Below are positions 1-59,820 of a DNA stretch of 59,820 nucleotides, piece after piece. Position 1 is the stretch's first letter. Each line of letters starts with the position of its first letter. The position numbers and the translations under genes were made by a program. The notes below the pieces were generated by a model. It had not been told where the DNA came from. It was given only the letters and a program-made list of their open reading frames with translations, and did no database searches. Source of the DNA: Bacteroidaceae bacterium (GTDB lineage: Bacteria; Bacteroidota; Bacteroidia; Bacteroidales; Bacteroidaceae); NCBI GenBank assembly GCA_024400995.1, contig JAKSLU010000003.1, positions 1 through 59,820 on the forward strand. The letters run 5' to 3'.

Positions 1-21
1 TGTTGGAATAACATGAAAGAA

Positions 22-55
22 AAGAGGATGTGCCAGCATTTTGACACACCCTCTT
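22..55 (-). terminator. Hairpin terminator after the 68-residue peptide gene
   Basis: Arms at 22-32 and 45-55 pair over 11 positions with one A-C mismatch. In the minus-strand direction the stem is followed by a T-rich run (CTCTTTTCTTTC). It fits a Rho-independent terminator for the two-gene minus-strand unit. Read from sequence only. Confidence 0.6.
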
Positions 56-96
56 GATGTGTATTGCATGGTGCATAAGCACCAGGATGAACAGGA

Positions 97-303
97 TTAC
101 TCGCTCCAGTCGTCCGTGCTCCAACCGTAGCCGGTGGTGAGCTGACCGATACCATTGTCCGAGTCATCCTTGCCGCCACCTACGACGATCTCGTGCTGAT
201 CTTCGCCAGTGCCGGTGGTGCCACCTACTGAAAAGCTGGTAGCGATCACGCCTTCGGCGCGCATTGCAGTCAGTTCGACTGCGGGGGTGATATACTTTTT
301 CAT
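97..303 (-). CDS. Small acidic peptide of the MKKYI-P-E type, unknown function
   Basis: This is a 68-residue protein. It opens with MKKYITPAVEL, then AEGVIATSFSVGG, a Gly/Asp-rich middle and an end rich in Trp and acidic residues (GYGWSTDDWSE). Short proteins with this opening (MKKYI-P--E, then a 'IA-S' step) and acidic, Trp-containing tails are common in Prevotella and Bacteroides; no function is known to me. There is no clear signal peptide or membrane segment. The gene lies 24 bases downstream of the large secreted protein gene on the same strand and is probably co-transcribed. The ATG start is well placed and a terminator hairpin follows. It could be a cofactor, a secreted peptide or a precursor peptide, but nothing in the sequence decides this. 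Confidence 0.7.
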   Translation of the reverse strand: MKKYITPAVELTAMRAEGVIATSFSVGGTTGTGEDQHEIVVGGGKDDSDNGIGQLTTGYGWSTDDWSE

Positions 304-327
304 AATGATATCTTGCGTCGTTAAAAG

Positions 328-3219
328 TTAGCGAATCACCTTCTGGCCATTCTGAATGAACAGACCGCGAACGGCCTTGCTGATGCGACGACCCTGGAGG
401 TCGAAGCTAGCCTTCTGGCCCTGAGCCTGCTGAGCAGCGTTGATGCCAGTGGTCTTATCACCAAAGTTGATCACGAAGCCCTGAACCTCAGTGTTGCCGC
501 TTACGTAGTAAGCCTTGAAGCCAGCGAGGTCGTTACCACCAAACTTGTAGAAGCCAGCATTGCCACCTACGATAGAGAAGACATACTTGCCCTCGCCAGC
601 AGCAGCAGCGGGAACAGTACCAATGAGGACGTTCTCCGTGTCAACGGTACCACCAGTGGTCACAACGAAATCCTCAGTCTCACCAGCAGTGCCCTTGAGC
701 ACAACAGCGGTGTTGGCGGGGATAACGTCTGTCAGCTGGTTAGCGTGGAGGTACTCATCCTCACCCTCATGCAGAGTGTAAGCCTCTACACCCTCGGGAA
801 TCTCGAGAGCTGCGGGACTATAGAGAGTAGCGTAGCCCTGACCATTCTCGTGGAAGGCTACGGGGAGTTCGGTTACCTCCTCAAACACGAAGTTGTAACC
901 CTCGGCGGTGCTACCACTACCAGCATCACCATACAAACCGTTATTGGTATAGAGGAATCGACTGCCAGCAAACTTAATGTTATACTTGCCTACCTTTTCA
1001 CCAGTGGTCGCAGCCTGGAAGGCAATAGAAGTGGTAGAAGGATATCTCTTCATACCCATGAAGTTGCTATTATTGGCAGCAGTCATACCGTTGCCATAGC
1101 AGACAAGGTATTTGCCATTAGTCTTGGGATCAAGGAAGTAGCAGAAGATGGTATTGGTGCCTGCAATCTCAGCTGCATCCTGAGTGAACAGCACTCGATT
1201 GCTACTATTCTGCTCACCCTTCAGATAGGTAGGAGTAGCAATCCAGTTGCTGGAAGTCTTGATGCGGAAGAACTGGCCAGGCTGAGGCATGTTGAGCTGC
1301 ATACTTGCGAGAGCTTCATTCATCTCGGTCATGTTGGTTGTGTAGTTGCCTTCTTCCTGATCATTAAGAGTTTCCTGCCAAGCGTCCTTGTAGTAGCTCA
1401 TCTGTGAAGCAGTAACAGGCTGTTCATAGATGGTGCAGGCGTACTCGCCAAGGCCAGTACCTAAGGTGTAAGCCTTAACAGAGTTGAGACGAGCCTCAAA
1501 GAGTTCCCAGTCGATGGTAGGAGCACCTATTTCTACGGGATATACGTACCACGCGGCATTGCTACTTTCTTGGGTAACAGTACCTGACTCCCAGTAACCA
1601 ACAGTGCTACCCACACCATCATTATCTACTTTACGTCCATAGGTAGTACCATCTGTCGTCTGACTGAAACCTACATGAGTTTCACCAATCTGATAGACGA
1701 TGTACTTGTCTGCATGATCAGTGGCAGCATCAAGCTTCACGTTGCCAGACTGCTGGGCTGATCCCCAGAACTTGCCGTTAGCAAACTGGATATACTTAGC
1801 TCCAGCGACATCGCTATCAACGAAGCGAACGAGATACTGAGCAATATCGCTGGCAGTAGTACCCTTGGTAGCAACATTGGCTACGGTGTTTGCTGCAGCG
1901 GCACGATAAAGTTTATTGTCATTGGTGGCATAGGCAGGAGTCTCAGTACCACCACGCGTCTGGGTGATGATATACCACTTGCCACTTTCGACACTGGTTA
2001 CCTTTTCTCCTACCGAATTAACCACAAGCCCCTCCACATTGGCAGCAGCAGGGAGATATGTTACAATGATGGCGGAGCCGTTGAGGGTCACAAAACCATT
2101 GTAGCCCTCAACAGGAGCGGCTGCGAGATCAGCGATTGCAAGAGGAGATGCAAGGCCCTCGATAGTAGCATTGTTAGTATAGTTCGCTTCATTGTAAACG
2201 AGAGCACCACCTGCCACACCAGAAACAGATACGGTGTATGTGTAGCTGGAAATAATGGTGGATACAACCTCTGCCTCGTAGATACGCATACGGCGAGAAC
2301 CACCTACTGTGCCATTGTCAGTCCAGGTTAAGGCTGCTGTACCATTGGCAGCAAGGTCAATACCCTGACCATTGCTATTCTTGAAGGCTGCAATGTTACC
2401 ATCCTCGTTCCAATGGATGGTGTAGAACTTCTCTTCTTCACCCATGGTTACAGGGCTATTGTCACCGCTTCCCTCAAAGGTAATGTACTTTCCGCTATGA
2501 GCATTTTGGAATGACCAAAGGCCTTCACCATTCTTGACTAGGCGCCATGCGAACTTGCTGGAGTCGTCCTGACCAGTAGTCATAGTACCCTGAGTTGCGA
2601 AACTGCCATCATTGTCATAGAGGAAGTGGTTGTTCTCTGTACTCTGATCATAACCAGAGATTACGTAGAACTTGCCGCTCGTGAGGTTCTCACTGGTGGA
2701 AAGTTCTTCAGAACGGCCGTTGAGGGCATTTTCCACACCCTTGACTTCCTCTTCAAGTACCCAAGATGAGCACTCGCCAGTACCTGTTCTTAGAGCAAGG
2801 CTGTTACTGACGTTGTTCATCCAGCAAGAGGTGTTGCCATTGGGATAGAGACGAATACCAACCTCATGGAAAGGACCTCCAGTAGTCCAATAAGTAGTGG
2901 CTGTCTCGCTTAGAGTGATAGCAGTATTAGCTGTTTCACTTGCAACTACGAGGTACTTTCCTGAAGCAGCATCTTGAATGTACCATTGATTGTCACCAGC
3001 ACTCTCAAAGATAAAATCAGTGCCGGTAGAAGAGTTGGGGGCAATCGTTCCGTCATTAATGCTTAGATACTGGGCATTTTCATGTCCACTTTTAGCCAGA
3101 CAGTGCATTTTGTAGTAGTACCTCTTAGTGGCATTAGACGCCTTAGGGGTAACTACATCAGCCCACGCACCGCATACGCTCGTCACGAGAGCGATAGCGA
3201 GAAAAAGAACCTTTCTCAT
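328..3219 (-). CDS. Large secreted protein with repeated trefoil-like modules and Prevotella-type C-terminal tail
   Basis: This 963-residue protein has a clear signal peptide (MRKVLFLAIALVTSVCGAWA). At least four modules of about 130-170 residues follow, with recurrent phrases such as GKYLVV, GKYITF, YIQFANGKFWG and GKYLVCYGNG. Such 'GKYL...W.I' units resemble ricin-B or beta-trefoil carbohydrate-binding modules; this is a pattern judgement, not a search result. A beta-rich domain precedes the end, and the last 30 residues (FDLQGRRISKAVRGLFIQNG and on) match the tail seen on many secreted Prevotella proteins, probably a surface sorting or anchoring signal. No catalytic motif is visible. An adhesin or glycan-binding role is plausible. 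A -7 promoter lies upstream at 3287-3294, and the 68-residue peptide gene follows. Confidence 0.75.
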   Translation of the reverse strand: MRKVLFLAIALVTSVCGAWADVVTPKASNATKRYYYKMHCLAKSGHENAQYLSINDGTIAPNSSTGTDFIFESAGDNQWYIQDAASGKYLVVASETANTAITLSETATTYWTTGGPFHEVGIRLYPNGNTSCWMNNVSNSLALRTGTGECSSWVLEEEVKGVENALNGRSEELSTSENLTSGKFYVISGYDQSTENNHFLYDNDGSFATQGTMTTGQDDSSKFAWRLVKNGEGLWSFQNAHSGKYITFEGSGDNSPVTMGEEEKFYTIHWNEDGNIAAFKNSNGQGIDLAANGTAALTWTDNGTVGGSRRMRIYEAEVVSTIISSYTYTVSVSGVAGGALVYNEANYTNNATIEGLASPLAIADLAAAPVEGYNGFVTLNGSAIIVTYLPAAANVEGLVVNSVGEKVTSVESGKWYIITQTRGGTETPAYATNDNKLYRAAAANTVANVATKGTTASDIAQYLVRFVDSDVAGAKYIQFANGKFWGSAQQSGNVKLDAATDHADKYIVYQIGETHVGFSQTTDGTTYGRKVDNDGVGSTVGYWESGTVTQESSNAAWYVYPVEIGAPTIDWELFEARLNSVKAYTLGTGLGEYACTIYEQPVTASQMSYYKDAWQETLNDQEEGNYTTNMTEMNEALASMQLNMPQPGQFFRIKTSSNWIATPTYLKGEQNSSNRVLFTQDAAEIAGTNTIFCYFLDPKTNGKYLVCYGNGMTAANNSNFMGMKRYPSTTSIAFQAATTGEKVGKYNIKFAGSRFLYTNNGLYGDAGSGSTAEGYNFVFEEVTELPVAFHENGQGYATLYSPAALEIPEGVEAYTLHEGEDEYLHANQLTDVIPANTAVVLKGTAGETEDFVVTTGGTVDTENVLIGTVPAAAAGEGKYVFSIVGGNAGFYKFGGNDLAGFKAYYVSGNTEVQGFVINFGDKTTGINAAQQAQGQKASFDLQGRRISKAVRGLFIQNGQKVIR

Positions 3220-3286
3220 TTTGTGTTAGGTTTTAGTTAATAATAGAGTTGATTATATGTTTAGGTTTTACTACCATATTGCGCAG

Positions 3287-3294
3287 CAAATTTA
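3287..3294 (-). promoter_or_regulatory. Bacteroidetes -7 box (TAAATTTG) for the 328-3219 unit
   Basis: On the minus strand the sequence reads TAAATTTG, matching TAnnTTTG, about 68 bases before the ATG at 3219. A weak TTTTC lies about 20 bases further upstream. Assignment rests on the known Bacteroidetes consensus. Confidence 0.5.
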
Positions 3295-3404
3295 GTTTAA
3301 AAAAGTGAAAACTATACCTGCGTTTTAAGTGTTTTTTAAGAAAAAGTAAGAAGATATACTAAGTATTGCAATGTGTAGTTTGCATTGTGGCGAAACAAAA
3401 ACAA

Positions 3405-3437
3405 AATCCCCGGCTGCAATGGGTGCAGTCGGGGATT
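3405..3437 (-). terminator. Rho-independent terminator of the acpP-fabF-rnc cluster
   Basis: Arms 3405-3418 and 3424-3437 form a 14-base stem with one G-T position and a short loop. On the minus strand it is followed by TTTTGTTTTTG. It lies 31 bases after the rnc stop codon. Confidence 0.75.
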
Positions 3438-3467
3438 CTAGTAGGGTTGTGATGCTCAGGGCGGTCA

Positions 3468-4694
3468 CTACTCTGCAGCGGGAGCTGGAGCGGATGCGGA
3501 GTGTTCGCTACCAGGGGCGCGCTTGGCGGGGCGGTGACGGCGCGTGGGGCGCTTCTTCATGTCGATAGGTTCGTCGGCCATAGGGGCACGGGGAACACTT
3601 GGCTCACCAGATGGACTAGTGGGGATAGAGGAGGAGGGGCTAGGTTGACTAGAGTTTCTAGGATTTTTAGGAATCTTAGTTTCCTTAGGCTCCTTAGCTT
3701 CCTTGGGTTCTCTAGCTTCCTTAGGTTCTCTAGCTTCCTTAGGTTCCTTTGTAGGCTCCTTGACTTCCTTGGCCTGTTCGGGGTTGGCCTTGCGGCGGGG
3801 TTGTCGCTTGCGGACAGGCTTCTTACTGCCTGTGGCCGGTACGTCGCCTGCATTGGCAGCCATCTGGTCGATCTCGTCTATACGGGGCAGAGCTGCGAAC
3901 TCTTCAGCCTCCATGGCGGTGCGCTTCTCCTTGCTGCCAAAGACGCGCTCCTTGAAGCCCTGTTCGTGACGGAGGCGGGTGAGGGCGTTGTGGGCAGCTT
4001 CCTGCTCGGCCTTCTTCTTGCTAAAGCCCTTGCCGTTGCCAGCGAGGACGCCCTCAATGGTGACGCTGGTCTCAAAGGTGGGACTGCTGTCCTCTGTGCC
4101 TTCGTGATCGATGCGGAACTCTATCTTGAGTTTGTTCTTTTGCGCCCACTCGAGGAGCTTGGACTTGAAGTTGGTCTCCTTCTTGGCGGTATCGTCAATG
4201 TCGAGTGTGCGGGAGTCCATCATCTTGGTCTCAACGAAGTGTTGCACAGCCTTGTAGCCACGATCCAGATAGAGCGCGCCTACGAGGGCCTCGAAGGCGT
4301 TGCCTCCTACATAGGAGTTGTGGGTAGAGCAGTGGGTGTTGCTATGGATGAGATCGAGAACGCCCATACGTGCGGCGAGTTTGTTGAGGGTGTCGCGCTG
4401 CACGAGCTTGGAGCGGGTGTTGGTGAGGAAACCCTCACGTTTGCCAGGGAAATGGCGAAAGACTACATCGCTGACGGTGGCCTCGAGGATGGCGTCGCCG
4501 AGGAACTCCAGGCGTTCGTTGTCAACGGGTTTGTCCTGCCCCTTCTTGCCGCGATACTGGCGGCTCTTGTGAGCCAGCGCCTCGCGATAGAGGTCGAGAT
4601 TGTGGGGATAGTATCCCAGGATGTCGTAAATGGCCCTGCGAAACTGCGAGTTCCGTTGGAACGGCAGTTTCACACGGTCTAAGAGATTTGTCAT
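3468..4694 (-). CDS. rnc: Ribonuclease III with a long Lys/Glu-rich C-terminal tail
   Basis: RNase III cleaves double-stranded RNA in rRNA and mRNA processing. The catalytic signature ERLEFLGDAIL is at about residue 61, followed by GNAFEALVGALYLDRG, with a double-stranded-RNA-binding domain at about 172-245 (FKSKLLEWAQK ... KGFSKKKAEQEAAHNAL). At 408 residues it is well over the usual 220-250. The extra ~160 residues are low-complexity: a basic stretch (KKPVRKRQPRRK), a tandem EPKEA-type repeat, a Ser/Pro stretch and another basic patch (KKRPTRRHRPAKR). The tail may bind RNA or ribosomes (inference). The gene lies 9 bases after fabF in the conserved acpP-fabF-rnc order. The ATG at 4694 is followed by a normal N-terminus. 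Confidence 0.95.
   Translation of the reverse strand: MTNLLDRVKLPFQRNSQFRRAIYDILGYYPHNLDLYREALAHKSRQYRGKKGQDKPVDNERLEFLGDAILEATVSDVVFRHFPGKREGFLTNTRSKLVQRDTLNKLAARMGVLDLIHSNTHCSTHNSYVGGNAFEALVGALYLDRGYKAVQHFVETKMMDSRTLDIDDTAKKETNFKSKLLEWAQKNKLKIEFRIDHEGTEDSSPTFETSVTIEGVLAGNGKGFSKKKAEQEAAHNALTRLRHEQGFKERVFGSKEKRTAMEAEEFAALPRIDEIDQMAANAGDVPATGSKKPVRKRQPRRKANPEQAKEVKEPTKEPKEAREPKEAREPKEAKEPKETKIPKNPRNSSQPSPSSSIPTSPSGEPSVPRAPMADEPIDMKKRPTRRHRPAKRAPGSEHSASAPAPAAE
3681..3772 (-). repeat. Tandem ~18 bp repeats encoding EPKEA/R units in RNase III
   Basis: Near-identical 18-base units (TTAGGTTCTCTAGCTTCC on the plus strand) repeat in frame, with diverged units either side, encoding EPKEAR EPKEAR EPKEAK EPKET. 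An 18-base period keeps the frame, so copy number could vary without breaking the protein. Confidence 0.8.
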
Positions 4695-4703
4695 AATGAT
4701 TGA

Positions 4704-5969
4704 TTAAGCCTCGTACTTCTTCACGATGCAGCAGGCATTGTGACCGCCAAAGCCAAAGGTGTTGGAGAGGGCGGCACGCACGGTACGCTTCTGCGCCGTG
4801 TTGAAGGTGTAGTTCATGGCGTAGTCAATCTGCTCGTCCTGATCCTCGGGGTCGTGGTTGATGGTGGGGGGCACGATGTCCTCCTGCACGCTCTTGCAGC
4901 AGACGATGGCCTCCACGGCTCCGGCGGCACCGAGCAGGTGACCGGTCATGGACTTGGTGGATGAGATATTGAGTTTGTAGGCGTGGTCGCCAAAGAGCTT
5001 GGCGATGGCCTTGCACTCAGATATGTCGCCTACGGGAGTAGAGGTACCATGGACGTTGATGTAGTCGATGTCCTCGGGCTTCATGCCTGCGTCATCAAGG
5101 GCGTTCTGCATGACGAGGTGTGCACCGAGACCCTCGGGGTGGCTGGCGGTGATGTGGTGAGCATCGGCGCTCATACCTACTCCTGCGAGCTCGCAGTAGA
5201 TGCGGGCACCACGGGCCTTGGCGTGCTCGAGCTCCTCGAGGATGAGGATGCCAGCACCCTCGCCCATCACGAAGCCGTCACGGCTGGCGCTGAAGGGGCG
5301 GCTGGCCTTCTGGGGTTCATCGTTGCGGGTGGAGAGGGCGTGCATGGCGCAGAAGCCACCTAAGCCCGTGGGGCTGATGGCACTCTCCGCACCACCGGTG
5401 ACCATGACATTGGCCTTGCCGAGACGGATGAGGTTGAAGGCATCAGCAATGGCGTTGGTGCTGCTGGCACAAGCACTGGTGGTGGTGTAGTTGGGGCCAT
5501 GGAAGCCATAGTTGATGCTGATCTGACCAGAGGCAATATCGCTGATCATCTTGGGGATGAGGAAGGGGTTGAAACGGGGACCCATCTCCTCGTGGGTGAG
5601 GGCATACTTGGAGATCTCCTCCTCGAGGGAGTTGATGCCGCCGATACCTACACCGAGGACTACGCCGATGCGGTTCTTGTCCACGGTCTCAAGGTCCATG
5701 CCGCTGTCCTTGATGGCCTCCTGAGCTGCCACGATCGCGTACTGCTCATAGATGTCCATCTTGCGGGCTTCCTTACGGTCAATGTGGTCGGTGACAACGA
5801 AGTTCTTAACCTCGCAGGCAAACTGCGTCTTGAACTTGCTGGCATCAAAGTGGGTGATGGGGGCGGCTCCGCTGACGCCCTTCTTGAGGTTTTCCCATGT
5901 CTCTTCGATGTTGTTGCCGACGGGAGTGAGGGCTCCTAGACCGGTAACTACTACTCTTTTGAGTTCCAT
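4704..5969 (-). CDS. fabF: Beta-ketoacyl-ACP synthase II
   Basis: FabF condenses malonyl-ACP with acyl-ACP in fatty acid elongation. The start is taken at MELKRVVVTGLGALTPVGNN (5969), giving 420 residues, the family's usual size. An in-frame ATG at 6047 would add 26 residues encoded by a hairpin region and is rejected. The Cys-His-His set is complete: nucleophile Cys167 in TTSACASS, then His in VHGTSTPVGD and His in KSMTGHLLGAAGA. The C-terminus (SNTFGFGGHNACCIV) is typical. acpP lies upstream with a strong hairpin between, and rnc follows 9 bases downstream. Confidence 0.97.
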   Translation of the reverse strand: MELKRVVVTGLGALTPVGNNIEETWENLKKGVSGAAPITHFDASKFKTQFACEVKNFVVTDHIDRKEARKMDIYEQYAIVAAQEAIKDSGMDLETVDKNRIGVVLGVGIGGINSLEEEISKYALTHEEMGPRFNPFLIPKMISDIASGQISINYGFHGPNYTTTSACASSTNAIADAFNLIRLGKANVMVTGGAESAISPTGLGGFCAMHALSTRNDEPQKASRPFSASRDGFVMGEGAGILILEELEHAKARGARIYCELAGVGMSADAHHITASHPEGLGAHLVMQNALDDAGMKPEDIDYINVHGTSTPVGDISECKAIAKLFGDHAYKLNISSTKSMTGHLLGAAGAVEAIVCCKSVQEDIVPPTINHDPEDQDEQIDYAMNYTFNTAQKRTVRAALSNTFGFGGHNACCIVKKYEA

Positions 5970-6006
5970 ATCTTGGTATTGAGTGTTCTGAATAAAATAT
6001 AAAAAA

Positions 6007-6041
6007 ATGTGGCAATGTGCCTGAGGGGTACATTGCCACAT
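6007..6041 (-). terminator. Strong hairpin with U-run between acpP and fabF
   Basis: Perfect 12-base arms (ATGTGGCAATGT and its complement at 6007-6018 and 6030-6041) enclose an 11-base loop. On the minus strand the stem is followed by a run of T (complement of 6001-6007). This is a textbook intrinsic terminator placed inside the acpP-fabF operon, so it probably acts partially and lets acpP be expressed above fabF and rnc. Confidence 0.8.
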
Positions 6042-6068
6042 TGGCACCTATCAGTTAGGTTGCAATTT

Positions 6069-6305
6069 TTACTTCTGGAGGTTCTCGATGTAAGCGATAG
6101 CGTCACCTACAGTAGCGATCTTCTCGCTCTCGGTGGCGGGCATAGTTACGCCGAACTCCTCTTCGAACTTCATGATGAGCTCTACCTGGTCAAGGCTGTC
6201 AGCGCCGAGATCCTGCTGGAAGGAGGCTTCGTTGGTTACTTCGTCTTCGCTCACGCTGAGCTTGTCAACGATGATCTGCTTTACTTTTGCTTCGATTTCA
6301 GACAT
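6069..6305 (-). CDS. acpP: Acyl carrier protein
   Basis: This 78-residue acidic protein carries the growing acyl chain on phosphopantetheine. The attachment site is Ser37 in [10 protein letters not shown]. Length, acidity and helix pattern are all typical. It is the first gene of acpP-fabF-rnc and has a well-formed promoter (6384-6415). A terminator-like hairpin follows, which suits the large excess of ACP that cells need over the synthase. Confidence 0.97.
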
Positions 6306-6383
6306 AGTCTTGATGTTATAAAGGTTAATTATTTATCTGTTTTGTGGTTAGGCCACTAGGAGGCCGTTCCATGATTGCGACTG

Positions 6384-6415
6384 CAAAGGTACGCTTTATT
6401 ACGCTAACCGCCAAA
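6384..6415 (-). promoter_or_regulatory. Promoter of acpP (TTTG-N20-TACCTTTG)
   Basis: On the minus strand TTTG (6412-6415) and TACCTTTG (6384-6391) are separated by 20 bases, an exact match to the Bacteroidetes -33/-7 arrangement. It lies about 80 bases upstream of the acpP ATG. Confidence 0.75.
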
Positions 6416-6468
6416 CTTTTTTAACGAAAAAGCGCGTTTTCTGCACATTTTGCACTATTTTGTGCAGT

Positions 6469-8472
6469 TTAGCGGGCATTTTTGTAAGTTTCGAGTGCCG
6501 ATTTGAGCCACTTTGTGTAGGCGGGCACATCCTCGTTGTAGGAGCGGGGCTCAGCGATGACATGGCCATCGTTGTCGAGGATGAAGTAGTAGGGCTGGGC
6601 ATTGCAGCCGAACTTGCTACGCTGCAGGTAGCTCCAGCGGTCGCCGATGGTGCGGAGGCGTACTTCCTTGCCCTGCTCCTGTACGATCTGCATAGCGGGC
6701 AGGGGGGTCTTCTCATCGACGTAGAGGGAGATGAGTACATAGTCCTTCATAAGCAGGTCGCGCACCTGGGGGTCGCGCCATACGGCGTTCTCCATCTTGC
6801 GGCAGTTCACGCAGCCGTGGCCTGTGAAATCAACCATAACGGGCTTGCCGGTCTGGCGGGCATACTGCATACCTGCCTCGTAGTCGCGGAAGGGAGCCTC
6901 TACCTCATCGGAGTCGAGGTTGAAGTCCTGCGTAGATACAGGAGGAGCAAAGGCGCTGACGGCCTTGCAGGGAGCACCCCAGAGGCCAGGTATCATATAG
7001 ATAGCAAAGGCCAGAGAGCAGAGGGCGAGGAAGAAGCGGGGTACCGTGGTGTGGCGCTCGTCCTCATCGTCGTGGGGGAACTTGATGAGACCCAGGAGGT
7101 AGATGCCGAGGCAGGCAAAGAGAACTATCCAAAGAGCGAGGAAGGTCTCGCGGTCGAGGATGTGCCAGCCGTAGGCGAGGTCGGCTACGCTGAGGAACTT
7201 GAGAGAGAAGGCGAGCTCAACAAAGCCGAGGGTCACCTTGACAGTGTTCATCCAGGAGCCGCCGCGGCTGGTCTTCTTGAGTAGAGCGGGGAAGAGGGCA
7301 AAGAAGCTGAAGGGCAGAGCCAGAGCCAGCGCAAAGCCGAACATACCCACCGTGGGAGCCAAAATGCCACCGCCACCCGTGCTGGCCTCTACGAGGAGGA
7401 AGCCGATGATGGGGCCTGTGCAGGAGAAGCTCACCAGACTCAGCGTGAAGGCCATGAGGAAGATGGCCATGAGGCCGCTTGCCTGCTCTGCCTTGCCATC
7501 GATGGAGTTGCTCCAGCTACTGGGCAGGGTGATCTCAAAACCACCGAGGAAGCTGGCGCCAAAGATGACGAGCATGAGGAAGAACAGGATATTGAACACG
7601 GCATTGGTGCTCAGGTCATTGAGGGCAGAGGCACCAAAGAGGCCTGTTACAACTAGGCCGAGGGCTACATAGATCACAACGATGCTGATACCGTAGATGA
7701 CGGCATCGCGAATGCCCTGGCTGCGATCGCCGCTACGCTTGAGGAAGAAGCTAACGGTCATCGGTATGATAGGCCATACGCAGGGAGTGACGAGAGCCAC
7801 GAGGCCACCGAGAATGCCCATGAGGAAAATCATCCAGAGGCTCTGGCCGGCGGTGTTCTCAGCGATATCAAACTTCTTGAGCTCCTCGATGGAGCTGGCC
7901 CACCAGCCATCCGTACCCTCCGTGGAGGCGGGTGCTACCATGGCTGAGTCGGCCTCTGCGGTGGGCTCCTCCTCCGTCAGAGTAGCGGGCTCCTCTGCGG
8001 CGGGTTCCTCCACTGCGGCAGCGCTAGCAGGGCCGTCGGTGCCCTTGAGGCGGGCAGGTACGTCGGTGGGAGGCAGACAGTTCTCATCGTTGCAGGCGCT
8101 GAACTGGAGGTAGCCCTCGAGTTCGTAGTTCTGGGCGGTGAGTTCCACGCGCTGAGTATATTGGGCCTTGTGCTCATAGAACTGGATTTCCATGCCGAAC
8201 ATCTCGTCGTGGGCCTTCTTCAGGCCGGGGCCACCCTTGAGAGAGCCCTTGAGCTTGGCACCCTTGATCTTGTCTGTACCGAATACAGCGGGATTGGGAC
8301 CACCATCGGGGATGGAGGTGCCATAGACGTGCCAGCCCTTGTCGGCTGTACCAGTGAAGATGATGTCAATCTCCGTGGGGCTCACACGCTTGTAGCTCAC
8401 ACTGAAGTTGACCTGCGCTGTGGCCATAAGAACAGTGGCCATAAGGCAGATGAGGGAGAGTATCTTTTTCAT
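6469..8472 (-). CDS. DsbD-type thiol:disulfide interchange protein
   Basis: This 667-residue inner-membrane protein passes electrons from cytoplasmic thioredoxin to periplasmic targets. It has a signal peptide, an N-terminal periplasmic DsbD-alpha-like domain (to about 150), a linker rich in Ala/Glu/Pro, a central set of about eight membrane helices with the two conserved cysteines (TPCVWPIIP and SFSCTGPIIGF), and a C-terminal thioredoxin domain with GHGCVNCRKME, the CxxC redox site. All three parts of DsbD are present and intact. It has its own -7 box at 8530-8537. Targets are unknown; reduction of periplasmic thiols and cytochrome maturation are the family's usual roles. The symbol dsbD is likely but is left blank because Bacteroidetes have several relatives. 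Confidence 0.9.
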   Translation of the reverse strand: MKKILSLICLMATVLMATAQVNFSVSYKRVSPTEIDIIFTGTADKGWHVYGTSIPDGGPNPAVFGTDKIKGAKLKGSLKGGPGLKKAHDEMFGMEIQFYEHKAQYTQRVELTAQNYELEGYLQFSACNDENCLPPTDVPARLKGTDGPASAAAVEEPAAEEPATLTEEEPTAEADSAMVAPASTEGTDGWWASSIEELKKFDIAENTAGQSLWMIFLMGILGGLVALVTPCVWPIIPMTVSFFLKRSGDRSQGIRDAVIYGISIVVIYVALGLVVTGLFGASALNDLSTNAVFNILFFLMLVIFGASFLGGFEITLPSSWSNSIDGKAEQASGLMAIFLMAFTLSLVSFSCTGPIIGFLLVEASTGGGGILAPTVGMFGFALALALPFSFFALFPALLKKTSRGGSWMNTVKVTLGFVELAFSLKFLSVADLAYGWHILDRETFLALWIVLFACLGIYLLGLIKFPHDDEDERHTTVPRFFLALCSLAFAIYMIPGLWGAPCKAVSAFAPPVSTQDFNLDSDEVEAPFRDYEAGMQYARQTGKPVMVDFTGHGCVNCRKMENAVWRDPQVRDLLMKDYVLISLYVDEKTPLPAMQIVQEQGKEVRLRTIGDRWSYLQRSKFGCNAQPYYFILDNDGHVIAEPRSYNEDVPAYTKWLKSALETYKNAR

Positions 8473-8529
8473 ATAGTTTAGGTTAGGCTATAGGAGGGTG
8501 CACAGAGCAGTCTGCACACTAAGCGGCTG

Positions 8530-8537
8530 CAAAGTTA
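8530..8537 (-). promoter_or_regulatory. -7 box (TAACTTTG) for the DsbD-like gene
   Basis: TAACTTTG on the minus strand lies 57 bases before the ATG at 8472, just past the stop codon of the methyltransferase gene. No convincing -33 TTTG is seen at the right distance. Confidence 0.5.
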
Positions 8538-8552
8538 GCAATATTTTTTGGA

Positions 8553-9881
8553 TTAGGCCTTCTTACAGGCCAACAAAATGTGCTTTTCGCCCTCCGCGGT
8601 GGTTGCAAACCAGTATTCGGAGCCTCCTTCTGCGAGTTTGAGGCGGCGGCGGAGCTCATCGACGGAGAGCGGAAAGTTGCGTACGGCGAGGTTGGCACGC
8701 ACCCTCTTGCTACCCTGACGCGCCTGTGCAGCAGATAGGAAATCACGCTGCTCACGCTTGCCCAATCCACTGACAGCCAGCACACGGAAGCGCCGACCAG
8801 GGAAGTCTGTCTGCAGTTTCTCACTTACATAGAGATGACTGTTGGCGTGGAGGGGAACGACGCCATAACGCTGGGCGAGTAGCCGGAAGCAACCTGCCTT
8901 CATCAGGACGGGGGAGGGCTCGTAGAGGAAGAGACAAAGACCCCCCTCCGCCCCCAGCGGGGGCACCTCCCCCCTCTTAAGGGGGAGGAATACTTCTGCT
9001 GGTTGGCTATCTGCGGGGAAGGATACTTCTGCGGGATGGGTGTCGCTGGGGGAGAATACTATGTGGGTATCCTCATCGTGGCAGATGATGGTGGTGGGGC
9101 CAGATGAGGAGGTGGTGGAAGATATATTGGAAGGTGATGCTGGGGAGGGTGTGATCTCCAGCAGGATCTCCTTGACCTCGCCCTTGGCACCTACTATATG
9201 CACAGTGATGGAGAGCTCAACGGCCTCTGCACAACTGCTTCTGTCAGCCTCTGCACGGAGAGAGCGGAGGGCCTGGGTGATGTCGAGCATGGGGCTCAAC
9301 TTGACGAGGATGCGCACACTGCGCTGGAGCAGCAGGGGGAGCAGTTCGAGCACATTGGGGGTGCAGTCCTCTATGCGAACGGTCTTGCGACCGGCATCGT
9401 CACGTCGGTAGGGATCCAGAAATATCAGCGAGGCTCTCTCCTCCATGCTCTGGAGATAGGCCACGCCATCGCCCTCCACTACCTCGGCCTGGGGCAAGGA
9501 GAGCAGGGGCAGGTTGTGGCGCGCCAACTGACAGAGGTCTGCATTGCGCTCCACATAGACGGCTCGCTCGTAACCGCGGGCCATAAAGCTGAAGTCCACA
9601 CCCAGTCCGCCCGTCAGATCGACCAGCAGGCGGCCTTGGCCAGCTACCTCAGCCTTGTAGCAAGCAGTAGCCTCGCTCGAGCACTGCTCCAGAGAGAGGC
9701 GCACGGGGTAGATCAGTTCCTCCACAGCGGCCCAGGTGGGCACCTTGGTGCGGAGGCGTTGCCATCCCTCTATCTGCTGCAGGATGTAGCGAGCCTCCTC
9801 CGTGGGTCGGCCATGGAGGGAGAGGGCCAACTGCTGCACGTTGTCCTCGCGGTGGCTGAGTATGTACTCCTGTGTGGTCAT
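8553..9881 (-). CDS. Class I SAM-dependent methyltransferase with THUMP-like C-terminal domain
   Basis: This 442-residue protein has a helical N-terminal part, then a Rossmann methyltransferase fold: motif I DLTGGLGVDFSFMARG at about 90, the acidic residue in YVERNADL, and the later FLDPYRRDD motif. The C-terminal region (about 345-442, SVDELRRRLKLAEGG ... HILLACKK) resembles the THUMP-like domain found next to such methyltransferases in Bacteroidetes, suggesting a nucleic-acid (probably RNA) substrate. Between the two domains is a low-complexity insert of about 70 residues (Ser/Thr/Pro-rich), part of it encoded by a GC-rich palindromic repeat (8940-8990). The frame is kept, so the protein is presumably functional. 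The promoter is almost at the start codon (9889-9896). Confidence 0.82.
   Translation of the reverse strand: MTTQEYILSHREDNVQQLALSLHGRPTEEARYILQQIEGWQRLRTKVPTWAAVEELIYPVRLSLEQCSSEATACYKAEVAGQGRLLVDLTGGLGVDFSFMARGYERAVYVERNADLCQLARHNLPLLSLPQAEVVEGDGVAYLQSMEERASLIFLDPYRRDDAGRKTVRIEDCTPNVLELLPLLLQRSVRILVKLSPMLDITQALRSLRAEADRSSCAEAVELSITVHIVGAKGEVKEILLEITPSPASPSNISSTTSSSGPTTIICHDEDTHIVFSPSDTHPAEVSFPADSQPAEVFLPLKRGEVPPLGAEGGLCLFLYEPSPVLMKAGCFRLLAQRYGVVPLHANSHLYVSEKLQTDFPGRRFRVLAVSGLGKREQRDFLSAAQARQGSKRVRANLAVRNFPLSVDELRRRLKLAEGGSEYWFATTAEGEKHILLACKKA
8940..8990 (-). repeat. GC-rich palindromic element read in frame inside the methyltransferase gene
   Basis: Two hairpins are adjacent: GCCCCC-AGC-GGGGGC (8950-8964) and CCTCCCCC...GGGGGAGG (8966-8988). 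On the coding strand it reads LPLKRGEVPPLGAEGG, a peptide unlike its neighbours. The same LPLKRG peptide and palindrome occur at 29147-29183 in a different gene. Confidence 0.8.
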
Positions 9882-9888
9882 CAGGGAG

Positions 9889-9896
9889 CAAAGTTA
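9889..9896 (-). promoter_or_regulatory. -7 box (TAACTTTG) of the methyltransferase gene
   Basis: TAACTTTG on the minus strand ends only 7 bases before the ATG at 9881, so the mRNA would have almost no leader. It is divergent from the box at 9941-9948. Confidence 0.5.
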
Positions 9897-9940
9897 CGAA
9901 TTATTGGCAACTCGGTCCGTGTATCTGCCAAATTATTTGT

Positions 9941-9948
9941 AACTTTGT
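9941..9948 (+). promoter_or_regulatory. -7 box (TAACTTTG) of the Xaa-Pro aminopeptidase gene
   Basis: TAACTTTG lies 23 bases before the ATG at 9972. Together with the minus-strand box 45 bases away it forms a compact divergent promoter region. Confidence 0.55.
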
Positions 9949-9971
9949 CGCACAAATATCTTACAATTGCT

Positions 9972-11657
9972 ATGAGCACTATCATTTACGACCGCCTGCA
10001 AACTGTGCGCCAGTGGATGCGCCAGGAGGGCCTAGAGGCCTTTGTCGTACCGACCTGCGACCCCCACAACTCTGAGTATGTACCTGCCCACTGGATGTGC
10101 CGTGAGTGGCTGACAGGCTTCACCGGTTCGGCTGGCACAGCAGTGGTGACACTCACCGATGCCCGCCTCTGGACGGACTCACGCTACTGGATACAGGCCG
10201 CCGAACAGTTGGCCACCACCCCCTTCCTCTTCATGCGGGAGGGCGAGGGGGAGAGTCCCGAGGAGTGGCTCCGCTGGGAGCGCCTGCACGCCGTGCGCAC
10301 ATACGACCCCAGACAGCAGCCCGACCCCTTTGACCTCTGGTGGGAGGACCGGCCCGCGTTCCCCCTCTCCCAGGCCTGGATCATGCCCGACGAGGTAGCA
10401 GGAGAGTCTGCCCAGCACAAGTTGCAGCGCCTCATGGAGTGGCTCCCAGGCGAGGCACTGCTCGTGCAGGAGTTGGCAGAGGTCATGTGGGTGCTCAATC
10501 TGCGGGGTAATGACATACCCTACAACCCCTTCCTCATCAGCTTTTTGCGTGTGCGCCGATCAGGGCAGCACACGTTGTATATAAATAAGGAGCAAATCTC
10601 CCCCGCCACCGCACAGTATCTTGCCCACATGGGTGTATCCCTCGCTCCCTACGAGCAGGCTCTCCTATCTCAGGAGGCTGAACACGACTGCCAGGAGGAA
10701 AGTCCCGTGGCTCAGTGGCGCTGCACCAAGAACGAGGCGGAGGAGCAGGGCTTTCGTAGAGCCCACGAACTGGATGGTGTAGCCATGGTACGCTTTCTGC
10801 GCTGGCTGGAGGAGACGGACATTACTCAGCTCACCGAGGTGGATGTCGATGCTCGTCTCACGGCTCTGAGGGCAGAGAGTGAGGAGTATCTCAGTCTGTC
10901 CTTCGGTACCATCGCGGCCTACGGTGCCCATGCAGCCATCGTGCACTATGAGGCCGAGCCAGCCACCGCCGCTCGTCTCTCTCCCAGAGGCTTGCTTCTG
11001 CTCGATAGTGGTGCACACTACCGGATGGGCACTACGGACATTACCCGTACCATAGCCCTCGGCCCCCTCACTGAGGAGGAGCGTAGGGCCTATACCTTGG
11101 TGCTCAAGGGGCATCTGCAGTTGCAGGCCCTACGCTTCCCCGATGGAGCGCTGGGCCTGCAACTCGACACAGTGGCCCGTATGGCCATGTGGCGTGAGGG
11201 ACTGGACTTTGGTCACGGCACGGGGCATGGTGTGGGTCATGTGCTCGGCGTGCATGAGGGACCGCACCAGATACGCAAGAACCGCCGCGACTGCACACTA
11301 CTGCCCTTCCATGCCCATCAGACCATGACGGACGAGCCGGGTATCTACGTGGAGGGGCGCTTCGGCGTACGCATAGAGAATGTCCTGCTCAGCCGAGAGG
11401 TACAGGACGTTGAGCGAGTTCAAGGGGGTCAAGAGATTCAAGGGGGCTCAAGCCGTTCTGAGTGGCTGGAGTGGGAACCCCTCACACTCTGTCCCTACGA
11501 TCTGCGTCCCGTGGTGCTGGACATGCTTACTCCCGAGGAATGTCAGTGGCTCAACGACTACCACACTCTCGTGCGTCAGCGCCTGCTGCCCCTCCTCCCC
11601 ATGGAGGCCGACCGCGAGTGGCTACTCCGATCCACGGAGCATGTACTTAGAGACTAA
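9972..11657 (+). CDS. Xaa-Pro aminopeptidase (M24 family)
   Basis: This cytoplasmic metallopeptidase removes N-terminal residues preceding proline. The start at 9972 (MSTIIYDRLQTVRQWM) gives 561 residues. Upstream in-frame codons lie in the divergent promoter and the neighbouring gene. Two creatinase-like N-terminal domains (NSEYVPAHWMCREWLTGFTG, typical of the family) precede the catalytic pita-bread domain. The dinuclear metal ligands are visible: Asp in LLLDSGAHY, Asp in TDITRTIALG, His in HGTGHGVGHVLGVHEGP, Glu in DEPGIYVEG and Glu in GVRIENVLL. Near the C-terminus a short stretch (ERVQGGQEIQGGSSRS) comes from a TTCAAGGGGG repeat at 11417-11453 and looks like an in-frame insertion. The stop is 6 bases from the stop of the convergent gene. 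Confidence 0.93.
   Translation: MSTIIYDRLQTVRQWMRQEGLEAFVVPTCDPHNSEYVPAHWMCREWLTGFTGSAGTAVVTLTDARLWTDSRYWIQAAEQLATTPFLFMREGEGESPEEWLRWERLHAVRTYDPRQQPDPFDLWWEDRPAFPLSQAWIMPDEVAGESAQHKLQRLMEWLPGEALLVQELAEVMWVLNLRGNDIPYNPFLISFLRVRRSGQHTLYINKEQISPATAQYLAHMGVSLAPYEQALLSQEAEHDCQEESPVAQWRCTKNEAEEQGFRRAHELDGVAMVRFLRWLEETDITQLTEVDVDARLTALRAESEEYLSLSFGTIAAYGAHAAIVHYEAEPATAARLSPRGLLLLDSGAHYRMGTTDITRTIALGPLTEEERRAYTLVLKGHLQLQALRFPDGALGLQLDTVARMAMWREGLDFGHGTGHGVGHVLGVHEGPHQIRKNRRDCTLLPFHAHQTMTDEPGIYVEGRFGVRIENVLLSREVQDVERVQGGQEIQGGSSRSEWLEWEPLTLCPYDLRPVVLDMLTPEECQWLNDYHTLVRQRLLPLLPMEADREWLLRSTEHVLRD
11417..11453 (+). repeat. TTCAAGGGGG direct repeat inserted in the peptidase gene
   Basis: TTCAAGGGGG occurs twice, each followed by a TCAAG-type stretch. 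A related CTTGAACCCCTTGAAC stretch lies at 26531-26546 in an intergenic region. It encodes VQGGQEIQGGS, which does not look like M24 sequence. Confidence 0.5.
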
Positions 11658-11663
11658 AGGTTT

Positions 11664-14600
11664 TCATCTCACCACCACTTTACCCGTCTTGCGGAAGTCA
11701 CCGCCCTCTATCAGATAGAAGTAGGTGCCGGGAGCGAGGCCCTCGGTGGAGACGTGGGTAACCTCAGTGGCGGAGAGGCTGCACTCCTTCACTACCTGGC
11801 CAGCTGCACTGAAGAGCTGCATGGAGAGGGTGGTGCTGATGCCGTGGGGTATAAAGCTCAGCGTGCCAGCCACCGGGCTGCCCGACACGAGCACGTCGTG
11901 CGCCAGCACCTCCTGGCCTGCGATGGAGGTAGTGCCCTCGGGATTGAGGATACCGCGAGTGCCAATGATCATATTCTTCACGGTCTTGGTATCGGTACCC
12001 TTGGGAGTAGTTACGGTGAGGGTGACATTGTAGGTCAGTTCAGGGTCAACGGTAATCACAGGATTACGTGCCGTGGGGTCGCTCACGTTGAGCGGTTCAG
12101 GCATGAACGACCACTGCCAGGTGGCATTCTGCTGATTTACGATGGAGTAGCTATCGAGCATAATTTCAGCCCCAAGTTCGGTGGCCTTGCCGCCACTGAG
12201 AATCATAGGTTGGGCGATGGGGCTGAAGTCCTCATCTACGAGGTCGCGCTGCCAGATACCATTGTTGGTAGCCACGCGGACCTTGCCGTCCTTATAGAAG
12301 GGAAGCATACGGGTAAGCGTGATAACCTGCGGCAGACCTTCTGAGTAGTCCTGCCAGCCATTGGTATCTTCATCGCGATAGAACACGCGGCCACGCATCA
12401 CCGTGAAGTCGCTGAAGCCCTGTGGACGATACACGTAGCCTACGGCATAAGCGGCATTCTTCTCATTGCCGGTGAGGAAGAAGCGAGTGATAATTACCTT
12501 CTCAGTAGCGCTCTCATAGAGATTGGTATAGGTCGGGTCAATAGTCAGACCATCGCTGAGATGCTCCCAGGTCTGGCCATTGTCGCGGGTGCGGTAAATG
12601 TCGGCAGTGCCCATATCCACCGACACCCAGATTTCATTCTCATCCGTGGGGTGAATCTGCACGATGCCCATGTAGGCATTCTTCACCACCTCGGGCTGAT
12701 TGGGCAGGAGTTCCCAAGTGGTACCACCATCGGTGGTGTAATAGAGGCCGCCGCGGGTGCATACCACAATCTTATCGGGATTGGAGCGCGAGATAGCCTG
12801 CGAATTGATTTGCTGAGGGAAGGTATGGAGTTTCACGAAACTCTTGCCTTCATCCACAGTCTTCCACAGGTCACGGCGCTCATCGTAGTAGCCGCGGTTG
12901 ATCAGGAAGCTCTTGGCATAGCGCGGGTCAAACTCCATGCCTACGCCATAGAACTGCGACTCGTATGGCATTGACCAGAAGTCGGGGAACTGCCCGAGAG
13001 TACCCTTCCAGTCGTCGGGCAGAATGAGGTTCTTGGGGGTTATGTCGGAGAAGGCCACCTTGTGGGGATCGCTCATCATCACATAGCCCGTGGGGTCTTC
13101 GCTACCACCGAGGTGGAGGCAAGCACCGTTGTAGGAGGCCATGGTAGCCATGTCGCCATTGTGGTTGCGACCACCTACTATCACGTCCTCATTCCAGCCC
13201 TGTCCGTAGCCAAAGAACTCAGAGGCGTAGATACCATTGATACGCGCCTCGGAGTGGGCAGTGAAGCCGTCATTGGAGTAGATGAGGCCACCATCGGACG
13301 ACACCCACACGTCATCACCCACAATGTGCATATCCTGCAGGTCGCAGTGAATATCAAAGGTGCCATAGTAGCCACCGATGGTCTGGAGCGTCTGTCCACC
13401 ATCCTTGGAGCGGTAGAGGTTCAACAGACCAAAATACACATCCTCCGGATCCTTGGGCGAGGCGATGCAGAGCATGTCATAGTAGCCCTGACCCATAGCC
13501 CACGAGCCCTCGCTGGGAGCCATGCGCTCTACGATATCGTTGTAGATAGTCCAGGTCTTGCCTGCATCCGCGCTCTTGAAGAACACAGGAGTGCCAAAGA
13601 ACTGAGGGTCGCGATTGGCGTAGCTGGGCTGGTCGCTCTTGCAGCTCACGACATACACGTAGTCACCACCTGTGGGTGCAGCCGATAGACCTATGCGGCC
13701 ACAGGTCATGTGGTAGTCCGTCAGAGCTGGAGAGCGCAGTTCCCACGACTGACCGCCATCGCTGCTGTACTTGAGCACGGCTGCACTGTTGGTGCTGGTG
13801 GTCGTGCGCACAAGGGCATAGAGACAGTCGGGATTGGGCGTGCCGGCATCGTACTTATACTTCACGTCGAAGCACTCGCCATCATAGAGCAGCGTCCAGG
13901 TCTGGCCATTGTTGGTGCTCTTGTAGAGGCCCTTGCGGTTGGCCACGAGGAGTGTGTTGTCGTCCGTAGGATGGAATATGGCATCGCGCACGGTCTTACC
14001 ACCACCACGCACCTGCGAGGGAGTGATATCCTTCCAACTCTGACCGCCATCGGTGGTGAGCCAGAGAAAGGCACCAGCACCTATCACCACCTTGTCGGGA
14101 TTGGTGCGCGAAATCTCCACGGCTGTAATCAGGCCGCCGAAAAAGAAGTCAGGGGTGCACGAGCTCCAGTTCTGGCCCTTGTCCACCGTCTTGAACATCA
14201 TACCCGTCTCAGTGCCAGCATAGAGCACGTTGGGGTTGCTCTGCGAAATATCAAACCGCTGAATATTCGACTGACCAGGGTAGGGAGTCTTCTTGCTGTG
14301 ATGATAGGTCATGAGGGGCGTGAGCAGTTCCCACTGCGAGCCACTCTTGCTCTTGCGACGGGCCTGCTGCTGCGCGCTCTCCGCATTCATCTGCGCCACA
14401 AGCTTACGGAAGTCGCGGTGCTTGGGCATCTTGATGCTACCATCGCGCTGCACGTAGGGGTAATAAGCGCGCTGCCAGCGGCGGAAGTGATTGATCACGG
14501 CCTTGGTCTCAGGAGTCTTGGTGCGATACTTGGGATTCTCCACCACGAAGCGCTCAAACGAATCCACCATGGCATGGTAGTTGATGTGCTCCACATCGCC

Positions 14601-14738
14601 CAGTCGCTGCATCCACGCAGGCGCTCCAGTGGGAATACCCACAGGGTCGTAGGGCGTGTAGAGGGCACCATCCTCCTGCGCTACTGCGAAGGGGGAAATA
14701 ACAAATAAAAAGTAAAAGAGGGAAAATATCTTGCGCAT
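11664..14738 (-). CDS. T9SS-exported Asp-box propeller protein, paralogue 1
   Basis: This is a 1024-residue secreted protein. A signal peptide (MRKIFSLFYFLFVISPFAVAQ) precedes a region with many Asp-box (SxDxGxxW) motifs: TVDKGQNW, TTDGGQSW, STNNGQTW, SSDGGQSW, SADAGKTW, TTDGGTTW and TRDNGQTW. These mark sialidase/VPS10-type beta-propellers, probably two. A PKD-like domain follows at about 850-930 (TWQWSFMPEP ... YNVTLTVTTPKGTDTKTV), and then a T9SS type A sorting domain ending GTYFYLIEGGDFRKTGKVVVR. No sialidase catalytic set is recognised; a binding or scaffold role is as likely as an enzyme. It is the last gene of the 4-gene unit, 52 bases after the TonB receptor gene. Its 3' end is nearly identical in DNA to that of paralogue 2. 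Confidence 0.85.
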   Translation of the reverse strand: MRKIFSLFYFLFVISPFAVAQEDGALYTPYDPVGIPTGAPAWMQRLGDVEHINYHAMVDSFERFVVENPKYRTKTPETKAVINHFRRWQRAYYPYVQRDGSIKMPKHRDFRKLVAQMNAESAQQQARRKSKSGSQWELLTPLMTYHHSKKTPYPGQSNIQRFDISQSNPNVLYAGTETGMMFKTVDKGQNWSSCTPDFFFGGLITAVEISRTNPDKVVIGAGAFLWLTTDGGQSWKDITPSQVRGGGKTVRDAIFHPTDDNTLLVANRKGLYKSTNNGQTWTLLYDGECFDVKYKYDAGTPNPDCLYALVRTTTSTNSAAVLKYSSDGGQSWELRSPALTDYHMTCGRIGLSAAPTGGDYVYVVSCKSDQPSYANRDPQFFGTPVFFKSADAGKTWTIYNDIVERMAPSEGSWAMGQGYYDMLCIASPKDPEDVYFGLLNLYRSKDGGQTLQTIGGYYGTFDIHCDLQDMHIVGDDVWVSSDGGLIYSNDGFTAHSEARINGIYASEFFGYGQGWNEDVIVGGRNHNGDMATMASYNGACLHLGGSEDPTGYVMMSDPHKVAFSDITPKNLILPDDWKGTLGQFPDFWSMPYESQFYGVGMEFDPRYAKSFLINRGYYDERRDLWKTVDEGKSFVKLHTFPQQINSQAISRSNPDKIVVCTRGGLYYTTDGGTTWELLPNQPEVVKNAYMGIVQIHPTDENEIWVSVDMGTADIYRTRDNGQTWEHLSDGLTIDPTYTNLYESATEKVIITRFFLTGNEKNAAYAVGYVYRPQGFSDFTVMRGRVFYRDEDTNGWQDYSEGLPQVITLTRMLPFYKDGKVRVATNNGIWQRDLVDEDFSPIAQPMILSGGKATELGAEIMLDSYSIVNQQNATWQWSFMPEPLNVSDPTARNPVITVDPELTYNVTLTVTTPKGTDTKTVKNMIIGTRGILNPEGTTSIAGQEVLAHDVLVSGSPVAGTLSFIPHGISTTLSMQLFSAAGQVVKECSLSATEVTHVSTEGLAPGTYFYLIEGGDFRKTGKVVVR

Positions 14739-14741
14739 GAG

Positions 14742-14770
14742 ATGAATTATGAATTATGAATTATGAATTA
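14742..14770. repeat. ATGAATT tandem repeat between receptor and propeller genes
   Basis: Four tandem copies of the 7-base unit ATGAATT lie in the 52-base gap between genes at 14738 and 14791. A similar 7-base AT-rich tandem (TTTCAAC) sits in the next gap upstream. Confidence 0.8.
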
Positions 14771-14790
14771 ACTTAGTGTGTCGAAAACAA

Positions 14791-17001
14791 TCAGAAACGA
14801 TACACCACGGAGGCGATAAAGTTGAGGCCGGGAGCGGAGATACCCGAACTATAGGTGCGATAGCGGCGGTCGGTGAGGTTTTCGAGACCTGCATTGATGG
14901 TAAGGCCATGGAGCAGTTCGTAGGAGGCTTTGAGGCCGAGGGTGCACCAGCCGGGGTAATACAGGTTGCCATCGGCATCGAGTGCATAGATTTCGGTCTT
15001 GGTGCGCTCGGAGTCGGGCATATTCTCCCATGTGCGCTTGGCCTGAAAGCTAGTGTAGAGTTCCATGCGGAGCTTGGCATATCGGTAGGTGATGCCCACG
15101 CGACCATAGAAGGGCACGGCATGGCGCAGTGTGCTGCGCGTGCCATCGTCGAGTTCCTCCTCGCCGTGCTGATACACGAGGTCAGCATGATAGCCCAGAC
15201 CTGCAGGCAGGAGGCCCTTCACGCTCAGCTCAAAACCTGCCACGTAGGCGGAGGCGGCATTCTGGATGGCCAGGACTTGCGCCTCCTCGCCCTTGTACTG
15301 CATGGTGGTCTGTCCAGCGAGGGTGAAGGGACGGCGCACAAAGGCATTCTGCAGGTAGGTGTAGTAGCCTGTGAGGTCGAACTTGAGCCAGCGGGCCACC
15401 GACTTTGCTACACCCACCTCTAGGCTGTTGGCATACTCGGGCTTGAGGCCAGGATTGGGCACCACTACGCAGCCCTCCACTGACTCGTAGAGTTTGCCGA
15501 GGTCATCGACATTGGGCGATCGGAAACCTCGTGTTGCGCTGAGCGTGAGGAGCCAGTTGTGACCGGGGCGATAGCTCACGCCCACGCTGCCTGAGAGCGA
15601 ACCCTTGTTGATGGTCTGCTTGGGGGCGAATCCAAGTTCAAGCCCCTGCTGCGTAAAGTCGGCCACGAGGCGGTAGTGGTTGTAGCGTAGGCCGGCCTCA
15701 AGATTGAGGGTGCGGTGCAGGGCAAAGTTCATTTCGGCGTAAGCCCCATACGACTCCCACGCCGACTGCGGATAGCGCGACAGTGCTGGGCGGCTCTCCT
15801 GGCTGTTGATGTCGGTCTCGGTGCCTGTGGACTCCACATCATTGCGCACATACTCCACGCCATAGCAGAGCGCGTGGCGCTGGGCGATGAGTTTGGTGAA
15901 ATCCACATCGGCGGAGTAGGCATTCACGCCCTCCTCGGTGGTGGTGCGCAGTGGCTTGCCAAACTTGCGGTCGATGCGGCTCTCCTCAAAGCGCTGCAGA
16001 GCCAGGCGAATGGCCATCTCATCATAGATCGCGGTGCGACCCGAGTGCTTGGCGGTGAGTTGACTGAGCATCCACACCTGCGGGCCGTAGTTCCACTCTG
16101 CAAACTGCGGCAGTCCACTCTTCAGGCGGGTTTGGCGGTCGTAGCGGGCATAGTCCGTGGTGGTGCTATAGTGCAGAGCAGCCTGCAAGTCCCACTGCTG
16201 GGTAGGACGGAAGCCGAGCTTCTGCATCACGTTGATCTGCGAGTATCCCGAGGGACTCTGCACCAAGGGGTCAGGATTGCTTATGGCCACGTCGCCACTA
16301 CTCTGGTGTTGCACGAGCCAGGGTTTGAGATACTCATCGGGACCAAAGCGTCCCTGACGCAGGTCGCCATAGTTGTAGGAACTCACACTGGTAAGGGAGG
16401 CCCACTTGCGGCCCCCCACGCTCACGTCGAAGTGGCCGCTCATCTCGCCCGAGGCCGAGGCATAGCGCGCCATGCCCGAGCCGGTGAGCTTCACCCTTTG
16501 GCTATCGGCCGCAAACTGCGGGTTCTTGGTTGTAAAGCTCATCACGCCACCCATGGCATCGCTACCATAGATCACGGAGCCGGGACCAAAGAGCACCTCG
16601 GTACGCTCCAGGGCAAAGGGGTCAAGCGAGATGACGTTCTGCAGATTGCCAGAGCGGAATATGGCGGTGTTCATCCTCACACCATCAACGCTATAGAGCA
16701 ACCTATTGGTGGCCATGCCGCGTATCATGGGCGAACCGCCGCCGAGCTGGCTCTTCTGCACCGCCACGCCGCCTGCGAGTTCGAGCAGGTCGGCGGTGGT
16801 CTGCGGATTGAAGAAGATGACATCATCTGGCTTCACCATCCGGATGTGCTTGGGCTGCGTTTCAGAACTTTGGCGCCACTTGGTGGCCGATACCACCGCA
16901 GCATCGAGCTTGATAGAGGTTGAGTCTTCCTCTGACATTTCAGCACTGGCCAGTGCGGGTACACTGGCCAGTAGGAGTATCGTAGATAACCGTTTCTTCA
17001 T
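14791..17001 (-). CDS. TonB-dependent outer-membrane receptor, hemin-receptor-like plug
   Basis: This 736-residue protein has a signal peptide (MKKRLSTILLLASVPALASA). A short N-terminus with VVSATKWRQ (TonB box-like region) leads to a plug domain at about 45-165 (LLELAGGVAVQKSQLGGGSP, MIRGMATNRLLYSVDGVRMN, VLFGPGSVIYGSDAMGGVMSF), and a beta-barrel ends in the terminal Phe (FIASVVYRF). The size and the lack of a CarboxypepD_reg domain set it apart from SusC porins. The plug phrases resemble hemin/hemoglobin receptors of the HmuR type; the substrate is therefore possibly heme, but this is inference. It lies between paralogous propeller genes in one operon (37 bases after paralogue 2, 52 before paralogue 1), suggesting a joint surface system. 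Confidence 0.9.
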   Translation of the reverse strand: MKKRLSTILLLASVPALASAEMSEEDSTSIKLDAAVVSATKWRQSSETQPKHIRMVKPDDVIFFNPQTTADLLELAGGVAVQKSQLGGGSPMIRGMATNRLLYSVDGVRMNTAIFRSGNLQNVISLDPFALERTEVLFGPGSVIYGSDAMGGVMSFTTKNPQFAADSQRVKLTGSGMARYASASGEMSGHFDVSVGGRKWASLTSVSSYNYGDLRQGRFGPDEYLKPWLVQHQSSGDVAISNPDPLVQSPSGYSQINVMQKLGFRPTQQWDLQAALHYSTTTDYARYDRQTRLKSGLPQFAEWNYGPQVWMLSQLTAKHSGRTAIYDEMAIRLALQRFEESRIDRKFGKPLRTTTEEGVNAYSADVDFTKLIAQRHALCYGVEYVRNDVESTGTETDINSQESRPALSRYPQSAWESYGAYAEMNFALHRTLNLEAGLRYNHYRLVADFTQQGLELGFAPKQTINKGSLSGSVGVSYRPGHNWLLTLSATRGFRSPNVDDLGKLYESVEGCVVVPNPGLKPEYANSLEVGVAKSVARWLKFDLTGYYTYLQNAFVRRPFTLAGQTTMQYKGEEAQVLAIQNAASAYVAGFELSVKGLLPAGLGYHADLVYQHGEEELDDGTRSTLRHAVPFYGRVGITYRYAKLRMELYTSFQAKRTWENMPDSERTKTEIYALDADGNLYYPGWCTLGLKASYELLHGLTINAGLENLTDRRYRTYSSGISAPGLNFIASVVYRF

Positions 17002-17007
17002 CTTTAA

Positions 17008-17039
17008 TTTTCAACTTTCAACTTTCAACTTTCAATTTT
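17008..17039. repeat. TTTCAAC tandem repeat in intergenic gap
   Basis: Four units of TTTCAAC/TTTCAAT occupy the 37-base gap between genes at 17001 and 17039. This type of AT-rich short tandem is frequent between Bacteroidetes genes. Confidence 0.75.
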
Positions 17040-20000
17040 CACTTCACCACCGCCTTGCCGGTCTTGCGGAATCCGCCACCCTCTATCAGATAGAAGTAGG
17101 TGCCGGGAGCGAGGCCCTCGGTGGAGACGTGGGTAGCCTCAGTGGCGGAGAGGCTGCACTCCTTGACTACCTGACCCGATGCGCTGAAGAGCTGCATGGA
17201 GAGAGGGGTGCTGATGCCGTGGGGCATAAAGCTCAGCGTGCCTACGGACTTGCCAGCGCTAACGATTACGTCACGCTCCAGCACCTCCTGGCCTGCGATA
17301 GAGGTAGTGCTCTCGGGATCGAGGATGCCGCGAGTGCCAATGATCATATTCTTCACCGTCTTGGTATCGGTACCCTTGGGGGTAGTCACGGTGAGGGTAA
17401 CATTGTAGGTCAGTTCGGGGTCAACGGTGATGCGGGGATTTCTCACCGTATGGCTACTCACGCTGAGAGGTTCAGGTATGAACGACCACTCCCACTCAGC
17501 ATCCTTCTGGTTCACGATGGAGTAGCTATCGAGTTGTATCTGTGAGCCAAGTCCCTGAGCTTTACCACCACTCAGAATCAGGGGCTGAGCGATAGGCTGG
17601 CAGTCAGTATCTACGAGGTCGCGCTGCCAGATACCATTGTTGGTGGCCACGCGGAGTTTGCCATCCTTGTAGAAGGGGAGCATGCGGATAAGACTGATTA
17701 CCTGAGGCAGACCCTCTGAGTAGTCCTGCCATTCATCCATGGTATCATCCTTATAGAACACGCGGCCGCGCTCGCAGATTCTACCATCGTCCCAACCATT
17801 AGCACGGTCCACGGTGCAGAGGGCATACACTGCATTTTTCTCATTGCCGGTCAGCACAAAGCGCTTCACATACATTTGCTCACGGCCGTTCTTGGCAAGG
17901 TCGGGATATTGCGTAGGAACAACGAGACCCTTGTCGAGTTTCTCCCATGAGGCACCATTATCTTTGGTGCGGAAGATGTAGCCTGGGTGGCTAACCACCG
18001 ACACCCAGATCTCATCCTCATTGCGAGGGTGGATGTCCACGCGGGTAAAGTTGGCTGCATCTACGATTTCCTGCGGTAGGTTGGTGTAGGCAGTGAACGT
18101 CTTACCACCATCCATCGAGTAGTAGATGCCATTCATAGTAGATACCACAAGCTTATCGGGATTGGAACGTGAGATGACGTAGGTGCATATCCTGTCGTTG
18201 AACTTGTGGAGCTCTACGAAGCTGTTGCCGTCATCCACGGTCTTCCAAAGCACGTTCTGCTCATCACCCCAACCGCGGAAGATAAGGTACGACTGCGCAT
18301 AGCGGGGATCAAACTCCATGTAGCCGCCGTAAGTGTGCGATTCGTAGGGAAGCCAGATGTAGGGGAAGATTTTGGCCTCCTGACTCATATCGTCGGAGAG
18401 GATGAAGTTCTGAGAATCGGAGAATGCTACCTTGTGGGGATCACTCAGCATCACGTAGCCCGTGCAGGTTTCACCGCCACCCATGTGGAGGGCACCGGGG
18501 TACTTACCTACGATTTCGGCCATGTCGCCATTGTGATAGCGTCCACCAGCCACTACGTCCTCATTCCAGCCCTGACCGAAGCCCTCGAACTCAGAGGCAT
18601 AAATGCCATTGATGCGCACCTCAGGGCGTGTGGCAAAGAAGTCGGTGGAGTAGTTGAGACCACCATCGTGCGAAACCCAGGTTTCATTGCCGAGTACGCG
18701 CACTTCCTGCAGGTCGAAGTGAATGTTGTCGTACTTGCCATAGTAGCCACCAAGGTTCTCAAAGGTCTTGCCGCCATCCGTGGATTTATAGAAGTTGAGC
18801 ATACCGAGGAACACGGTTTCGGGATCCTGCGATGAAGCGGTGCAGGTCAGGCAGTAGTAACCCTGACCGCGCGCATCGGTCTTCTCGTCATTCGGAATTG
18901 TGGCTAGATCCAGCTCAGTCCATGTACTACCAGCATCGGTACTCTTGAGGAGCACCGGGGTGCCGAAGAACTGCGGCCACCTGTAGGCCAGAGAGAAGTA
19001 GTCGTATTTGCAGGCAGTGAGGTAGATGTAGTCACCGCCATTCGCAGCTGAAGAAAGACCTATGCGGCCACATACGAGTTTATAGTCGAGCTTGGGCATA
19101 CGGTCGGTGTTCCACGTTTCGCCGCCATCGTTGCTATAGTAGAGTAGCACGGCCGAGTTGCTAGCTGATGTTTGGCGTGCAAACGCGTAAATCTCATTGC
19201 CCTTAATCTCGCCCTTGGTGTACTTCTGTTGCAGGTCAAAGCACTCGGCATCAATGATCCGCGTCCAGGTCTTGCCGTTGTCGGTGGTCTTGTACACGCC
19301 CTTGCGGTTGCCCATAATCATGTGCGTGTCGTCGGTAGGACTGATGATCACGTCGCGAATGGGTGAGTTGGTGTAATTTGAGGGAGTAATGTCTGTCCAG
19401 GTGGCACCACCATCCTCGGTGAGCCACACGAAGGAGCCTGCACCCATCACCACCTTCTGGGGATTGGTGTGCGATATCTCGATGGTCGAGGGTATGCCGC
19501 CAAAGTAGAAGTCGGGGGTGCATGAGGTCCAGTGCTCACCGCGGTCCTCGGTCTTGAAGATCATGCCTGTCTCCGCACCAGCATAGAGGATGTTGGGGCT
19601 GGTCTTGGAGATATCAAAGCACTGTATGTTGCTCTGTCCGGGATAGGGCTTACGCGTCTTCCAGTCGTAGGTGGTGATGGGCGAGATTACCTCCCACTTG
19701 GAGTCGCTGAGTGCAGACTTCTGGGCGCGTGCGGCCTTGCGGGTGCTCACGGCATTGATGTCGGCCACAAACTGGCGGAAGTCGCTCTGCTTGGGCATCT
19801 TGATGCTGCCATCGGGCCGTACATAGGCGCGGTGGGCCTTCTGCCAGCGGCGGAAGTAGTTGATCACGCCCTTGGTCTCGGGCGTCTTGTAGCGATACTT
19901 GGGGTTCTCCACCATGAAGCGCTCAAAGGAGTCCTCCATGGCACGGTAGTTCACGCTCTCAGGATCGCTGAGCTTCAACATCCACGCGGGTGCTCCAGGG

Positions 20001-20095
20001 GGAAGGCCTACGGGGTCGTAGGCAGTGTGCACTTCCTCTTGCGCCTGCGCGCAGAGGCAAATAAAAAATAAAAAAGGGAAAAATATCCTGCGCAT
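17039..20095 (-). CDS. T9SS-exported Asp-box propeller protein, paralogue 2
   Basis: A 1018-residue paralogue of the 11664-14738 protein with the same plan: signal peptide (MRRIFFPFLFFICLCAQAQ), a conserved N-terminal helical segment (APAWMLKLSDPESVNYRAM, then YFRRWQKAHRAYVRPDGSI), Asp-box propellers (TEDRGEHW, TEDGGATW, TTDNGKTW, SNDGGETW, STDAGSTW, SMDGGKTF), a PKD-like domain and the T9SS domain ending GFRKTGKAVVK. The shared N-terminal segment before the propeller is a hallmark of this family and may be functional. It starts 8 bases after paralogue 3 and ends 37 bases before the receptor gene, so all four genes probably share one transcript. The function is unknown. Confidence 0.85.
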   Translation of the reverse strand: MRRIFFPFLFFICLCAQAQEEVHTAYDPVGLPPGAPAWMLKLSDPESVNYRAMEDSFERFMVENPKYRYKTPETKGVINYFRRWQKAHRAYVRPDGSIKMPKQSDFRQFVADINAVSTRKAARAQKSALSDSKWEVISPITTYDWKTRKPYPGQSNIQCFDISKTSPNILYAGAETGMIFKTEDRGEHWTSCTPDFYFGGIPSTIEISHTNPQKVVMGAGSFVWLTEDGGATWTDITPSNYTNSPIRDVIISPTDDTHMIMGNRKGVYKTTDNGKTWTRIIDAECFDLQQKYTKGEIKGNEIYAFARQTSASNSAVLLYYSNDGGETWNTDRMPKLDYKLVCGRIGLSSAANGGDYIYLTACKYDYFSLAYRWPQFFGTPVLLKSTDAGSTWTELDLATIPNDEKTDARGQGYYCLTCTASSQDPETVFLGMLNFYKSTDGGKTFENLGGYYGKYDNIHFDLQEVRVLGNETWVSHDGGLNYSTDFFATRPEVRINGIYASEFEGFGQGWNEDVVAGGRYHNGDMAEIVGKYPGALHMGGGETCTGYVMLSDPHKVAFSDSQNFILSDDMSQEAKIFPYIWLPYESHTYGGYMEFDPRYAQSYLIFRGWGDEQNVLWKTVDDGNSFVELHKFNDRICTYVISRSNPDKLVVSTMNGIYYSMDGGKTFTAYTNLPQEIVDAANFTRVDIHPRNEDEIWVSVVSHPGYIFRTKDNGASWEKLDKGLVVPTQYPDLAKNGREQMYVKRFVLTGNEKNAVYALCTVDRANGWDDGRICERGRVFYKDDTMDEWQDYSEGLPQVISLIRMLPFYKDGKLRVATNNGIWQRDLVDTDCQPIAQPLILSGGKAQGLGSQIQLDSYSIVNQKDAEWEWSFIPEPLSVSSHTVRNPRITVDPELTYNVTLTVTTPKGTDTKTVKNMIIGTRGILDPESTTSIAGQEVLERDVIVSAGKSVGTLSFMPHGISTPLSMQLFSASGQVVKECSLSATEATHVSTEGLAPGTYFYLIEGGGFRKTGKAVVK

Positions 20096-20103
20096 GGGAT
20101 GAA

Positions 20104-23100
20104 TTACTTCTTGATAAACTTGCCGTAGTACTTGTAGTCCTGGGCACTGAGGTTATACACATAGGAGCCGGGGGCGAGCTGGCCGAGGCTGACCTCGGTG
20201 AGGGTCTCCGTGGCGGGTATCAGCACCTCCTGGAGGAGGGCACCCTTGAGGCTATAGAGACGGAACTTCTTGTCGCTGGTGAGGTTCTCTGAGTGTACCA
20301 CCAGGCTGGGCACGCCACCGGCATACGCCACCTCCACGTTTATCTGGGGAGTACGAGAGGCGGCGGAGGGCGTCACGCCTGTGGTGATGTCGTCCAGACC
20401 GGGAGCGCTCTGAGAGAGCGTTATCATGCTCTCGATGGTGCGTGAGTGGGTGCCTTGCGGAGTGGTGACGGTGAGGGTCACGTCGTACTCACCCTTGCGG
20501 CCAAATACCACCTTGGGATTGCGGGTGTTGGCACCCTCCACCTTGTAGGGCTCAGGACTAAAGCTCCACTCCCACTGAACCTGCTCCTGATTGACGATGG
20601 AGTAACTGTCGAAGAGCACCTCCTTCATGGGATCGGAGAGGTTGCCGTTGCCCAGGTTCAGCGCCATGGGCTGGGCCACAGGCACGAACTGCTCATGATA
20701 GAGAGGTATCTCCCAGATGCCCTGATAGGTGGCAGCGCGGAGCTTGCCCTCCTTGTAGAAGGGAGCGAGGCGGGAGATGACGGCTGCGGAGGGCAGGCCT
20801 GCGGAGTAGTTCACCCAGCCATTGGTGTCATCGTCGCGATAGATGACCATCTGGCCGCTCTCGTAGTCGCCGAGGTTGGTGCTGAGATACACGCCGTTCT
20901 TATAGCCTGTGAGGACAATCCAGGCAAAGCGCTTGCCCGCGTAGGCAGTGCCCTCGAGGGGATAGGTCCAGGTCTTGCCGTTATCTTTGGTGTAGGCCAC
21001 CTGACCGGCGTAGTAGCCGTTGGCATACCAGAGGAGGTTGTCGTTGTGGGGATCCACAGCGATGGAGGCACCAGCCTGGTCGCGGCCGTCATCAAAGGGC
21101 TTGACCTCAAACTCCTCCCACTCCTTGCCATTGTCGGTGGAGTGGAAGATGGAGTACTGCGTCACGACATAGAGATGGTCGGGGTTGGAGCGGGCATGGG
21201 CATGTGACTGCACATAGCGCTCCTCGCAGTCAAAGATCTTGCGGAACGACTTGCCCTCGTCCTCCGACATGTAGAGGGTGTGGACATCCTCTGGGTCGCA
21301 ACCCCAACCCTCGTAACTGGGGGTGATAATAAGGCGGTGGGCATAGCGGGGATCGAAATCTACCTCATTGCTGGTAAAGGTGGATTCGGCCGGGCGACGG
21401 CCCGTGGAAAAGTAGCTGTAGTCGGTGATGACACGGTCATCAATGTTAGTCTCGGGGATGGTGTACATGGCACCATCAGAGAAATACACCTTGTGGGGAT
21501 CACTCAGCATCACATAGCCCGTGGCACGCTCGATGCCACCTACGTGGAGAGAGTTGCCCTCGCCATAGCTCTCCGTCATCACGGCATCGCCATTGTGCCA
21601 GCGGCCACCGGCCATCACGTCCTTGTTCCAGCCCTGACCATAGCCCACGTACTCTGCGGCATAGATGCCATCGTGGCGGGTCTCGCCGCCAGTGGCAAAG
21701 AAGTTGGTGGAGTGGCGAATACCGCCATCGGTGCTGATATAGGTGTCCGTGCCAAGGGTCACGATGTCCTGCATGTCGGGGTGCATGTTGGTGTTAGGGA
21801 TATAGCCACCAATGCCTACTGCCGTGCTGGGAGCTGTGCCACCCGTCACGGCGCGATAGCAGCAGGTGAGACCATAGATGATAAGGTCGGGATTCTGCGA
21901 GGAGGCTCCGATGATCATATCGAAGTAGCCCTGGCCACCGTTCTTGTCGGAACTGTTGAAGGGGCAGAGGCCGCCCTCAGTGCTCAGGTTCTGCCAGGTC
22001 TGGCCAGCATCGGTACTCTTGAGTATCGAAGGATCACCCATACCGCCGAGAGGACCTGCGGTATCGTCGAGGTAGCGGGAGTTGGCGATGGCATAGACGT
22101 AGTTCTCGCCACCAGGAGCCTGGCTCACGGCCAGACGGCCAGCCTGAATGTTGGTCACCACATCGCTAGTGGCAGCAGCATCCCACTTGAGACCACCATC
22201 CTTGGAGATATATATCTTGCAGTCGGTGTTCCAGATGTCGTTGGGGTTCTTGCCGAGCATATAGATGTGGTTAGGATCATTGGGCTTGAGCTCATGGTCG
22301 TAGCATAGGCCAGTGAAGGTGCACTGGTATGACTGGCCTCCGTTGGTGGTCACATAGAAGCCACCACTCTTGCCGCGAGCCATACCCGTAGCAAAGGTAA
22401 CGTACTTGGAGTCGTTGGGAGAGAAGCGAATGCTGTTGACATTGCCCTGCACGCCCTGCTGCTGCACCCAGGTCTCACCGCCATCGGTAGATTTCCAGAG
22501 GCTCACACCGCCACCGCAATATACCACGTTGGGGTTCTTGGGGTCCACCTGCACGGAGTAGATGGAGCCGCCAAAGTTGTGCTGGGCATTGCAGGGCTTC
22601 CAGCTCTGGCCCTTGTCTGTGCTCTTGAACACGACACCCTTGTCGGTGCCGGCATAGAGAATATTGGGGTTCTGCTCGCAGATGCTGAGGCGGAACACGC
22701 AGGCCTGAGAGTCCTCGGACTTGCCGCCAGTGCGCGTAGTGTAGGGGCCTATGTTCTTCCACACCTTGCCGTCCTTGGCCTCAGCCTTGCGGCGGGTGCT
22801 GCGGGTGTTGAGCTGAGAGAGGCGGGCTGTATGCTCGGCCACGGTGGGCAGATGGATCATGCCGTCCTCACCCACAAAGCGCTCATAGGCACGCTGCCAG
22901 CGGCGGTAGTAGTTCACGATGGGCTTCTTCTCGCGGGTCTTGGCGCGTGCATCAGGGTCGCTGATGAGCCAGTCGCGATAGAGCTGCTGCATCTCACGGA
23001 AGTTCACACCCGTGGGATTCTTGCTGATTTCTGCCATCCATGCGGGAGCTCCAGCGGGCAGGGGTTCGTGCACATAGGGGTCAATCACATCGGAGGTCTG

Positions 23101-23163
23101 TGCCTGGGCTCCTACTGCACAAGCCAGCAGCAGGGCGCTAAGGTAGCGTCGAGTGTGTGTCAT
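20104..23163 (-). CDS. T9SS-exported Asp-box propeller protein, paralogue 3
   Basis: First gene of the four-gene unit. The start at 23163 (MTHTRRYLSALLLACAVGAQAQ) gives a clean signal peptide and 1019 residues; the ORF runs on to an ATG at 23220, but that would put a membrane-like stretch before the signal peptide and sit in the leader. Asp-box motifs include STDKGQSW, STDGGETW, TTNGGQSY, SKDGGLKW, STDAGQTW, STDNGKEW and TKDNGKTW. A PKD-like segment (WEWSFSPEPYKVEG ... YDVTLTVTTPQGTHSRT) and a diverged T9SS domain (GSYVYNLSAQDYKYYGKFIKK) close the protein. It is the most divergent of the three. A -7 box lies at 23235-23242. Confidence 0.85.
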   Translation of the reverse strand: MTHTRRYLSALLLACAVGAQAQTSDVIDPYVHEPLPAGAPAWMAEISKNPTGVNFREMQQLYRDWLISDPDARAKTREKKPIVNYYRRWQRAYERFVGEDGMIHLPTVAEHTARLSQLNTRSTRRKAEAKDGKVWKNIGPYTTRTGGKSEDSQACVFRLSICEQNPNILYAGTDKGVVFKSTDKGQSWKPCNAQHNFGGSIYSVQVDPKNPNVVYCGGGVSLWKSTDGGETWVQQQGVQGNVNSIRFSPNDSKYVTFATGMARGKSGGFYVTTNGGQSYQCTFTGLCYDHELKPNDPNHIYMLGKNPNDIWNTDCKIYISKDGGLKWDAAATSDVVTNIQAGRLAVSQAPGGENYVYAIANSRYLDDTAGPLGGMGDPSILKSTDAGQTWQNLSTEGGLCPFNSSDKNGGQGYFDMIIGASSQNPDLIIYGLTCCYRAVTGGTAPSTAVGIGGYIPNTNMHPDMQDIVTLGTDTYISTDGGIRHSTNFFATGGETRHDGIYAAEYVGYGQGWNKDVMAGGRWHNGDAVMTESYGEGNSLHVGGIERATGYVMLSDPHKVYFSDGAMYTIPETNIDDRVITDYSYFSTGRRPAESTFTSNEVDFDPRYAHRLIITPSYEGWGCDPEDVHTLYMSEDEGKSFRKIFDCEERYVQSHAHARSNPDHLYVVTQYSIFHSTDNGKEWEEFEVKPFDDGRDQAGASIAVDPHNDNLLWYANGYYAGQVAYTKDNGKTWTYPLEGTAYAGKRFAWIVLTGYKNGVYLSTNLGDYESGQMVIYRDDDTNGWVNYSAGLPSAAVISRLAPFYKEGKLRAATYQGIWEIPLYHEQFVPVAQPMALNLGNGNLSDPMKEVLFDSYSIVNQEQVQWEWSFSPEPYKVEGANTRNPKVVFGRKGEYDVTLTVTTPQGTHSRTIESMITLSQSAPGLDDITTGVTPSAASRTPQINVEVAYAGGVPSLVVHSENLTSDKKFRLYSLKGALLQEVLIPATETLTEVSLGQLAPGSYVYNLSAQDYKYYGKFIKK

Positions 23164-23234
23164 AGAAAAAATGTATAGGTTTAAGGTTATGCAAAGTGGG
23201 ATAAAGTGACTCACTTTCACGTAGTAAGCCTATA

Positions 23235-23242
23235 CAAATTTA
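23235..23242 (-). promoter_or_regulatory. -7 box (TAAATTTG) of the propeller/receptor operon
   Basis: TAAATTTG on the minus strand, 71 bases before the chosen ATG at 23163. A run of eight G (23314-23321) lies about 70 bases further upstream. Confidence 0.55.
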
Positions 23243-23299
23243 AGCATAAATCGGGGTTTCGGCCTCAGTTATTTTGGACTAACTGTATCGGCTTTCACA

Positions 23300-23697
23300 T
23301 TATTTAGCAATTCGGGGGGGGTAATTGTAACGTATGGATGGCAAAATCGCCTTTTTGGTTGGAGTATTGGCTTATGCGATGTAGCCTGTTGTACACCATA
23401 GAGTAGTGCGTCGTAGAGTATAGACTGCGACGTCGTGGTGTATAGACTAATTTCGACTAATGTATAGGGACGTATCTACCCATGGAAAAGCACAAAAATA
23501 ATAGTTTTTACCTCATTTCTGTGCACTAAGACATAACTCCATGTGATACAATGGCTTATATAGTGTAGAGCTCTACACTACTGTACATACTGTGCACAGT
23601 GATGTAGAGCCTATACACTAGCAAAATGCTCAATAACTGGGAGTTACAACGATTTGTGCACAAGTGCACAATATCGGCAAACATAAAAAAGGAGATA
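23300..23697. other. Gene-free ~400 bp rich in short palindromes
   Basis: No ORF of note. It holds a perfect 20-base palindrome at 23561-23580 (TAGTGTAGAGCTCTACACTA), a 12-base one at 23589-23600 (ACTGTGCACAGT) and overlapping TTGTGCACAA / GTGCACAAGTGCAC at 23654-23671. GTGTATAG-like words recur (23437, 23461, 23611). Similar GTGCAC palindromes cluster at 42004-42154. A G8 run is at 23314-23321. Confidence 0.6.
23314..23321. repeat. G8 homopolymer upstream of the propeller/receptor operon
   Basis: Eight consecutive G lie about 72 bases upstream of the -7 box of the 11664-23163 operon. Not inside a gene. Confidence 0.85.
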
Positions 23698-23720
23698 GAG
23701 CTTGCGCTACGCGCTAGCTC
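23698..23720 (-). terminator. Terminator of tRNA-Arg
   Basis: GAGCT-AGCGC / GCGC-AGCTC arms around a short loop, followed on the minus strand by CTCCTTTTTTTATG. It begins 2 bases beyond the tRNA 3' end. Confidence 0.7.
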
Positions 23721-23721
23721 G

Positions 23722-23795
23722 TGACCCCGCTGGGATTCAAACCCAGGACCTTCAGAACCGGAATCTGACGCTCTATTCAGCTAAGCTACGGGGCC
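23722..23795 (-). tRNA. tRNA-Arg (anticodon CCG)
   Basis: A 74-base cloverleaf is readable by eye. Acceptor stem GGCCCCG/CGGGGTC has one G-T pair. The anticodon stem TCAGA/TCTGA holds the loop TTCCGGT with anticodon CCG (codon CGG). The T stem CTGGG/CCCAG encloses TTTGAAT. The discriminator base is A and the CCA end is not encoded. It has its own promoter (23815-23846) and terminator (23698-23720). Confidence 0.95.
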
Positions 23796-23814
23796 AATGT
23801 GTGGAATCTGCGTG

Positions 23815-23846
23815 CAAAAATACGAATTTCTGCTGATATGACCAAG
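23815..23846 (-). promoter_or_regulatory. Promoter of tRNA-Arg (CTTG-N20-TATTTTTG)
   Basis: On the minus strand CTTG (23843-23846) and TATTTTTG (23815-23822) are 20 bases apart and end 19 bases before the tRNA 5' end. This fits the Bacteroidetes consensus with one -33 mismatch. Confidence 0.6.
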
Positions 23847-23944
23847 GATTAGGGGAGAGGAGTTTAAAGTTTAAGGTCTGAGGGGGAATATTTCAGCGCC
23901 TCAGCATAAAAAAGCGACTTTTTCTGCGTTCGGTTTACAAAATA

Positions 23945-23976
23945 TTTGGCACTTCGCTTACTTATTCGTAACTTTG
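23945..23976 (+). promoter_or_regulatory. Promoter of the sulfatase gene (TTTG-N20-TAACTTTG)
   Basis: TTTG at 23945-23948 and TAACTTTG at 23969-23976, 20 bases apart, 26 bases before the ATG. A full match to the consensus. Confidence 0.75.
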
Positions 23977-24002
23977 CGCAGTCATTTATAAATATATCCC
24001 AC

Positions 24003-25526
24003 ATGCGTAAGACCACATTTTCCGTTCTCTCGCTTGCTGCCCTCGGCCTCACGGCACAGGCACAGCAGCGACCCAACGTAATCTTTGTGCTGGCCGACGA
24101 CCTCGGCTATGGCGACCTGAGTTGCTATGAGGGAGAGGCACCCACTCCCCACATTGACCAGTTGGCCAGGGAGGGTGTCCGCTTTACGAACGCCCACGCC
24201 GTGGCCTCCACCAGCACGCCCTCACGCTATGGCATGCTGACGGGCTGCTACCCCTTTCGCCGTCCGGGTACCGACGTGGCTGCAGGCAATGCTGGCATGA
24301 TCATCAAGCCGGAGCAATATACGGTGGCCGATGCCTTCCATAATGCAGGATACAGAACCGCTGCCATCGGCAAGTGGCACCTCGGTCTGGGTAGCAAGAC
24401 TGCTCAGCAGGACTGGAATGGTGAACTGGACCAGACACCCAGGGATCTGGGCTTTGACTATCACTATATCATGGCCGCCACGGCTGACCGCGTGCCCTGC
24501 GTGTTCATAGAGCAGGGGCGCGTCAAGAACTGGGACCCCGAGGCTCCCATCGAGGTGAGCTACGACTGGGGAAAGCCCTTCCCCGGTGAGCCTCTGGGCA
24601 GGACCCACCCCGAACTGCTCACTAAGCAGCGCCACTCCCACGGCCACGACATGGCCATCGTCAACGGCATTGGTCGCATAGGCTATATGCGCGGTGGCGG
24701 CAAGGCTCTGTGGCGCGATGAGGACATACCCGACTCGCTGCTGCACTATGCCATCAAGTGGATTGGGGAGCAGACCATGGAGCGTGGAGAGCAGGCGGCG
24801 CCCTTCTTCATGTACTTTGCCACGAACGACGTGCATGTGCCCCGCCAACCCCACGAACGCTTCAGGGGCAAGAGCCCCATGGGTCTCAGGGGCGAGGCCA
24901 TCCTCCAGTTTGACTACACCATAGGTCAGCTGCGTGCTGCCCTGGACTCTCTCGGCATAGCCGACAACACCCTCATCATCATTACCTCCGACAACGGCCC
25001 CGTGCTCGACGACGGCTATGCCGACCGTGCGGAGGAACTGGTGGGTACGCACAAACCCGGCGGCCCCTATCGTGGCGGCAAGTACAGTGCCTATGAGGCA
25101 GGCAACGTGGTGCCCTTCATCGTGAGTGGTGCGGGTGCCAAGCGCGGCAAGGTGAGCAATGCCCTCGTGAGTCTCATCGACCTGCCTGCTACTATGGCTG
25201 CTATGGTGGGTGTGGACATTCCCGCCGGTCAGGCCACGGACTCCCGCGAGTGTCTCAAGACCTGGCTCGGTCGCAGCAAGAAGCCCGCCCCCTATCATGT
25301 CAGCATGGCGGCCAACCGCTCCCTCGAGGTGCGTGACCAGCGCTGGAAGTACATCGAGCCCTCGCGTGGTAGCATCGGCTGGGGCCCCAACATAGAGAGT
25401 GGCTACAGTCAGGAACCCCAGCTCTACGACATGAGCCGTGCGGCCTGGGAGCAGGACAACCAGGCTGAGCGTCAGCCCAAGGTCCTCCAACGTATGCAGC
25501 AACTCCTCCAGTCCATCCGCAAGTAG
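24003..25526 (+). CDS. Secreted sulfatase, serine-type
   Basis: This 507-residue enzyme of the alkaline phosphatase superfamily cleaves sulfate esters. A signal peptide (MRKTTFSVLSLAALGLTAQAQ) is followed by the metal-binding NVIFVLADDLGYGD. The active-site motif is Ser71-Thr-Pro-Ser-Arg75, the serine variant of C/S-x-P-x-R, so maturation to formylglycine needs an anaerobic radical-SAM sulfatase-maturating enzyme, not encoded here. GYRTAAIGKWHLG and ITSDNGPVLDD carry the remaining conserved residues. Closest in pattern to arylsulfatase-type enzymes acting on sulfated host or dietary glycans; the exact substrate cannot be read. The start at 24003 is set by the signal peptide and by the promoter 26 bases upstream. 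Two large repeats follow the stop. Confidence 0.93.
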   Translation: MRKTTFSVLSLAALGLTAQAQQRPNVIFVLADDLGYGDLSCYEGEAPTPHIDQLAREGVRFTNAHAVASTSTPSRYGMLTGCYPFRRPGTDVAAGNAGMIIKPEQYTVADAFHNAGYRTAAIGKWHLGLGSKTAQQDWNGELDQTPRDLGFDYHYIMAATADRVPCVFIEQGRVKNWDPEAPIEVSYDWGKPFPGEPLGRTHPELLTKQRHSHGHDMAIVNGIGRIGYMRGGGKALWRDEDIPDSLLHYAIKWIGEQTMERGEQAAPFFMYFATNDVHVPRQPHERFRGKSPMGLRGEAILQFDYTIGQLRAALDSLGIADNTLIIITSDNGPVLDDGYADRAEELVGTHKPGGPYRGGKYSAYEAGNVVPFIVSGAGAKRGKVSNALVSLIDLPATMAAMVGVDIPAGQATDSRECLKTWLGRSKKPAPYHVSMAANRSLEVRDQRWKYIEPSRGSIGWGPNIESGYSQEPQLYDMSRAAWEQDNQAERQPKVLQRMQQLLQSIRK

Positions 25527-25545
25527 GCCCGCTGGTGGTTGGGCG

Positions 25546-25743
25546 GAGACAAAAACCAAGGATAAACCCCTTAGTGTTGCTGCAAATGTCTCTATCGAGC
25601 CATTGATGCTGGAGCTGTGCCAAATTCCTTGTAAGAGCCGCGGCTCTTACAGATAATTTGTCCCACCTCCATCATCACCCTACGGGTTTTGCATCAACCC
25701 TAAGGCGATAAACCAAAGATAAACCCTGCCTGGGTCGCATCAA
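25546..25743 (+). repeat. Structured palindromic element, copy A
   Basis: The core is 25571-25703 (133 bases) with inverted ends TTAGTGTTGCTGCAAA and TTTTGCATCAACCCTAA. Nested arms follow: GGAGCTG with CACCTCC, CAAATT (25621-25626) with AATTTG (25655-25660), and a perfect 22-base palindrome at 25630-25651. Left flank GAGACAAAAACC..AAACCCC and right flank ATAAACC..TGCCTGGGTC. It is near-identical to copy B. Confidence 0.9.
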
Positions 25744-25762
25744 ACCGCAAGTAGTGGTGGTA

Positions 25763-25959
25763 GAGACAAAAACCAAGGATAAACCCCTTAGGGCTGATGC
25801 AAATGTCTCTATCGAGCCATTGATGCTGGAGCTGTGCCAAATTCCTTGTAAGAGCCGCGGCTCTTACAGATAATTTGTCCCACCTCCATCATCACCCTAC
25901 GGGTTTTGCATCAACCCTAAGGCGATAAACAAAAATAAACCCAGCCTGGGTCACATCAA
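25763..25959 (+). repeat. Structured palindromic element, copy B
   Basis: A direct repeat of copy A at a period of 217 bases; core 25788-25920 (133 bases). The left terminal repeat TTAGGGCTGATGCAAA pairs well with the right TTTTGCATCAACCCTAA. The inner hairpin is identical to copy A, and the right flank carries the perfect small hairpin ACCCA-GCC-TGGGT. Confidence 0.9.
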
Positions 25960-25981
25960 GACGGGGAAAGCTCCAGAGGTT

Positions 25982-26022
25982 GAGACAAAAACCAAGGATA
26001 AACCCTGCCTGGGTCGTGTCAA
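25982..26022 (+). repeat. Core-less flank unit of the palindromic element
   Basis: GAGACAAAAACCAAGGAT followed directly by AAACCCTGCCTGGGTC and GTGTCAA. It contains both flanks of copies A and B without the 133-base core, so it resembles an empty or collapsed site. A further AACTAAGGATAAGCCC follows to 26037. Confidence 0.75.
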
Positions 26023-26056
26023 CTAAGGATAAGCCCACCCTCAGTGGTTAGAATTA

Positions 26057-26506
26057 ATGAGAAACTATACGATAAAACGACTGATAGATGTAGATCCTGG
26101 TCTGTGCCAAAAGCTGAAACAATGGTGCTATGACCTTAATGGATGTTGCCAGGAGGTGCACAGGGACTTGGGTCCGTTTCTCAACGAATATATGTATCAG
26201 GATGCACTGGAGATTGTACTCGAAGAAAGACAGATCAAGCCTTTTACCCGCGAGTACTATTTCTCCGTAGATTTCCACGGCAAACGTATCAATCATAGGC
26301 ACTTTGTAGACTTCTATGTAAGGGACAAGGCCTTTATTGAGTGCAAGGCAGCCGAAAAGCTCTGCGCTGACCATCGCCAGCAGTTGTGGAACTATATGCG
26401 ACTCACCAAGACGCGCATAGGCATTCTCTGGAACTTTGCTCCAACGCGTGATCAGAGTGAACACTACTATCTGGACACTGATACCGACACGATGTACATG
26501 TTCTGA
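26057..26506 (+). CDS. GxxExxY-type protein, PD-(D/E)XK nuclease fold
   Basis: This 149-residue protein matches the GxxExxY family in outline: an N-terminal helix, HRDLGPFLNEYMYQDALEIVL (the family's G..E..Y region, in variant form), then EYYFSVDFHGKRINH and HFVDFYVRDKAFIECKA, which supplies the D...ExK core of PD-(D/E)XK nucleases. The family's role is not established; small single-domain nuclease-fold proteins of this kind often sit in mobile or repeat-rich places. Here the gene lies between two direct copies of a structured palindrome on the left and an inverted copy on the right, and seems to form one unit with them. No promoter was recognised. Call by pattern, not by search. Confidence 0.75.
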   Translation: MRNYTIKRLIDVDPGLCQKLKQWCYDLNGCCQEVHRDLGPFLNEYMYQDALEIVLEERQIKPFTREYYFSVDFHGKRINHRHFVDFYVRDKAFIECKAAEKLCADHRQQLWNYMRLTKTRIGILWNFAPTRDQSEHYYLDTDTDTMYMF

Positions 26507-26585
26507 TGGCAGATCCTTTGAACGGCGTAGCCCTTGAACCCCTTGAACAATGTTGAACAACACCTGTTTTTTATTGTTTATAGCC
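26507..26585. other. Short spacer with TTGAACCCCTTGAAC repeat
   Basis: Between the GxxExxY stop and the inverted palindrome. TTGAAC-type words recur at 26518, 26533, 26542 and 26552. Related to the TTCAAGGGGG repeat at 11417. No gene seen. Confidence 0.5.
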
Positions 26586-26735
26586 TTAGGGTTGATGCAA
26601 AACCCGATAGGGTGATGATGGAGGTGGCAGAAAATATCTGAGAGCTTGCTCTCAAGGATTTTCGGACAGCTCCAGCATCAATGGCTCGATAGAGACATTT
26701 GCATCAACGCTAAGGGGTGGATATAGGTTTTTGTC
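26586..26735 (-). repeat. Structured palindromic element, copy D (inverted)
   Basis: The core is 26586-26713 (128 bases), inverted relative to A and B. On the minus strand it follows copy A base for base at the ends, but the stem arms differ in matched pairs: GAAAAT/ATTTTC replaces CAAATT/AATTTG, and TGAGAGC/GCTCTCA replaces the 11-base inner arm. The CCT and GAT spacers between stems are kept. The flank to 26735 matches ACAAAAACC..CCACCCC. Confidence 0.88.
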
Positions 26736-26762
26736 TTAACCATCATAAAGACTCAAGTAGCA

Positions 26763-29249
26763 ATGCAAAATATAGGTATAATGAATATAGCTAAGTTTGT
26801 CCCTACAGTAGTGCTGATGCTCTGCATCGGCAGCAATGGTCTGGCACAACGTTCTGAACGCCTGCTCACGGAGTGGGAGTTCCATCGTGGTGCACTCTCA
26901 CCCAAGGCCACATGGCAGCAGGTGCGTGTGCCACACGACTGGGCCATCACGGGCCCCTTCAGTGAGGAGAACGACCTGCAGGTGGTAGCCGTCAAACAGA
27001 ATGGAGAGACGCAGCCTCTGCGCCATCAGGGGCGCACGGGCGCTCTGCCCTATAGCGGCGAGGGACACTACCGCACGACATTCAGTGCAACGAAGGGTAA
27101 GGAGGTAACGCTCATCTTTGATGGCGCCATGTCCGAGGCACGCGTCAGCGTGAATGGACAGGAGCTCATCTTCTGGCCCTACGGCTACAACTCCTTCAGT
27201 TGCAATGCCACCCCCGCCCTGCGTGAGGGCGACAACCTGCTGGAGGTCAGTCTGCGCAACAGTGAGCGCTCCTCCCGCTGGTACCCTGGTGCTGGCCTCT
27301 ACAGGAACGTACATCTCATAGAACACGAGCGCGTGCACGTGCCCGTATGGGGCACCCAGGTACTCACCGAACTCAGTCCCGCCGTTGCAGAGCCGACGGC
27401 CTCCGTCACCATCCGTACGGAACTGGCTGGTGTCCAGGTGGGGCAGCGCGTGAGTATCCACACCGAACTGCTCGATGAACAGGGACGCGTGGTGGGTAGT
27501 CGCCAGACGAGGGTAGAACCCCACTATCTCAAGCACGGTGAGGCGGTGAGTCAGACCTTCAGGGTGGAGCATCCGCTGCTGTGGAGCCCTGAGACGCCCC
27601 ATCTGTATAGTGCCGTGAGCCGCATCTATGTGGACGATGTGCAGACGGACTGCTATAGTACCCGCTTTGGCATACGCTCGATAGACTATCTGGCCGAGGA
27701 TGGATTCTACCTCAATGGCCAGAAGCGCAAGATGCAGGGCGTCTGCCTGCACCACGATCTGGGTCCCCTCGGTGCGGCCATCGACCGCAGTGCCCTGCGC
27801 CATCAGCTCACCATGCTCAAGGATATGGGCTGTGATGCCATACGTACCTCCCACAATATGCCAGCTCCCGAGCTCGTGCAGCTCTGCGAGGAAATGGGCC
27901 TGATGATGATGCTCGAGCCCTTTGATGAGTGGGATATAGCCAAGTGCGATAGCGGGTATCACCGCTGGTTTGGAGACTGGGCTACTGCCGACATGACCAA
28001 TATGCTGCGCCAGTACCGCAACTCCCCTGCTGTGGTGATGTGGAGCATTGGCAATGAGGTGCCCTCGCAGGGTAGCGAACAGGGCTACCGCACGGCCTCT
28101 ATGCTGCGTGACATCTGCCGCAGGCTCGACCCCACGCGCCCCGTGACAGCGGGTATGGACCAGGTGGACAATGCGATGAACAATGGCTTTGGTGCTACGC
28201 TGGACGTGCCGGGCTTCAACTATCGTGCCCACCGCTATACGGAGGCGCATGAGCGTTTTCCGCAGGGGCTGTTGCTAGGTAGCGAGACGGCCTCGACGGT
28301 GAGCAGCAGAGGCGTGTATAAGTTTCCTGTCGTACCCCGTTATGGTGCCTGCTATCCTGACCACCAGTCATCCTCCTACGACACGGAGGCCTGCTCATGG
28401 AGCAATGTGCCCGATATTGACTTTGCCAATATGGACGACCTGCCCTGGACGATAGGTCAGTTTGTGTGGACGGGCTTTGACTACCTCGGAGAGCCCTCGC
28501 CCTACGATACTAATGCCTGGCCCTCGCACTCCTCCCTCTTTGGTATCATCGACCTGGCCTCTCTCCCCAAGGATCGCTACTATCTCTACCGCTCGCAGTG
28601 GAACCGCCGTGAGCACACCCTCCACCTGCTGCCCCACTGGACATGGCCTGGACGTGAGGGCGAGGTGACTCCCGTCATGGCCTATACCGACGCGGAGGAG
28701 GCCGAGCTCTATCTCAATGGCCGCTCCCTCGGTGTGGCCCGCAAGCAGCCCAAGGCTCTCAGCCATGATGGGCGCAAGATCACGCTGGAGTCGCTCATGC
28801 GCTATCGTCTCGTATGGCCTGATGTGAAGTACGAGCCCGGCACCCTCGTAGTGCGTGCCCGCTACGCTGATGGCCAGGTGCTCTGTGATACAGTCCGCAC
28901 TGCTGGTGAACCTCATCACCTGCAACTGGAGTGGGCCAACGAGGGTGAGGGCGATGGCCTGCGCTACGTGACGGTGAGCATCTGCGACAAGGACGGCAAT
29001 CTCTGCCCCACGGCCAACAATGAGGTGAGCTTCAGCGTGAAGGGAGGCGCATTCCGTGCCTGCGCCAATGGCGATCCGACGTGTCTCGAACTCTTTCATG
29101 AGCCCCACATGCACGCCTTCAGCGGACAGTTGACGGCCATCGTAGACACCCCCCCCTCCAACCTCCCCCTAAAGAGGGGAGGCTCAAGTCCAGAGACAAC
29201 GCTGACGGTTAAGGCTAAGGGGCTCAAATCTGCTACCATCAAACTATAG
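26763..29249 (+). CDS. GH2 family glycosidase (beta-galactosidase type)
   Basis: An 828-residue secreted enzyme. The signal peptide best starts at the second Met (MNIAKFVPTVVLMLCIGSNGLAQ, 26781); the first ATG at 26763 would add six residues. The GH2 order is seen: jelly-roll sugar-binding domain (WQQVRVPHDWAITGPF), Ig-like domain, then the TIM barrel. The acid/base is Glu432 in WSIGNEVPSQG and the nucleophile Glu508 in LLGSETASTV. Further C-terminal domains include an Ig-like segment. The last ~30 residues contain TPPSNLPLKRGGSS, encoded by a GC-rich palindrome (29147-29183). Substrate likely beta-galactosides, possibly sulfated glycans given the sulfatase nearby. The CotH-like gene follows after 14 bases. 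Confidence 0.92.
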   Translation: MQNIGIMNIAKFVPTVVLMLCIGSNGLAQRSERLLTEWEFHRGALSPKATWQQVRVPHDWAITGPFSEENDLQVVAVKQNGETQPLRHQGRTGALPYSGEGHYRTTFSATKGKEVTLIFDGAMSEARVSVNGQELIFWPYGYNSFSCNATPALREGDNLLEVSLRNSERSSRWYPGAGLYRNVHLIEHERVHVPVWGTQVLTELSPAVAEPTASVTIRTELAGVQVGQRVSIHTELLDEQGRVVGSRQTRVEPHYLKHGEAVSQTFRVEHPLLWSPETPHLYSAVSRIYVDDVQTDCYSTRFGIRSIDYLAEDGFYLNGQKRKMQGVCLHHDLGPLGAAIDRSALRHQLTMLKDMGCDAIRTSHNMPAPELVQLCEEMGLMMMLEPFDEWDIAKCDSGYHRWFGDWATADMTNMLRQYRNSPAVVMWSIGNEVPSQGSEQGYRTASMLRDICRRLDPTRPVTAGMDQVDNAMNNGFGATLDVPGFNYRAHRYTEAHERFPQGLLLGSETASTVSSRGVYKFPVVPRYGACYPDHQSSSYDTEACSWSNVPDIDFANMDDLPWTIGQFVWTGFDYLGEPSPYDTNAWPSHSSLFGIIDLASLPKDRYYLYRSQWNRREHTLHLLPHWTWPGREGEVTPVMAYTDAEEAELYLNGRSLGVARKQPKALSHDGRKITLESLMRYRLVWPDVKYEPGTLVVRARYADGQVLCDTVRTAGEPHHLQLEWANEGEGDGLRYVTVSICDKDGNLCPTANNEVSFSVKGGAFRACANGDPTCLELFHEPHMHAFSGQLTAIVDTPPSNLPLKRGGSSPETTLTVKAKGLKSATIKL
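29147..29183 (+). repeat. GC-rich palindromic element read in frame in the GH2 gene
   Basis: The palindrome CCTCCCC..TAAAGA..GGGGAGG at 29162-29182 is preceded by eight C (29149-29156). It encodes TPPSNLPLKRGG near the C-terminus. It shares the LPLKRG peptide with the element at 8940-8990. Confidence 0.75.
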
Positions 29250-29263
29250 TACTCTTTAGAAAC

Positions 29264-30709
29264 ATGCACAAATCACTCTTCATACTACTGATGGGCTGGA
29301 TAGCCCTATGGCCTGCGAGAGCGCAGAAGACACTGGACTACAGCCTTGAGAACTTTCGTACGATCAACCTGCCTCTCGTCCATATCGTGACGGAGAGTGG
29401 CGAGCGCCCCCAGATGGAGATGCTAGAGACGGATCGTGGACTGCGCAAGCCTCGCGCCACCAATATCCTGCCTGCCCGCATGACGCTGACTCAGGGCAAT
29501 GATACCATCTACGATAGTGGAGAGTACGAGCGCGGCGTGAGCGGCATCACCATCAAGGTGAATGGCAACAGTAGCTCCCGCCATAACAATCCTATCTACA
29601 AGCTCAAGCTGCAGCAGCCCTTTGACCTTCTGGAACGCGAGGGAGAACAATACCCGGACCGCCACTGGCGCCTCATGAAGGATGCCATCACGCTCAAGAC
29701 GATGATGGGACTGCATCTGTGTCGTATGTTCGATGTGCAGTGGGTGCAGGAGTGCCGTCCGTGCAATGTGTTCATTAACGGTGAGTATGAGGGCGTGTAT
29801 CTCATCATGGAGAACGTGCGCCGCAAGCCCAAGCAGCGTCTCAATGTGAGCCGCAGCGGCTTTATCGTGGAGAGGGATGCCTATCACTTTGCTGAGGATG
29901 TACAGTTCTATACGCCCTACTTTGAGGAGCGCAATGTGACGGAGGTTGACGATATTACCTTTGGCTATACCTTCCGCTACCCCAAGCAGGACAAGCTCGC
30001 GCCTACCCGCAAGGACTCCATAGCCAACTTTATCGTGGAGATGGAGGAGGCCATCGCCGATGGTACGTACGACCAGGTGATAGACGTCAAGTCCTTTGCC
30101 ACATGGCTGCTCATACACGACATCTTTGGCACCAAGGACTCGGCAGGCAGCAACATCTTCATGACACGCTACGACAGCTTGCCGGGTACGCTCATCAGGA
30201 TGGGCAACCTGTGGGACTTTGACAGTGGACAGGGTGTGCCCTACAACTCCTTTGCGAACATACACACGGCGACGAGCTTCTACATGCCCCAGCTGCTGCA
30301 GAGCGAGAACACGGTCTTTGTGCGTACCTACAAGGAACTCTGGAACGAGGTGCGTGAGCAGGTGCTGCCCTACATCACGGGGTGGATGCAGTCCTATCGC
30401 GATACGCCCGAGGCGGAGGCTCTCTCGCTCTCACGCATATACTACAACCAGCGCTACGACCTGAACTATGGTAGCGTAGCGCAGGATGTGTACAACACCA
30501 CAACCCTCATGACGCGCCACCTCAACTGGCTCGATACGGCTATTGAGGCTATTGAGGTCAAGGATGGGATGACAACTGGCACGCAGCTACCCACAACCAG
30601 CCACAACGCAATACAGGCTGCCAGCTGCTACAATCTGCAGGGACAGCCCGTAAGCGAACCTAAGCGCGGCGTGTATATCACTCCCGCCCGGCGTATGATG
30701 GTGAGGTGA
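29264..30709 (+). CDS. Secreted CotH-like kinase-fold protein
   Basis: This 481-residue protein has a signal peptide (MHKSLFILLMGWIALWPARAQ). The CotH pattern is clear: ITIKVNGNSSSRHNNPIYKLKLQ (the RG-S substitute region), HWRLMKDAITLKTMMGLHL, NVFINGEYEGVYLIMENVRR, and the metal-binding-like GNLWDFDSGQG. CotH proteins are atypical protein kinases in Bacillus spore coats and occur as secreted proteins of unknown target in many Bacteroidetes. The C-terminus (YNLQGQPVSEPKRGVYI) has the Prevotella surface-protein tail, like the 328-3219 protein. It lies 14 bases after the GH2 gene and is probably co-transcribed. Its stop is directly against the stop of the convergent LtaS-like gene. Confidence 0.85.
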   Translation: MHKSLFILLMGWIALWPARAQKTLDYSLENFRTINLPLVHIVTESGERPQMEMLETDRGLRKPRATNILPARMTLTQGNDTIYDSGEYERGVSGITIKVNGNSSSRHNNPIYKLKLQQPFDLLEREGEQYPDRHWRLMKDAITLKTMMGLHLCRMFDVQWVQECRPCNVFINGEYEGVYLIMENVRRKPKQRLNVSRSGFIVERDAYHFAEDVQFYTPYFEERNVTEVDDITFGYTFRYPKQDKLAPTRKDSIANFIVEMEEAIADGTYDQVIDVKSFATWLLIHDIFGTKDSAGSNIFMTRYDSLPGTLIRMGNLWDFDSGQGVPYNSFANIHTATSFYMPQLLQSENTVFVRTYKELWNEVREQVLPYITGWMQSYRDTPEAEALSLSRIYYNQRYDLNYGSVAQDVYNTTTLMTRHLNWLDTAIEAIEVKDGMTTGTQLPTTSHNAIQAASCYNLQGQPVSEPKRGVYITPARRMMVR

Positions 30710-30710
30710 A

Positions 30711-32570
30711 CTACTTTTTCTGAATCACCTCCTGCAGGCGGTCGTAACTCTTCTGCAGGATAGACTTGGCGCGACGCAGGCGTAGGCCGGCACCCTCGCA
30801 GGGGTGCTGGAGAATAAGACGGTCGGCATTGGTATCATAGAGTGTGGTACCAGTGCCGTCCTTGTACATAAGACCACTGGGGTAGGTGCAATAAGCAAAG
30901 GGGTTGGTGTAGTTGGGGGAGAGGACATTGCGGCTCCACTCATACTCTGACACCGGCAGGCCGAGCTGAGCCAGCAGGGTGGCTGCGATGTCGCTCTGGT
31001 TCATGAGTGTGTGGATGCGGCGAGGTTCGCGGATAGCACCACCCAGCCAGATGAGGGGGATGTGGAAGAACTCAGGATTCTCATACGTCTGCTCATACAT
31101 GATGCCATGGTCGGAGTAGATGACGATGAGGAGGTTGTCCCACAGAGGCGTGTGACGCAGGCTGTCAACAAACTGGCCGAGACAGTGGTCCGTGTAGGCA
31201 AAGGCATTGAGTACTGGGTCCTTCAGGCGCTGATAGGGCACCTCAAACGGCTCGTGTGAGTCGAGGGTCTGCACGCCAGCATACCACAGGGAGTCCATAG
31301 GGAGACGTCGGAAGTCGGCCGCGCGCTGAGCCAGTACCATGGAGTCACGTACACCCCAGGTGCTACGCTCCCCCGGAGCTAGGTGGAAGTCGGGCTCGGA
31401 GATGAGCTGACCGAATCCTGACTGGAGCATATATTGGCGCTTGCCCATAATGTTGATGTCACCGCCATAGGTATAGCTCGTGCTGTAGCCGATCTGATGC
31501 AGGCTCCGTGCGAGTGAGGGGAGATTGGCATAGAGTTCGGGATTGCGCATGAGTGTCACTGTGGGATAGCTCAGATGGCCTGCCTGGGCACTGACTGTGC
31601 CGCGGTCGGTGCGGAAGGAGTTGGCGTAGCATTGGTCAAAGAGGACGCCCTCCTTGATAAAACGGCTCAGGTTGGGGCATACACCAGGAATGCCTCCCAG
31701 TTCCTCAACGAACTTGGCGCAGAAGCTCTCTAGCTGTATGGCGATAATCTGCGGACGCTGGGTGCGCAGCAGAGTGTCGGTGACCAGGGTGTCCCGACCC
31801 GTGTAGAGAGGAGAAAAGGTGCTTGTGGCCTCCTCGTTGCTGAAGTAGCGGAACTGCTGTCCGTACTCATCCATGCGACTCGTGGAGGCTATGAGACTGT
31901 AGAGAGGATTGACGGCGGAGTGGTTCAGAAAGAGATGCTCACTCCAGTAGGCACTGCCTACGGACATGCGACCCTGCTCGCGGGCACCATAGGTGGTGAG
32001 CAGGATGAGCATACCTACGAGCACCATGCCCACGGAGGCAAAGCCACGTCGGCTGGCAGGAGTGGGCTTGCCGGGACGCTTCTCAACACGGAAACTGCGG
32101 GGCGTGAGCCTGATGGCGGGTCCGGCGATGAGGGTGGTAAGGAGAATGAGGGCCAGCAAGGCTCCTATTATAAATAATGTGTTGACGCTCTCGGCGGCAC
32201 CGTTGTTCAGGTTGAGGTAGTTGTAGATGGAGGAGTCCAGCTTGAACTGCCAATGCTCATAGAGCACCGTGTCCATCGCAATGACGATGGTCAGCATGAG
32301 TCCCATGAGGGCAAAATAGGGGGAGAGCAAGCGGCGCAGGGCCAGTCGGGGGCACCACACGGCCGCTAAGCAGGCGGCCCAGGGCACTATGAGGAGATAG
32401 GCCGCGGCAGCTAGATCGAGGGATAGACCGTTCCACCACACGAGGAGTGTGTCTAGGAAAGTGTAGTCATAGGAGGCGTGGTTGTAGAGCATAAAGCCCA
32501 GCTTGCCTAGGGCAAAGACGCCAAGCATATAGGCCAGTAGGCAGATGAGATAGCGGATGGGTTGTTTCAT
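30711..32570 (-). CDS. LtaS/MdoB-like membrane phosphoglycerol transferase (sulfatase fold)
   Basis: A 619-residue protein with about five N-terminal membrane helices (to about 190) and a C-terminal extracytoplasmic sulfatase-like domain. Visible elements are IAIQLESFCAKFVEELGG (metal site), SFRTDRGTVSAQAG with the likely catalytic Thr, and IVIYSDHGIMYEQ. This is the arrangement of LtaS and phosphoglycerol/phosphoethanolamine transferases, which move head groups from phospholipids to surface glycans or lipids. Gram-negative Bacteroidetes lack lipoteichoic acid, so the acceptor is probably a periplasmic or surface glycan (inference). It follows the broken M16 peptidase by 11 bases on the same strand. 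Confidence 0.87.
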   Translation of the reverse strand: MKQPIRYLICLLAYMLGVFALGKLGFMLYNHASYDYTFLDTLLVWWNGLSLDLAAAAYLLIVPWAACLAAVWCPRLALRRLLSPYFALMGLMLTIVIAMDTVLYEHWQFKLDSSIYNYLNLNNGAAESVNTLFIIGALLALILLTTLIAGPAIRLTPRSFRVEKRPGKPTPASRRGFASVGMVLVGMLILLTTYGAREQGRMSVGSAYWSEHLFLNHSAVNPLYSLIASTSRMDEYGQQFRYFSNEEATSTFSPLYTGRDTLVTDTLLRTQRPQIIAIQLESFCAKFVEELGGIPGVCPNLSRFIKEGVLFDQCYANSFRTDRGTVSAQAGHLSYPTVTLMRNPELYANLPSLARSLHQIGYSTSYTYGGDINIMGKRQYMLQSGFGQLISEPDFHLAPGERSTWGVRDSMVLAQRAADFRRLPMDSLWYAGVQTLDSHEPFEVPYQRLKDPVLNAFAYTDHCLGQFVDSLRHTPLWDNLLIVIYSDHGIMYEQTYENPEFFHIPLIWLGGAIREPRRIHTLMNQSDIAATLLAQLGLPVSEYEWSRNVLSPNYTNPFAYCTYPSGLMYKDGTGTTLYDTNADRLILQHPCEGAGLRLRRAKSILQKSYDRLQEVIQKK

Positions 32571-32581
32571 AATGGGAGAGC

Positions 32582-33734
32582 CTACTCGGTAGGCTTATAG
32601 GTAAGGATGGAGAGTTTGTCGGGGGCTATCCACTCACGGGTTACACGCTGGAGATCATCGGCAGTGAGGGCATCGATGTGGCGAAAGACCTCCTGGAGGT
32701 CGGTCGCCTCGCCGTAGAGGGCAAAGGACTTGGCCATAGCGATGGCATGCTGCTCCTGCATGGAGGAACTGATGCCGAGTTGGCCCTTGAACTGCTTTTG
32801 GGCTGTGTGGAGCTGGCTGGAGGTGAGGGGAGTGGTGATGAGATGCTGTATCTCGCGCTCCACGAGATGGCGGCAGCGCTCCGTGTCCTTGGGGTCACAG
32901 CCAAAGTAGGTCTGCCACACACCACGGTCAGGATAAACGGAGAGGATGCTCTCGACGGTATAGACGAGGCCGGCCTTCTCCCTGAGAGCCACGTTGAGGC
33001 GGGCTGACATGGCAGGTCCCCCGAGCAGGTTGCTCACGAGACGCATGGCATAGAAGTCAGGGTGTTCCCGCCCCATGACCACGCAGCCCATGATGGTGTG
33101 GGCCTGGTGTGTGTCCTTATTTCGTATGATGCTGAAGGGCATGGGTGACTTGCTGAAGGGTGATGTTGCCCACGGCATAGAACACGCAGTTGCGGGGCTG
33201 ATAGTGGCGGTCGGCCCAGCGGCGGGCATCGGCGGTGGTATATTGGTGGAGGCGCTCGGGCTGTCCCAGTATGTCGCGGCCCAGGGGCTGACCCTCAAAG
33301 AGGAGGCTCTCAAACTCATCAAATATGAGCTCTGAGGGCGAGTCGTGGTAGGACTCTATCTCGTCGCAGATGACCTCCACCTCCTTGTCTATCTCCTGCT
33401 GGGGATAGACGGAGTGGAACACAACATCGCAGAGCAGGTCAACGGCACGGCGAAAGTCCTCCTGCAGCACGGTGGCGCAGAAGACGGTCTCCTGCTTGGT
33501 GGTGAAGGCATTGAGGTCGCCACCCACGCTCTCTAGATAGCGCGCTATGTGGTGGGAGCGGCGGTGCTCAGTGCCCTTGAACGACATGTGCTCCATGAAG
33601 TGGGCCATGCCGCTGTCGGCCGTCTCCTCATGGCGCGTACCGGCACTGACCACAATGCCGCAGTTGACGACGGCGGTGGGTGTGGTCTCTACGACAATGC
33701 GGAGCCCATTGGGGAGTGTCATGTGTTGGGGCAT
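32582..33734 (-). pseudogene. M16 (pitrilysin-type) zinc peptidase, broken by frameshift and internal deletion
   Basis: Two overlapping frames encode two halves of one M16 peptidase. The 5' half starts at 33734 (MPQHMTLPNGLRIVVETTP) and carries the zinc motif HFMEH (GMAHFMEHMSFKG) and downstream Glu (EVEVICDEIESYHDSP). It ends at a stop (33117-33119) just after YAVGNITLQQVTHALQHHTK. The 3' half continues in another frame from KDTHQAHTIMGC to the end at 32582 (ALREKAGLVYTVES is typical). In intact relatives about 45-50 residues separate the GN turn from the THQAH motif; here only about 16 remain. So roughly 30 codons seem lost and the frame shifted. A sequencing error alone would not explain the shortening. 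Confidence 0.78.
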
Positions 33735-33762
33735 AGATACTTAAACACTAAAGAGCCTAAAA

Positions 33763-34641
33763 TTAACGTTTGATGACGGCACGGAGGATGAACCAGGCGT
33801 GTAGAGCACAGGTGGTCAAAAGACCATAGTGGTGCGCCATGATGCGGAAGCGCTCCCTAAGGGAGGCTTGGTGATGCTGACGTGTGGTGCCATCGTCGCT
33901 ATGCAGAAAGTTGGAGATGATACTCAGATTGCCGTTGGGCTCACAGGCTGCTACCAAGGATAGATGCTGGCGTTCGGCCTCGTGCATGATGCGTATGCAC
34001 CAGTCAAAGTCGGCACTATAGCGATAGCGTTTGTCCTGATAGGAGAACTGCTGGGCCAGGTCGGTGCGTGCCATGAAACTCTGGTGGCACACGAGCATTC
34101 CGGAACGAAAGTGGCGCCAGTTGAGCTGGTGCGAGGGTGCTAGGCGGCGATGGCGCAAGAAGGTGCCATGTTCGTCCACTAGATCGGTGTGGCCGTAAAT
34201 GACGGCAGGGCGATTTTTCCCGATGGAATGGGCAAAAATATGCTCAGCCAGCTGCGACAGAGTGGTCGGAGAGTGGAGGGTGTCGCCGGCGTTGAGAAAG
34301 AGAATATAGTCACCAGTGGCGAGCTGCAAAGCCTTGTTCATGGCGTCGTAGAGACCCTCGTCGGGCTCAGAACGTACAATGAGTTCGTGGCGGTGCTCGC
34401 TGATACTGTTGCGCTCCAGATAGTGCTGGATGTGAGTGAGGGTGTCATCCTGGGAGTTGCCATCAATGATGATGTGCTCCACCAGGGAGTAGTCCTGCCT
34501 CTCAATGCTCTCAATGGTGCGCTCAATGAGTGCCGCTGCGTTGTAGGTTACAGTGGCAATGGTTAACTTTGGGGAGGCGGCAATGGGCCTGCTGGGTGTA
34601 GGGCTTGTTTGCGGGGGTTCCGCGACAGGGTCAGGGGACAT
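33763..34641 (-). CDS. Family 2 glycosyltransferase
   Basis: A 292-residue GT-A fold enzyme. After a Pro/Ser-rich N-terminus (about 24 residues) the domain begins LTIATVTYNAAALIERTIES and shows IIIDGNSQDDT, then EPDEGLYDAMNKAL and FLNAGDTLHSP, the GT2 nucleotide-sugar and metal-binding regions. The C-terminus has a hydrophobic stretch (TTCALHAWFILRAVI). Similar to enzymes that extend surface polysaccharides. It lies between the M16 remnant (28 bases) and a GT4 gene (32 bases) on the same strand, away from the main capsule locus. The sugar is unknown. A shorter start near the first conserved residues is possible. Confidence 0.88.
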   Translation of the reverse strand: MSPDPVAEPPQTSPTPSRPIAASPKLTIATVTYNAAALIERTIESIERQDYSLVEHIIIDGNSQDDTLTHIQHYLERNSISEHRHELIVRSEPDEGLYDAMNKALQLATGDYILFLNAGDTLHSPTTLSQLAEHIFAHSIGKNRPAVIYGHTDLVDEHGTFLRHRRLAPSHQLNWRHFRSGMLVCHQSFMARTDLAQQFSYQDKRYRYSADFDWCIRIMHEAERQHLSLVAACEPNGNLSIISNFLHSDDGTTRQHHQASLRERFRIMAHHYGLLTTCALHAWFILRAVIKR

Positions 34642-34673
34642 GGGGGTATGGGTTAAGGGTTATGGGTTAAAGG

Positions 34674-35927
34674 TTAGAACATTTGTCTCAGACACTCTTC
34701 GTAGAGTTGTGCATAGCGGGAGGCCACACTGGCCTCGGAGTAGGTCTGGATGGCCTTGAGGCGAGCGGCACTCTGCAGAGCACGGCGATCAGCGGCAAGG
34801 ATGGTCTCCAGACCGTGACGTAGGTCGATAGTGTCGAGGTAGTTGACGAGATAGCCGTTGCTCATGTGGTCTATCATCTCAGGCAAGCCACCTATGCGGA
34901 AGCCTACACAGGGTAGGGCGCAGGACATGGCCTCTACGATGGTGTTGGGGAGGTTGTCCTTGAGGGTGGGCATGGCGAGTACGTCACAGGCCTGGTAGAG
35001 ACCGCGCACCTCGTGGCGGTCGCTCACCAGACCGCGGATGTGCAGTTGGCCTCGGCGTTCACCAGCGGGAATGCTACTAGTGCACTGACCTACAATGACG
35101 AGATCGGCATCCATATCGCGGGTGGCGTCGAGGAGATAGTTGAGTCCCTTGTTGGGGTCAGTAGCCTTATAGGCAATAAAGAGGATAAGACGACGGTCGG
35201 TGGGCAGTCCGAGTTGCTGGCGCAGGGCCTCACGGCTGGGGGCAACAGTCACTACGCCGCCACCATGTTCACCGACTTCGTGCTCTAGTGGTCGATAGAA
35301 TTGGACATCAATGGGGTTCGGAATGGTATTGACGCGATGGTCCTGGAGTAGGGGAGCGCGTCGTGCACTCTCGGCGAGCCACTGGCTGCAGGCCACAAAG
35401 TTGATGCGCTGGCCAGGAGCCTGGAGTAGGGCCTGCTTGCGGAGATAGGTGCGGTGGGCCAGACGGGAGTTGAGGCGGCAACGGGCGCAGGCGGTACCGT
35501 CTTGCCAGGCGGTGCACTCGTCGGCGTGGTGACACACACCAGTGAAGGGCCACATGTCGTGCATAGTCCACACGATGGGTTTGCCAGAGCGGCGTATCTG
35601 TTCCAGCCCCTGGAGGGAGAGCATACCTTGGTTAATCCAGTGGAGGTGGATGATGTCGGCTCTCTTGAACTCAGGGAGTTGCGTGACATCCATGCCATGT
35701 GTGGCGGGGTCGATGGCCCAGAGATGTCGCAGGTTCAGTCCCTCGCGGAGCCATACACCGAGACGCTCCATCACGAAGTTCCACTGGCCGTTACTTGCGT
35801 CAGGACTGTCGTTGCGAGTGAGCAGCGAGGCCTCAATGCCGTAGCGCTCCTCGGCACGGATGATGCGGCGGGCGGCTATGGCTGCTCCGCCAGCAGTTGC
35901 ACTGGTGTTGATGTGTAAGACCTTCAT
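34674..35927 (-). CDS. Family 4 glycosyltransferase (GT-B)
   Basis: This 417-residue protein opens with MKVLHINTSATAGGAAIAARR, the glycine loop of GT4 enzymes. The first half carries KPIVWTMHDMWPFTGVCHHADEC, with a cysteine group (CHHADEC...CARC) seen in a Bacteroidetes GT4 subgroup. The donor-binding half has LILFIAYKATDPNKGL and MPTLKDNLPNTIVEAMSC, the E-x7-E region. It probably works with the adjoining GT2 on one glycan. The start is clear; upstream is a short gap to the TlpA-like lipoprotein gene. Confidence 0.9.
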   Translation of the reverse strand: MKVLHINTSATAGGAAIAARRIIRAEERYGIEASLLTRNDSPDASNGQWNFVMERLGVWLREGLNLRHLWAIDPATHGMDVTQLPEFKRADIIHLHWINQGMLSLQGLEQIRRSGKPIVWTMHDMWPFTGVCHHADECTAWQDGTACARCRLNSRLAHRTYLRKQALLQAPGQRINFVACSQWLAESARRAPLLQDHRVNTIPNPIDVQFYRPLEHEVGEHGGGVVTVAPSREALRQQLGLPTDRRLILFIAYKATDPNKGLNYLLDATRDMDADLVIVGQCTSSIPAGERRGQLHIRGLVSDRHEVRGLYQACDVLAMPTLKDNLPNTIVEAMSCALPCVGFRIGGLPEMIDHMSNGYLVNYLDTIDLRHGLETILAADRRALQSAARLKAIQTYSEASVASRYAQLYEECLRQMF

Positions 35928-35954
35928 AGCTAACTCTCCTTTTTTCTATATTCT

Positions 35955-36905
35955 TTATTTTTCATCTTTCATCTTCTCTACGGCAGCACCGATCTTGTCG
36001 GGCTTGATGTCGCGAGCAGTAATGCGTCCCTTGGCGTCAATAAGCAGAGAACCAGGGAGGTAGCGTACGCCATAGCGCAGGCGTAGAGAGTCGAAATCGC
36101 GGTTGTCAGCTTTGATTTCCTCCAGACGCACACGGCCATCCTCGGTAGCCTCCTCGGCGCGGCGTCGGAGTTCATTGCTCTGATATTGCGTGGAGAGGGT
36201 GAAGATGAGCAGCGCAGGCAGGGAGCCATGGGTTATGCTGGCAGGAACTTTGGCCCCCACGGCGGTAAGGAGAAGAGGGCGCAGGCGCTGGTTGAGGGTC
36301 TGCACTCCCTGATGGGAGGGGTGGGCCTTGGCGAGAGTCTGGAGCAGCTGGGCAGTGATGGTGGTATGTACCTCGGCACGCTCAAAATACTTGATAAACA
36401 GCGCCACGGAGGCCATGTCCTCTGGGTGCTGGCGTATGTACAACTCTGCGGCGCGCTGCTGGCGGTCGAGGGGCTTGTCGGCATAGCGTTGACGGAAGGC
36501 CGAGAGGCTATCGTTGGCTGCGGTGCCGCTGATGCTGGCGTGACGCAGGTTGCTGACATCGGCTTTGTACTTGAGAGTATGGCCGGGTTCTGCCACCAGC
36601 ATGGTCTCAGAAAAGTTGGGATAGACGATCGTCAGAACCGTCGGCTCCTGTAGTGTGCAGGAGTAGCTGAAGTCACCCCCTACAATCTGCACCGTATCTA
36701 CGCGGTTGTAGGCCGCATCGTCGGAGTAGATAAAGAGTTGCGCCTGCTGCAGATGGTCAAAATGACCCTTCACTCTAGCCTGGTCGGCAGGGGTGCTCTC
36801 ACAGGCGGCGAGGAGCAGCAGGCACAAAGCTCCTCCCAACCCTCCCATAAGGGGGCGGGCTGCAAGCCAAATCAGCTGAACAAGGAGTGGGGCGAATGAC
36901 TTCAT
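35955..36905 (-). CDS. Lipoprotein with DUF4369-like N-domain and degenerate thioredoxin-like domain
   Basis: The start is set at MKSFAPLLVQLIW (36905), giving 316 residues; an ATG at 37022 would put proline-rich repeat sequence and part of the neighbouring gene before the signal peptide. The lipobox is LLAAC. An N-terminal beta domain (about 40-130) resembles DUF4369; the C-terminal part (LPALLIFTLSTQYQSNELRR ... RYGVRYLPGSLLIDAKGRI) has the thioredoxin fold of TlpA-like proteins, with the cis-Pro loop, but the CxxC position reads STQYQSNEL, so no redox cysteines remain. A binding or chaperone role is possible. The signal peptide itself is partly encoded by a GC-rich palindrome (36829-36862). 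Confidence 0.78.
   Translation of the reverse strand: MKSFAPLLVQLIWLAARPLMGGLGGALCLLLLAACESTPADQARVKGHFDHLQQAQLFIYSDDAAYNRVDTVQIVGGDFSYSCTLQEPTVLTIVYPNFSETMLVAEPGHTLKYKADVSNLRHASISGTAANDSLSAFRQRYADKPLDRQQRAAELYIRQHPEDMASVALFIKYFERAEVHTTITAQLLQTLAKAHPSHQGVQTLNQRLRPLLLTAVGAKVPASITHGSLPALLIFTLSTQYQSNELRRRAEEATEDGRVRLEEIKADNRDFDSLRLRYGVRYLPGSLLIDAKGRITARDIKPDKIGAAVEKMKDEK
36829..36862 (-). repeat. GC-rich palindromic element inside a signal peptide
   Basis: CTCCTCCCAACCCTCCC-ataa-GGGGGCGGG forms an imperfect hairpin. On the coding strand it gives ARPLMGGLGGA, placed between the basic start and the LCLLLLAAC lipobox of the 35955-36905 lipoprotein. Confidence 0.65.
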
Positions 36906-36918
36906 AAGAAAATATAGA

Positions 36919-36947
36919 GCCCCGCCCCAGAGGAGGGGCGGGGGAGG
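36919..36947. repeat. GC-rich palindromic element in the gap between lipoprotein genes
   Basis: Perfect 9-base arms CCCCGCCCC (36920-36928) and GGGGCGGGG (36935-36943). On the minus strand it is followed by CTCTATATTTTCTT, so it may also act as a terminator after the 36955-38649 gene. Confidence 0.75.
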
Positions 36948-36954
36948 AAGAATC

Positions 36955-38649
36955 TTACTTGACGAGGGCCTGGAAGGAGCTGTCGCCCATGAGGGTGGCG
37001 AACTCGAGGTCCTTGGCTGCATAGCCCTTGAGGCTGGGATCGAGCTGGAGGGCGTTGCGGAGCTGAGTGATAGCCTCGGACTCCTTGTTGGTGCGGGCAG
37101 CTACGATGGCCTTGAGATAGGCGGTGGTAGCATCGGCATTGGCTATGGAGTTGAGGGTCTTCAGGGCAGCAGAATAGTCCTTGTTGAGGATCTGTGCGAG
37201 AGCGGCAGAGTTGGTGTTGCTCTTGCTGCCAAAGGTCTTCTGAGCAACGGCGTACTGGCCGCGAGCAATGCAGATGTTGCCGAGCACATCGTTGTAGTTG
37301 TCAGCGTTGGTGGCCTGACCGAGGAGTGCTTCGGCCTGATCTACGTTACCCTGAGCCAGGGCAATGAGAGCCTTGTTGGCATTGACCTCCTGGGCATTGG
37401 GCTTGAGAGTGGCGGCCTGGTTGAGGTGCTTGATGGCAGACTCTACATCACTCTGAGCAAAGGCCAGCTGAGCCAGGTTGTTGTAGGCACGGTAGTCGTT
37501 GGGATACTGCTTGGCGGTCTGCTCCAGGATCTTCTTCTGCTGCTGGGCATCGTCGGTGAGGGTAGCGGCATAGAGCAACTCCTCGATGGAGAGCTTGGTG
37601 GGATCCTGCTTGAACTGTGCTACGATCTCCTCGTCGCTGCGACCGATCAGCTCATAGTTCACACGCAGACGAGCACGACGCAGAGCGGGGAGTACCTCTT
37701 CGGCAAGCTCCTTGAAGGCTACGCTGAGGTTCTTGATCTGCTGCTCACGCTCCTCGGGATCCTCATACATGGAGAGCACGCGGATGATGACCTCCTTGTC
37801 CTGTATGTTGCTGGCGCTGACAAGCTCCTGGAAGCCATCCCAGTCCTCAGCGGTGTACTTGGAGTCCACAGTGGCATTGAAGTCCATCTTCTTGAGCTCA
37901 CCTTCCAGATACTTCTTGGAGGTCTTCTCGCGGGCCTCGGCCAGAGCGGTGTTGAGCTTGAGGCCACCATCGGGAGAGGCGTAGGCGCTCACCTCGATGT
38001 TGTCGAGAGCAAAGCCCTTCTGGTCAGCCTTGATCTGGCGCAGAGTATTGACGAACTCCTGCACGCTCACGCTCTTGAGTTCGCTGGTGCGAATCTGTGA
38101 CTGCTGGATGAGGTACTTGATCTCAGCAGTAGTGCTCTGCTCGATGGCGTACTGATAGGCGTCCTTGCCTGTGGCGGTCTGGGCACCATAGATGGTGCGA
38201 CCGAGCAGGGTGCTAGTGGCCAGTACACCATAGCCAATCTCTACGTCAGGAATCTGCTTGACCTTCTTGCCAATCTGACCATTGAAGGTGAGGTAGAGCT
38301 TGCTCTCCTCCATCTCAGGTACGTAGGGGAAGTTGGCACGCATAGTGTAGTTGCCGCCTACCTTGTAGTTTACGGTCTGGTCGTTGCCCAGAACCTTCTC
38401 GCCCTGGAAGGTCTGACCATCAGCAACGAACTTGCCACCAGCGTAGCGCAGTTCGGGGGTGACGGTAACGATGGCCTTCTTCTTCATGTACTTTTCGGGG
38501 AACTTGCCGTTGATCGTAGCAGGTACCTTGCCACCGATAGCCTCAAGGGGCTGAGGGGTTACGTTGAAGTTTTCGGGGCCCAGAGGGCCGAGCTTGCTGC
38601 AGCCTGCCAGCACAATAGCGGCAGAAGCAAAAACAAAGGATTTCTTCAT
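36955..38649 (-). CDS. Conserved Bacteroidales TPR lipoprotein
   Basis: The start at 38649 (MKKSFVFASAAIVLAGCSKLG) gives a lipobox LAGC and 564 residues; the ORF to 38718 overlaps the end of lgt and is rejected. The N-terminal half is beta-rich (NVTPQPLEAIGGKVPATING), with an OmpA-like stretch DNIEVSAYASPDGGLKLNTALAE near residue 230. The C-terminal half has tetratricopeptide repeats (YPNDYRAYNNLAQLAFAQSD, LKPNAQEVNANKALIALAQG). This architecture is widespread and well conserved in Bacteroidales, suggesting an abundant outer-membrane scaffold protein, but no function is assigned to my knowledge. It directly follows lgt by 13 bases, the enzyme that would lipidate it. Confidence 0.85.
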   Translation of the reverse strand: MKKSFVFASAAIVLAGCSKLGPLGPENFNVTPQPLEAIGGKVPATINGKFPEKYMKKKAIVTVTPELRYAGGKFVADGQTFQGEKVLGNDQTVNYKVGGNYTMRANFPYVPEMEESKLYLTFNGQIGKKVKQIPDVEIGYGVLATSTLLGRTIYGAQTATGKDAYQYAIEQSTTAEIKYLIQQSQIRTSELKSVSVQEFVNTLRQIKADQKGFALDNIEVSAYASPDGGLKLNTALAEAREKTSKKYLEGELKKMDFNATVDSKYTAEDWDGFQELVSASNIQDKEVIIRVLSMYEDPEEREQQIKNLSVAFKELAEEVLPALRRARLRVNYELIGRSDEEIVAQFKQDPTKLSIEELLYAATLTDDAQQQKKILEQTAKQYPNDYRAYNNLAQLAFAQSDVESAIKHLNQAATLKPNAQEVNANKALIALAQGNVDQAEALLGQATNADNYNDVLGNICIARGQYAVAQKTFGSKSNTNSAALAQILNKDYSAALKTLNSIANADATTAYLKAIVAARTNKESEAITQLRNALQLDPSLKGYAAKDLEFATLMGDSSFQALVK

Positions 38650-38662
38650 GTGAATAATGGTA

Positions 38663-39538
38663 TTAATGGTTATGGTTATGATTATGATTTGTTCTAGTAG
38701 ATATCCACAGTGACGCAAGGCCGATGAGGATGAAGGGGATGGATAGTAGCTGACCCTGGTTGAGGCCGATCATCTGCTGCATCTGCAGTTCCCAGGGTTC
38801 CTGCACCTCCTTGAACATCTCCACAAAGAGGCGGAACGTGAAGATGCTCGTCAGACACCAACCGAAGTAGAAGCCCGTGCCCACCTTGTGGGGCCACTTG
38901 CGGTAGAGCCAGAGCCCTACTACGAAGAAGACCAGATAGGCCACGGCCTCATAGAGCTGGCCGGGATGGCGGGGGAGCGTCTCGGGTAGGCCAGTGACGG
39001 GGTCGGTGAGCTGTGCGAAGACAAAGCCCCAGTCCGTGCCGGTATATTTGCCCACAATCTCTGAGTTCATCAGGTTGCCCAGACGTATGCAGCAGGCGGT
39101 GATGGGGGTGGCTATAGCAATGTTGTCGAGCACCGTGCGTATACCTACTCCTGTCTTGCGGCAGTAGAGCCAGAGGGCTATCATCAGGCCTAGCGTGCCA
39201 CCATGACTGGCCAGGCCAGCGTAGCCCGTAAAGTGCCAGCCACCCATAGCGTCCTGACGGATGGGAAGGATCATCTCCGTGATGTGGTGGAGAAAGTATC
39301 CAGGTTCGTACAGCAAGCAGTGCCCCAGACGCGCTCCTACGAGTATGCCCAAAAAGCAGTAGATGAAGAGCGGGTCGAACTTGTCCTGCGGTATGCGCTG
39401 CCTCCGGTAGAGCCAATATACGACATAGTATGCCGCGCCCAGACCTAGTACCCACAACAGGCTATAGTAGCGCAGGTTGAGAGGGCCGAGAGGTAGTGTC
39501 TCACCAGGGTTCCAGAGGATAGAGAGGGGTGATGTCAT
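38663..39538 (-). CDS. lgt: Prolipoprotein diacylglyceryl transferase
   Basis: Lgt attaches diacylglycerol to the lipobox cysteine of prolipoproteins in the inner membrane. It has 291 residues with about seven membrane helices. Conserved pieces are GLASHGGTLGLMIALWLY (the HGG motif), RLGNLMNSEIVGKYTG (the Lgt signature Arg and Asn), and HPGQLYEA with its catalytic-region residues. The C-terminus is odd: it ends RTNHNHNHNHNH, four to five Asn-His pairs encoded by a short tandem repeat. The downstream gene 13 bases away encodes a lipoprotein, so substrate and enzyme share a transcript. ychF lies 48 bases upstream. Confidence 0.95.
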   Translation of the reverse strand: MTSPLSILWNPGETLPLGPLNLRYYSLLWVLGLGAAYYVVYWLYRRQRIPQDKFDPLFIYCFLGILVGARLGHCLLYEPGYFLHHITEMILPIRQDAMGGWHFTGYAGLASHGGTLGLMIALWLYCRKTGVGIRTVLDNIAIATPITACCIRLGNLMNSEIVGKYTGTDWGFVFAQLTDPVTGLPETLPRHPGQLYEAVAYLVFFVVGLWLYRKWPHKVGTGFYFGWCLTSIFTFRLFVEMFKEVQEPWELQMQQMIGLNQGQLLSIPFILIGLASLWISTRTNHNHNHNH

Positions 39539-39586
39539 GGGGTAGTTAGGTTATTTCCCCGACGATAACGGCTGGGGAAGAGAGGG

Positions 39587-40693
39587 TTACACATTAAAGC
39601 GGAAGTGCATGATGTCGCCGTCCTGCACGATGTATTCCTTGCCCTCGACGCCCATCTTGCCTGCCTCGCGTACTGCGGCCTCGCTGCCGTACTTGATGTA
39701 GTCCTCGTACTTGATGACCTCGGCGCGGATAAAGCCCTTCTCAAAGTCAGTGTGGATAACACCTGCGCACTGAGGAGCCTTCCAGCCACGGCGATAGGTC
39801 CAGGCCTTGACCTCCATCTCACCAGCGGTGATAAAGGTCTCGAGCTCCAGCATCTTGTAGGCAGCCTTGATGAGACGGTTGCAGCCGCTCTCCTCCAGGC
39901 CTATATCCTCCAGGAACATCTTGCGTTCCTCGTAGGTCTCCAGTTCGGCAATGTCGGCCTCCGTCTGTGCCGCCAGCACGAGCACCTCAGCACCCTCACT
40001 GGCCACGGCGGCCTTGACCTCCTCTACATAGTGGTTGCCAGTGGCGGCGGAGCTCTCATCGACGTTGCACACGTAGAGCACGGGCTTGCTCGTCAGCAGG
40101 AACAGGCCCTTGGCCACCTGCTGTTCCTCCTTGCTGTCAAAGCTTACGGAACGGGCATTCTTGCCAGCGAGGATAGCCTCCTTGTAGGCCATGATGACGT
40201 CATACTCCAACTTGGCCTGCTTGTCGCCACCCACTTGAGCTACCTTCTCTACCTTTTTCTGGCGGTTTTCGAGGGTCTCGAGGTCTTTGAGCTGGAGTTC
40301 GAGGTCAATGATCTCCTTGTCCTCTACGGGGTTGACGGCGGCACCGCCCTCGCGAACGATATTGGGGTCGTCAAAGCAACGCAGCACGTGGATGATGGCA
40401 TCCGTCTCGCGGATATTGCCCAGGAACTTATTGCCCAGGCCCTCGCCTTTGCTGGCGCCCTTCACCAGACCAGCGATATCCACGATCTCCACCGTAGTGG
40501 GCACGATGCGCCCTGGGTTTACGAGCTCGGCGAGCTTGGTGAGGCGCTCGTCGGGCACGGTAATCACACCTACGTTGGGCTCAATGGTGCAGAAGGGGAA
40601 GTTGGCAGATTGGGCCTTAGCGTTGCTGAGGCAGTTGAAGAGGGTTGATTTGCCCACATTGGGCAGACCCACTATTCCACATTGTAAACTCAT
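39587..40693 (-). CDS. ychF: Redox-regulated ATPase YchF (Obg family)
   Basis: A 368-residue translation-associated P-loop protein. The P-loop GLPNVGKSTLFN, switch region (VEIVDIAGLVKGASKGEGLGNKF) and the fourth motif NVDE are visible; NVDE instead of NKxD is the YchF feature that favours ATP over GTP. A coiled-coil insert (LQLKDLETLENRQKKVEKVA) and a C-terminal TGS domain (MEVKAWTYRRGWKAPQCAGV ... EYIVQDGDIMHFRFNV) complete it. Length is normal. A -7 box lies at 40759-40766, about 65 bases upstream, divergent from the promoter of the TPR gene. Confidence 0.96.
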   Translation of the reverse strand: MSLQCGIVGLPNVGKSTLFNCLSNAKAQSANFPFCTIEPNVGVITVPDERLTKLAELVNPGRIVPTTVEIVDIAGLVKGASKGEGLGNKFLGNIRETDAIIHVLRCFDDPNIVREGGAAVNPVEDKEIIDLELQLKDLETLENRQKKVEKVAQVGGDKQAKLEYDVIMAYKEAILAGKNARSVSFDSKEEQQVAKGLFLLTSKPVLYVCNVDESSAATGNHYVEEVKAAVASEGAEVLVLAAQTEADIAELETYEERKMFLEDIGLEESGCNRLIKAAYKMLELETFITAGEMEVKAWTYRRGWKAPQCAGVIHTDFEKGFIRAEVIKYEDYIKYGSEAAVREAGKMGVEGKEYIVQDGDIMHFRFNV

Positions 40694-40758
40694 CTATTTC
40701 TTTCTGTTTTAGTTGTTTTCTCTACTGCGTGTGCCATCATTGTGCACTTAACGGACTG

Positions 40759-40766
40759 CAAAGATA
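40759..40766 (-). promoter_or_regulatory. -7 box (TATCTTTG) of ychF
   Basis: TATCTTTG on the minus strand, 65 bases upstream of the ychF ATG. No good -33 element at the expected distance. Confidence 0.5.
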
Positions 40767-40852
40767 CAAATAATATCGCACATACGCGTACGTGTAGCCT
40801 TAGTTTTTTGCATTTTTAGCATTACTTATTCTTCTTTCTCAAAAAATATCCC

Positions 40853-40860
40853 TAACTTTG
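40853..40860 (+). promoter_or_regulatory. -7 box (TAACTTTG) of the TPR gene
   Basis: TAACTTTG, 87 bases before the ATG at 40948. Together with 40759-40766 it forms a divergent promoter region. Confidence 0.55.
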
Positions 40861-40947
40861 CACTCACATTGTCCGAAAACAGGACTCCTTGCTCCTTCTC
40901 TTGCTGCCCATTTGCTATTTTTATTTCTTATTTCTTATTTGAATCCC

Positions 40948-41817
40948 ATGTTTCCTCGTCTCTTGTCTGTTCTGCTATTCCTCGTTGTAGCCCTCACGCT
41001 CCCCGCACAGACGGTTGTTGATCTGCGCCGAACAGGCGTCGGCGTGCGTGGCAAGGACTTGCATGACTATGATCAGCAGCATCGTGACGCCTGGCAGCTC
41101 CGTCAGGACTCGCTGGAGTATGTCGATTGCCTCACCCGAGGATTCAACCATCTCCATGCTGACTCCCTCGCGGCAGCCCGTCAGTGCTTTGAGCGTGCCA
41201 TCAGGTTGCGCCCCGATGCACCAGGCAATCACATCGTGCGTCGCCAGCTTGCTATGATCAGTATGGCAGAGGGTAAATATGCCGTATCCATCGAGGAATT
41301 TAGCATAATCTTACGCCAGCATCCTGCCGAGCATGAGGATCGGCTCAACCGCGCTACATGCTATCTCTCACAGGAGATGCCCCAGCAGGCACTCGATGAC
41401 TGCCAAGCCCTCCTGCAGCATCCTCTCGACACGGCCATGCGCATCAGAGTTCTCCTTCTGCAGAGTTATGCCCACAAACAGCTGCGTCAGTACCATCAAG
41501 TGAATGATGATTTATGCCAAATTCTCACGATGAATCCGCTACTTTCTGGTGCACGTCTGCTCTATGCCATCAACCTAGCTGAGATAGGTCAGACCAAGGA
41601 GTCACTCAATCAACTTAACCTCTACATCTCTGCCCATCCTCGCGATACTGAGGCCCTACTGGCGCGTGCCCGTCTATACTATGGTCAGCACAATCTCGTC
41701 CAGGCCCGTGAGGATCTCAACGAGGCCATTGAGATTGCTCCCACCGATAGAGAGCTATTACAGTTTAGGGCCAAAATCATCGGTGAAATGGGCAAAAAAA
41801 AACCCATACACCAGTAA
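40948..41817 (+). CDS. Secreted tetratricopeptide repeat protein
   Basis: The start at 40948 (MFPRLLSVLLFLVVALTLPAQ) gives a signal peptide and 289 residues; the ORF runs upstream to 40858, within the promoter box, and is rejected. From about residue 60 it has TPR-like helical pairs (AARQCFERAIRLRPDAPGNH, YAVSIEEFSIILRQHPAEHE, ALLARARLYYGQHNLVQARE, DLNEAIEIAPTDRELLQFRA). It is a likely periplasmic interaction protein; the partner is unknown. A run of nine A at 41794-41802 near the end encodes GKKKP, and slippage there would change only the last few residues. It stands alone between a divergent ychF and the gene-free stretch before the capsule locus. Confidence 0.8.
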   Translation: MFPRLLSVLLFLVVALTLPAQTVVDLRRTGVGVRGKDLHDYDQQHRDAWQLRQDSLEYVDCLTRGFNHLHADSLAAARQCFERAIRLRPDAPGNHIVRRQLAMISMAEGKYAVSIEEFSIILRQHPAEHEDRLNRATCYLSQEMPQQALDDCQALLQHPLDTAMRIRVLLLQSYAHKQLRQYHQVNDDLCQILTMNPLLSGARLLYAINLAEIGQTKESLNQLNLYISAHPRDTEALLARARLYYGQHNLVQAREDLNEAIEIAPTDRELLQFRAKIIGEMGKKKPIHQ

Positions 41818-41981
41818 TCCTTAGTCTATGGGGTAGTTTCTCTCAGTGTATAGAATAGTTTTCCTTAGACCCTACACCAGTATTTTGTAAAGCCTAAGAG
41901 ATCCTTCATTCAAGTTTTCCACGCCACATATCTCTTTACTCTTGTGCGAATTTTCGGAAACTGTTCGCAGTTGTCATTGCT

Positions 41982-42176
41982 GCCAGAAAAAGTTGTCAAA
42001 ACCTGTGCACTTGTGCACTGACGTTGTAACCTGTTGATAGAGAGTACGCTGGACAGTGTACAACCCAAACACAGTTGTGCACAAACAGTGCACGGCTGTA
42101 CACTACGTATCGTGTTGAGGTTTAACTTGTTACACGGCTAGTGCACAAGTGCACGGGTTTTGACAACTTTTTCGGC
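41982..42176. repeat. Long inverted repeat with GTGCAC palindromes
   Basis: The left arm (41982-42030) and right arm (42129-42176) are about 48 bases each and match over most positions, including GAAAAAGTTGTCAAAACC and GTGCACTTGTGCACT. The 98-base centre holds smaller palindromes (AGTGTAC...GTACACT and TTGTGCACAA). In RNA or single-stranded DNA it would form a large cruciform or hairpin. Confidence 0.85.
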
Positions 42177-42299
42177 ATGGGCTTTCAGTCGCATAGTGAT
42201 GTGGTCGTCGCGCGGAGCAAGAAATGTAAAGAATGTAATCAAAAAACCGATGACTATTCCTTTATCTTCTGCCAACAGTCAAGTTTTCCTCCCCTAAAG

Positions 42300-42330
42300 T
42301 TGCATATGTGATTAATTTTTATTAAATTTG
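42300..42330 (+). promoter_or_regulatory. Putative capsule locus promoter (TTG-N20-TAAATTTG)
   Basis: TTG at 42300-42302 and TAAATTTG at 42323-42330, 20 bases apart. It is the only good promoter match in the leader and faces the locus. No upstream UpxY-type antiterminator gene is present. Confidence 0.6.
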
Positions 42331-42460
42331 CCGCGCATTTTGTCGCACGCGCATGTGTACACGCAATTTGCCTTATTCCCTCTCTGAGCCAGCCTTACCG
42401 CTCGTTCTCCGTCCCCTCCACCCCGATGGGATGAAGTAAAGTTATGTTCTCTCAATGCGG

Positions 42461-42577
42461 ATGCACAAACAACAGGAAAATAATTACACCGCCACACGAG
42501 TCATAAAGAATACCGGATACCTGTACGCAAAGATGGTTATCACAATGTTTAGGATGCACAACGTAATTATTGCATAA
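42461..42577 (+). pseudogene. Truncated 5' end of a flippase gene, remnant 1
   Basis: A 38-codon ORF that includes TRVIKNTGYLYAKMVITMF, the N-terminus typical of Bacteroidales polysaccharide flippases (NTGYLYAKMGITMFISLYTT type). It then breaks off into RMHNVIIA and a stop, 4 bases before the DUF1016 gene. The same start recurs as remnant 2 at 43792, so DUF1016 is bracketed by two flippase starts. It could also work as a leader peptide. Confidence 0.7.
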
Positions 42578-42581
42578 TAAT

Positions 42582-43742
42582 ATGGCACACGAAAACAGCA
42601 CACAACCCCTCATCTCCGACCTACGTCAGGCAGTATCCGACATCAAGCACGCGATAGTCGTCAGCCAAGGCCGTGCTCTCCGTATGATCAGCGGGCAGCA
42701 ACTCTCGCTGTACTTCGGCATCGGACTTTACGTTTCCGAACATTCGCGTGCTACTAATTGGGGCACAGGAGCCATTGATGCAATCTCCGAACAACTCAAA
42801 CGTGAGATGCCCGGACTTCGAGGATTCTCTTCTGAAAGCATCAAAAAAATGCGCACCTTTGCCGAATATTGGGTACAATACATAAATCGGTCGGCAGTGA
42901 CGACCGAATTACCGAGTGCCGAAAAATGCTCGCCACTGACGAGCGAAATACAGGTCGATACCTTCACTCTCGCAAAATGGTCGCCACTGACGACCGAAAT
43001 TCAGCGAGATGACTTCCTCGGTATAAGCTTCAGCCACCACATGGAGATCCTCCATAAGACAAAGGATATCCAGCAGGTGCTCTACATTATCCATCAGACC
43101 GTTCAACACCAGTGGAGCACACGACAGCTTCGCGAAGCCATACCAGCCATCCTCAAAGCCGAACAGCCACAGGCAGCCGTCAGTAACTTCGCTAGCACCA
43201 TGCCCACCACACGTCAGGCCATCAAAGCTATCGACATGTTCAAGGACAATTATACCCTCGATTTCATTAATGTCGAGGATATAGCCGAGGATTACGAAAC
43301 CGTTGACGAACGCGTCATAGAAAAAGAGATTGTACGTAACATCAAGACCTTCGTCATGACCTTCGGACACGACTTCTGCTACATAGGCAACCAATATCCA
43401 CTCGAAACCTTTGGAGAAGAGCAATTCCCAGATCTCCTCTTCTTCAATCGTGAGCTTAACGCCCTGGTTGTAATTGAACTCAAAATAGGCAAGTTCAAGC
43501 CCGCCTATCTCGGACAACTCTCCAATTACATGCAGACGCTTGATGACAAGATACGCAAACCCCACGAGAATCCCACTATTGGCATCGTCCTCTGCAAAGA
43601 GATGAATCGTGCGTTTGCCGAATATGCCGTACGTGATTACACCAAGCCAATGGGAGTAGCCACCTATCGTACCCTCGATGACATGCCAGAGTCACTTCGC
43701 ACATCGCTTCCAAATATCGATGATATGGCAAAACTGCTATAA
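42582..43742 (+). CDS. DUF1016 (YhcG-type) PD-(D/E)XK nuclease-fold protein
   Basis: This 386-residue protein starts at the ATG 42582 (MAHENSTQPL); a TTG 12 bases upstream is less likely. The N-terminal DUF1016 part (ISDLRQAVSDIKHAIVVSQG, LYFGIGLYVSEHSRATNWGT, REMPGLRGFSSESIKKMRTF) is followed by a linker holding three small hairpins, then HHMEILHKTKD and a C-terminal PD-(D/E)XK domain (EEQFPDLLFFNRELNALVVIELKIG, with Asp and ExK). YhcG proteins are thought to act on DNA, often beside restriction or mobile genes; the role here is unknown. It sits at the head of the capsule locus between two truncated flippase starts. Confidence 0.88.
   Translation: MAHENSTQPLISDLRQAVSDIKHAIVVSQGRALRMISGQQLSLYFGIGLYVSEHSRATNWGTGAIDAISEQLKREMPGLRGFSSESIKKMRTFAEYWVQYINRSAVTTELPSAEKCSPLTSEIQVDTFTLAKWSPLTTEIQRDDFLGISFSHHMEILHKTKDIQQVLYIIHQTVQHQWSTRQLREAIPAILKAEQPQAAVSNFASTMPTTRQAIKAIDMFKDNYTLDFINVEDIAEDYETVDERVIEKEIVRNIKTFVMTFGHDFCYIGNQYPLETFGEEQFPDLLFFNRELNALVVIELKIGKFKPAYLGQLSNYMQTLDDKIRKPHENPTIGIVLCKEMNRAFAEYAVRDYTKPMGVATYRTLDDMPESLRTSLPNIDDMAKLL
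42888..42995 (+). repeat. Three in-frame mini-hairpins with a swapped base pair in the DUF1016 gene
   Basis: CGGTCG-GCAGTGA-CGACCG (42888-42906), GCTCG-CCACTGA-CGAGC (42928-42944) and GGTCG-CCACTGA-CGACC (42979-42995). The second has its stem pair changed on both sides. They encode RSAVTTE, CSPLTSE and WSPLTTE in the interdomain linker. Confidence 0.85.
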
Positions 43743-43791
43743 AGCAATCTTCAATCTAACATTAATAAAATAGAACAATTTCTGCGAATCA

Positions 43792-43851
43792 ATGAGCAAC
43801 ACGGCTAACAGAGTCATAAAGAACACAGGATACCTATACGCAAAATTTTAG
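43792..43851 (+). pseudogene. Truncated 5' end of a flippase gene, remnant 2
   Basis: A 19-residue ORF, MSNTANRVIKNTGYLYAKF, ending 4 bases before the ATG of the intact flippase. Bases 43810-43844 repeat 42499-42533 with few changes. It is the start of a flippase of a different subfamily from the intact one. It could also be a translated leader coupled to the flippase. Confidence 0.7.
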
Positions 43852-43855
43852 ATTC

Positions 43856-45301
43856 ATGTCTCAAACAACGAGTGTAAAAAAGAACATACTGTGGAATATG
43901 CTCCTGACGATGTCAGGCTACATATTTCCGCTGCTGACCTTCCCCTATGTTACCCGCGTCCTGGGAGCCGGCAACTTGGGTGTCGTCGACTATGCCCTCG
44001 GCATCGTTGACTATGCAGTGCTTTTTTCAACTCTCGGGATGGGCATGGTCGGCATTCGGTATATGTCACAGTGCAGCGATAATCCAAAGCGACGAAACGA
44101 GGTGTTCTCAAGTCTTGTCACTCTGCATGCTTTGCTGTCTATGCTTGCCCTTGCCGTTTATCTTGCTTGCGTGTGGCAGATCCCATCACTTGCCGAACAT
44201 CGGGAACTCTATTATGTTGGCGCAGCAAAGATTCTCTTCAACGTCATGCTCGTCGAGTGGCTCTTTCAAGGCATGCAGGATTTTCGCTACATCACGTTGC
44301 GAACCATGCTGATCCGAGCGCTCTACGTCATCGGCGTCTTCGTCTTTGTTCGTTCCCGCGATGATTATGCGGCCTACTTCTACGTGACCATCGCGCAAGT
44401 GGCAGTAAACGCCCTCGTCAACTGGCGCTACGCCCAACGCTACGTCCATTTCCGTTTTCGCCTCTGCGGCATGCGCGAGCTCGTGTTCCCCGTATTCTCT
44501 ATGGGTATCAACATGATACTCCTCTCCTTCTATACCACCTTCAACGTCATCTACCTCGGCAGTGCCTGTGGTTCGGAAGCTGTGGGATATTATACAACCG
44601 CAACAAAACTATACGGCATTTTCATCTCTGTCATTAGTGCTTACAACGGCGTCTTCATCCCGCATCTGAATGACCTTTATGCCCGAGGCGAACTACAACA
44701 GTTCCGAGAAACGGTGACCAAGTCTATTCACCTCGTGAGCCTTGCTGCGCTGCCCATCATCACCATCGGCACCTGCCTTGCTCCGCAAATCATTCGCCTC
44801 GTGGCTGGTGAGGGTTTTGAGCGCTCCGTGCTGCCATTCCAGATCATCCTTATGCAGGTGCTGCTTGTGGGTGTAGCCCAGATCCTTGAAAACCAGGTGC
44901 TGCTGGCTTTCAAGAAGTTCCGCGAGATACTCATCTGCACAGCCACCACAACAGCCTTGGCTGCTCTCATAATCATACTATATGTGCCCACTCACGCCGA
45001 GGTGGCTGCCGCTTGCGCCGTAGCCATGCCGCATGTGTTTGAGCTCGTCATGCTCTACTATTTTGCTCGCAAGGCCATCCACTTCGATTCCTCATACAAG
45101 ACCATACTCCGCAACGCCCTTGTATGTCTGCCGATAGTGGGCATCTGCATCTTCAGCAACTACTATTTCGACCACTTTCTCGCTGTTCTCTTCATCGCAG
45201 GTACATTCTCAGTCCTCTACTACGCCGCCATGCAACTATGGACGGTGAAAGACGAGGAGACGGTAGGAATCATAAGAAGAATCATAAAGCGCAATCATTA
45301 A
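43856..45301 (+). CDS. Polysaccharide flippase (Wzx-type, MOP superfamily)
   Basis: A 481-residue membrane protein with about 12-14 helices that turns lipid-linked repeat units across the inner membrane. Typical N-terminus: VKKNILWNMLLTMSGYIFPLLTFPYVTRVLGAGNLGVVDYALGIVDYAVLFSTLGM (given in the frame from 43856). The fold continues through VFSMGINMILLSFYTTFNVI and FQIILMQVLLVGVAQILENQ, the usual middle region. It is the first intact membrane gene of the locus, 4 bases after a flippase remnant, and is followed after 12 bases by the acyltransferase gene. The GC content is higher than in the genes downstream. Confidence 0.92.
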   Translation: MSQTTSVKKNILWNMLLTMSGYIFPLLTFPYVTRVLGAGNLGVVDYALGIVDYAVLFSTLGMGMVGIRYMSQCSDNPKRRNEVFSSLVTLHALLSMLALAVYLACVWQIPSLAEHRELYYVGAAKILFNVMLVEWLFQGMQDFRYITLRTMLIRALYVIGVFVFVRSRDDYAAYFYVTIAQVAVNALVNWRYAQRYVHFRFRLCGMRELVFPVFSMGINMILLSFYTTFNVIYLGSACGSEAVGYYTTATKLYGIFISVISAYNGVFIPHLNDLYARGELQQFRETVTKSIHLVSLAALPIITIGTCLAPQIIRLVAGEGFERSVLPFQIILMQVLLVGVAQILENQVLLAFKKFREILICTATTTALAALIIILYVPTHAEVAAACAVAMPHVFELVMLYYFARKAIHFDSSYKTILRNALVCLPIVGICIFSNYYFDHFLAVLFIAGTFSVLYYAAMQLWTVKDEETVGIIRRIIKRNH

Positions 45302-45313
45302 AAGATAATCGAC

Positions 45314-46303
45314 ATGACAGAATTACTCCAAAGAGAGGCATGGGTAGATTGGGCGAAAGCATTGCTCATATATTTCGTAGTGATAGGGCACGCTTCTCTC
45401 ACAGGTCTACCGCGCGACTTGGTCTTCACATTTCACATGCCTGCCTTCTTCGTCATCTCAGGATACCTATACCATCCCACCGACTGGAAGAAAACGACAA
45501 AACGCTTAATGCTTCCCGTTCTATTTTACTCCATCATCAATGTTTGCTTCATGATGTTGGTGGATAAATTAAAAATGGGGGGGGTGAATTTTGAACGCTA
45601 TGCCACAATGTCATGGACGTCATACTATACCGTTGCATGGCCCGACAAAGGATATATCACACCATTTATGGGGATATGGTTCATCGTTGTGTTATGGTTC
45701 TGCAGAATGCTTCTTGGCGATATTCCTCAATTGACATGGATTAGGCGGCATTGCTATCTATTGGCCATCTTCATGACTGCCTGGATGATAGTAGAACCTC
45801 TCGTTTTTCCTACTAACAGTAGCATCATCCAGGATCTTTACATCTATCGCATATTCTCATGCTTCCCGTTCATGGTACTCGGGATTCTTCTGCGTGAGCG
45901 AAACGCCCTCAAGACACAAATATTATCATGCAGATGGCCTTACCTTGCTGCAATGACAGTGCTATTCCTGGCCATGACACTGCGCAATGGCTACGTCAGT
46001 ATTTGGTCCAATGAATATGACAACAACAGTCTCGTCTATTATGTTAACGGAGCAAACACTTCTATTCTGCTTTTTGCAGTTTGCCACTACTTTAAGAAGT
46101 CTGCGATAATCGAAAATTTCAGCAAGGGCACACTTCTCATCTTGGGAGTACACCCTATCTGCCTTTTTGTAGGCTATAATATTTTCAAGCACTTTAATCT
46201 ATTCGGAACATTCATCTATCCTTGGTTAGTTGGTATCTTTACCCTCGCAGTGTGCTACTATCCTATACGATACCTCAATAAGTGCCATATACCTCTAATT
46301 TAA
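45314..46303 (+). CDS. Membrane acyltransferase (acyltransferase 3 family)
   Basis: This 329-residue protein has about 9-10 membrane helices. The family start WVDWAKALLIYFVVIGHASL includes the catalytic-type His; LVFTFHMPAFFVISGYLY follows, the second family motif (R/H..H-x-P). Enzymes of this family O-acetylate or otherwise acylate surface sugars. A run of eight G (45577-45584) within the codons for KMGGVNF is in frame here and could switch the gene on and off. Transcription probably continues from the flippase gene. The acyl group and sugar cannot be read. Confidence 0.88.
   Translation: MTELLQREAWVDWAKALLIYFVVIGHASLTGLPRDLVFTFHMPAFFVISGYLYHPTDWKKTTKRLMLPVLFYSIINVCFMMLVDKLKMGGVNFERYATMSWTSYYTVAWPDKGYITPFMGIWFIVVLWFCRMLLGDIPQLTWIRRHCYLLAIFMTAWMIVEPLVFPTNSSIIQDLYIYRIFSCFPFMVLGILLRERNALKTQILSCRWPYLAAMTVLFLAMTLRNGYVSIWSNEYDNNSLVYYVNGANTSILLFAVCHYFKKSAIIENFSKGTLLILGVHPICLFVGYNIFKHFNLFGTFIYPWLVGIFTLAVCYYPIRYLNKCHIPLI
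45577..45584 (+). repeat. G8 homopolymer in the acyltransferase gene
   Basis: Eight consecutive G after TTAAAAAT, in the first third of the coding region. Current length keeps the frame open. Gain or loss of one base would truncate the enzyme. Confidence 0.9.
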
Positions 46304-46638
46304 TATAGCGACAGCACCATACTTAAGCAGAAAAACATAGGGGTACTGAAAGGTATATAAGTATTGACAACTATTTATGCTGACAGAAAGAATCACTGAA
46401 AACATACGGAAGCGCACATTCTCACTCATCTTGCTGATTGCGCTATTAGTCTTCCCGTTTCCCTTTGCCCTATTACAGCAAAGCGCACCACAGAACGCCC
46501 GTTTATAAAAGGCAATATCAATTGCTCATACTTCGACCTAGAAGCCACAATCTTACCAAGGACCTCACATACAACTACAAGAATTAGCAAATTTCATTGC
46601 TTTCTCTCAAGTTCTCACATATAATCCACCTCTAATTT
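46304..46638 (+). other. 335 bp gap with one small ORF, possible gene remnant
   Basis: A 43-codon ORF at 46377-46508 (MLTERITENIRKRTFSLILL and a hydrophobic stretch to FALLQQSAPQNARL) has a single membrane-like segment. It may be the remnant of a membrane protein gene lost from the locus, or a small peptide. No promoter or terminator is recognised. Otherwise no features were seen. Confidence 0.4.
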
Positions 46639-47985
46639 ATGCTTCTCAAACGTATTGCATATTATTCCATAGCTTTCTTCTTCTGGCTTATTCTGATCCA
46701 ACGCGTGATGTTTCTTGCAGGATTGCCAGATTTACCTATGTTTACGATATTCATTTTTTGCAATGTATCGTTGGGTATTTATTGCATGTGTAAGCTTCCT
46801 AACTACTATCTAACCGATGGAGTGGTCATACTCTATATGTTATACCTCTTAATCAATGGGATTATGATTGACTATCCCAACAAATGGGATTATATTTATC
46901 GTGGATTCACTTGGCAGTGGGCTTATATCTTATTCTATTTTATAGGACGAACTTCAGGATTGAATATTAAAGAAGCTTTAAGTAGGATGAAGTGGCCAGT
47001 GCTGATTGCCTGCGTATGTGGCCTGTACTTCTTCTTTACTGAGCCCTCTTGGTATATGGATATGAAATATTCGCAGATCACAAGCGAATATGCTACCGAA
47101 CACTACATACAGGAAATATTCAGATTATCCTCCTTCTGGGGGCATCCATATCAGTTGAGCTATGCTACATTCCTATACTCACTGCTACTTATTAATTCTC
47201 TATATGACGGTAAAAAGCACAGGACCAATTCTACGACAGATATTGATAGCAATGAACATATTGAATATCTTGACGATAATGAAGAGGACGATAAAAGCGA
47301 AACAGAATATCTCTATCAGGAACCAAAGAAAACGCGCAAACTCTTTATAGTGATTCAGTTAATTCTGGTGGGCGTAGTTTTACTTCTGGCGCAAATCAGA
47401 GTAGCGCTATTTATGTTTGTGATATCACTCGTATATTTTTTTCTCAAGAAGAATCAAGCAAGTGTAGCAAAGAAGGTTATCATTACCGCTGTTACTACCC
47501 TCATGATTTCTTTAGGAATCTATTATGGACAGAGGTACCTACCCGACTCAAATGTCGAATATATTACTGAGCATATCAGCGATATATTTGATAGAGAGAA
47601 GACTGAGGAGCGATTTGATCACACATCAGGTGATGTCGAGATTATAGACCCATTGTTTGGTAATGGATTTGCACGCTACAACTTTGTAGCCAGAAATTAT
47701 CACAAATTTGCCATGATTGACAATGAATACCAGAAGCAGTACTACGAAACAGGCATCGTGGGTATTACATTACTCGTATGGATATTCTTATGTTTCGCAA
47801 TACAACTGAAAAGAAAAAATAACCGCCATATTGAAAGGTGCATTTTTATGTTTATTGTAGTAGGATGTGCTTGCGCAGGCCTTTTGAGTAACCCTTCGCA
47901 ATATGGATATTTATTATGGTTTGCAATGGGTACTCTCTATTATCCCCAGTACGATGATAAATGGGTAGAAGAATACGAAGATTAA
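46639..47985 (+). CDS. O-antigen/capsule polymerase-like membrane protein (Wzy-type)
   Basis: This 448-residue protein has about ten membrane helices, no close sequence signature (Wzy proteins vary strongly), and a long extracytoplasmic loop in the second half (YYGQRYLPDSNVEYITEHIS ... GNGFARYNFVARNYHKFAMI), as polymerases often have. Another loop near residue 190-235 is highly acidic and charged (DIDSNEHIEYLDDNEEDDKS), probably cytoplasmic. The role of linking repeat units is inferred from topology and position between flippase and glycosyltransferase genes. A ligase of the WaaL type cannot be excluded. AT-rich codon use differs from the surrounding chromosome. Confidence 0.75.
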   Translation: MLLKRIAYYSIAFFFWLILIQRVMFLAGLPDLPMFTIFIFCNVSLGIYCMCKLPNYYLTDGVVILYMLYLLINGIMIDYPNKWDYIYRGFTWQWAYILFYFIGRTSGLNIKEALSRMKWPVLIACVCGLYFFFTEPSWYMDMKYSQITSEYATEHYIQEIFRLSSFWGHPYQLSYATFLYSLLLINSLYDGKKHRTNSTTDIDSNEHIEYLDDNEEDDKSETEYLYQEPKKTRKLFIVIQLILVGVVLLLAQIRVALFMFVISLVYFFLKKNQASVAKKVIITAVTTLMISLGIYYGQRYLPDSNVEYITEHISDIFDREKTEERFDHTSGDVEIIDPLFGNGFARYNFVARNYHKFAMIDNEYQKQYYETGIVGITLLVWIFLCFAIQLKRKNNRHIERCIFMFIVVGCACAGLLSNPSQYGYLLWFAMGTLYYPQYDDKWVEEYED

Positions 47986-48007
47986 AGAGACACAACTTGA
48001 CAATGCT

Positions 48008-49060
48008 ATGAAAGTAGTCCATATTGAATCAGGGCTTGGTAACCAGATGCTCTCTTACTGCGAGTATCTGGCGCTGAAAAGCGTGAATCCACACGATGAG
48101 TACTATCTCGAAGACATCATCTACGACATACCCGAATGCAATGCCGTCACCTGTCAATGGAACGGGTATGAACTGAAGCGCATCTTTGGCATCGACTCGC
48201 CGCAAAATATACGCACGCTATTCTCCGACGAAGAATGGCAAAGAATTATGGCCGATATCCGAGCATCTGAATTCTGGCGCAAGAACATGAACTTCCCGAT
48301 TCATTTTCTCCATGCTTTCAAGCGTGCAGGACTTGAATTAGACAACACCTTTGGCAATTTCGAGGATCCCGAAATTTTTGCAGCTCACCAGCAAAACCCG
48401 AATAGCCTGAAGTATAGGCTAAAGAACACGCTGCCCTGGTACTACTTAAGGAGATATAAAGAAACAGTCTTGGTCAAAAAGAAAGGCGTTGCCGATAACA
48501 GCAACGAACTGTTCCCCGTTACTTCAGCTCCACTTTTCGCAGGTCAGAAGCTTCTATTCAAGTACAAAGGATACGGGATAGAGCGCATCGAGGATGAAAT
48601 TCGCCGCACCTTCCGCTTTCCCGATTTCGAGGACGAACAAAACAAACAGGCCGCCCATATCATCGGTTCATGCCAATCAGTAGCAATCCATGCTCGCCGC
48701 GGCGACATGCTTGGCACCAATGGTTACTACTATGCCACGGGCTATTTCCGTAAAGCCGTAGCCTATATCCGCAAGCATGTCGAGCACCCAGTCTTCTTCA
48801 TCTTCTGCGATCCAGGAAGCGTCAGTTGGGCTAAAGAAAACGCCTACACCCTCGGACTTAATTTCAAGAAGGACACCGTACATTTTGCAGATTGGAACAA
48901 AAGTGACGACAGCTTCCGCGATATGCAACTCATGAGTCTCTGCAAGCACCAAATTATCACCAATAGTAGTTTCGGATGGTGGGGAGCATGGCTCAACACC
49001 AACCCCGAAAAGATTACTTGTAGCCCTGATTTCAGAATAAACACTACACACACTTTCTAA
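48008..49060 (+). CDS. Alpha-1,2-fucosyltransferase-like (GT11)
   Basis: A 350-residue protein starting MKVVHIESGLGNQMLSYCEY, the GT11 opening with GLGNQM. The GDP-fucose-binding motif HxRRGD appears as AIHARRGDMLG at about residue 230. C-terminal motifs DMQLMSLCKHQIITNSSFGW and WWGAWLN are typical. GT11 enzymes add fucose from GDP-fucose in alpha-1,2 linkage to galactose; the acceptor is unknown. No GDP-fucose synthesis genes are in the window. It begins 22 bases after the polymerase gene. Confidence 0.9.
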   Translation: MKVVHIESGLGNQMLSYCEYLALKSVNPHDEYYLEDIIYDIPECNAVTCQWNGYELKRIFGIDSPQNIRTLFSDEEWQRIMADIRASEFWRKNMNFPIHFLHAFKRAGLELDNTFGNFEDPEIFAAHQQNPNSLKYRLKNTLPWYYLRRYKETVLVKKKGVADNSNELFPVTSAPLFAGQKLLFKYKGYGIERIEDEIRRTFRFPDFEDEQNKQAAHIIGSCQSVAIHARRGDMLGTNGYYYATGYFRKAVAYIRKHVEHPVFFIFCDPGSVSWAKENAYTLGLNFKKDTVHFADWNKSDDSFRDMQLMSLCKHQIITNSSFGWWGAWLNTNPEKITCSPDFRINTTHTF

Positions 49061-49132
49061 TCTTGAATGCTAATTGGCAATAAGGAAATATACTGATTAC
49101 TTCTCATCAATATTACCAACCAAGTTACACAA

Positions 49133-50050
49133 ATGATCCACATCATCATATTCTCATTCAACCGTGCCATGCAGCTGGATACATTGCTACGTAGCATTCG
49201 CCTGCATTGGAGTTCGATGCCTCATAAGGTAAGCGTGCTCTACAACACGACACAGGAAACCTACCAAAAAGCCTATGAGATGCTGGCTGCAGAGTATAGC
49301 TATGTGGAATTTATCAAAGAGACAAGCCGCACGCAGCGCTATCATTCACGAGACTATTTCCACCCCTACAATTGGTTGAAACTGCTGCGATACCCAGATG
49401 TACGCCGACAGAAATCCAATTTCCGTGACTTGCTAATCAAGTCGTTGCGTCTTTCGGAATGCAGCTATACGATGTTTCTTACCGACGACTCTGCATTCTT
49501 CGCTGATGTTTGCCTCACAAAGGAGCAATTAGCTTTCATCGACGAGAACCCCTCTCAAAATCAGATTTCGCTACGATTAGGTATAGACAACGTCCAAAAG
49601 CCCAACAGCATCAATCTTGCAGATGATGGTACACTCCGATGGAGATTTAGTAAATATCGCAATGCACGTAGTTGGGGATACACATTCTCAGTTGATGCTC
49701 ATATCTATTCATCGTCTGTCATTAGAAATCTACTAAATAGAATTATATTTTGCAACCCAACAACTTTAGAAGCTCATATCAACGACTACACCACGAAAAA
49801 GAAGCTCTTAGATAGAGGTATGGCTTTTGAATCACCATCAATCCTGAGTTTCCCAATAAATATGGTTCAACAAATAGCCGACAACGAATCGTTAGGTGTC
49901 TCCGAAGCTTTACTAAACAAGTTCTTTCTGGATGGCTTTCAACTTGTATATGAAGAACCGAAAATAAAATCTGTATTTCAAGTTTACCCAGATAACATTT
50001 TGTTAATAAACCCCATTTCAGGTGAGAGTAAAATAATTATAGCCAATTAA
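49133..50050 (+). CDS. GT-A type glycosyltransferase, family uncertain
   Basis: A 305-residue protein opening MIHIIIFSFNRAMQLDTLLR, with YTMFLTDDSAFFADVCL (the metal-binding DD region) and RWRFSKYRNARSWGYTFSVD. This fits a GT2-like fold, yet the family is not certain. It ends one base before the next gene, so translation is probably coupled. Its position in the glycan block supports a sugar transferase role. Confidence 0.75.
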   Translation: MIHIIIFSFNRAMQLDTLLRSIRLHWSSMPHKVSVLYNTTQETYQKAYEMLAAEYSYVEFIKETSRTQRYHSRDYFHPYNWLKLLRYPDVRRQKSNFRDLLIKSLRLSECSYTMFLTDDSAFFADVCLTKEQLAFIDENPSQNQISLRLGIDNVQKPNSINLADDGTLRWRFSKYRNARSWGYTFSVDAHIYSSSVIRNLLNRIIFCNPTTLEAHINDYTTKKKLLDRGMAFESPSILSFPINMVQQIADNESLGVSEALLNKFFLDGFQLVYEEPKIKSVFQVYPDNILLINPISGESKIIIAN

Positions 50051-50051
50051 T

Positions 50052-51002
50052 ATGCATCAATTTACAGTACTAACTCCAACGCATAACAGAAAAGAACTCT
50101 TGCAGAGATTATATGATTCTCTTCTCCGTCAAAGTTGCAAAGACTTCTTGTGGCTTGTCCTGGATGATGGATCAACGGATGGAACTGCAGACTTAGTTGA
50201 GTCATGGAAGCGTGAGTCACTCATTGACATAGAATATCATTGGAAAAAGAATGAGGGAAAGCACATTATATTGGAATGGGGATTTGGCATGATTCAAACA
50301 CCATATATGTTGGATATAGATGATGATGATGAACTTACTGATGATTGTATAGAATCGTTTTTGGAAGAGTGGAAGAAACTTGAAGCAGAAGGACACAATG
50401 ATATAGGCTCAATTCGTGCATTAGTACTTCAGGATGATGGTAAGATAACAGGAGATTATGACCCTAAACGTGACGTAGAGTCATTGGATATTTCTTTTAG
50501 CGACATGACATTAAAGTTAGGACGTCATTACGAGAATATAACTTCGAATCGTACTTCTGTTCTGCAATCAGCCAACTTATTTCATGATTCTGATATTTGG
50601 TTGTATCCTTTAGTAAAGAATATCAGCCCCGGTATATATTGGCATCGACTTGCAAAGGTGACAAAAACACGTTATCTGTTTCGCCCATTAAGATTATACC
50701 ATTTTGATGCACCGTTTAGTATTATTCGCACCAATCCTGGCAAGAAGAATTATGTACAAAAATGGAAAAACTATTTGATGGCAGATATTCTGACCTTAAA
50801 TGAGGTAAGTCATTATTTTTGGAATAATCCAAGATTTTTTGTGCGTATGTTCCTTGAAAGCATGGCGTATACGGTTGCATCCTCGCAACCATATATGCAA
50901 TATGTAAGATCATTATCCCACTCCCTTCAAAAGTGGATTGCTGTTATTTGCTATCCACTTGCACTGTATCTTGGCTATTTCGTAAAACATAGAAAGAGAT
51001 GA
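50052..51002 (+). CDS. Family 2 glycosyltransferase
   Basis: A 316-residue enzyme with the GT2 signature: TVLTPTHNRKELLQRLYDSL, then WLVLDDGSTDGTADLVESW and PYMLDIDDDDELTDDCIESF, an acidic metal-binding run. The C-terminus has helices with a hydrophobic end (AVICYPLALYLGYFVKHRKR). Its stop overlaps the next start by 4 bases (ATGA), a sign of coupled translation. The donor sugar is unknown. Confidence 0.9.
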   Translation: MHQFTVLTPTHNRKELLQRLYDSLLRQSCKDFLWLVLDDGSTDGTADLVESWKRESLIDIEYHWKKNEGKHIILEWGFGMIQTPYMLDIDDDDELTDDCIESFLEEWKKLEAEGHNDIGSIRALVLQDDGKITGDYDPKRDVESLDISFSDMTLKLGRHYENITSNRTSVLQSANLFHDSDIWLYPLVKNISPGIYWHRLAKVTKTRYLFRPLRLYHFDAPFSIIRTNPGKKNYVQKWKNYLMADILTLNEVSHYFWNNPRFFVRMFLESMAYTVASSQPYMQYVRSLSHSLQKWIAVICYPLALYLGYFVKHRKR

Positions 51003-51700
51003 TTCCTAAGATAATACATTATTGTTGGTTTGGTAGAGGTGAACTCTCTCTATTGGCATTAAAGTGCATCGCTTCGTGGCGCAAGTTTCTGCCTGATTAC
51101 GAAATCAAGGAATGGAACGAAGATAATTTCGACGTCAACATCATTCCATATACTGCAGAGGCTTACGCCGCAAAGAAATACGCATTTGTTAGTGATTATG
51201 CCCGTTTTTGGATTCTCTACAATTATGGTGGAGTGTATTTCGATACGGATGTTGAAGTGATCAAGCCTATGGATGACATTTTGGCTGCAGGTGCTTTTAT
51301 GGGGTGTGAGCAAGACTCTCCTATTACGGTGGCTCCAGGTCTTGGCATCGCAGCCGTTGCAGGAATGTCACTCTATAAGCGTTTACTTGATTACTACGAA
51401 CCTCTACATTTTGATCCCGACCACATAACCATTACCATTGTAGGCCATACCACTCGTGTGCTCCAGGAGTATGGACTGACAGGTGTTGAGGGGCCTCAGC
51501 GCGTGGCAGACTGCACCATTTATCCCGCCGAGTTCTTCAACCCGATTCACATAATCACTAAGCGCCTTAAAATTACTCCCCACACCCGTTCCATCCACTG
51601 GTATGCCGCCACATGGAACGACCATAAAGAAAACCCCATCAAGACGGCTCTGCGCAAATGTATTCCAGAGAGAATACTTCTTCTGTGGAACAAAAGATAA
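50999..51700 (+). CDS. Family 32 glycosyltransferase (DXD sugar-binding type)
   Basis: A 233-residue protein. MIPKIIHYCWFGRGELSLLA and SDYARFWILYNYGGVYFDTD with the DxD motif mark GT32 (mannosyl/galactosyl transferases). It overlaps the previous gene by 4 bases. The later conserved His in HTRSIHWYAATW is present. It ends 146 bases before the next gene. Confidence 0.92.
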   Translation: MIPKIIHYCWFGRGELSLLALKCIASWRKFLPDYEIKEWNEDNFDVNIIPYTAEAYAAKKYAFVSDYARFWILYNYGGVYFDTDVEVIKPMDDILAAGAFMGCEQDSPITVAPGLGIAAVAGMSLYKRLLDYYEPLHFDPDHITITIVGHTTRVLQEYGLTGVEGPQRVADCTIYPAEFFNPIHIITKRLKITPHTRSIHWYAATWNDHKENPIKTALRKCIPERILLLWNKR

Positions 51701-51846
51701 AAAACTATGATTAGAGTACTTTACTGAGAGCGAAGCGAAAGGAGTCAATCAATTTCCTAAAAGAGAACATAATATAACCACGAATGACATAAGGCCTTTT
51801 TCGTATCTGGCAGAAATCTTGCAAAACTTCCATAAATAAGGAAATT
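51701..51846. other. 146 bp gap without recognised feature
   Basis: AT-rich; no ORF, promoter match or clear hairpin noted. It divides the glycosyltransferase series into two translational groups. Confidence 0.4.
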
Positions 51847-52818
51847 ATGAAAATACTAATAGTAACAAACATGTACCCAACAAAGGAAAATCCTTTTTAT
51901 GGAATCTTTGTGTCGGAGCAAGAGAAGGCTATAAAGAAGTACTACCCCGAACTGGAATTTGGCATATATAACATTCGCGGGAATGTGGACAAGAAAGGAT
52001 ATCTGCGTTCGTTGATTGAGGTATATGATGAAATAGACAGGGGAAAGTATGACCTGGTGCATATACATTATGGATTTTCAGGTTTGTTCCTGCTGAATCC
52101 TTTCCGCAAGTGTAAGGTTCCTGTCCTAATAACTCTTCATGGTGGTGATATTCAGGCGGAGCAGGGTAAAACCGTTCAGGTGTTTTTTACAAAGAAAATA
52201 CTGAAACATGCAGACCATGCTATCACTCTTAACGACAGAATGGATGGCTTAGTTCGTCAGTATATTAAAAACACTACAATTATACCTTGTTCTACTAATA
52301 CGAATCTTTTCGTACCTCCTGTAGTTCGTGATTCCGCAATCGGTAAGAAAACAGTAACTATCGTTTTCCCCAGTGCACACACTCGTACTGTAAAAAACTA
52401 TCCACTATTCTGTGAAGTGGTTAATATTATGAGGGATAAGTACGGCATAGAATGCATTGAAACCGAATTAAACAATATGACACGCGAAGAGGTTCGGGAT
52501 CTTTATGGATGTGCTGATGCCATGCTAATGACAAGTATTTCAGAAGGAAGCCCACAGGTAGTTAAAGAGGCTATGGCTTGCAACCTGCCTGTGGTTACTA
52601 CAAAAGTTGGAGACGTTGATGTACTTCTTGATGGAGTCGCCAACTCCGGATGGGTATATCCTCATGATGCTAATCTGTTAGCAGAGAAACTTTACGAGTC
52701 TTTGCAAGGTAAGATTGCCGGCAGGAGTCCGCGCGAAAGAATATTTGAATTAGGTATTGATGACAAAGCCGTAGCAACAAAAATTTATAACATATACATT
52801 TCTTTGTTGACAGCGTAA
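51847..52818 (+). CDS. Family 4 glycosyltransferase
   Basis: A 323-residue GT-B enzyme. MKILIVTNMYPTKENPFYGI and VSEQEKAIKK open the N-domain, LVHIHYGFSGLFLLNPFRKC and LITLHGGDIQ follow, and the donor-binding C-domain contains SISEGSPQVVKEAMACNLPV, the E-x7-E motif. Shorter than most GT4 proteins (about 370) but all core motifs are seen. A WecG-type gene follows by 11 bases. Confidence 0.9.
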   Translation: MKILIVTNMYPTKENPFYGIFVSEQEKAIKKYYPELEFGIYNIRGNVDKKGYLRSLIEVYDEIDRGKYDLVHIHYGFSGLFLLNPFRKCKVPVLITLHGGDIQAEQGKTVQVFFTKKILKHADHAITLNDRMDGLVRQYIKNTTIIPCSTNTNLFVPPVVRDSAIGKKTVTIVFPSAHTRTVKNYPLFCEVVNIMRDKYGIECIETELNNMTREEVRDLYGCADAMLMTSISEGSPQVVKEAMACNLPVVTTKVGDVDVLLDGVANSGWVYPHDANLLAEKLYESLQGKIAGRSPRERIFELGIDDKAVATKIYNIYISLLTA

Positions 52819-52829
52819 CAATTTTAATT

Positions 52830-53597
52830 GTGGATACAACAAGAATACTTAACATAGATGCACTCCTTATTACAGAGCAGGAGTTACTCAAACAACTTCA
52901 TGAGGGTGTGCTCATAACACCCAATCTTGACCACATGGTGAAGTTGCAGAAGGATTATGAGTTCTATCGTTGCTATCAAGAAGCAGAATGGGTTGTTTGC
53001 GACTCAAGAATACTTTGGTTGTGTTCAAAACTTCTTGAAAAACCTTTCCCGGAACCAATTCCTGGCAGTTCCTTCTTTACTCACTTCTACGAGTATCATA
53101 AGGATGATCCAAACTGCAAAATATTCTTGCTCGGAGCCATGGATGGGGTGGCACTCAAGGCACAAGAACGTATCAATGCAAAGGTTGGACGTAGCATTGT
53201 TGTCGGAGCATATTCACCATCGTATGGTTTTGAAAAGAAAGAGCAGGAAAACCACAAAATCTACAAAATGATTGAAGCATCTGGAGCCAATGTTGTCTTA
53301 GTAGGAGTTGGTGCCCCAAAACAAGAAAAATGGATCATGGCCCACAAGGGCAACATGCCGAGTGTAAAAATATGGATGGCACTCGGAGCAACAATTGACT
53401 TTGAAGCGGGCCAGGTGAAGCGAGCGCCAACATGGATGCGTCACTGCGCACTCGAATGGTTCTACCGACTGCTGCAAGAGCCGCTTCGCATGTTCAAGCG
53501 CTACATTTGCAACGACCTCGTATTCTTCGTCCATTTTGCCAAGCAACTTTGGGGTATATACAAAGACCCGTTCGCAAAATCATCTATACTCCCTTAA
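52830..53597 (+). CDS. WecG/TagA/CpsF family glycosyltransferase
   Basis: A 255-residue GT26 enzyme, the family that adds N-acetylmannosamine-type sugars to a lipid-linked N-acetylhexosamine. Motifs are ITPNLDHMVKLQKDYEF, PEPIPGSSFFTHFYE, LVGVGAPKQEKWIMAHKG and APTWMRHCALEWFYRLLQEP. The start is GTG at 52830, confirmed by the family's N-terminus (ILNIDALLITEQELLKQL). It would act at an early step, on the lipid-sugar made by the initiating transferase at 56719. Confidence 0.92.
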   Translation: MDTTRILNIDALLITEQELLKQLHEGVLITPNLDHMVKLQKDYEFYRCYQEAEWVVCDSRILWLCSKLLEKPFPEPIPGSSFFTHFYEYHKDDPNCKIFLLGAMDGVALKAQERINAKVGRSIVVGAYSPSYGFEKKEQENHKIYKMIEASGANVVLVGVGAPKQEKWIMAHKGNMPSVKIWMALGATIDFEAGQVKRAPTWMRHCALEWFYRLLQEPLRMFKRYICNDLVFFVHFAKQLWGIYKDPFAKSSILP

Positions 53598-53603
53598 CCC
53601 TAA

Positions 53604-53656
53604 TTATGCAATTTGCATAATGCCACTTGCATAATTGCAAAAAAACACTAACTTTG
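53604..53656 (+). promoter_or_regulatory. Promoter and TTGCATAA repeats before the AAA-ATPase gene
   Basis: TAACTTTG at 53649-53656 lies 35 bases before the ATG. Upstream are TTATGCAA-T-TTGCATAA (53604-53620), an inverted repeat, and another TTGCATAA (53627-53634) overlapping TTGCATAATTGCAA. These could be operator sites. The gene is therefore probably transcribed on its own. Confidence 0.6.
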
Positions 53657-53691
53657 CACCTATCACCAGATACAGACAAGTGCCCTAAAGA

Positions 53692-55305
53692 ATGAAAAAG
53701 AACATGCAAGAGAAGAAATACCGCCGTCCTGCCGAATACCCATGTGGTGTGGCAGACTTTCCGAAACTGCGAAGCCAAGGTTGTGTCTATGTAGATAAGA
53801 CTGACCTCGTGTATGAGATAGCGCAGACGAACTTTGTTTTTCTGAGTCGCCCGAGGCGATTTGGAAAATCCTTGCTCTGCTCAACCCTCAAGGCCTATTT
53901 TGAGGGCAGGAAGGAACTGTTCGAGGGCCTCAAGATCATGGACTTGGAGCATGAGTGGAAACAGTATCCTGTGTTCCATTTTAGCATCAGTATGCTCAAG
54001 GATATGCCCATAGAGTTGATGGCTTCGGGATTGGGCTTTCAGTTGAGAGGTTACGAAGACATCTATGGTGAACCCGGTCCAGATGAGACGACTCCAGGCA
54101 AACGGTTTGCGGGACTTATCAGACGGGCCCATCAGCAGACGGGATTGCGTGCGGTTGTCATCATCGACGAATATGATGCGCCAATGCTGACATATATGCA
54201 CGATGAGGAACATAAGGCACAAGTCAGAAAGATACTTCAGGAGTTCTATCAGACTCTCAAGGATTGTGACAATGACGAACACTTTGTGTTTATAACGGGT
54301 ATCACCAAGTTCTCGCAGATGAGCATCTTCTCGACCCTCAATAATCTGTCCAACATCACGATGGACAAAAAGTTTGCTTCTGTCTGTGGTATAACGGAGA
54401 CAGAACTGCATGAGGTTTTCGATGTCGATGTGGAGATGCTGGCAGAAGAACATAATGTAAGTAAAGAGGAGATGTATGCCCAATTGAAAAACAAGTATGA
54501 TGGGTATCATTTCTGCAAAATATCCGAGGACATCTACAATCCGTATAGTTTATTGCTATCATTTTTCCATTGTGAACTCAAATCCTACTGGTTTGCCAGC
54601 GGTACACCCACATTCATTCTCGACGAGTTCAGACGATGCAATACTGATTTGCTTGCCTTGGATGGTGCCGAAGCCGAAGCCGAAGAGTTTGACCAACCTA
54701 CAGAGTTCATGGTCAAACCGATGCCTCTTTTGTACCAAGCAGGATACCTGACTATCAAGGATTATGATTCCGACTCATTTACCTATACCCTGGGCCTGCC
54801 CAATGCCGAGGTTCGTGGTGGACTGATGAAGAACATCCTGCCTATCGTCAATGGTACACACATGGAAGATAATTTGAGTTATGCCACTATCATCAGGAGT
54901 TCGCTGGCAAAGGGCAATTATGACCGCGCCAAGACAGCCCTTCAGTCATTCCTCTTGAGCATACCCTATATGCAGCAAGGCAAGGACGAACTGAAAGACC
55001 TTGCCAAGTACGAGGCTCTGTATCAGCGCGACCTTTACATCTTCTTCTCGGGCATGTCCGCCCTTGTTCAGTGCGAAGTGATGATGGCCACAGGTCGTGT
55101 GGACCTCGTGATGCGTATGGGCAACAAAACTTATGTGTGCGAGTTCAAGGTCAATGCGAGTGCCAAGAGTGCCATTGACCAGATAGACAACAACAGGTAC
55201 TACGAGCCCTGGCGCGACATACAGCGCAAGATAGTCAAGATAGGCGCCCGCTTCGATGTTGAAGAACGAACCCTAAAAGACTGGAATGTCGAGGAACTGG
55301 AATGA
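53692..55305 (+). CDS. AAA-ATPase-like protein with PD-(D/E)XK nuclease domain
   Basis: A 537-residue protein of a family very common in Bacteroidetes. The N-terminal AAA-ATPase-like domain has SRPRRFGKSLLCSTLKAYFE (P-loop) and VVIIDEYDAPMLTY (Walker B with Glu-Tyr-Asp); the C-terminal domain has GRVDLVMRMGNKTYVCEFKV, the Asp and ExK of PD-(D/E)XK nucleases. The function is not established; the family often appears as an isolated accessory gene inside variable regions. It has its own promoter with TTGCATAA repeats, and it separates the glycosyltransferases from the initiating transferase. The repeat AEAEAEEF in the middle comes from GCCGAA repeats. Confidence 0.92.
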   Translation: MKKNMQEKKYRRPAEYPCGVADFPKLRSQGCVYVDKTDLVYEIAQTNFVFLSRPRRFGKSLLCSTLKAYFEGRKELFEGLKIMDLEHEWKQYPVFHFSISMLKDMPIELMASGLGFQLRGYEDIYGEPGPDETTPGKRFAGLIRRAHQQTGLRAVVIIDEYDAPMLTYMHDEEHKAQVRKILQEFYQTLKDCDNDEHFVFITGITKFSQMSIFSTLNNLSNITMDKKFASVCGITETELHEVFDVDVEMLAEEHNVSKEEMYAQLKNKYDGYHFCKISEDIYNPYSLLLSFFHCELKSYWFASGTPTFILDEFRRCNTDLLALDGAEAEAEEFDQPTEFMVKPMPLLYQAGYLTIKDYDSDSFTYTLGLPNAEVRGGLMKNILPIVNGTHMEDNLSYATIIRSSLAKGNYDRAKTALQSFLLSIPYMQQGKDELKDLAKYEALYQRDLYIFFSGMSALVQCEVMMATGRVDLVMRMGNKTYVCEFKVNASAKSAIDQIDNNRYYEPWRDIQRKIVKIGARFDVEERTLKDWNVEELE

Positions 55306-55333
55306 CACAGAACAACTGTAAAAATATCCCGAT

Positions 55334-55510
55334 ATGACACTGCCCCAAGACCCGATGATGCTGTTCAGCCAGATGAACATGCTGCTCCGAGACCGCTACG
55401 AGTCGCTCAGCGAACTCTGCTCGGCCGAGGACATCGACGAAAAGGAACTCTGCCAACGTCTCGCTGAGGCTGGATTTGAGTACGATGCTCACTATAACAA
55501 ATTCTGGTAA
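55334..55510 (+). CDS. DUF4250 family small protein
   Basis: A 58-residue protein, MTLPQDPMMLFSQMNMLLRD then RYESLSELCSAEDIDEKELC and FEYDAHYNKFW. It closely follows the DUF4250 pattern (LP.DP.ML.S..N..LRD...SL.ELC). No function is known. It is too short to appear in many ORF lists. It starts 28 bases after the AAA-ATPase gene. Confidence 0.85.
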   Translation: MTLPQDPMMLFSQMNMLLRDRYESLSELCSAEDIDEKELCQRLAEAGFEYDAHYNKFW

Positions 55511-55529
55511 CCGAACCCTTGCATAATAT

Positions 55530-56675
55530 ATGACTCTTAATACTACCGAACAACAGTTTCTGCATCTGCTACGCTGTGGTGTGAGGCAGGAGATGCCCTG
55601 CACGGAGATGTTCGAGCAGGGAGCTGTTGATTGGCCTGCTCTGAAGGAGATGACTGAACATCAGGCCGTGACGGGGCTGGTGTTCTGGGCTGTGCGAAAG
55701 TTGCCTAGGGAGTTGCAACCGCCTCGCCGCGAGCTGTTCTTACCCTGGCTGTCGGAGGTGGATGAGATCTGCCGTCGCAACGAGGACCTGAATGCGCAGT
55801 GTGTGAAGGTGACGGGGCGCTTCCGCAAGGCGGGCTTCCGCTCCTGTATCCTCAAGGGGCAGGGCGCTGCACAGATGTACGATGAGCCCAGCCTGCGCAT
55901 TGCGGGTGACATCGATGTGTGGCTCTGGCCTGAGTCGGTGCCACTGGGCGAGCGAAGGAGCCTTTCTGAGCGCCGTGCGCGTATTATAGAATATGTACAC
56001 TTTTACTGTCCGCATGTGGAGGTAGTGTATCATCACATGGACTTCAACGTGCTCAAGGGCACACCGATGGAGGCGCACTTCACCCCCTCGTGGATGAACT
56101 CCCCCTGGCGCAACCGTCGTCTGCAACGCTGGATGGAGGCTCAGGCTCCGCAGCAGTTCTGCGAGCGGGAGGAGGGCTATTGCGTCCCTACGGTGGAGTT
56201 CAATGCAGTGTATATGTTGCTGCACATCTTTCGCCACCTCTTCACGGAGGGCATTGGCCTGCGACAGATAGTGGACTACTATTACGCTCTGAGAGCGTTG
56301 GAAATGAAAAATGAAAAATTAAAAATGAAAAATGATGCAGTGGTGCTTGAGGCTCTGCGTATGCTGGGCATGGTGCGCTTCTGTGGTGCACTGATGTGGG
56401 TACTCCGAGAGCTGTTTGGCCTCGATGAGGCTCGGATGCTGGTGCCTGCCAGAGAGCGAGAGGGTAGGGCACTACTCCGCGAGATACTGCTGGCGGGCAA
56501 TTTTGGCAAGACTGACACCCGCTTTGGCCATTATGCTAATGGTACGTTTGCTGCCTTCTGCACCCGCACTTGGCGCAACCTGGGTTTCATCAGTAGCTAC
56601 CCCTCCGAGGTGCTCTGGACGCCAGTCTGGAAGATAGGCCAGTATGTCTGGCGAAGGTGGAAGGGGTATTTGTGA
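55530..56675 (+). CDS. Nucleotidyltransferase-fold protein (PF14907-like)
   Basis: A 381-residue protein. The signature FRSCILKGQGAAQMYDEPSL then RIAGDIDVWLWPE matches the nucleotidyltransferase family found beside surface-polysaccharide genes (KG..A..Y..P..R..GDID). A later segment, VVYHHMDFNVLKGTPMEAHF, carries the expected H..F and the metal region. Its function is unknown; activation or modification of a glycan or lipid precursor is possible. Near residue 260 the peptide EMKNEKLKMKND comes from an AT-rich insert (56301-56334) unlike the rest of the gene. It ends 43 bases before the initiating transferase gene. Confidence 0.82.
   Translation: MTLNTTEQQFLHLLRCGVRQEMPCTEMFEQGAVDWPALKEMTEHQAVTGLVFWAVRKLPRELQPPRRELFLPWLSEVDEICRRNEDLNAQCVKVTGRFRKAGFRSCILKGQGAAQMYDEPSLRIAGDIDVWLWPESVPLGERRSLSERRARIIEYVHFYCPHVEVVYHHMDFNVLKGTPMEAHFTPSWMNSPWRNRRLQRWMEAQAPQQFCEREEGYCVPTVEFNAVYMLLHIFRHLFTEGIGLRQIVDYYYALRALEMKNEKLKMKNDAVVLEALRMLGMVRFCGALMWVLRELFGLDEARMLVPAREREGRALLREILLAGNFGKTDTRFGHYANGTFAAFCTRTWRNLGFISSYPSEVLWTPVWKIGQYVWRRWKGYL
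56301..56334 (+). repeat. AT-rich AAATGAAAAATG insert in the nucleotidyltransferase gene
   Basis: GAAATGAAAAATGAAAAAT, then TAAAAATGAAAAATG: a short tandem of ATGAAAA units in frame, encoding MKNEKLKMKN within otherwise GC-rich coding sequence. It resembles the ATGAATT tandem at 14742. Confidence 0.75.
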
Positions 56676-56718
56676 TGACTACATGTACTAGACTCTTTCT
56701 AAGAAAAACTACATAACT

Positions 56719-58128
56719 ATGATAAAGGAACAGAACTCCAGCGACCGTAATGTGCGGCTGTTGGCCCTCATCGGTGAGGTGACGCTCATCCTGCTGATGA
56801 TGGCATCGATATATTATCTCTTTTGGCGGCAGTCGGGCGAGTTTCCACCCCACTTCAAGCGCCTGATGGTGCTCATGGCCCTGTGCTACACCGTGGCCAA
56901 CCTCTATGTTGGTATAGTGGTGCATGAGCGTTTCGTGACGGGCGACAAGATTCTGCGCAGTCTTATTCATGGTTTTGCGCTCTTCATGCTCCTCAGTGTG
57001 ACGGTGCTATGGGTGTTCCGCTGGCCCCTGTTTGCGCTGCAGTTCATGGTGCCACTCTATGGTGGCGGCTTTGTGATGATACTGCTCTTCCGTCTGATGG
57101 TACGCAAGCTGCTCAACCACTATCGCTCACTGGGTCGCAACACCAACTTTGCTGTCTTTGTGGGCAAGATTGACCACATCACCGAGCTCTTCAGCCGTAT
57201 GGTCACTGACCCCACTACGGGCTATAGAGTGCATGGCTACTTTGCCGATGAGCAGAGTCCCTTAGCCGAGCAGTATGGCGTGCCCTGGCTGGGCAAGCCA
57301 TCGGAGTTTGCAGTGGGAGTAGAGTCCCTCCACACGGAGGTCGATCAGGTCTATTGCACCCTCTCCTCCACCCGCCGTGAGGAGCTGATGGATGTCATTG
57401 GCTACTGCGAGTCGCACCTCATCCGCTTCTACGACATCCCCTCTACGTTTGACTACATGAAGCACACCATGTCCATCGACGTGATGGCCAATACTCCTGT
57501 GCTCTCCATCCACAACGAGCCTCTGGAGTTTGTCGTCAACCGCTTCATCAAGCGCGCGTTCGACATCGTCTTCTCCCTCCTCGTCATCGTGTTGGTGCTG
57601 CCCTGGGTGTTCCTCGTCTTTGGCACCTGGATCAAGCTCACCAGCCCTGGCCCCATCCTCTTTCGCCAGAAGCGCAGCGGTCTGAACGGGCAGGAGTTCG
57701 AGTGCCTCAAGTTCCGTTCCATGCGCCTCAATGCCGACTCCGACAAGGTGCAGGCCACCAAGGACGATCCCCGCAAGACCCGTGTGGGCGAGTTGATGCG
57801 CCGCACCTCCATTGATGAACTCCCTCAGTTCTGGAACGTGCTACGCGGTGACATGTCCGTAGTGGGCCCGCGTCCTCACATGGTGCGCCACACGGAGGAG
57901 TACTCCCGCATCATTGGCAACTACATGGTGCGCCATTTCGTCAAGCCAGGCATCACGGGCTATGCACAGGTGAATGGCTATCGTGGCGAGACCTCCGAAC
58001 TCTGGCAGATGGAGGGGCGCATACTGCGCGATATCTGGTACATCGAGCACTGGTCACTGGCGCTCGACATCTTTATTATCTTCAAGACTATTAGCAATGC
58101 ACTACTTGGCGAAGAAAAGGCTTATTAG
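56719..58128 (+). CDS. Initiating polyprenyl glycosylphosphotransferase (WcaJ/WbaP type)
   Basis: A 469-residue membrane enzyme that moves a sugar-1-phosphate onto undecaprenyl phosphate, the first step of the glycan made here. Four N-terminal helices and a CoA-binding-like domain (TNFAVFVGKIDHITELFSRM) precede a fifth helix (FIKRAFDIVFSLLVIVLVLP) and the catalytic region: FRQKRSGLNGQEFECLKFRS, RTSIDELPQFWNVLRGDMSV and VGPRPHMVRHTEEY, then KPGITGYAQVNGYRGET. The sugar is probably glucose or galactose for this subfamily; it cannot be read. It overlaps the next gene by 32 bases. Confidence 0.94.
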   Translation: MIKEQNSSDRNVRLLALIGEVTLILLMMASIYYLFWRQSGEFPPHFKRLMVLMALCYTVANLYVGIVVHERFVTGDKILRSLIHGFALFMLLSVTVLWVFRWPLFALQFMVPLYGGGFVMILLFRLMVRKLLNHYRSLGRNTNFAVFVGKIDHITELFSRMVTDPTTGYRVHGYFADEQSPLAEQYGVPWLGKPSEFAVGVESLHTEVDQVYCTLSSTRREELMDVIGYCESHLIRFYDIPSTFDYMKHTMSIDVMANTPVLSIHNEPLEFVVNRFIKRAFDIVFSLLVIVLVLPWVFLVFGTWIKLTSPGPILFRQKRSGLNGQEFECLKFRSMRLNADSDKVQATKDDPRKTRVGELMRRTSIDELPQFWNVLRGDMSVVGPRPHMVRHTEEYSRIIGNYMVRHFVKPGITGYAQVNGYRGETSELWQMEGRILRDIWYIEHWSLALDIFIIFKTISNALLGEEKAY

Positions 58129-59590
58129 AGGCCTTCTACTACTCTTCCTCCCATTGGTATTCCCCCTGGCCAGTTTGGCGGCAGGATTGTTGGATAGGGA
58201 GGTCCGTGCCGTCTGGCTCACCACCATCGGTGGTCTGGACTGGCCTGGTCGCCCCGCACAGAATGCGGCAGGGTGGCAACGGCAGCGAGCCGACCTGTGC
58301 CGTCAGCTCGATGAGCTCAAGCGCGCTGGCATCAACACCGTCATCGTGCAGACGCGCATACGCGGCACTGTGATCTATCCCTCTGCGCTGGAGCCCATGG
58401 ACGACTGCTTCACGGGGCTGGCCGACATGCGTCCCGACTACGATCCTCTGCAGTACTGTGTGGAGGAGTGCCATAGGCGTGGCATGGAGTGCCATGCCTG
58501 GGTGGTCTGCTTTCCGGTGGGCAAGTTCGCCCAGCAGCGACGTTACGGCCAGCGTGCCATCAACGTGCGCCGTCCTGACCTGGTGCAGAAGACCAAGGAG
58601 CAGTGGATCATGGACCCCGCCAAGCCCGGCACCGCCCAGTATCTAGCTGACCTCTGTGGTGAGATAGTGCAGCGCTACGATGTCGATGGCATTCAGCTCG
58701 ACTACATCCGCTATCCCGAGCGGGAGGTCGGCTTTGTGACCCGCGACCCGCTCCCTGTGCGCCAGGCCCATGTGACCCGCTGTGTGCGTGCCGTCCACGA
58801 CCGTGTCAAGAGCATTCGCCCCTGGTGCAAGATGTCCTGCTCTCCCGTAGGCAAGTACGCCGACCTGCCCCGCCAGTCTAGTCGTGGCTGGAATGCTCGC
58901 GATGCTGTAGCTCAGGATGCCGTGCTCTGGCTCAAGGAGGGACTCATGGACTGGCTGGCTCCGATGATGTACTTTCAGGGGCAGAACTTCTATCCCTTTG
59001 CCTGTGACTGGGTGGAGCAGAGTCAGGGGCGCCCCATCGTACCGGGTCTAGGAATCTATTTTCTCTCTCCCAGCGAAAAGAACTGGCCCCTCCTGACCAT
59101 AACCCGCGAGATGAATGTGCTGCGCCAACTCGGTGCAGGCCATGCTTACTTCCGAGCTAAGTTTCTGCTCGATAACGTCAAGGGACTCTATCGCTATGCC
59201 TGTCACTTTGACCGCCAGCCCGCACTCTGGCCTGCCATGACCTGGGCCGATAGCATTGCTCCCGCTGCTCCCGAGGTACGCCAGCGCCGTGAGGGCTATA
59301 CGCTACATCTGTCGTGGGAACCTGTGGAGGACAACGACCCCACTGTGCCTGTGCGCTACAACGTCTATCGCATCTCCCGCAATATAGAGGCAGAGCCAGT
59401 CCTCCTAGCCCAAAATCTGCGTGTCACGACCTACACCTACACTCCCGCCCTGCCTGAGTTGCTGTACGACCGCTTTGTGGTGACGGCCCTGGATGCTTAT
59501 GGGAATGAGAGTCAAGAGACCCAGACCCAGCCCCTCCCGGCCCCTCTCTGGCTTCGCCATCTCTCCCCAAGGGGCGAGAGTCCGCTCTAA
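58097..59590 (+). CDS. GHL10-type glycoside hydrolase-like lipid-exported protein
   Basis: The start at 58097 (MHYLAKKRLIRGLLLLFLPL) gives a signal peptide and 498 residues, overlapping the preceding gene by 32 bases. The domain REVRAVWLTTIGGLDWPG then RQLDELKRAGINTVIVQTRI matches glycosyl-hydrolase-like family 10 (the DUF187 group); YDVDGIQLDYIRYPE is the region with the acidic residues of the TIM barrel. A fibronectin type III-like domain (APEVRQRREGYTLHLSWEPV) is near the end. The C-terminus (PLPAPLWLRHLSPRGESPL) is encoded by a GC-rich palindrome that also supplies the stop. Role possibly glycan trimming. Confidence 0.88.
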   Translation: MHYLAKKRLIRGLLLLFLPLVFPLASLAAGLLDREVRAVWLTTIGGLDWPGRPAQNAAGWQRQRADLCRQLDELKRAGINTVIVQTRIRGTVIYPSALEPMDDCFTGLADMRPDYDPLQYCVEECHRRGMECHAWVVCFPVGKFAQQRRYGQRAINVRRPDLVQKTKEQWIMDPAKPGTAQYLADLCGEIVQRYDVDGIQLDYIRYPEREVGFVTRDPLPVRQAHVTRCVRAVHDRVKSIRPWCKMSCSPVGKYADLPRQSSRGWNARDAVAQDAVLWLKEGLMDWLAPMMYFQGQNFYPFACDWVEQSQGRPIVPGLGIYFLSPSEKNWPLLTITREMNVLRQLGAGHAYFRAKFLLDNVKGLYRYACHFDRQPALWPAMTWADSIAPAAPEVRQRREGYTLHLSWEPVEDNDPTVPVRYNVYRISRNIEAEPVLLAQNLRVTTYTYTPALPELLYDRFVVTALDAYGNESQETQTQPLPAPLWLRHLSPRGESPL

Positions 59591-59603
59591 CGAGCGGGAG
59601 GGG
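59531..59603. repeat. GC-rich palindromic element forming the C-terminus and stop of the GHL10 gene
   Basis: Outer arms CCCCTCCCG (59531-59539) and CGGGAGGGG (59595-59603) are perfect; inner arms CTCTCCCC (59561-59568) and GGGGCGAGAG (59571-59580) pair with one bulge. The stop codon (59588-59590) lies inside it. Confidence 0.8.
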
Positions 59604-59675
59604 AGTAGATACGGGAGGTAGGTGGTAGAGAGAAAGAGAAGTAGAGAGACAGAGAAGTAAAGAGTAAAAATAAGT

Positions 59676-59708
59676 GAGCCCGCTTCCAATCGTTTTGGAA
59701 GCGGGCTC
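59676..59708. terminator. Strong 14-base hairpin after the GHL10 gene
   Basis: Perfect arms GAGCCCGCTTCCAA (59676-59689) and its complement (59695-59708) with a 5-base loop. On the minus strand it is followed by ACTTATTTTTA; on the plus strand there is no U-run. It ends the plus-strand unit structurally and may serve an incoming gene from the right. Confidence 0.65.
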
Positions 59709-59760
59709 GCTCTGTGTTTGGGGAATACCCCAGCAACGACCATCCCACGTCAGGCGCATA

Positions 59761-59797
59761 CTCCCCTCCCTCTATGGGAGGGGCAGGGGGGAGGGTC
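59761..59797. repeat. GC-rich palindromic element at the right edge
   Basis: CCCCTCCC (59763-59770) and GGGAGGGG (59776-59783) are perfect arms, followed by CAGGGGGGAGGG. Same style as the elements at 8940, 29147, 36829, 36919 and 59531. The remaining 20 bases to the window end hold nothing recognised. Confidence 0.7.
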
Positions 59798-59820
59798 TTT
59801 TGGGGGTCTTCTTCTGTGCC

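Follow-up and report, generated by a model that had tools for sequence, protein, structure and literature searches.

A covarying four-way cloverleaf found beside one GxxExxY nuclease lineage in Bacteroidaceae: a candidate end module of a small mobile element

Introduction

In a 59,820-nt stretch of a Bacteroidaceae bacterium contig (JAKSLU010000003.1, assembly GCA_024400995.1; hereafter the window), three copies of a single element of ~130 nt fold as a four-way cloverleaf, and two of them bracket an intact nuclease gene of the GxxExxY family. The four-way fold with covariation in its arms, the many copies and the adjacency to one nuclease lineage across genera were directly observed. Taken together, these observations give roughly even chances that a small mobile element tied to that lineage has the cloverleaf as its structured end, and the action of the nuclease on the folded ends, from which the spread of the element would result, is inferred. 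The nuclease gene, overlooked in the original prediction made on this DNA, tells more about the locus than any other part of it.

Structure of the cloverleaf elements

The cloverleaves are located at 25569–25705 (A), 25786–25922 (B) and 26584–26715 (D), the strand of lower fold energy being the minus strand for A and B and the plus strand for D. A and B are direct copies placed 217 bp apart and sharing 98% identity, and D, in the opposite orientation, shows 88% identity to B. The folding of each core was far stronger than that of its 200 dinucleotide shuffles (z from –7.6 to –9.3, no shuffle equal), and chance hairpins were rejected on the grounds that shuffles never matched the fold energies of the three cores. 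The arms follow the same order in each core, namely an outer stem, a short hairpin, a long central stem and a second short hairpin. The closing stem comprises up to ~20 pairs, the first short hairpin is formed by ACCC and GGGT and the second by TGGCTC and GAGACA, and the long central stem is interrupted by an internal loop (ATCTG / CAAGGA).

Alignment extended the module to ~160 nt by including an inner box, GTTTATCG, and a T-rich outer box, GGGGT...GTTTTTGT. The outer box of A (25550–25568, minus strand), which reads GGTTTATCCTTGGTTTTTG on that strand, is the same as that of B (25767–25785), both being placed by alignment and as direct repeats. Likewise by alignment, the inner box of A (25706–25713, minus strand) presents GTTTATCG on that strand and recurs in B (25923–25930), and D carries GTTTATAG as its inner box (26576–26583, plus strand) and GGTGGATATAGGTTTTTGTC as its outer box (26716–26735, plus strand). 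The whole element is flanked by a sulfatase gene (23946–25526) and a glycoside hydrolase family 2 gene (26763–29249), both on the plus strand.

The units of A and B constitute a tandem array with a period of 217 bp and ~2.1 copies (25546–26005), and the start of a third unit lacking the cloverleaf, from a direct-repeat family, was placed at 25980–26022. This third unit opens as A and B do, and its cloverleaf may have been lost by deletion between the flanking direct repeats AACCAAGGATAAACCC. Comparable remnants devoid of cloverleaf were observed at two other loci (L014 and L015). The tandem duplication and the cloverleaf-less units, found in the window and at the G052 loci, resemble slippage between direct repeats, as would be expected if the hairpins were passive and had been multiplied by replication slippage and gene conversion, without an enzyme of their own; this explanation is contradicted by the covariation across genomes, the adjacency to a single nuclease lineage and the target duplications described below, and is considered very improbable.

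Selection for pairing in the arms

In an alignment of nine copies, from which the covariance model R1 was built, 96.8% of the cells were paired and 13 pairs had changed on both sides. The covariation score reached 0.281, in comparison with a mean of 0.092 in shuffled alignments, none of the 500 shuffles being as high, and with 0.010–0.064 in slid versions. A 22-row alignment (A2) was excluded from the pair counts because it was too poorly aligned, and R1 remains the sole model. Moreover, arm swaps among 40 copies revealed that the outer arms pair with their own partners at a median of –24.8 kcal/mol, versus –12.3 kcal/mol for arms swapped between genomes, and that own pairing surpassed the median swap in 39 of the 40 copies for the outer arms and in all 40 for the central stem. 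When one copy per group was considered, the outer arms won in 17 of 17 groups and were the best of all in 11, these groups representing 16 genomes at most, since G405 and L080b are counted separately but come from one assembly. In distant copies, the letters of the arms were almost wholly different and the layout was kept. These results support selection for pairing in the cloverleaf arms.

Most of what the original prediction had claimed about the structure was thereby sustained. The three cores with one nested hairpin layout were recovered, and the matched arm changes from CAAATT/AATTTG to GAAAAT/ATTTTC, with constant CCT and GAT spacers, are present in the sequence; the required excess of paired changes emerged from the nine-copy covariation above both the shuffled and the slid controls, and the proposed selection for pairing is upheld by covariation and by the arm swaps. 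Other claims had to be amended: the repeats stood and their limits did not, the conserved unit being longer and complemented by the boxes; the hairpins are indeed nested, and folding shows the actual layout to be a four-way junction; and of an inner stem said to shrink from 11 to 7 pairs, the value given for A and B was not confirmed, since this stem folds as 9–10 pairs with a 4-nt loop.

Copies in the host and in related genomes

The genome that harbors the window (G000, 1.53 Mb, 68% complete) presented five more copies, two on C50, two on C2 and one on C34, besides a fragment on C66. The copies on C50 and C2 are head-to-head inverted pairs with ~210 bp between them, and A and B are oriented likewise relative to D. 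The spacer between these paired cloverleaves (L004 and L005) was observed to contain another palindrome, CTGTGAAATCTGTGGG...CCCACAGATTTCACAGA.

Beyond this genome, R1 matched 6 of the 58 genomes examined from the genus and at least 12 of 399 genomes of the host's family, covering 6 of 30 genera. The figure of 12 is an undercount because seven candidates were scored per genome; unlisted genomes such as G149, G142, G283, G372 and G173 later gave cloverleaves. The end pattern GTTTATCGCCTTN{90,120}AAGGGG occurred at 11 places in 4 of the 58 genomes, and its reversed control at none. A pattern of the central loop located 31 loci in named genomes, and R1 confirmed 20 of the 24 from Bacteroidales, Bacteroidaceae or Prevotella records, none of the seven others and none of five viral loci. 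Several source records of the copies name rumen material. The phage and plasmid records searched yielded no match to the element, and a search for viral relatives of the window's GxxExxY protein returned none. A phage or plasmid origin was rejected, given this lack of matches and the fact that the five viral pattern matches were unrelated sequences with no R1 match.

The nuclease gene between the cloverleaves

The gene bracketed by B and D (26057–26506, plus strand) encodes a GxxExxY protein of 149 aa, assigned by profiles, alignment and fold to the PD-(D/E)XK nucleases (PF13366, TIGR04256). The scores were 94.6 bits for PF13366 (cut-off 22) and 90.2 bits for TIGR04256 (cut-off 35), and the fold matches 4ic1. 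The protein keeps the conserved G39, E44, Y47, D85 and E95-x-K97, and D85, E95 and K97 are invariant in 12 rows, window included. The gene is single-copy in its own genome, at 68% completeness. A defence-system protein was considered and rejected, since PADLOC gave no match for two proteins and the PHROGs matches were weak. The literature searched, with subscription journals mostly outside its scope, named the GxxExxY family twice, in passing, and ascribed no role to it; the same search gave no mention of PDDEXK_3, and the repeat strings appeared only in two papers on unrelated matters.

Adjacency to one GxxExxY lineage

GxxExxY genes were found in 9 of 15 cloverleaf-bearing genomes (17 matches, window included), and an R1 cloverleaf lay near 7 of the 16 loci other than the window, when chance adjacency, estimated by hand from copy numbers and genome sizes, would be well under one. 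The other six genomes searched, most of them incomplete, had no GxxExxY gene.

A search by protein only, with the L255 protein as query against 399 genomes, retrieved 49 matches in 38 genomes, of which 30 loci were tested; R1 cloverleaves were detected at 9 of the 30 (8 of 29 excluding the window), the genes of G256, G405, G267 and the window being common to this set and to the former one. The six best-ranked loci (L261–L266) presented cloverleaves on both flanks, recognized on both sides by R1 at L261, L262, L265 and L266, with the left one at E 0.025 in L263 and the right one by fold only in L264. At L262, both cloverleaves point the same way and are not inverted. R1 had no match at L267, L268 and most of the other protein-selected loci, nor in eight relatives outside the host's family. 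Among 90 other GxxExxY loci with better PF13366 matches, only one (L177) carried an R1 cloverleaf (Fisher p 4e-5 versus the protein-selected set). These 90 comparison genes, composed of 30 loci and 60 further rows of the PF13366 table in table order with short fragments skipped, represent the better-scoring, non-random part of that table, and one of 91 was too near a contig end. The adjacency was assessed by R1 matches because a detector based on topology only did not discriminate, as it found both flanks positive at 15 of 30 selected loci, 8 of 30 shuffled ones and 22 of 90 other GxxExxY loci, with three control ORFs usable.

In a 64-row tree of the proteins, the cloverleaf label required 6 changes versus 12.2 when shuffled, none of 500 shuffles being as low, and a 12-row group (SH-aLRT 94) contained 10 of the 13 labelled rows, the labelled L177, L245 and L254 being placed elsewhere. 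The 10 labelled rows alone were rejected as a clade (p 0.00015) because L267 and L268 fall inside the 12-row group.

Inverted repeats around GxxExxY genes were not restricted to this lineage. GxxExxY genes occurred in 56 of 151 genomes sampled in the host's family, and inverted repeats bracketed 53 of 90 such genes (31 of 48 genomes), in comparison with 77 of 4000 flank pairs drawn from different genomes and 3 of 164 control ORFs; considering the first listed gene per genome, the proportion was 22 of 48. In 27 of 89 cases, an equal score was reached by direct repeats spanning the gene. The bracketing arms were often arrays of ~three direct repeats of 9–10 nt, with letters varying by genome (L155–L244), and both flanks were periodic at a score of 10 or above in 28 of 90 GxxExxY loci versus 5 of 139 in the control. 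Examples of the repeat units are CGCAGATNA, ACGGATTNN and ACGAATTNN. The 9-nt arrays are no fixed part of the cloverleaf, being present on the outer side in 8 of 40 flanks and on the inner side in 8 of 39. Since inverted repeats commonly bracket GxxExxY genes, the window is therefore one particular instance of a tendency seen more widely in the family.

Evidence for mobility

Gene-less composites of RUI054 carry inverted tips of 38–40 bp outside the cloverleaves, and two of them are flanked by 8-bp target duplications, GTTTTTAA at L101 (256–855) and CCAAAATC at L102 (4764–5453). Tandem repeats were observed between the two cloverleaves of both composites. Related tips occur at the host genome copies on C2, C50 and C34 and at the gene-bearing L293 of G149. 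No target duplication was found by eye at the composite L099, nor at the window and the gene-bearing L293, L295 and L299, where the best common stretch was of 4 nt or none, and at the window the tips are missing or could not be recognised. The mobility reading is drawn from the dispersed copies and the two target duplications. These data agree with the original prediction, which had made its claim depend on further copies in the host genome and suggested a mobile palindrome of REP or MITE type.

The ends also appear to be exchangeable. In G149, L293 and L295 share the gene and right cloverleaf with 90% identity, ending at the end of the right cloverleaf, and their left cloverleaves are entirely different, which indicates that ends exchange as modules. 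Two copies in G142 have 1443 bp in common, extending past the element.

The inverted tips, the 8-bp duplications at L101 and L102, the gene-less size of 450–700 bp, the several copies per genome and the related tips at C2, C50, C34 and L293 are also what would be expected from a classical MITE or non-autonomous insertion sequence, in which a DDE transposase would act on the outer tips (GGGTTCACCTGNAAAT.CCTGTGT) and the cloverleaf and the GxxExxY gene would be passengers or regulators. Terminal inverted repeats and target duplication coexist at L101 and L102, with no duplication found at L099 or the window. However, no transposase was found in the composites examined (450–700 bp) or, by eye, among the L099 ORFs. 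In addition, each end is here a conserved, covarying cloverleaf, and a passenger role leaves both this structure and the link to one nuclease lineage unexplained, so that a classical MITE is an unlikely account of the element.

DNA or RNA

Of 40 copies, 37 fold better on the one strand, one is a tie and two do the reverse, and on the favoured strand the 1x1 mismatches were G-U in 24 cases and A-C in 10 (p 0.024 if copies were independent, but they are related). Both observations would suit a structured RNA, transcribed outward from internal promoters and acting as a bidirectional insulator or terminator or as a small RNA, with mobility as a side issue. A perfect match to TTTG-N19-TAnnTTTG, the sigma-ABfr-type promoter consensus taken from PMC7366714, faces outward into A (25714–25744, minus strand), and this TTTG-N19-TATCTTTG, one of three matches in the window, ends immediately 5' of A on the strand of A. 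The flank of B was seen by eye to hold CTTG-N19-TATTTTTG, one base off that consensus. Terminator-like sites also amounted to 9 versus 1.5 in shuffles, some of them being inner stems. On the other hand, no Rfam family was recognized at gathering score, the only match in the window being a tRNA, and matches at lax thresholds were microRNA families far below their cut-offs, for which a known Rfam RNA was rejected. The G-U excess might also come from single-stranded DNA or from a G+T-rich composition.

RNA hairpins are not known to favour GNYA over GNRA. In the copies, GNYA loops exceeded GNRA loops by 21 to 5, GNA was present in 31 of 42 triloops and C(GNNA)G in 25 of 67 tetraloops. According to PMC4686876, GNA and GNNA loops are typical of very stable DNA mini-hairpins. 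The loop types thus argue for DNA, toward which the evidence leans, and a structured RNA is held to be improbable.

Relation to known systems

The closest analogy is the REPtron, described in PMC6006769 and PMC8266576 as a TnpA-REP (RAYT) gene with REP palindromes on its borders. As in REPtrons so described, a nuclease-type gene lies between inverted palindromes, further palindromes are dispersed in the genome, structure is kept over letters, and an enzyme lineage pairs with a palindrome type. The element would resemble a REPtron in its working, but it is not one by the tests that define it: the protein is a PD-(D/E)XK nuclease (PF13366) and not an HuH/Y1 transposase, the palindrome is a four-way cloverleaf of ~130 nt and not a hairpin of 21–65 nt, the GT[AG]G foot of those descriptions is replaced in the printed copies by GTTTATCG, GTTTATAG or GTTTTTC-like feet, and the units may move whole. 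Members of IS200/IS605 also present structured subterminal DNA at both ends, whereas here the ends are mutually inverted and four-armed and the unit has no Y1 gene. Concerning the GxxExxY family (TIGR04256, PF13366), the window gene is a member, and its structured inverted ends are an apparently new association.

Proposed mechanism and implications

Under the reading of the cloverleaf as the end module of a nuclease-linked mobile element, the basic unit would consist of an outward cloverleaf, the nuclease gene and a second outward cloverleaf (~0.8–1.2 kb); the left end in the window would be a tandem array of A, B and the third unit without cloverleaf, and the dispersed gene-less pairs would be non-autonomous derivatives. 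In single-stranded or extruded DNA, as at replication forks and cruciforms, each end would fold into the four-way junction, whose shape the PD-(D/E)XK nuclease might recognise, cutting at or near the foot, and the cut ends could then be copied or joined by host repair. Recognition by shape rather than by letters would account for the free, matched variation of the arms and for the constancy of the junction, of the hairpin sizes and of the terminal boxes.

A broader and more tentative proposal is that these elements constitute a new class of mobile DNA, whose GxxExxY nucleases would read four-way DNA junction ends and mobilise the DNA they delimit, a property that might be family-wide, each nuclease having cognate inverted repeats (cloverleaves in one lineage and arrays of ~three 9-nt repeats in many). 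The literature searched, mostly without subscription journals, contained no such kind of mobile DNA, which suggests that it is undescribed. If GxxExxY proteins act on the palindromes that border their genes, a large orphan group of nucleases would gain a substrate and a testable assay and, if this holds true, a second, unrelated type of enzyme would stand behind REP-like palindromes in bacteria. Moreover, the covarying cloverleaves would provide a natural set of variants with which to study the reading of four-way junctions by a small nuclease.
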